Source of the DNA: a virus
Virus record (IMG/VR): IMGVR_UViG_3300021963_000767
Location: 1 to 21,276 of that record
DNA length: 21,276 bases
Direction: 5' to 3' (one strand)
Under the pieces are notes generated by a model. That model was not told the DNA's origin. It worked only from the letters and a program-made list of their open reading frames with translations, and searched no databases. Shown one piece after another: positions 1-21,276 of this stretch (position 1 is its first letter; each line of letters opens with the position of its first letter). Made by a program: the position numbers and the translations under genes.

Positions 1-169
1 CACAGGAACTGCTACAAGCCCAAACGCAAATCCAAAATGGGCAAAACCATTTGGAACTGTCAGCTACCAGAATGACGCTTTCATCGTAATCAAAAACAAA
101 TCAAGGAACCCAGTTGTTCCTTCACAATTAAACCCTGAGTTGAAACAAAAACATCCATATAATGCTTAA
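1..169 (+). CDS. C-terminal end of an unrecognised protein (partial)
   Basis: The frame beginning at base 2 is open from the window edge to a TAA at 167-169, giving the last 55 residues of a protein whose start lies outside. The visible part is rich in Pro, Asn and Lys and ends in QKHPYNA. I do not recognise a family. The reading frame is uninterrupted and its stop overlaps the start of the next small ORF (ATG at 162), which is the packing style of the rest of the window and supports it being a real gene end. No domain or function can be assigned from this fragment. Confidence 0.6.
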   Translation, partial: TGTATSPNANPKWAKPFGTVSYQNDAFIVIKNKSRNPVVPSQLNPELKQKHPYNA

Positions 170-293
170 ATATTTGTTAGCGGAGATCCGCTGGGGTTCT
201 CTATCCCTAGAAGAAAAAGAAAAACTTTCTATATTATCTTTTGTAGAAACTCTTCGCTCTCCCTATCTCATTTCAAAACTGTATCGTTACTAG
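162..293 (+). CDS. Small hypothetical protein, 43 aa
   Basis: An ATG at 162 overlaps the stop region of the preceding gene and opens 43 codons ending in TAG at 291-293, directly before hli. The product begins MLKYLLAEIRWGSL, has an acidic and basic patch LEEKEKL in the middle, and a leucine-rich C-terminus. It has no clear membrane segment and I recognise no family. Support comes from the tight coupling to both neighbours (7-nt overlap upstream, 10 nt to hli), which fits a small operon gene. There is no strong Shine-Dalgarno site, so it would rely on coupling to the upstream gene. It could also be a chance ORF. Confidence 0.45.
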   Translation: MLKYLLAEIRWGSLSLEEKEKLSILSFVETLRSPYLISKLYRY

Positions 294-303
294 GAGTTCA
301 ATT

Positions 304-423
304 ATGAAATTCGGTTTTACCCCTGAGGCTGAAATCCTCAACTCCCGTCTGGCAATGCTTGGTTTCGTCATTGCTGTTGGCACATATGCAACCACTGGTC
401 AGATTATTCCTGGCATTTGGTGA
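304..423 (+). CDS. hli: High-light-inducible protein (Hli, one-helix chlorophyll-binding protein)
   Basis: This 39-aa protein is a phage-type Hli. It has the chlorophyll-binding helix of the family: AEILNSRLAMLGF (residues 9-21), with the Glu and Asn/Arg positions of the ExxNxRxAMxGF signature, followed by a hydrophobic stretch and the short tail QIIPGIW. Hlips are single-helix thylakoid proteins that bind chlorophyll and carotenoid and protect photosystem II assembly and repair. Cyanophage copies are short, as here. An AGGAG site at 292-296 lies 7 nt before the ATG, so the start is clear. It lies two genes away from psbA, on the same strand, separated by minus-strand fibre genes. A strong terminator follows at once, so hli is the last gene of its transcript. 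Confidence 0.93.
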   Translation: MKFGFTPEAEILNSRLAMLGFVIAVGTYATTGQIIPGIW

Positions 424-430
424 TACTTTA

Positions 431-456
431 AAGGGGGTCTTTCGACCCCCTTTTTT
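431..456. terminator. Rho-independent terminator between hli and the minus-strand fibre gene
   Basis: GGGGGTC (433-439) pairs perfectly with GACCCCC (444-450) around a TTTC loop, flanked by AA and a run of six T. On the plus strand this is a textbook terminator for hli. On the minus strand the loop is GAAA and the T tract is short (TTTAAAG), so it may also stop the convergent gene that ends at 458, less efficiently. Confidence 0.9.
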
Positions 457-457
457 A

Positions 458-1156
458 TTAAATAGACTTGACTCTAAACAGATGTTTAGTATATGCATCT
501 ACAGTAAAAGCAGCAGTTGGAACTGTATAAGTTGTATTATTTATTAAATTGTATCTATCTCCACCACTTATTCTTATTTCATCTACAAAACCTGTAGATA
601 GTATCTGCGAACCAGCCGAACTAATAAATCTAAGATTTAGACTTGTAGTATCTGTGGAAAACTCAGTTGATTTATTGATAATAGATCCTCTATTTCCATC
701 TAATGCACCTATTACTTTAACGGGACTATTTTGTAATACCATTACATAATGTCTCCAAGTATCGACTGTATTTGGCCAATTACGGGTGCCTGTTGAAGTA
801 GCACCTAGTGAAGTAAATGTGTAGATAGTTCCGTCATAACTTAAATAAGTATAATTGTCATTTAAATATTTGATTTCAAATATTGTATCATTAGTTGCAG
901 GAACGTTAATATATTTCCACATTTCTATAGTTAAAACATTAGATTGACTAACATTTGCACATGATATGAATGGATTTGGAGTTTGTGTATTTGGTAATTT
1001 TATAGAAGCACGTGTATTAAATTTTGTAAATGAAGCTGATGTGGATAAGTTACTATATGATGCTATTGCTCCTGCTACTTCATCATATATTTTAAGTGTA
1101 GGTTTTGCTATACCAAATGCTCTATTACTTCCCAAACCAAATGCTAATGGACTCAT
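458..1156 (-). CDS. Putative virion adhesion protein with LamG/concanavalin-A-like fold
   Basis: This 232-aa protein is rich in Thr, Ser and Asn and has the pattern of a LamG or laminin-G-like beta-sandwich: an N-terminal half with SNVLTIEMWKYIN (about 72-84), a central WRHYVMVLQ (134-142) and a C-terminal FVDEIRISGGDRYN (about 190-203). That order (FTIEXW, WxHxAxVr, IDElRI) is typical of the carbohydrate-binding LamG-like domains in marine phage fibres. The start ATG at 1156 is preceded by GAGG on the minus strand and lies 10 nt after the repeat-rich fibre gene, so both are probably read together from the late promoters near 2250. I infer a tail-fibre or decoration role. The fold call rests on pattern recognition only. 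Confidence 0.7.
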   Translation of the reverse strand: MSPLAFGLGSNRAFGIAKPTLKIYDEVAGAIASYSNLSTSASFTKFNTRASIKLPNTQTPNPFISCANVSQSNVLTIEMWKYINVPATNDTIFEIKYLNDNYTYLSYDGTIYTFTSLGATSTGTRNWPNTVDTWRHYVMVLQNSPVKVIGALDGNRGSIINKSTEFSTDTTSLNLRFISSAGSQILSTGFVDEIRISGGDRYNLINNTTYTVPTAAFTVDAYTKHLFRVKSI

Positions 1157-1166
1157 TTATCTAACC

Positions 1167-2222
1167 TCAACTAAAGTTTGTATTGTCAGAACCAAATACA
1201 TTAATAGTGCCAGCACTATCTTTTATAATTGTAAATGATATGATATCAAAGTTGACTGTTGGTGTAGGTGCCGAACCACCAGACCATCTAATACCACCAG
1301 TAACAGCAGAACCATTTACACTACAAGCATCACCATAAGTTTCTGTTGTATCACCATCGATGATTACTGTGATAGTAGTTGCTTTGCTGTTGGCAGTAGA
1401 GACGTTAGTAAACGCCCAAGTAGTTACAGAAGCACTTAAGTTTCCAAGAACAACAGTTCCTAGGGAAGCATCTATTGTTAAAGTGCCAGATGCAGGAGTA
1501 AGTGAAGTACTGAAATTATTTACTACCGTTTCAGTAACTTTTATGAGATTAATAGGGTCTCCAGATTTGAGATAACCCTGAGTACTATGATTACCCCATC
1601 CGTATGCTGTATTCCAATTTGTTTTATTTGTTTCTGTAATCGATCCTGCTGGGGATGCACTAAAGACTGGATCAGTTTCTGTATAAGAAGTTAAGTATCC
1701 AACAGAAGCATGATTGCCCCATCCGTATGCTGTATTCCAATTTGTTTTATTTGTTTCTGTAATCGAGCCTGCTGGGGATGCACTAAAGACTGGATCAGTT
1801 TCTGTATAGGTATAAGAAGTTAGGTATCCAGCTGAAGCATGATTACCCCAACTGTATGCAGTATCCCAATTAGAAGTATCTGTTGAAGTAATAGAAGCTG
1901 CTTCGGATGCTGAAAATACAGGATCAGTTTCGGTATAAGAAGTTAGGTATCCAACTGAAGCATGATCTCCCCAACTGTATGCAGTATCCCAATTTGTTTT
2001 ATTTGTTTCTGTAATCGAGCCTGCTGGGGATGCAGTGAATAAATTATCTGTTTCTATTCTCCATTCTACAGTGGATCCATTACTTGTTAAAACTTGTCCA
2101 TTAGATCCTAGACTTCCATTAGCATATATTCCATTGCCAGTTAGGTCTAAGTTATCATTTAACTTTAATTCTTGAATTTCTTTAGTGTCTGGATTGACAA
2201 TCAAAGGGAAGCGGTTTGCCAT
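1167..2222 (-). CDS. Repeat-rich tail-fibre-like structural protein
   Basis: This 351-aa protein begins MANRFPLIVNPDTKEIQELK, a start common in marine T4-like phage fibre proteins, and continues with NDNLDLTGNGIY and SNGQVLTSNGSTVEWR. Residues of about 60-215 are four copies of a 41-aa unit built on NW(D/N)TAY(S/G)WG(D/N)HA, GYLTSYTETDPVFSAS and SIT. Such ETDPVF/YxWGxHA repeats are known from phage tail fibres and likely form a trimeric shaft. The C-terminal 130 residues are Thr- and Ser-rich beta-type sequence ending in a GSDNTNFS tail. No Shine-Dalgarno is obvious, but two late-promoter motifs lie 22-39 nt upstream. It is followed by the LamG-like gene on the same strand. I infer an adhesin role. 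The host receptor cannot be read from the sequence. Confidence 0.8.
   Translation of the reverse strand: MANRFPLIVNPDTKEIQELKLNDNLDLTGNGIYANGSLGSNGQVLTSNGSTVEWRIETDNLFTASPAGSITETNKTNWDTAYSWGDHASVGYLTSYTETDPVFSASEAASITSTDTSNWDTAYSWGNHASAGYLTSYTYTETDPVFSASPAGSITETNKTNWNTAYGWGNHASVGYLTSYTETDPVFSASPAGSITETNKTNWNTAYGWGNHSTQGYLKSGDPINLIKVTETVVNNFSTSLTPASGTLTIDASLGTVVLGNLSASVTTWAFTNVSTANSKATTITVIIDGDTTETYGDACSVNGSAVTGGIRWSGGSAPTPTVNFDIISFTIIKDSAGTINVFGSDNTNFS
1594..2034 (-). repeat. Four tandem 123-nt coding repeats in the fibre gene
   Basis: The block beginning CCCCA on the plus strand recurs at 1594, 1717, 1846 and 1969. Spacing is 123, 129 and 123 nt; the 129 contains a 6-nt insertion that duplicates Tyr-Thr in the protein. 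The copies at 1594 and 1717 are almost identical over about 90 nt. The block at 1846 is more divergent. The last copy is cut short after TGCA at 2034. The period equals 41 codons, so changes in copy number keep the frame. Confidence 0.9.
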
Positions 2223-2244
2223 TACACGAACGCAAAAAGGTTTC

Positions 2245-2261
2245 TATTTATGTTATTTATA
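2245..2261 (-). promoter_or_regulatory. Two tandem T4-type late promoters for the fibre genes
   Basis: On the minus strand the gap upstream of the fibre gene carries TATAAATA (2261 to 2254), identical to the T4 late consensus, and 1 nt further on CATAAATA (2252 to 2245), which fits the NATAAATA motif reported for cyanophage late genes. Either would give a leader of about 15-30 nt. This fits late expression of tail fibres, driven by gp55-type sigma factor with gp33. Confidence 0.75.
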
Positions 2262-2280
2262 AATCGGGTGGCAGGGGGGC

Positions 2281-2314
2281 TTGACAGGTGGTGGAAACCG
2301 TGCTACTATAAATA
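2281..2314 (+). promoter_or_regulatory. psbA promoter: sigma70-type with overlapping late motif
   Basis: TTGACA (2281-2286), 17 nt, then TACTAT (2304-2309) is a near-consensus host sigma70 promoter. Overlapping it, TATAAATA (2307-2314) matches the T4 late promoter exactly. Transcription would begin near 2316-2321. The layout suggests that psbA can be read both by the unmodified host polymerase and by the late, phage-modified enzyme. Confidence 0.8.
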
Positions 2315-2318
2315 AATG

Positions 2319-2342
2319 TTAAGGAATCGACACATTCCTTAA
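2319..2342 (+). promoter_or_regulatory. Hairpin in the psbA 5' leader
   Basis: TTAAGGAAT (2319-2327) and ATTCCTTAA (2334-2342) form a perfect 9-bp inverted repeat with a CGACAC loop, at the predicted 5' end of the psbA mRNA. No T run follows, so it is not a terminator. It may protect the 5' end or regulate the message. Structured psbA leaders called PhotoRC-I and PhotoRC-II are known in cyanobacteria and cyanophages. I cannot tell whether this is one of them. The ribosome site GGAG lies at 2366-2369, 9 nt before the ATG. Confidence 0.6.
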
Positions 2343-2378
2343 TAATACATATCCCCCAATTACTCGGAGTATTAAAAA

Positions 2379-3458
2379 ATGACTGCATCCATCGCTAATC
2401 AGCGTGGTAGCAACACTTGGGAGCAATTCTGTGAGTGGGTTACCAGCACCAACAACCGTCTTTATGTTGGCTGGTTTGGAACATTAATGATTCCAACCCT
2501 TCTCGCTGCAGCAATCTGCTTCATCGTTGCTTTCGTCGCTGCACCTCCCGTCGATATTGACGGCATCCGTGAGCCTGTTGCTGGTTCACTCATGTATGGT
2601 AACAACATCATTTCTGGTGCTGTTGTTCCTTCGTCTAACGCTATCGGTCTCCATTTCTATCCCATCTGGGAAGCTAACTCACTTGACGAATGGCTATATA
2701 ATGGTGGACCATTTCAACTGGTCGTCTTCCATTTTCTAATCGGTATCTATGCCTACATGGGACGCGAATGGGAACTTTCTTACCGACTTGGTATGCGTCC
2801 TTGGATTTGTGTTGCCTACAGCGCACCCGTTGCTGCTGCTAGCGCAGTGTTTTTGGTCTATCCCTTCGGTCAAGGATCCTTCTCTGATGCGATGCCTCTG
2901 GGGATTTCGGGAACTTTCAACTACATGCTTGTTTTCCAGGCAGAACACAACATTCTCATGCATCCTTTCCACATGCTGGGAGTTGCTGGTGTCTTCGGTG
3001 GTTCTCTTTTCTCTGCTATGCATGGATCTCTTGTCACCTCTTCTCTCGTCCGTGAGACGACAGAAACTGAGTCCCAAAACTATGGTTACAAGTTCGGACA
3101 AGAAGAAGAGACCTACAACATTGTAGCTGCTCATGGTTACTTCGGTCGTCTGATCTTCCAGTATGCATCGTTCAATAACTCTCGTTCGCTACACTTCTTC
3201 CTTGCTGCTTGGCCTGTTGTCGGTATCTGGTTTACTGCCCTTGGCGTATCAACAATGGCGTTCAACCTCAACGGATTCAACTTTAACCAATCCATTCAGG
3301 ATAGTCAGGGTCATGTGATTAACACTTGGGCGGACATCCTTAATCGTGGTGGTCTTGGGATGGAGGTGATGCATGAAAGGAATGCTCACAATTTTCCTCT
3401 GGACCTTGCTGCTGCTAGTGCAACTCCTGTTGCTCTCACCGCACCTGCAATCGGTTGA
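2379..3458 (+). CDS. psbA: Photosystem II reaction-centre protein D1
   Basis: A full-length 359-aa D1. All key residues are present at standard numbering: TyrZ Y161, Mn-cluster ligands D170, E189, H332, E333, D342 and A344, chlorophyll and iron ligands H118, H198, H215 and H272, QB-site S264 and F265, and H190. Position 130 is Glu, as in the high-light D1:2 form. The C-terminal extension after A344 ([15 protein letters not shown]) is the part removed by CtpA. D1 turns over quickly in light, and phage copies are known to be expressed during infection to keep photosynthesis running. The gene is continuous, without the group I intron seen in some cyanophage psbA genes. It has its own promoter, leader and terminator, so it is an independent unit. 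Its codons look more host-like than those of the fibre genes, which fits acquisition from a cyanobacterium. Confidence 0.99.
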
Positions 3459-3483
3459 CATCTAGGGTAAAACCTGATACACT
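3455..3483 (+). promoter_or_regulatory. Sigma70-type promoter overlapping the psbA stop codon
   Basis: TTGACA (3455-3460) contains the psbA TGA stop (3456-3458). After exactly 17 nt comes TACACT (3478-3483), 4 of 6 matches to TATAAT. The predicted start, about 3489-3491, is inside the psbA terminator, so transcripts would lack its 5' arm and run on into speD. Confidence 0.55.
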
Positions 3484-3507
3484 GGGGGGAGCAATCCCCC
3501 TTTTTTT
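3484..3507 (+). terminator. Terminator after psbA
   Basis: GGGGG (3484-3488) pairs with CCCCC (3496-3500) around a 7-nt loop and is followed by seven T. It is a short, strong G-C stem placed 26 nt after the psbA stop. Confidence 0.85.
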
Positions 3508-3512
3508 ATTAG

Positions 3513-3520
3513 GATAAATA
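3513..3520 (+). promoter_or_regulatory. Late-promoter motif before speD
   Basis: GATAAATA fits the NATAAATA cyanophage late motif and lies between the psbA terminator and speD. It would give a leader of about 20 nt containing the GGAG at 3533-3536. Together with the promoter at 3455 it suggests both early and late reading of speD. Confidence 0.55.
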
Positions 3521-3544
3521 CACAACGACATTGGAGATACATTG

Positions 3545-3895
3545 ATGGTTAAAGAAGTGCTTGGTGTGCATCACATCGCAGAGTTATGTGAATGTAATGT
3601 AGACCTTTTGAATGATTCTGAATTCATTAGCACTTCCCTTAGGCAAGCAGTAGAACACGCTAACGCAACACTGATTGAAGAAGTTAAATACGAATTCACG
3701 CCACAGGGAATCACTGCTGTTTGTCTACTATCAGAAAGTCACATTAGTATTCACACATGGCCTGAGAAAGGTTATGCTGCCGTAGACATCTTTACTTGTG
3801 GCGACCATACAGCACCAGCCCAAGCTTGCAAATACTTGGTTGCTGCGCTAGAATCAAAACAACAAAACATACAGATTATTATGAGGGGAATCTAA
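3545..3895 (+). CDS. speD: S-adenosylmethionine decarboxylase proenzyme (SpeD)
   Basis: A 116-aa class 1B (bacterial-type) AdoMet decarboxylase. It makes decarboxylated S-adenosylmethionine, the aminopropyl donor for spermidine synthesis. The self-cleavage and pyruvoyl site SESHISIHTWPE is at 63-74, with cleavage expected between E64 and S65. The catalytic His is H70 and the catalytic Cys is C85 in DIFTCGD. Length equals the family norm of about 115-130 aa. I place the start at the ATG at 3545, because GGAG at 3533-3536 is 8 nt before it. A TTG one codon earlier is possible. The stop overlaps the start of the glutaredoxin gene (TAATG). SpeD is a recurrent auxiliary gene of cyanomyoviruses; polyamines may help DNA packaging or photosystem function, which is inference. 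Confidence 0.97.
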   Translation: MVKEVLGVHHIAELCECNVDLLNDSEFISTSLRQAVEHANATLIEEVKYEFTPQGITAVCLLSESHISIHTWPEKGYAAVDIFTCGDHTAPAQACKYLVAALESKQQNIQIIMRGI

Positions 3896-4146
3896 TGGAA
3901 GTCGTAGCGTATACAAATTCTGGATGCTCATATTGCACAACTCTTAAACAACTTTTCAAGAGAGCATCTGTTCCTTATACAGAAGTCTCTATTAATAGAG
4001 ACATCTCTTCTGAGGATTTTAGAATGAAATTTCCAACAGCATCTGGGTATCCTCATGTAGTTATTGATGGAAAAGAAATAGGTGGTCTAGTAGAGACAGC
4101 AAAACTTTTCCTAGAAAAAGGACTCGTAGAACCACCGAAGAAGTAA
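3895..4146 (+). CDS. nrdC: Glutaredoxin
   Basis: An 83-aa glutaredoxin with the dithiol active site CSYC at residues 11-14, preceded by the beta strand VVAYTNSG, the cis-Pro motif GYPHVVIDG (51-59) and the GG pair EIGG (61-64) that binds glutathione. Such proteins reduce disulphides and supply electrons to ribonucleotide reductase; T4 calls its thioredoxin-like counterpart nrdC. The frame is open further upstream, but that part lies inside speD. The ATG at 3895 overlaps the speD stop and is preceded by GAGGGG (3882-3888 region), so translation is probably coupled. The symbol follows common cyanophage practice; grx would be equally fair. The ribonucleotide reductase itself is not in this window. 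Confidence 0.93.
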   Translation: MEVVAYTNSGCSYCTTLKQLFKRASVPYTEVSINRDISSEDFRMKFPTASGYPHVVIDGKEIGGLVETAKLFLEKGLVEPPKK

Positions 4147-4147
4147 A

Positions 4148-4534
4148 ATGAAAACAAACAGCGACGAAATCTACAACATTGTTAATACGGCAATTGACGC
4201 TGCTGTTACTACTGAGAAGTATCAATTGAATTTTTATTCTTTTCTCAAAGGAGAAAACATAAAGGGACCAGAAATTAAATCTTTTCTTGGTAGCTCTTTA
4301 GTTTCTCAAATGAGAGATGAAATTTCTCATCTTGATTTATATCTTTTCGGTGGTCCAGACGTTGCTGATTTGAGAGAAGTTTATGGTTGGATGGGAAAAC
4401 CACGAGCTAGAAAATACAAAGAATATCTCATGAAGATTATTGATGATGCTGAAAAATATGAGCAAGAAAAAAGACCTGGAAGAAAACCAGGAAGCAAAAA
4501 CAAAAAGAAACAATCAGCAGTTACAAATAAATAA
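4148..4534 (+). CDS. Conserved-looking phage protein with basic AT-hook-like tail
   Basis: A 128-aa protein starting one base after the glutaredoxin stop. The body (1-105) looks helical and soluble, with no motif I know. The C-terminus, KRPGRKPGSKNKKK (about 108-121), is strongly basic, and PGRKPG resembles the core of an AT-hook, a minor-groove DNA-binding element. That suggests contact with DNA or RNA, but this is inference. The start ATG at 4148 has only a weak GAAG upstream and likely depends on coupling. It belongs to the same transcript as speD and the glutaredoxin. Confidence 0.8.
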   Translation: MKTNSDEIYNIVNTAIDAAVTTEKYQLNFYSFLKGENIKGPEIKSFLGSSLVSQMRDEISHLDLYLFGGPDVADLREVYGWMGKPRARKYKEYLMKIIDDAEKYEQEKRPGRKPGSKNKKKQSAVTNK

Positions 4535-4550
4535 AGGTGTGGAGTTAATG

Positions 4551-4627
4551 CTTCGGAGGAAGAAGTCTTTATGTCCACCAGAGAAATCTGGTATCATCTT
4601 TAGCAAAACGTTTAGTATCCTCCGAAG
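4551..4627 (+). ncRNA. Candidate structured RNA element (nested inverted repeats)
   Basis: In the 157-nt gap between the gene ending at 4534 and the next clear start at 4692, CTTCGGAGGA (4551-4560) is a perfect 10-bp inverted match to TCCTCCGAAG (4618-4627). Inside lies a second perfect stem, ACCAGA (4577-4582) with TCTGGT (4587-4592), capped by a GAAA tetraloop, a GNRA fold. This would make a closed domain of 77 nt. It lacks the T-arm and anticodon arm of a tRNA and lacks a terminal T run. The same bases also hold a 36-codon ORF, ATG at 4548 to TGA at 4656-4658, rich in Lys and Arg, with GGAG at 4541-4544 only 3 nt before its ATG. I cannot decide between RNA and peptide. An AATAAATA motif at 4526-4533 could serve as a late promoter. 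Confidence 0.4.
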
Positions 4628-4661
4628 ACAATTCAAATTTACATTGGAGAGTCTCTGAGGA

Positions 4662-4690
4662 TTGACAGAATCAATTCAAGGGAGTAGACT
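4662..4690 (+). promoter_or_regulatory. Sigma70-type promoter-like pair before the membrane protein gene
   Basis: TTGACA (4662-4667), 17 nt, TAGACT (4685-4690; 4 of 6 matches). The expected start, near 4697, is just after the ATG of the 79-aa gene, so this site would better serve rnh downstream. It shares its exact spacing with the other promoters here. Confidence 0.4.
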
Positions 4691-4691
4691 C

Positions 4692-4931
4692 ATGGAAGCA
4701 ACAGCACCGTTTTTATTCATTGCTTTTTTCCTCACTGTGGGTGCATTCATTCTAGGAGGAGTATTAGTATGGAATCTAAAAGACATTTTTGACATGTGGT
4801 ATGAGAATGCTGGTTATGCCAAGCACATCCTACATCCAGAAATGTTTGATGAGAATGGTGAAATGTATAGAGATGACTTGCTAAGAGTCACATTTGTAGA
4901 AGATGATGATGAGTATGACGACGAGGACTAA
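4692..4931 (+). CDS. Small single-pass membrane protein with acidic tail
   Basis: A 79-aa protein. Residues 5-28 (APFLFIAFFLTVGAF then ILGGVLVW) form one strong membrane segment. A middle part contains WYENAGYAKHILHPE, and the C-terminus ends in a run of Asp and Glu (VEDDDEYDDED). I choose the ATG at 4692 because GGGAG at 4680-4684 sits 7 nt before it; a TTG at 4662 would add 10 residues but has poorer support. The short N-terminus suggests the acidic tail is cytoplasmic, by inference. No family is recognised. It lies directly before rnh, whose ATG follows its stop without a gap. Confidence 0.8.
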   Translation: MEATAPFLFIAFFLTVGAFILGGVLVWNLKDIFDMWYENAGYAKHILHPEMFDENGEMYRDDLLRVTFVEDDDEYDDED

Positions 4932-5834
4932 ATGATTCTAATTGATATGAATCAGATTATGATTAGTAATCTGATGATGCAACTGAAGATGAGTGTGTTG
5001 AATGAAAATCTGGTAAGGCATATGGTCCTCACTGGTCTTCGCTCTTACGAAAAACAATACACTTCAAAGTATGGAGAGATGGTGCTTGCTTATGATAGCA
5101 AGCACTACTGGCGAAAAGAATCTTTCTCATACTACAAACAAAATAGAAAGAAAGATAGAGAAGCATCTGAGCTTGATTGGAATGCTATCTTTGAAGTCTT
5201 GAATAAGATTCGTGATGAGATTAAAACCTACTTTCCATATAAAGTTGTGGAAGTATATGGTGCTGAAGCAGATGATGTTATTTCATCTCTCGTTAAGCAT
5301 CAAGCAAAAGTAAACATCAAGCGACACAAAGCAGGGGAAAAGTTAGAAGAAGTTTTGATTCTCTCTGGTGATAAAGATTTCATTCAACTGCAACGATATC
5401 CTTTTGTGAAGCAGTTTAATCCCATCTTGAAAAAAGAAATTAAACATGACGACCCCAAGACATACATCCTCGAACATATCCTTAAGGGAGATAAGTCAGA
5501 TGGCATACCTAATTTCTTATCTGACGACGATACATTTGTGGTAGGTAAGAGACAGAAACCTATAAGTAAGAAAAACTTAGAAAAATGGGTGAAGCTAGAC
5601 CCATCTGTTTTCTGTAATACAAAAGAGTTGATGGATAACTATGAGAGAAATAGAAATCTCATTGACCTTACTTGTATTCCCCGTGACTTGGAGCAGAAAA
5701 TAGTCGATGAATATCTGTCACTAAATAGTCAAGAGAAACAAGTGCCCCTAGAATATTTTAAGGAGCATCAACTCAATGACTTAATGCAGGAATATTTCTT
5801 CCGCAAGAATACACTGACCTTTAATAATAAGTGA
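4932..5834 (+). CDS. rnh: T4-type RNase H, 5'-3' exonuclease of the FEN-1 family
   Basis: A 300-aa homologue of T4 RNase H, which removes RNA primers from lagging-strand fragments. Metal-binding and family motifs are in the right order: ILIDMNQ (D5), LAYDSKHYWRK (D55), SYYKQNRKKDR (66-76), GAEADDVIS (110-118), ILSGDKDFIQLQ (143-154) and the helix-hairpin-helix region GDKSDGIPNFLSDDD (186-200). Length is close to the 305 aa of T4. GAGG at 4923-4926 sits 5 nt before the ATG. In T4, rnh lies near genes 33, 59 and 32. Here gp33-like and gp32 lie 5-6 kb downstream with many small genes between them, so the T4 order is kept but loosened. Confidence 0.95.
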   Translation: MILIDMNQIMISNLMMQLKMSVLNENLVRHMVLTGLRSYEKQYTSKYGEMVLAYDSKHYWRKESFSYYKQNRKKDREASELDWNAIFEVLNKIRDEIKTYFPYKVVEVYGAEADDVISSLVKHQAKVNIKRHKAGEKLEEVLILSGDKDFIQLQRYPFVKQFNPILKKEIKHDDPKTYILEHILKGDKSDGIPNFLSDDDTFVVGKRQKPISKKNLEKWVKLDPSVFCNTKELMDNYERNRNLIDLTCIPRDLEQKIVDEYLSLNSQEKQVPLEYFKEHQLNDLMQEYFFRKNTLTFNNK

Positions 5835-5835
5835 T

Positions 5836-6270
5836 ATGAAACTTTTAATTTCTGAGATTCTACAAAAAGTAAACAACGCAAAGACCAAAGCAGAGAAGAG
5901 CAAACTACTTCAAGAGTATAATTCTCAAGCTCTTCGTAGTCTTTTGATTTGGAATTTTGATGAGAGTGTGCAGTCTCTTCTTCCAGATGGAGACGTGCCC
6001 TACCGCAAGAATCCCGCTGCCAAAGGACTTGACCATACCTATCTAGAGAATGAGCAGAAGAAGTTTGCTTATTTCGTAAAGGGCGGACTGACAGTTAGCA
6101 ACATGAAGCGTGAAGAAATCTTCATTGGACTTCTAGAAACTCTACATGCAGAAGAAGCAGAAGTATTGTGTGCGGTCAAAGATAAAGCACTGCAGAAAAA
6201 ATACACTCGTATTTCAAAGACGTTGATTCAAGAAACATTCCCTAACATTCAATGGGGAGGACGTGGTTGA
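5836..6270 (+). CDS. Conserved T4-like phage protein (probably DUF6433)
   Basis: A 144-aa protein with N-terminal MKLLISEILQKVNNAKTK, a central SLLIWNFDESVQSLLPDGDVPY, and the C-terminal ending FPNIQWGG. From memory, this pattern belongs to a family conserved in marine T4-like phages and labelled DUF6433, of unknown function. The sequence is helix-rich with no catalytic motif that I can see. It starts one base after the rnh stop without a Shine-Dalgarno and its TGA overlaps the next ATG, so it is translated as part of the rnh operon. A role in replication is suggested only by its neighbours. Confidence 0.85.
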   Translation: MKLLISEILQKVNNAKTKAEKSKLLQEYNSQALRSLLIWNFDESVQSLLPDGDVPYRKNPAAKGLDHTYLENEQKKFAYFVKGGLTVSNMKREEIFIGLLETLHAEEAEVLCAVKDKALQKKYTRISKTLIQETFPNIQWGGRG

Positions 6271-6524
6271 TGAAGATTCTCCATCAAAACTGTGACCCTG
6301 AATTAGCAAACGATAGAAGTTTGCCTTACAATGCTTACCTAGTTACCTATGAAATCGATGGAGCAATTGCATATGACTTAGTTATCCCAGACAAACAAGT
6401 AGAGATCTTTGATTACTACTGGGATAGATATAGAGAAGGTCTGAAAGGTTGGAAGCAATCTGAAGGAAGAGTAAACCCAAAACTATGGGGTAATAAACCA
6501 AAAGAAGAAAAGAAAAGGAGGTAA
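6270..6524 (+). CDS. Hypothetical phage protein, 84 aa
   Basis: The start is the ATG at 6270, which overlaps the upstream stop (TGATG) and has GGGGAGG (6254-6260) 9 nt before it. An in-frame ATG at 6252 lies before that ribosome site and is less likely. The product begins MKILHQNCDPELANDRSL, carries a tyrosine-rich middle (VEIFDYYWDRYREGLKGW) and a very basic tail (KPKEEKKRR). It looks like a small conserved cyanophage protein but I cannot name its family. It ends inside the ribosome site of the following gene, which points to one transcript. Confidence 0.8.
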   Translation: MKILHQNCDPELANDRSLPYNAYLVTYEIDGAIAYDLVIPDKQVEIFDYYWDRYREGLKGWKQSEGRVNPKLWGNKPKEEKKRR

Positions 6525-6526
6525 TT

Positions 6527-6922
6527 GTGGCAATTCAAATTACTAATACTGGCAATGATAATATTTTAAAAAACTTTGTTGGTATTAATACTCAAACGGA
6601 AGAGTTGATTCTTAAGTTGTATATAAACAATGCGACACCAACTTTAGTTAGTGCTTCTGATACTTTTGTGGAGGTGCAAGACGTTGGCGGGTATGAAGCT
6701 AAGACTTTGACTGCATCTAATTGGTCTATTAATGCAGGCACTGCAACTACAAATCCATTATTCTTTTCTTTCCAAACTTTTGTTGGTCAAATCTATGGTT
6801 ACTATCTTGTAGGCAAAGATTCGGGGGAAGTAATTGCTGCAGAGAGATTTAATTCTGGACCCTTTACGATTGCTAATCCTGGTGATACGGTAACAATTAC
6901 TGTGTCTATCTCGCTGATTTGA
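6527..6922 (+). CDS. Beta-rich virion-like protein, GTG start
   Basis: A 131-aa protein that begins at GTG 6527, 4 nt after a full AGGAGGT Shine-Dalgarno (6516-6522). It is rich in Thr, Asn and Val, has hardly any charged helices and ends in alternating beta sequence GDTVTITVSISLI, which recalls small structural or decoration proteins of tailed phages. No family is recognised. It is unusual that such a protein sits between rnh-side genes and the thyX/phoH block. Its TGA stop lies inside the -35 box of the next promoter. A chaperone or inhibitor role is also possible. Confidence 0.75.
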   Translation: MAIQITNTGNDNILKNFVGINTQTEELILKLYINNATPTLVSASDTFVEVQDVGGYEAKTLTASNWSINAGTATTNPLFFSFQTFVGQIYGYYLVGKDSGEVIAAERFNSGPFTIANPGDTVTITVSISLI

Positions 6923-6947
6923 CATCGAGAAAAATTTTTGATAAACT
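6919..6947 (+). promoter_or_regulatory. Sigma70-type promoter upstream of the thyX/phoH block
   Basis: TTGACA (6919-6924), 17 nt, TAAACT (6942-6947; 4 of 6 matches). The stop codon TGA (6920-6922) of the upstream gene is part of the -35 box. The start would be near 6954, giving a 14-nt leader that contains GAGG (6958-6961), 6 nt before the ATG at 6968. Confidence 0.7.
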
Positions 6948-6967
6948 AGTATGAGTTGAGGTAAAAC

Positions 6968-7318
6968 ATGTCAGATGAAATTATTGATGTGACATCAGAA
7001 CATATTGAAAATATTCCGCAAGAAAGAATAACAAAGGATGGAATGAATATTCCAGATCCTACTTTTATTGATGGACCTAGTGAAGAAGGACTAAAACAAA
7101 TTGAAGAGCGCAGAGCAGAAGTTTCTAATCTCCCTCAATTTCCAACAGAGTGGCAAGAAGAGTATACAGATGAAAATACAAAAGGGTTTGATGAAAATCT
7201 AAAACTCCCAGTCACTGCTACCATTAAACAGGATGAGATTAATAAACTCATCAAAAAGTATAAGCGTTATATGAAGAGCAACATCCGTGAAATTCGTCGT
7301 GTAGAAAATGATGTCTAA
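6968..7318 (+). CDS. Hypothetical acidic phage protein, 116 aa
   Basis: A hydrophilic protein with an acidic, probably disordered N-terminal two thirds (MSDEIIDVTSEHIENIPQ and later EEYTDENTKGFDENL) and a basic helical C-terminus (INKLIKKYKRYMKSN, IREIRRVEND). Clear GAGG site and own promoter at 6919. Its last codons overlap the thyX start by 11 nt. No family recognised. The split charge, an acidic arm plus a basic helix, would suit a nucleic-acid or adaptor role, but nothing proves it. Confidence 0.8.
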   Translation: MSDEIIDVTSEHIENIPQERITKDGMNIPDPTFIDGPSEEGLKQIEERRAEVSNLPQFPTEWQEEYTDENTKGFDENLKLPVTATIKQDEINKLIKKYKRYMKSNIREIRRVENDV

Positions 7319-7946
7319 TGTTAAACTGATTTCTGTTACGCCTGATGCAGAAAAGACAATGGCGTACGTTGCTAGAGTGTCTAATCCTAGCAACCAAGAG
7401 AATGAAAACTATGCAGGGCTACTTCGTTATTGCATCAAGCATAATCATTGGTCTGTGTTTGAGCAAGCTCATATGACTCTTGAGATTGAAACTACTCGTG
7501 CAATCTGTGCTCAGATTTTGCGTCACCGTAGTTTTACATATCAAGAATTTTCACAACGCTATGCAGATACTTCTCTGCTAACGGACCATATTCCTGTGCC
7601 AGATCTTCGTCGTCAGGATGAAAAGAACCGACAGAATTCTACGGATGACCTTGAAGGTTATCTAAAACTTAAACTAGAAGGTGAGATTCAAGAGCATTTT
7701 GAATCTGCAAATCGTCTTTACAAACGTCTTCTTAGTCATGGAGTTGCAAAGGAATGTGCTCGCATGGTGCTTCCTCTAGCAGTGCCAACTCGTATCTATA
7801 TGACTGGCTCGTGCAGGTCATGGATACATTATATTGATTTACGCTCAGCACATGGCACTCAGAAAGAGCATATGATTATCGCTGAGCAATGTCGTGAAGT
7901 ATTCAAACAACAGTTTCCAACAGTAGCAGAAGCATTGGAGTGGTGA
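7308..7946 (+). CDS. thyX: Flavin-dependent thymidylate synthase (ThyX)
   Basis: A 212-aa ThyX, which methylates dUMP to dTMP with methylene-tetrahydrofolate, FAD and NADPH. The signature RHRX7S is present as RHRSFTYQEFS at 72-82, followed by QRYAD. The upstream segment HNHWSVFEQAHMTLEIE (45-61) and the C-terminal RSWIHYIDLRSAHGTQKE (residues about 171-188) match the family. Length is typical (about 210-250). Two ATGs in a row (7308 and 7311) are possible starts; neither has a strong ribosome site, and both overlap the previous gene, so coupling is likely. T4 itself uses the unrelated ThyA-type enzyme, so this is a cyanophage replacement. Confidence 0.96.
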   Translation: MMSNVKLISVTPDAEKTMAYVARVSNPSNQENENYAGLLRYCIKHNHWSVFEQAHMTLEIETTRAICAQILRHRSFTYQEFSQRYADTSLLTDHIPVPDLRRQDEKNRQNSTDDLEGYLKLKLEGEIQEHFESANRLYKRLLSHGVAKECARMVLPLAVPTRIYMTGSCRSWIHYIDLRSAHGTQKEHMIIAEQCREVFKQQFPTVAEALEW

Positions 7947-7947
7947 T

Positions 7948-8238
7948 ATGAATAATAAACCAGATATAGCAGAATTGCATAGACAATTTGAAGAGGTAAC
8001 ATCTGGAAAGACTAATCTTGCTATCAATAAAAATAGCAAGATGCGATTCCCATATGAATTTCTTGCTTCTGTAGATAGAGGGTGGATTCCTTGTGACATT
8101 TTGGAAGTAGATACCGAAAAAGAATTAGCAAAAGTTATATTTCCACATCCCGATTCTGCTGGATGGATGGAAACATGCGCTGGTGGTATCTTCGATCAGG
8201 TTGTGGAAATGTGGAGAGTTAGACTGAGAGAAGACTAA
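7948..8238 (+). CDS. Hypothetical protein, 96 aa
   Basis: Starts one base after the thyX stop with GGAG at 7937-7940, 7 nt before the ATG. The N-terminal third is helical and charged; the remainder has alternating hydrophobic residues (RGWIPCDILEVDTEKELAKV and WMETCAGGIFDQ) that suggest a small beta-barrel-like domain. No family is recognised. It is followed at once by a 57-aa gene with a similar short beta pattern, and both are co-translated with thyX. Confidence 0.8.
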   Translation: MNNKPDIAELHRQFEEVTSGKTNLAINKNSKMRFPYEFLASVDRGWIPCDILEVDTEKELAKVIFPHPDSAGWMETCAGGIFDQVVEMWRVRLRED

Positions 8239-8239
8239 T

Positions 8240-8413
8240 ATGTATTATGAATGCGACCTCAACGGCACTCCAGTATCTTGTCAACTCATCGAGTGGGATG
8301 AGATATCTGGTAAGTGTCTCATCGAATACTCTGACCGCATTGGGCTATTGCGTTTATGGGTAGACGGTGATAGAATAAGGGGAAGAGCGGTTCCCCAAGA
8401 AATTTCGTTATGA
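8240..8413 (+). CDS. Small hypothetical protein, 57 aa
   Basis: The ATG at 8240 opens 57 codons to TGA at 8411-8413. The sequence begins MYYECDLNGTPVSCQLIEWD and includes KCLIEYSDRIGLLRLWVDGD; it looks like a compact beta-strand protein. The start follows the previous stop by one base, and the stop overlaps the next ATG (ATGA at 8410). The perfect fit between two genes is strong support for it being real. Function unknown. Confidence 0.8.
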   Translation: MYYECDLNGTPVSCQLIEWDEISGKCLIEYSDRIGLLRLWVDGDRIRGRAVPQEISL

Positions 8414-8952
8414 ATATCTTCTACTTGAGTTACGACCCAAGAACCTGTGCCGCCGAGCACTGTGATAAGCATGTGGTTAAGATGATTGTTGAGTATGCTC
8501 AACTTCTCTCCACTGCTCATCGAGTGCTTGACGGCATTCCTTATAAGGAAAAGTCCCCAAAGGGAAAGACAGTGCAACGTTATATGCTTCCTTCTCCAAG
8601 AGAAAATATATTATACAAAGCATGTCACATCAATCACCCATCTGCTGCATGGGTTAGACAATCCAAGTCACACTATCGTTGGTTGTTTGATTTGTTTCAA
8701 CACTGTTGCGTAGAATACACTCGTAGATACAAAAACTATCATAGTAGTGAGAGTTTGATTAGTTATCTTTGGGTAGCACCATTCAATCTCAAAGACAATG
8801 GATGGCAAGATCCGCCCCCTGCTATGCCAGATATATATAAAGTGCCTGGTGATTCTATCCAGTCATATCGAAACTATTACATCGGAGAAAAAGTTTCCTT
8901 TGCAAGATGGAAATCTCCAGCAACTATCCCAACATGGTTTATTGAAAGTTAA
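8410..8952 (+). CDS. Conserved-looking phage protein, 180 aa, Cys/His-rich N-terminus
   Basis: Begins MNIFYLSYDPRTCAAEHCDK, then HVVKMIVEYAQLLSTAHR (21-38), then HPSAAWVRQS near residue 76 and a tryptophan-rich C-terminal half (LWVAPFNLKDNGWQDPPP; IPTWFIES). This combination, especially the start DPRxCAxxHCDKHVVKMxxEYAQLLSTAHR, is to my memory a conserved family in T4-like and other marine phages without known function. The conserved Cys, His and Asp residues at 13-21 look like a metal or catalytic site, which is inference. ATGA overlap with the upstream 57-aa gene. Confidence 0.85.
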   Translation: MNIFYLSYDPRTCAAEHCDKHVVKMIVEYAQLLSTAHRVLDGIPYKEKSPKGKTVQRYMLPSPRENILYKACHINHPSAAWVRQSKSHYRWLFDLFQHCCVEYTRRYKNYHSSESLISYLWVAPFNLKDNGWQDPPPAMPDIYKVPGDSIQSYRNYYIGEKVSFARWKSPATIPTWFIES

Positions 8953-8953
8953 T

Positions 8954-9196
8954 ATGGCAATCTATCCAATCATTCACAAAGAAACGGGTGAAAAGAAAGT
9001 CATTGAGATGAGTGTGCATGACATCACTCAATGGTATAAAGATAACCCTGAGTGGCAGCGCGACTGGTCAGAGGGATGTGCATCTCCTGGTGAAGTCGGT
9101 GACTGGCAAAACAGACTCGGCAACCGCAATCCTGGTTGGCGAGAAGTAATCAACAGGGTAGCAAATGTCCCTGGTTCTACTGTAGAGAAAATCTAA
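8954..9196 (+). CDS. Conserved-looking small cyanophage protein, 80 aa
   Basis: The frame extends further upstream into the previous gene, but the ATG at 8954, one base after that gene's stop, is the natural start. The product begins MAIYPIIHKETGEKKVIEMS, has an aromatic, acidic middle (WYKDNPEWQRDWSEG, 28-42) and ends NVPGSTVEKI. I recall near-identical small proteins in other cyanomyoviruses, with no known function. No Shine-Dalgarno is visible; coupling is likely. The following phoH starts two bases after its stop. Confidence 0.8.
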   Translation: MAIYPIIHKETGEKKVIEMSVHDITQWYKDNPEWQRDWSEGCASPGEVGDWQNRLGNRNPGWREVINRVANVPGSTVEKI

Positions 9197-9198
9197 TT

Positions 9199-9957
9199 AT
9201 GCCTGTAAAATCTAGAAAGAAGAATGGAGCAGTCGTGCCTCCTGGTATGAGTCTGAAGCAAATGAAGAGGAAGAAACCAATCAATGCTGAGTTACTCACA
9301 GACATTGAGCCTCTTACTGACAACCAAAGAAAATACTTTGAAGAGTATGCTAAGGATAAAAACATGTTTGCCTATGGTTGTGCAGGCACAGGTAAGACAT
9401 TTATCGCTTTGTATTTGGCATTGAAAGATGTTCTTAATGAGAATACCCCATACGAAAAGATTTATATTGTCCGCTCACTGGTCGCTACTAGGGAGATTGG
9501 TTTCCTGCCAGGCGATCACGAAGACAAGTCTTCCCTTTATCAAATTCCGTATAAGAATATGGTAAAGTATATGTTTGAGATGCCTAATGATGATGAGTTT
9601 GATAAGCTCTATTATAATCTCAAAGCACAGGAAACCATTTCTTTCTGGAGCACATCGTTTATTCGTGGCACTACTCTAGACAACTGCATCATTCTGATTG
9701 ACGAGATGCAGAATCTAAACTTCCATGAATTAGATTCGATTATCACTCGCGTAGGTCAAGACTCAAAGATTATTTTCTCTGGAGATGTTAGACAGTCTGA
9801 CCTCATCAAAACTCATGAGCGTAATGGCATCATTGATTTCATGCGTATCATTGAAACAATGGATGAGTTTGCAACAGTCGAATTCCAAATCGAAGACATT
9901 GTACGTAGCGGACTTGTCCGTAGTTATCTCATTAGTAAAACAAATCTAGGACTCTGA
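9199..9957 (+). CDS. phoH: PhoH-family ATPase
   Basis: A 252-aa PhoH-like P-loop ATPase. Walker A is GCAGTGKT (60-67); Walker B is IILIDEMQNL (164-173); the sensor region FSGDVRQSDL is at 193-202, and a C-terminal helical part follows. I choose the ATG at 9199; the open frame runs further upstream only by overlapping the previous gene. PhoH is a standard cyanophage auxiliary gene. It was linked to phosphate starvation through E. coli, but its true role is uncertain and RNA metabolism has been proposed. No pho box is evident near it, and it lies inside a multi-gene transcript, so phosphate control of this copy is not supported here. Confidence 0.95.
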   Translation: MPVKSRKKNGAVVPPGMSLKQMKRKKPINAELLTDIEPLTDNQRKYFEEYAKDKNMFAYGCAGTGKTFIALYLALKDVLNENTPYEKIYIVRSLVATREIGFLPGDHEDKSSLYQIPYKNMVKYMFEMPNDDEFDKLYYNLKAQETISFWSTSFIRGTTLDNCIILIDEMQNLNFHELDSIITRVGQDSKIIFSGDVRQSDLIKTHERNGIIDFMRIIETMDEFATVEFQIEDIVRSGLVRSYLISKTNLGL

Positions 9958-9958
9958 T

Positions 9959-10630
9959 ATGCTTTTTAATCATGTGCCTTTGACTCCAATTGAATTAATG
10001 GCGGAGATGGTAGACAATCGTAGATTGTATGCTGTGCCATCTGGCAATAAGTATCCTTCTATTACTACAGTGCTCTCTTGCAATCCAGAGAAGAAAGCTG
10101 GTATAATGAAGTGGAGACAAAGAGTAGGTGAAGAAAAAGCAAATCGAATTTCTAACCGTGCTGCCACACGCGGCACGGCGTTTCACCTTATGTGTGAAGA
10201 CTACCTAAATAATAGATACGATGAAACTAAATTCAAGGACAAACATTTGCCCTTGATGATGTTTAAGAATGCAAAACCAACACTAAACAGAATCAATAAC
10301 ATCTACGCTCAAGAGGCGGCACTATATTCAGACCACCTTGAGATTGCTGGTAGGGTTGATTGCATTGCGGAATTTGACGGGGAATTATCCATCATCGACT
10401 TCAAAACTTCTGCGGAAGAGAAAAAGATTGAATGGATTGAAGACTATCTCATTCAGGAAACAGCCTACGGTTGTATGCTGTATGAGCAATACAAACTAAA
10501 AGTTAATAAAATTGTTACCATCATCGCTTGTGAAAGCGGAGACACTCAGGTGTTTGTAGAAACACCAAAGAAGGAATACCTTCAAAAATTAATCGGTTAC
10601 ATAGACCTGTATAAAAAAACCTATGGATAA
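9959..10630 (+). CDS. PD-(D/E)XK-superfamily exonuclease
   Basis: A 223-aa nuclease-like protein. Motifs typical of the RecB/MGME1-like branch appear in order: RGTAFHLMCEDYL (71-83), GRVDCIAEFDG (131-141; D134), IIDFKTS (145-151; D147 and K149) and QETAY (166-170), the QxxxY motif of RecB-type nucleases. These residues would bind metal and cut DNA, most probably from ends. Such proteins are common in cyanophages next to phoH and gp32. AGGA at 9947-9950 is 8 nt before the ATG. Likely roles are degradation of host DNA or recombination. Which one cannot be told from sequence. Confidence 0.88.
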   Translation: MLFNHVPLTPIELMAEMVDNRRLYAVPSGNKYPSITTVLSCNPEKKAGIMKWRQRVGEEKANRISNRAATRGTAFHLMCEDYLNNRYDETKFKDKHLPLMMFKNAKPTLNRINNIYAQEAALYSDHLEIAGRVDCIAEFDGELSIIDFKTSAEEKKIEWIEDYLIQETAYGCMLYEQYKLKVNKIVTIIACESGDTQVFVETPKKEYLQKLIGYIDLYKKTYG

Positions 10631-10655
10631 AGAAAGCCTATTAGAGGATAAATTT

Positions 10656-10874
10656 ATGACAAGTGCAAAATTCTCACAGGAAGTTGAGAAGATTGCATCA
10701 CATAATGATATGAATTATATTGATGCTATCTTACATTACTGTGATATCAATAACATTGAAGTTGAAACAGTATCGAAACTGATTACAAAACCACTCAAAG
10801 AAAAGTTGAAGTTTGATGCACAAAAATTAAACTTCATCAAGAAAACATCTCGCGCAAAACTAATGTTGGTATGA
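10656..10874 (+). CDS. 33: Late-transcription coactivator, gp33-like
   Basis: A 72-aa protein from the ATG at 10656, chosen because AGAGG (10643-10647) is 8 nt upstream; an ATG at 10623, overlapping the exonuclease, has no ribosome site. The pattern FSQEVEKIASHNDMNYIDAI, then IEVETVSKLI, then LKEKLKFDAQKLNFI is what I remember for the phage late-transcription coactivator family of T4-like phages. gp33 joins the polymerase with gp55 and the sliding clamp to activate late promoters. Its position before gp32 agrees with T4, where 33, 59 and 32 are adjacent. The NATAAATA motifs elsewhere in this window are its expected targets. The stop overlaps the next ATG. Confidence 0.72.
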   Translation: MTSAKFSQEVEKIASHNDMNYIDAILHYCDINNIEVETVSKLITKPLKEKLKFDAQKLNFIKKTSRAKLMLV

Positions 10875-11215
10875 ATGACTTCTTCGACTCCGAAATAGTA
10901 CAGAATGAAGCTCGTGAAATGGAGTTTCTACAGATGAAAGCAATGGAGATGACTCTTGCTAGTCCTATGCAGGGTAGCAACGAAGATCAACTTGAATATA
11001 TTCGCACTGTTAGGTCTCTCATCGAGAAGCAGCAAATCTTTTACACCCGTCTAAAGCTCTCAGATGACCCTAGAGCGGTAGAGATGTGTGAGCAGATTGA
11101 GCAGGGTGCTAAGATGCTCTACGGGTGGTGGGAGACCGCCGACGTGCTCACTCTGATGAAGTCCATGCTGTCCAAGCTCGACGAATTTGAGAAGGAGATA
11201 GAGGCAGAGGGTTGA
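10871..11215 (+). CDS. DUF1825-family protein, cyanobacterial type
   Basis: A 114-aa protein starting with FFDSEIVQNEAREMEFLQ, with RSLIEKQQIFYTRLKLSDDP in the middle and a helical C-terminus (MKSMLSKLDEFEKEIEAEG). The start and the IEK..I...R..LS.D core match the DUF1825 family found throughout cyanobacteria, function unknown. Its presence suggests transfer from the host. The last 120 nt are visibly richer in G and C than the rest of the operon. The ATG overlaps the gp33-like stop (ATGA), and its own TGA is part of the gp32 promoter. T4 has no counterpart that I know; at this place T4 carries gene 59. Confidence 0.75.
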   Translation: MNDFFDSEIVQNEAREMEFLQMKAMEMTLASPMQGSNEDQLEYIRTVRSLIEKQQIFYTRLKLSDDPRAVEMCEQIEQGAKMLYGWWETADVLTLMKSMLSKLDEFEKEIEAEG

Positions 11216-11240
11216 CGCCGCCCCTCTGCCGTGTTATGAT
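11212..11240 (+). promoter_or_regulatory. Sigma70-type promoter of gp32
   Basis: TTGACG (11212-11217), 17 nt, TATGAT (11235-11240; 5 of 6 matches). The TGA stop of the DUF1825 gene (11213-11215) is inside the -35 box. Start near 11247, giving a leader of about 48 nt with GAGG at 11284-11287 before the ATG at 11295. Confidence 0.8.
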
Positions 11241-11294
11241 GAATCCGTGGCAGGCGTCACACAGACCAAATCCAAATTAATCCGAGGTAATCCT

Positions 11295-12209
11295 ATGTCT
11301 TTTGCTGACCTTAAGCGTAAGTCGCAAAACAATTTCGCAACTCTTACTAAAGAGTTGGAGAAAGCAAACTCTACTTCCAGTGCTGATGAGCGTTTCTGGA
11401 AGCCCAGTGTTGACACCGCTGGCAATGGTTTTGCTGTTATTCGTTTCCTGCCTGCTCCCGATGGCGAAGACCTGCCATTCGTTAAGCTCTACAGTCATGC
11501 CTTCCAAGGTCCAGGTGGTTGGTATATTGAAAACTCTCTGACCACTAACGGTGGCAAAGATCCTGTTGGCGAAGTGAATCGTAAACTGTGGAATAGTGGT
11601 CGTGATTCTGATAAAGAAACTGCTCGTAAGCAGAAGCGCAAACTGTCCTACTACTCCAACATCTATGTTGTGAGTGACAAGGCAAACCCTGAGAATGAGG
11701 GTAAGGTGTTTCTCTATAAGTATGGCAAGAAAATCTTTGACAAGATTATGGCTTCCATGCAACCTGAGTTTGAAGATGAAACTCCCATCAATCCTTTTGA
11801 TATGTGGGAAGGTGCTAACTTCAAACTGAAGATTACTAATGTTGCTGGTTACTGGAATTACGACAAATCTGAGTTTGCTGCTCCCGCTGCACTCGCAGCA
11901 GACGATGATACGCTGGAGAAAATTTGGCGTCAAGCAAACTCTCTTCAGGAGTTTGTTGCACCTTCTAACTTCAAGACCTATGAAGAGCTTGAAGAGCGTC
12001 TAAATCTGGTGCTCGGTATCACTCAGACTCCTTCTGTTGCTCGCGCACAAGTTGCCCGTCCTACTCTGGATGAAGAGATTGCAGATGAGGAAGACTTTGT
12101 TGCTCCCCGTCGTGAGCCTTCCCTTCCTAAGGTTGCTGCAACTGTGGGTGCTGATGAAGATGAAGATGATGCACTCAGTTACTTCGCTCGCCTCGCTGAG
12201 GAAGACTGA
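11295..12209 (+). CDS. 32: Single-stranded DNA-binding protein gp32
   Basis: A 304-aa gp32 homologue from the ATG at 11295, which follows GAGG by 7 nt; the frame stays open upstream to 11247, but that would need a GTG start without a ribosome site. The N-terminus MSFADLKRKSQNNF is the basic arm for cooperative binding. The core (FWKPSVD, AVIRFLPAP, GPGGWYIENSLTT, KLWNSGRDSDKETARKQKRK) carries the DNA-binding OB fold. The C-terminus is acidic and ends DALSYFARLAEED, the tail that recruits other replication proteins. The protein contains no cysteine at all, so the zinc site of T4 gp32 is absent. It has its own strong promoter and terminator, as expected for a protein needed in large amounts. 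Confidence 0.95.
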   Translation: MSFADLKRKSQNNFATLTKELEKANSTSSADERFWKPSVDTAGNGFAVIRFLPAPDGEDLPFVKLYSHAFQGPGGWYIENSLTTNGGKDPVGEVNRKLWNSGRDSDKETARKQKRKLSYYSNIYVVSDKANPENEGKVFLYKYGKKIFDKIMASMQPEFEDETPINPFDMWEGANFKLKITNVAGYWNYDKSEFAAPAALAADDDTLEKIWRQANSLQEFVAPSNFKTYEELEERLNLVLGITQTPSVARAQVARPTLDEEIADEEDFVAPRREPSLPKVAATVGADEDEDDALSYFARLAEED

Positions 12210-12237
12210 ATCCAAAATCCATAGTTAAAAATCAAAA

Positions 12238-12267
12238 GGGCGGAAAAAATTTCCGCCCAATTTTTTT
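12238..12267. terminator. Bidirectional terminator between gp32 and gp53
   Basis: GGGCGGAAA (12238-12246) pairs perfectly with TTTCCGCCC (12250-12258), followed by AA and seven T for the plus strand. On the minus strand the stem is followed by TTTTGATTTTT, so it can also end the convergent baseplate operon that stops at 12279. Confidence 0.92.
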
Positions 12268-12278
12268 GTCTAAAAAGT

Positions 12279-12923
12279 TTAACCTGTTTGTTTTAGTGTG
12301 CTACTAATGTAATTAGTAGATTCTGAATAAAGATTTTGCTTTCTAAATTCTGTTACGAAACTCTGTAAATAGATTGGTTTCAGAATATAGATTTCTCTCT
12401 TAGCATCATTCTCTTTGATTGCTTGGTCTAGATTGGTAATCCTGCGAGTAACATTAGTGCCAGCTCTTGTAGTATAGATGACAGTGGGTGTAGTCTTGTC
12501 AACGTATTTGAATACGCTGTTTACAAACCTTTCATCTACTGTAAGTCCTGCTTGTAGCACAGTGTTACCCTCAGCATTCACTACCTCTAGTGTTTCATAG
12601 TGGTGAGTAGCATCAGGATTCTCTACCATGTCTCTAATCTGCCACTCTCTTACTGGCCAATCAAACTGAGTGTTGATAATATTATTGGTGAGAGCAATCA
12701 CCCAATCGTAGAAAGGATTACCGTAAAATTCTTCAGAGATAGTGTCTAGTCTATCTACATCAGTGACAGCATACTTATTAAAGTATACTGAATACTGAAA
12801 GTAATCTTCATCTATTTTGAAACGACGAAAGAAATTCTTCGCAGTGATATACTCTGATTGTGAGAATGGAAACCTGATTGGTTTCTCGTCGTATTTAATA
12901 TCTGGTACAAATGAAAAATACAT
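12279..12923 (-). CDS. 53: Baseplate wedge subunit gp53
   Basis: A 214-aa gp53. Recognisable parts are YFSFVPDIKYDEKPI at the N-terminus, VDRLDTISEEFYGNPFYDW (about 56-74), which is the LysM-like segment of the family, and the C-terminal EIYILKPIYLQSF. gp53 clamps wedges together in the T4 baseplate. Length is near the T4 protein (196 aa). It is the last gene of the minus-strand baseplate set, 1 nt after gp48, and ends just before the shared terminator. Confidence 0.92.
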   Translation of the reverse strand: MYFSFVPDIKYDEKPIRFPFSQSEYITAKNFFRRFKIDEDYFQYSVYFNKYAVTDVDRLDTISEEFYGNPFYDWVIALTNNIINTQFDWPVREWQIRDMVENPDATHHYETLEVVNAEGNTVLQAGLTVDERFVNSVFKYVDKTTPTVIYTTRAGTNVTRRITNLDQAIKENDAKREIYILKPIYLQSFVTEFRKQNLYSESTNYISSTLKQTG

Positions 12924-12924
12924 A

Positions 12925-13845
12925 TCAGTATCCGTCCTTGATTTCGTCTGCGTAAAGCATCTTTAATTCCTGTAATGTTACTTTTAGAGTAGTTGCTACT
13001 GGAGACCCATCTGTATATGTTGACCAAGCTCCATCTGGAGTATAAGAAATGTCTAAATCTGTTATGGCACATGGTTTAAATTGAGTTACATTTGGGTTTG
13101 GACTATTTCCAGTCATAAATGTAACATCTACTATTGCTGGCACTTTAACAAATGATGCTACGCTATCGGTACCGACATTTCCAAATGTTGGAAGTGTTGC
13201 ATATTTAAATGATGTTATAATATCCTTTATTGCTTTTGCTTCTGTATTATCTTCTGGAACCATTTTAAATTCTAAACTAAATCCTCTCATCTTTGGACCT
13301 TTGTATAATACTTCTGTATTTGGATTTAATATTTGTCCAGTTATACCAGCGTAAATATCATTCACTGATACATTGCCAAAGTTTGTTGCTCGCAAAGCTT
13401 CTGATAATGCTTTTGCTACTATTGTGCCTTTACTAGTAGCATTTTTTATAGAGTCACCGACAGTGTTAAAAAACTCACCCAGTGCTTCTGCTGGTTTACT
13501 ATCGAATGCTTTTCCTGCAGATCCTAACGCTCCTCTTGCGATATTACTAATATTCATATCATCCCACTGTGCTCCATATTGCACACTCACATCTTGTGGC
13601 ATGTATAAGTATAGTGTACCGCCCTTTTTTTGTCCTATTCCTATTCCGTCGCCAACACTTCGGTTATACGCTGATATACCACCTCGTTCAAATCCTTGTG
13701 AGCTGAATGGCGGACGGTATTCATAAAATTCTATTTTAACGTAGTCAGAGTCGCTATTCAATACCTGATTTGGGTATCTTATTTGAGCAGAGGATGGCCA
13801 ACCTCCACCTCCACCAACATTACTAACTTGTGTTTTAGTCCTCAT
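12925..13845 (-). CDS. 48: Baseplate tail-tube cap gp48
   Basis: A 306-aa gp48, the cap on the baseplate hub from which the tail tube grows. Typical elements are the early IRYPNQVLNSDSDYVKIEFYE-type beta segment, GGTLYLYMPQDVSVQYGAQWD (a segment near residue 75), the central alanine-rich helical part, YKGPKMRGFSLEFKMVPE and the C-terminal KVTLQELKMLYADEI. Its ATG overlaps the upstream stop (ATGA at 13845-13842). In T4, gene 48 neighbours gene 54; here a tail-tube-like gene lies about 1.1 kb away on the other strand, so part of the tail cluster seems inverted compared with T4. Confidence 0.9.
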   Translation of the reverse strand: MRTKTQVSNVGGGGGWPSSAQIRYPNQVLNSDSDYVKIEFYEYRPPFSSQGFERGGISAYNRSVGDGIGIGQKKGGTLYLYMPQDVSVQYGAQWDDMNISNIARGALGSAGKAFDSKPAEALGEFFNTVGDSIKNATSKGTIVAKALSEALRATNFGNVSVNDIYAGITGQILNPNTEVLYKGPKMRGFSLEFKMVPEDNTEAKAIKDIITSFKYATLPTFGNVGTDSVASFVKVPAIVDVTFMTGNSPNPNVTQFKPCAITDLDISYTPDGAWSTYTDGSPVATTLKVTLQELKMLYADEIKDGY

Positions 13846-14519
13846 TCTACGTCCTCGATATCTGTTGGTTTGCCGTATCCTTTAATGATTCTCTTTGCTT
13901 TGAATTTTGTATAGAATTTTTCGTTAGTCTCTTTCCATACATCAACAGATTTATATGGCACTAACACGCCACCTTTGTTTTTAACGAAACTTTCAACAGG
14001 TAATGCTATAGAGGTCTCCCATTCCACTGAAGCTAGGTCAAGAAGAAATCCATTTATATGGTCCGTTATATATTTATGAATGATACAGGAAGGAAAGTTA
14101 ATCTTTCCTTCCATCAAGTCCGCAACTATCTTCAATCTTTTATTTGGATGGACATAGTGTAGGTTAGCAGCAATGAAGTGGTCTTTACTTGCTCTCAATA
14201 CATATGCTAGAGGAAACTCGTCGTAGTATGGAAGATACTTAGATACAGCTTTGTATTCAAACAAAAATAGTCTTCCCTGTCTAGCAAATCTTCTTAGCTC
14301 ATTTTTATCTTGTTGCTCCTCATCTTGCACTCTGTCTCTTCTCTCTTCCTTGACAGTTTTTTCAGGATGTTTTTTATATTCAAGAGCTATCTTCTTAACG
14401 TTTTGTCTATACCAAGACCAAGTTTTATCTTCACCTCCAGTGAGCTTCTGCACACGCTCAAAGATAGTTTCGTAATTTTTTCCAGAAGACTTAGTATCTT
14501 TTCCGAATCCTTTTGCCAT
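13842..14519 (-). CDS. Phage structural or packaging protein, possibly gp2-like DNA end protector
   Basis: A 225-aa basic protein: highly charged N-terminal region (EKTVKEERRDRVQDEEQQDK, 53-72), then GRLFLFEYKAVSKYLPYYDEFP, HFIAANLHYVHPNKRL and a C-terminal KAKRIIKGYG. The combination of a short chain-start (GxLYxFxY), LPYYDxFP and NLHYxxPxxR resembles proteins that I recall being labelled DNA end protector (gp2) in T4-like phages. Synteny agrees: T4 has 2, 4 and 53 side by side, and here this gene lies between gp4 and gp48/gp53. The assignment is tentative; the alternative is an unrelated baseplate accessory protein. Confidence 0.6.
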   Translation of the reverse strand: MAKGFGKDTKSSGKNYETIFERVQKLTGGEDKTWSWYRQNVKKIALEYKKHPEKTVKEERRDRVQDEEQQDKNELRRFARQGRLFLFEYKAVSKYLPYYDEFPLAYVLRASKDHFIAANLHYVHPNKRLKIVADLMEGKINFPSCIIHKYITDHINGFLLDLASVEWETSIALPVESFVKNKGGVLVPYKSVDVWKETNEKFYTKFKAKRIIKGYGKPTDIEDVE

Positions 14520-14520
14520 C

Positions 14521-14955
14521 TTAGATTCCTAAATGATCTTCCGTGAGTATAAGAAATTCCATACGTCTATCTTCGCACCATTCTTTTGCTGCCTCCCACT
14601 TCGCTCTATTCTTACAATAGGTTAGCACCTTATCTTTATAAACTTTTGTTTGTTTTTTCTGTGGGTCTGGTGGGACAGTTTGTTTCTTGGGTTTGATTTC
14701 AATTAGATACTTTTTAATCTCACCACTCTTCGTCTGCAACTTAATGTAGAAGTCAACGTAGTAACGATGCACTCTACCATCTAGTGGTGAGCGATAAGGT
14801 ATCACACATTCTTCACTACCCCATTGTAATATGTTAGGATTGTTATCACAGAATATCATAAACTTTCTTTCCCAAAGAGAACGATAGATGATGTTCATCG
14901 GATTCCCTTTGTATTTCTGTGGATTTACTGGTCTGTATTTCCCAGAGTACGCCAT
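14521..14955 (-). CDS. 4: Head completion protein gp4 (nuclease-fold)
   Basis: A 144-aa homologue of T4 gp4 (gp50/65 class) needed to finish DNA-filled heads. YSGKYRPVNPQKYKGN at the start, IIYRSLWERKFMIFCD (23-38), the RYYVDFYIK strand with its Asp near residue 69, and the IEIKPKKQ strand (Glu and Lys near 86-88) fit a TnsA/PD-(D/E)XK-like nuclease fold with D...ExK residues. The match in length and order to T4 gp4 is close. The start codon overlaps a late motif read in the opposite direction. AGGAGGG lies 14-16 nt upstream on the minus strand, an unusually long spacing. Confidence 0.93.
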   Translation of the reverse strand: MAYSGKYRPVNPQKYKGNPMNIIYRSLWERKFMIFCDNNPNILQWGSEECVIPYRSPLDGRVHRYYVDFYIKLQTKSGEIKKYLIEIKPKKQTVPPDPQKKQTKVYKDKVLTYCKNRAKWEAAKEWCEDRRMEFLILTEDHLGI

Positions 14956-14960
14956 AAATA
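14953..14960 (+). promoter_or_regulatory. Late promoter, rightward
   Basis: CATAAATA fits NATAAATA and overlaps the gp4 start codon region of the opposite strand. Transcription would begin near 14966-14968, giving a leader of about 20 nt for the tail-tube-like gene at 14988. No Shine-Dalgarno can be seen in that leader. Confidence 0.6.
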
Positions 14961-14980
14961 ATATATAATGTCCCTCCTAA

Positions 14981-14988
14981 TATTTAGA
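14981..14988 (-). promoter_or_regulatory. Late-promoter-like site, leftward
   Basis: Read on the minus strand, TCTAAATA matches TATAAATA at 7 of 8 positions and touches the first base of the rightward gene's ATG. It would drive gp4, the gp2-like gene, gp48 and gp53. Confidence 0.45.
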
Positions 14989-15632
14989 TGGCGTCTATCA
15001 AACAATTTTTATCTGCGGTTGCAAAATCTGGTGGAGTTGCTTACTCAAATACTTATGAAGTAAAGTTTGGACAACTTGGGGCTGCTGCCGAAGAAGAGAT
15101 ACGAAAAGCAGGATTCACTAGAAGCAGTAGTATTGGTGGCGCTGAAAGTCTACTTACATGGTTATGTGAGGAAGCGTCATTACCTGGAATGATGGCCAAC
15201 ACAGGACAAACTACAGGAAAATATCTGGGCGAAGGACAAGTAAATTATGCACATACAAAATCGTATCAAGATCTCACTCTCGGGTGGACATGTGATGCAA
15301 ACTTACTTCCATTAAAATTTTTAAATGGGTGGATGAGAGCAATTTTTTCGGAAAGTGATGGAAATCCAGGAAGATATACTACTACTAGATTGAATTACCC
15401 AGTTGATTATATGTGTCGCACAATGACTATTCTTAAAGCGGAAAGAAATGGTAGTGATACTTTAGGAAGACAAGCAGGTAAATATACTTTCAATGAGGTA
15501 TGGCCTTATGCTATTCAAAGCACTCCAGTATCATATGGATCTTCTCAACTTTTAAAAGTTACTGCCAGTTTTTATTATAGGAATTGGGCATTTACTGGAC
15601 TCAGTGGTGCTGGATCAGTAGGAGGAAACTAA
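14988..15632 (+). CDS. Tail-tube-family protein (gp54/gp19-like)
   Basis: A 214-aa protein with the T4 gp19 tail-tube pattern: SNTYEVKFG early, LCEEASLPGMM (about 59-69), NYAHTKSYQDLTLGWTC for the central strands, LKFLNGWMRAIF, and a C-terminal block EVWPYAIQSTPVSYGSSQ then VTASFYYRNWAF, which corresponds to the Trp-Pro and antiparallel strands of tail-tube subunits. Because it lies with the baseplate hub and gp48 genes, the tube initiator gp54 is the more likely identity, but gp19 itself is possible. The start ATG has no ribosome site; GGAGG-like bases nearby belong to the other strand. Confidence 0.78.
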   Translation: MASIKQFLSAVAKSGGVAYSNTYEVKFGQLGAAAEEEIRKAGFTRSSSIGGAESLLTWLCEEASLPGMMANTGQTTGKYLGEGQVNYAHTKSYQDLTLGWTCDANLLPLKFLNGWMRAIFSESDGNPGRYTTTRLNYPVDYMCRTMTILKAERNGSDTLGRQAGKYTFNEVWPYAIQSTPVSYGSSQLLKVTASFYYRNWAFTGLSGAGSVGGN

Positions 15633-15674
15633 TAAAAAATTTTTAACTATATAATATTATAAAGGAGTTAAATT

Positions 15675-16391
15675 ATGTCTTTACCAAAGCCCCCAGTGCC
15701 AACATATGAGTTGCAACTTCCCTCATCTGGCAAGACAATTAAATACAGACCATTCCTAGTTAAAGAAGAAAAGATTCTTCTGATGGCAACGGAGAGTCAA
15801 GATGATAAAGAGATTCGTAATGCTATTATTGAAACACTGAAGTCTTGCATTACTACCAGAGGCATCAAGGTCGATGAGTTGCCTATGTTTGATTTAGAAT
15901 ATGTCTTCTTGAGAATTAGGTCTAAGTCTGTAGGCGAAATCGTTGAGATGATTTTCACTGCTAAGGATGATGGAGAGACATCTATTCCATACAAGTTAAA
16001 TCTTGAGGAAGTAGATGTTATCAAACCAGAAGGTCATGATAAAAAAGTGATGCTAACTGATAATGCTGGTTTGATTATGAAGTATCCTGGCATGGAGCAG
16101 TTTATTACATCTCAAATCTTACAGAAAGAGCAGTCAACTCAAGAAATATTTGATGTCATTGTTGATTGCGTTGAGCAAATTTTTGACGGTGATGAGGTAT
16201 GGGAAGGGTCGAGTCTTTCTAAGAAGGATATCTCTGATTACCTTGAGGGTCTAACAAGCAAACAGTTTGAAGCAATTCAAAACTTCTTTGCCACCATGCC
16301 TAAGGTATCTCATACATTTAAGTTGAAGAATCCTAAGACAGGTGTTGAATCTGAGTATACTCTTGAGGGGCTCACAAATTTTTTCGCATAA
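15675..16391 (+). CDS. 26: gp26-type baseplate hub assembly protein (tail chaperone-like)
   Basis: A 238-aa member of the T4 gp26 (T4_baseplate) family: MSLPKPPVPTYELQLPSSGK, YRPFLVKEEKILLMA (about 25-39), IRNAIIETLKSCI, LPMFDLEYVFLRIRSKSVGE (63-100 region), and a C-terminal half with LEGLTSKQFEAIQNFFATMP. AAAGGAG (15661-15667) is 7 nt before the ATG. In T4 gp26 is needed for hub assembly. Its position right before a tape-measure-like gene is the place that tail-assembly chaperones hold in many phages. The last codons contain a -1 slippery heptamer and the frame can continue for another 59 codons (see the frameshift entries). Confidence 0.9.
   Translation: MSLPKPPVPTYELQLPSSGKTIKYRPFLVKEEKILLMATESQDDKEIRNAIIETLKSCITTRGIKVDELPMFDLEYVFLRIRSKSVGEIVEMIFTAKDDGETSIPYKLNLEEVDVIKPEGHDKKVMLTDNAGLIMKYPGMEQFITSQILQKEQSTQEIFDVIVDCVEQIFDGDEVWEGSSLSKKDISDYLEGLTSKQFEAIQNFFATMPKVSHTFKLKNPKTGVESEYTLEGLTNFFA
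16376..16382 (+). promoter_or_regulatory. Predicted -1 ribosomal frameshift site
   Basis: The heptamer A-AAT-TTT, in the gp26 frame, is a canonical X-XXY-YYZ slippery site, three codons before the gp26 stop. A Shine-Dalgarno-like GAGGGG at 16365-16370 ends 5 nt before it, at the distance known to stimulate -1 shifts in bacterial dnaX. After slipping, ribosomes enter the -1 frame, which is closed just upstream by TGA (16364-16366) and open downstream to 16561. I saw no convincing downstream hairpin. Confidence 0.7.
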
Positions 16392-16561
16392 GTCTCTTCC
16401 ATGAAAATCTCGCTAACTTTTATCAAACTAATTTCAATTTAATGTATCACCATAAGTTTTCATTAACTGAATTAGATAATATGATACCTTGGGAGAGAGA
16501 AGTTTATGTTGCTATGCTTAGTAATTATCTAGAAGAGCAAAAGAATAGTCAACAACAATGA
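16382..16561 (+). CDS. C-terminal extension of gp26 made by -1 frameshift
   Basis: Fifty-nine codons in the -1 frame, starting FRISLFHENLANFYQ, then MYHHKFSLTELDNMIPWERE and VYVAMLSNYLEEQKN. The block with PWERE-VY-AML-YLEE resembles the T part of G-T tail assembly chaperones. The first ATG in this frame (16442) has no ribosome site, so independent translation is unlikely. With gp26 it would give a 295-aa fusion. The stop overlaps the ATG of the tape-measure-like gene (ATGA at 16558). The region fills what would otherwise be a 166-nt gap. Confidence 0.7.
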   Translation, partial: FRISLFHENLANFYQTNFNLMYHHKFSLTELDNMIPWEREVYVAMLSNYLEEQKNSQQQ

Positions 16562-19500
16562 ACCCAGCACAACCACCAGAAGGAATACTAGATCCCCAAC
16601 AACCTTATTGGCCTGCTGATAGGGTTGGTGAGGTTACTTGGTTGCGTCTGAAAGGTAAGCTGACTGGCAGACCAGTGCCAGGATTGAGTGAAAACTTTAC
16701 ATCGTATGTAAAACTTGGTGATGCTGATGCTGATAGATTGATTGCAAACATCAAAAAGTATGGTCAGTATCCACAAGTTAATCAAAATGATAAGTATGGT
16801 GGTGCATACAACAATGAAGCATATCAGAAGTGGTTGGTAGAAGAGTTTCTTGAGAAACCATTTCGTGAGGAAGTAAATGAAAAGATTGATGCTAAGACAG
16901 AGCAGGTATTAAACAGAGTATTTCCTGAAGCACAAGAAGAAATTAAGGAAGCAGAAACTAAATCAGAAGTTGCTGCTGTCATAGAAGATAAGGTAGAAGT
17001 ATTAGAAGCAATTAAGGAGGATATGAATCCTCCTCGTAGTGAGTATCAAAGACCTGCTGATCCTTGGGAGGGAAGTGAAACTGTTCCTAAGACTGAGAAA
17101 AAAAAGAAAAAACCTTCCAGAAGAAAACTTAAGAGACCTAAGAATACAGTTAAGAAAAAAAAGAAACCAAAAGCACCCTCAGCTGGCGGTAATGAACCAC
17201 CTACGCCACCAAGTAGAAGAAAGCGTCTCGGTAGAATGCTTGGTGGCGGTCTTAAGAAGACTGGATCTTATATAGGTAAAACATTATTCTCTGGAGGGTC
17301 AGCAGGGGGTGGAGGAAGCAGCGCAGAAGGTGAAGGTCCATCTTTATTATCACTTGGATCCTGGTTAGGTAAAAAAGTGAACAAGGCATTCCAAGATGCC
17401 AAAGAGCAGAAAGAAAGAGCATTAGAAGCACAGTCTAATGGCGCTGATATACCTCAAGAAGTATTAGAGCCTGGATATTTTATCAAGAAGTCTATAGGTT
17501 ATCAGTTTGGTGGACAAGCATTTGATAAAACATTTGGGGCATTCATTGAGAGTATGCCATCTAAACAATCCAAATCTAAAGCAGGATTTGGAGACCAATT
17601 TGACTATGGAGATTCAGACCCCAAGAAGAAAAAGAAAGCAAACGAGATACGTGATTTAGCAACTGGATTTAAAAAAGTATCTGCTGCTTTAGGAGTAATT
17701 AACAGTCAAATAACAAAACAGACACAGACATTAGAGCAACTTGTTAATGCCAGTGAAAGAAATTCAGATTTATTAGAAGGTATATTAACATCTATATCTA
17801 AGATGGTTGGTGTTGAAATTGATTCTGGGTCTGATGAAGCAATGGCACAACAGGCTGCTCCTGGTGATGTGAATATCCCATCTATTGATTTTAGTGGTTT
17901 ACTTGGCAAGTCTGAAGGTGGATTAGATTGGTTTGATTTGTTGATGGCAGCAGATGATACTAGAGATATTGCAAAGAAAATAAAGGGAGGTGGTCAGAGG
18001 TCTACTACCAGAAGAAGTGGTCCTAAAATAACAGGTGATGTGCCAAAGAGAAACAGGTTTAAAATGTCTTCTTTTGGTAGGAGAATGAAGTTTTCTGAAG
18101 GTGCTGCATCTGTCGGAGCCACAGTCCCAGCATTGATAGGAGAAGCTGGTCCTGAGATGCTTATCAGGGGCGCTGCTCCAAAAAAACTCGCTGAAGGTGG
18201 TGTCATACAGGGCACTGGTAGTAACATTCTTGCTACTGGTCTGGGCGCTGCTGGAGATTTGATGAAGAAAGTGCAACCATTTGCTAACGTAATGGAGATG
18301 CCGTTTAAAGTAATTGGTGCTCAAATATCTGGCGCTCTCGCTAGTTTAGTAAGTGCTGCTGGTCCTTTTAGTGGAGTCATTGCTAAGATGTTTTCTCCTT
18401 TACTGGGAGGATTGGCAACATTATTTGGTTTAAATCAAGGAGCATTTGCTGCTGAAATTAATTCGGCTGCCATGACAGAAGAGCAGGGTGCTAAAGAATT
18501 AACCAAATTCTTTGCTAATTTTTTCAGATGGTTGGGAATTAATTTGGGTGACGGAAATCAAAATACTGCAGCTGATCCGCCACCAGGAGGATATGTTCCT
18601 ATTGATTGGAAACAAGATCCAGCATTTGGAGAAGCAGTTAACAAAGTTGCTCAGTATTTTAATATCAATGCTGGAGATTTGATGGGATTAATGGCATCTG
18701 AATCTGGATTGAATCCTGCGTCGGACAATGGATCGCGCACTGGATTAATTCAAATGGGGGACAGTCAAGCAAGAGCTGCTGGCACTACAAGAGATGCTCT
18801 GAGAAAAATGTCTAGGGCAGAGCAGATGCCATTTGTGCAAAAGTATTTGGAGAATGCAAAACTCCCCAAAGGTGCTTCTGCTGGGCAATTATATACGGCA
18901 GTTTTCTTACCAGCATTTGTTGGAGCTCCAGATGATTCGGTTGTTGCTACACAATCTGGCACAGGAATCGTTAGTGGTTACGGAAATTTTTCTGCGTCTG
19001 AAGTTAAGGGATGGTATGCTGAAAATGCGGGTCTTGATAAAGATCCTGCAGATGGTAAGATAACAATTAAAGAATTAGGAGAAAGAATACGACTGAAGAA
19101 AAAAGAATTTGGTATTTCTGCTGCTCGTGGAACTGCACAAACTATCTCTTCTGATTTTTCTAGTCAGATTCGTGGATTGTTTGAGATATCTGGACCCCCA
19201 ACAGGATATATTGTTCCTCCAAAATATACTGCAGGACAATCTGTAATAGGTCATGGCACTGAATTGCTGGCACAAGTGGGCAATAAAATGTTAATTGCTC
19301 CTATACAAAATAAAGCATTTGATGTTTATAAAGATCCAGCAAAAGCATTTAATAGATATGAAGAGATAGCAAGACAAGGCGGAATACAAGTTGCTGGTTT
19401 TGTTGATTTGATGGATCGTATAATATTTGGTGCCCCCAAAAAAGGACCATCTAATCTTAGATATCAAACTGGACCCAGAGATGCCATAGAGGCAATTGGT

Positions 19501-19767
19501 GGAAAATATTATGCTCCTTATGGTCCAGATTCATCATTCAAACCAGTAAGAGAGGCATCATTGCCGCAGGGAAATGTGATGCCACTGCCAATCCCTAAGG
19601 ATACTGTTAGTGGCACTTCGGTTGCTATGGTGCAAACAATTACTCCTGTGATACAGCAGGTGCCAGTTTATATTAAGGGTGATACTCAATACATTAACGT
19701 TCCTGCAAATCCTTTGGTTGCTGCTAGAGAAAAAGCAAGACTATCTCATTACACATCTATAACCTAA
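16558..19767 (+). CDS. Tape-measure-like tail protein with lysozyme/transglycosylase-like domain
   Basis: A 1069-aa protein. Residues 1-180 are mixed and charged, 180-205 a lysine-rich linker, 210-290 Gly/Ser-rich with EGEGPSLLSLGSWLGKK, and about 375-420 a helical region (LGVINSQITKQTQTLEQL). VPALIGEAGPEMLI (about 522-535) is the phrase common in the C-terminal parts of tape-measure proteins. Residues of about 690-800 form a lytic-transglycosylase or lysozyme-like domain: LMASESGLNP with likely catalytic E715, then GLIQMGDSQA. This domain would open the peptidoglycan during DNA injection. The gene lies directly after gp26 and its frameshift extension, as tape measures do after their chaperones. 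T4 gp29 is only 590 aa, so direct equivalence is uncertain. Confidence 0.75.
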   Translation: MNPAQPPEGILDPQQPYWPADRVGEVTWLRLKGKLTGRPVPGLSENFTSYVKLGDADADRLIANIKKYGQYPQVNQNDKYGGAYNNEAYQKWLVEEFLEKPFREEVNEKIDAKTEQVLNRVFPEAQEEIKEAETKSEVAAVIEDKVEVLEAIKEDMNPPRSEYQRPADPWEGSETVPKTEKKKKKPSRRKLKRPKNTVKKKKKPKAPSAGGNEPPTPPSRRKRLGRMLGGGLKKTGSYIGKTLFSGGSAGGGGSSAEGEGPSLLSLGSWLGKKVNKAFQDAKEQKERALEAQSNGADIPQEVLEPGYFIKKSIGYQFGGQAFDKTFGAFIESMPSKQSKSKAGFGDQFDYGDSDPKKKKKANEIRDLATGFKKVSAALGVINSQITKQTQTLEQLVNASERNSDLLEGILTSISKMVGVEIDSGSDEAMAQQAAPGDVNIPSIDFSGLLGKSEGGLDWFDLLMAADDTRDIAKKIKGGGQRSTTRRSGPKITGDVPKRNRFKMSSFGRRMKFSEGAASVGATVPALIGEAGPEMLIRGAAPKKLAEGGVIQGTGSNILATGLGAAGDLMKKVQPFANVMEMPFKVIGAQISGALASLVSAAGPFSGVIAKMFSPLLGGLATLFGLNQGAFAAEINSAAMTEEQGAKELTKFFANFFRWLGINLGDGNQNTAADPPPGGYVPIDWKQDPAFGEAVNKVAQYFNINAGDLMGLMASESGLNPASDNGSRTGLIQMGDSQARAAGTTRDALRKMSRAEQMPFVQKYLENAKLPKGASAGQLYTAVFLPAFVGAPDDSVVATQSGTGIVSGYGNFSASEVKGWYAENAGLDKDPADGKITIKELGERIRLKKKEFGISAARGTAQTISSDFSSQIRGLFEISGPPTGYIVPPKYTAGQSVIGHGTELLAQVGNKMLIAPIQNKAFDVYKDPAKAFNRYEEIARQGGIQVAGFVDLMDRIIFGAPKKGPSNLRYQTGPRDAIEAIGGKYYAPYGPDSSFKPVREASLPQGNVMPLPIPKDTVSGTSVAMVQTITPVIQQVPVYIKGDTQYINVPANPLVAAREKARLSHYTSIT

Positions 19768-19790
19768 ATATCACAGGGAGATTTTAACTA

Positions 19791-21276
19791 ATGGCAGCAT
19801 TTACTACCACACCAACAGAAGCTGGCGAAGGTCCAAGTCTCATTGGAATAGCTAAATCTATTGGCACAAAGATTCGTGATGCTGCCGAGAATGCTAAGGA
19901 AGAAAGAGAGAAGGCGCAGGAAGCAGGTGAAACTCCAAAGAAAGGGTCTCTTTTTAAGTCTTCTTTAGCAAATCAATTCAACCCAATCAAGTCCAAGAAA
20001 GCAAAGTCTAATTGGGCGAAGCAATTTAGTTGGAATAAACCAAAAGATAAACCAGTAACGCCACCGACACAAGCAGATGGTGTCGAAGGTTCTGCTAAAC
20101 TAAAAGAATTTATTGCGGGTGGATTCACTGCTATCTTAAAAGATACTGGTGTAATGGTATCCAAACTTGGTGGAATCAATGATGGCATTGGACAGAATTT
20201 AGCGGCAACAACTAGCTCTTCTGGCACTCTTACTGCAATCAAAGAAACATTAGATGCTCAAACTGACTTAAGAAGAAAGGCATTAGAAGAAGCAAAATAT
20301 GCTAGAGCAGAAAAGCAATTAGAAAAAACACAGGATACATCAAGTAGTAGGTCTCCTTTTGATACAACTGAAAAGGATAAGTCTGATGGAGAAGGTGGTG
20401 ATGACGGGGGTGGTGGACCTTTTGATTGGATGTTAAATTTACTTGGACTTGGCGATTTAGCAAGTAACTTCATCCCTGATAAGTGGTTACAAAAATTAAA
20501 TCCATTTAAAAAATCCCCAGTAACTCAGGGAGGTGGAGGCAAACCTCCTGGTCCTAGAATGCCTGGCAGTGGTCCTAGAGTTACTACTAGTGGTGGTGTT
20601 CCTGCTCCAGCAGCAAAGCAGCCATGGTGGAAAAAGATGTTGCCTTTCGCAGATGATGCCGCGAAGGGTGCTGCTGAAGCAGGAGCAAAAAAAGGTGCTG
20701 GCGGATTACTTGGTAGATTACTTCCAGGAGCGCAGCAAGCTTTAGCTGTTGGACTTGCTGGTAAAGCACTCAGCGAAGGTGATATGATAGGTGCTCTTTT
20801 ATCTGGTGGATCTGGTATTCCATTGGGAGGTTATGCGTTCTTGGGAATGGATATGCTTAGAAATTTTGTAGGAAAAGATTTCTTTGATAAGTCCTATGGA
20901 CAAGCATTAAGTGGTGATTTAGGACTTTCTGACGCTGAAATAGAAAAGCGTAACAAAACGATGACGGGATTGGAAAAAGGACTATTGAGCATGGGTTCTC
21001 CGTCTCTTTTTTCTGAAGGTGGTATAGTTCCATCAGCAGTGCCACCATCTCCTGTTTCTCCAATGGCACAGGGAGGTGTAGTAGATAATCCAACCAAAAC
21101 TAATTTGAATCCAGGTGATTCTGTTATACCATTGAATCGTAATGTTGGCAAGAAGATGTTTGGTGGCGCTAAGGATACATCTGCAGGAGAAACTGCAGTT
21201 GATACTGTTGGCGCAATGATTCTTGGTGTTGCTTCTGGTATGCTCGGCAAGACAGAGAGTGGCACTGCAGGTGATA
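19791..21276 (+). CDS. Second tape-measure-like structural protein (partial, runs off the window)
   Basis: Open from ATG 19791 to the window end without a stop: at least 495 codons. GGGAG (19776-19780) is 10 nt upstream. The N-terminus EAGEGPSLIGIAKSIGTK then AAENAKEEREKAQEAG parallels residues 256-292 of the preceding protein (EGEGPSLLSLGSWLGKK then AFQDAKEQKERALEAQ), so the two are probably related by duplication. Later parts include a coiled-coil-like stretch (IKETLDAQTDLRRKALEEAK), Gly/Pro-rich linkers and LFSEGGIVPS, AQGGVVDNPTKTNLNPGDSVIPLNR-type sequence near the edge, typical of tape-measure ends. The role in tail length or cell-wall penetration is inferred. Confidence 0.75.
   Translation, partial: MAAFTTTPTEAGEGPSLIGIAKSIGTKIRDAAENAKEEREKAQEAGETPKKGSLFKSSLANQFNPIKSKKAKSNWAKQFSWNKPKDKPVTPPTQADGVEGSAKLKEFIAGGFTAILKDTGVMVSKLGGINDGIGQNLAATTSSSGTLTAIKETLDAQTDLRRKALEEAKYARAEKQLEKTQDTSSSRSPFDTTEKDKSDGEGGDDGGGGPFDWMLNLLGLGDLASNFIPDKWLQKLNPFKKSPVTQGGGGKPPGPRMPGSGPRVTTSGGVPAPAAKQPWWKKMLPFADDAAKGAAEAGAKKGAGGLLGRLLPGAQQALAVGLAGKALSEGDMIGALLSGGSGIPLGGYAFLGMDMLRNFVGKDFFDKSYGQALSGDLGLSDAEIEKRNKTMTGLEKGLLSMGSPSLFSEGGIVPSAVPPSPVSPMAQGGVVDNPTKTNLNPGDSVIPLNRNVGKKMFGGAKDTSAGETAVDTVGAMILGVASGMLGKTESGTAGD

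Follow-up and report, generated by a model that had tools for sequence, protein, structure and literature searches.

A conserved T-run at the end of gp26 and a probable −1 frameshift producing short and long tail assembly chaperones in a cyanophage

Tail assembly chaperones (TACs) of the lambda G/GT and HK97 type are made from a short gene that follows the tail tube gene and slips into the −1 frame near its 3′ end to add an extension, and the locus described here shares this layout. The slippery sequence of lambda is G_GGA_AAG. In phage T4, gp51 combines PF12322 (residues 1-201) and a phrog_634 domain in a single frame, and gp26 is a separate gene on the opposite strand to gp51. The same arrangement of one short (gp26) and one long (gp51) gene on opposite strands is found in VR20, 44RR, Acj9 and PKO111, and in EC-F2 the fusion is followed by a short protein on the same strand that looks gp26-like by eye. 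That T4-like phages make their TACs either by frameshifting or from two genes has been described by Vladimirov, Gautam and Davidson (2022, Virology 566:9-15, as cited in PMC10885494 and PMC12846349). Citing this work, the PRFect paper (PMC10885494) notes that some T4-like phages carry short and fused long TAC genes with no frameshifting, and the Adele paper (PMC12846349) refers to poly-T slip signals in the TAC-N genes of T4-like phages. The conserved motif at the TAC locus of Vandenendeviridae and Andersonviridae is GTTTTT (PMC12846349). Among the papers searched, none dealing explicitly with cyanophages was found, the 2022 study being represented here by the papers that cite it. Since the trick is known in many phages and has already been proposed for T4-like ones, a frameshifted T4-like TAC is not in itself new, and the present locus is real but mostly ordinary. 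The first-pass annotation, made from the letters of this DNA, had presented the redefinition of gp26 as a chaperone as a novelty, but in this it was preceded by Vladimirov, Gautam and Davidson 2022, as that study is reported in PMC10885494 and PMC12846349.

The window is a stretch of 21,276 nucleotides, a 21-kb virus record (IMGVR_UViG_3300021963_000767) and not a whole genome. It carries genes typical of cyanophages, namely psbA (photosystem II D1), S-adenosylmethionine decarboxylase, thymidylate synthase and PhoH-like genes (2379-3458, 3542-3895, 7308-7946 and 9136-9957), and, on the minus strand at 1167-2222, a tail-fibre-like ORF that contains ~35-residue repeats (TSYTETDPVFSASPAGSITETNKTNW...). 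The locus itself lies on the plus strand. A tail tube gene (14988-15632; PF23849, E 2.3e-35; phrog_45, E 1.6e-39) is located 5′ of gp26, which is the neighbourhood expected for a TAC. The gp26 gene (15675-16391), with the Shine-Dalgarno (SD) sequence AAAGGAG before its ATG, encodes the putative short chaperone form (TAC-N, G-like) of 238 aa and ends at TAA 16389-16391. The elements on which the first-pass annotation had built a frameshift are present: the heptamer A_AAT_TTT (16376-16382) close to the gp26 stop, with the sense codons TTC GCA preceding the TAA; GAGGGG (16365-16370) five bases 5′ of that heptamer; and a −1 frame that is closed by TGA at 16364-16366 and then open until TGA 16559-16561, which overlaps the next ATG at 16558 (ATGA, 16558-16561). 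Here A_AAT_TTT overlaps a second heptamer of the X_XXY_YYZ type, T_TTT_TTC (16379-16385), which begins three bases further 3′ and had escaped the first-pass annotation; the identical fusion protein, with the junction ...LTNFF/RISLFHENL..., would result from either.

The site, the frame, the selection on both coding parts and a fold resemblance can be seen directly, and from them we infer that gp26 very probably yields a short and a long TAC by a −1 slip at T_TTT_TTC. The majority of ribosomes would terminate at TAA 16389 to give the short form of 238 aa, and a fraction would slip back one base on TTT TTC (16380-16385), where GAGGGG, 9 nt to the 5′ side, is positioned to pull on the ribosome. 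Slipped ribosomes would continue with CGC ATA AGT... to TGA 16559 and complete a predicted long form of 295 aa (237 + 58). By analogy with lambda G/GT, the short forms may coat the tape measure protein and the long form may use its T-like tail to recruit tail tube subunits.

Conservation of the site was assessed in loci taken from two scans of viral contigs, one scan of genome contigs (viral-looking MAG contigs) and ten phage records. Among 212 gp26 ORFs examined, two run off the contig at the junction and one is masked there, leaving 209 readable loci; nonredundant sets comprised 65 loci for a first codon alignment, enlarged to 151. An in-frame T_TTT_TTN is present at the homologous place in 208/209 readable loci (TTTTTTC 180, TTTTTTT 21, TTTTTTA 5, TTTTTTG 2), in phages of Vibrio, Aeromonas, Pseudomonas, Sinorhizobium, Rhizobium and cyanobacteria, and the single exception, L211, carries GTTTTTTA in a different register from the rest. 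The 0-frame stop is about seven codons further 3′ in 14 loci (8 codons as against 1), and the heptamer is unchanged there. Conservation of the T-run heptamer is thus far beyond chance. The first-pass annotation's −1 shift in gp26 is upheld by this conservation and by codon constraint, but its slip site, A_AAT_TTT, is not: the heptamer is missing from about 92% of the relatives (present in 17/208 loci, 13/151 nonredundant) and is rejected as the conserved slip site against a near-universal T_TTT_TTN. That the shift in the window takes place mainly at A_AAT_TTT is accordingly an unlikely proposition. In its favour, the heptamer is canonical in form and the 13 loci that have it show weaker mean downstream structure; against it, it stands just 5 nt from the SD-like element and is absent from most relatives, whereas T_TTT_TTN is universal. 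The heptamer is lineage-specific and possibly auxiliary, and the two heptamers may act together in the clade of the window.

The codon constraint anticipated at the junction was borne out, the two phenylalanine codons of the site being the strongest codon-choice anomalies of the gene (65 loci, 56 conserved columns; TTC G=102.8, TTT G=44.8, next best 17.6). The first is TTT in all 151 nonredundant loci, and the codon before the site ends in T in 151/151 (99.5 expected) while its residue varies between S, N, D, A, T and G. Phe-Phe pairs at the site read TTT_TTC in 128/146 nonredundant cases, compared with 8/142 pairs elsewhere in gp26. The p-values for codon choice treat the loci as independent and the loci are related, but the effect sizes are so large that they are unlikely to be due to kinship alone. 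A run of six T's, eight or more in some relatives, might also make RNA polymerase slip during transcription and would result in the same protein; this we regard as highly improbable, because the seventh base is mostly C (TTTTTTC 128 vs TTTTTTT 18) and because codon phase, an SD-like element at a fixed distance and downstream structure are kept in the family, all of which fit slipping of the ribosome. A −1-frame stop abuts the 5′ side of the T-run in 20/208 loci, which pins the shift to the T-run.

The SD-like element is itself marked by codon choice. The Glu of a conserved Glu-Gly pair that precedes the site is encoded by GAG in 86/110 rows with this pair, against a background of 29% (p 4e-26, counting loci as independent), and Glu-Gly pairs elsewhere in gp26 have GAG in 29/99. 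GAGGG or GGAGG is found in the same register, 9-10 nt before the heptamer, in 86/151 loci, and the predicted pairing with the anti-SD exceeds that of synonymous shuffles in strength (z −13.5). In the window GAGGG ends 9 nt 5′ of T_TTT_TTC, a gap that from GAGGGG to A_AAT_TTT is only 5 nt. In E. coli dnaX an SD sequence precedes the heptamer A_AAA_AAG by about 10 nt and a stop follows immediately. The gp26 family resembles dnaX in SD spacing and, in most relatives, has a hairpin just 3′ of the site, whereas the window is without one.

Across the family, extension codons 2-22 are predicted to form more stable RNA structure than their synonymous shuffles do (mean z −1.82, 62% below −1.5), as opposed to the later extension segments (mean z −0.17 and −0.10), and the excess of structure after the site is similar against dinucleotide shuffles. 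The relatives mostly keep a stable hairpin just 3′ of the slip site (the region of 16386-16450 in the window), beyond the demands of coding, and this selected hairpin is apparently a new, if modest, detail. As a stimulator in the window itself such a hairpin was looked for and rejected, since the 60 nt past the slip site showed no RNA structure (MFE 0; z +1.4 to +1.7), and structure is also weak in its near relatives L001-L011. The loci with AAATTTT (13/151) average weaker downstream structure than the others (−8.3 vs −12.6 kcal/mol, p 0.003, uncorrected for kinship), which may reflect shared descent only.

The −1-frame extension (16385-16561, 58 codons from CGC and TGA) is a coding sequence. 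With 61 independent pairs, dN/dS in the −1 frame is 0.083 and substitutions at its codon positions 1/2/3 number 274/117/791, a clear sign of purifying selection. Stops are lacking in the −1 frame in 151/151 nonredundant loci, as the frameshift proposal had demanded of the relatives, and are present in both other frames in each of the same 151. The first-pass annotation had taken its 59 codons for a T part without a name; they are indeed coding in the −1 frame, but they belong to the known gp51 family, matching phrog_634 ('baseplate hub assembly catalyst', gp51) with E 2e-25. In one relative (L073) an apparent indel following SLTEL (about codon 30-41) shortens the extension to 41 aa and reflects either a sequencing error or a broken gene.

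Public annotation treats gp51 as a separate gene with differing starts, or omits it. It is annotated separately in S-PM2, where the start is placed just past the gp26 stop, and in Syn1, phiM7, pf16 and S-CRM01, and in many loci an ATG, GTG or TTG does occur early in the extension, so that translation from an internal start of its own deserves to be weighed. Start-codon positions lead us to reject it as a general explanation and to consider it very improbable: 147/151 loci lack any −1-frame start codon 5′ of the slip, and in 41/151, the window included, a start of whatever kind is first met at least 18 codons into the extension. The conserved residues ahead of such late starts are under purifying selection: extension codons 2-18, which precede any start codon of the window, show 86/52/242 substitutions by codon position. 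In the window no usable start exists before codon 20, and the first −1-frame start past the junction, ATG 16442, has no SD before it, in agreement with the first-pass annotation, which had seen no ribosome site for an internal ATG. The variation of annotated starts between records, some of which omit the gene, also speaks against a separate gp51, and a separate gene would leave the codon choice in the T-run unexplained. For many marine phages this would correct the annotation: gp51 is most likely no gene of its own but the terminal part of a frameshifted gp26, and to call it a 'baseplate hub assembly catalyst' is misleading.

The short form is a clear member of its family, matching PF12322 with E 3.5e-71 (239.8 bits vs a cut-off of 24.5) and phrog_150 with E 5.1e-75. 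Its AlphaFold2 model (pLDDT 91), built from window and locus rows, has the HK97 TAC as its top Foldseek hit (E 0.95, prob 0.75), and the three first ranks of VIA-align 2 are 2ob9 (HK97 TAC, Z 6.8), 3klu (YqbN, Z 6.6) and 3fgx (Z 6.1), followed by an unrelated row at 4.2; these matches cover only gp26 residues 1-95, and Z values under 8 can reflect a common arrangement. We take 3klu and 3fgx to be TACs, their PDB titles being silent on the role, and on this reading the best matches to the predicted fold come from HK97 and Bacillus TACs. In a profile search of PDB sequences gp26 gave no meaningful match, and a search of NCBIfam gave none. The modelled fold is thus suggestive of a TAC, and from fold, gene position and literature gp26 and its extension would act as a tail assembly chaperone pair. 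The G/GT-like pair of the first-pass annotation gains from the coding constraint in the −1 frame and from the TAC fold match, even if recasting gp26 as a chaperone is no novelty. HK97 TAC 2ob9 resembles the modelled fold of the first ~90 residues of gp26, but compared with lambda and HK97 the short form of the window is larger, having an added C-terminal half, its slippery sequence differs, and no sequence similarity to gp26 was detected in solved structures.

Towards the T4-like phages the relationship is one of homology. The gp26 and gp51 proteins of these phages and those of the window are homologous (PF12322, phrog_150, phrog_634) and occur as a short and a long form in both; the arrangement differs in that the window has one gp26 gene with a −1-frame extension where T4 has two genes. 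Only one PF12322 gene was seen in the 21-kb fragment. In an unrooted tree of the short domain, T4-type gp26, T4-type gp51 and the frameshift type form three supported groups. Cyanophages and many relatives would thus obtain by frameshifting the same pair of proteins that T4 encodes in two genes. In Campylobacter phage CC_R7 (L089:943-1683) a single 246-aa protein (phrog_23772) has a gp51-like end and is a possible in-frame long form.

The next tail gene (16558-19767, plus strand, 1069 aa) is a candidate tape measure. It contains a region like a phage lysozyme/baseplate-hub domain; profile searches gave it no tape measure identity, and BLASTP found no similarity to T4 gp29 (best E 1.5), a result that does not exclude homology. 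Its start, ATG 16558, has no SD. Of the 115 loci in which a next long gene was found, 94 have its start abutting or overlapping the −1-frame stop, an arrangement that is apparently also a new and modest detail, and SD strength averages −1.7 kcal/mol at these starts vs −3.4 kcal/mol at gp26 starts (−1.1 vs −8.3 in the window). With an ATGA overlap and a start lacking an SD, mainly the slipped ribosomes could end there and restart. It is possible, though doubtful, that frameshifting in this way also meters the next tail gene, with the hairpin-free clade of the window relying on GAGGGG and the 10-base AAATTTTTTC; if so, the ratio of three tail proteins would be fixed by a single slip. The absence of an SD is, however, shared by other overlapping genes in the window, and coupling is for that reason offered as a hypothesis only. 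A region of weak similarity (GEGPSL..., BLASTP E 2e-4) is common to the large tail genes at 16558-19767 and 19791-21275, which are perhaps paralogous.
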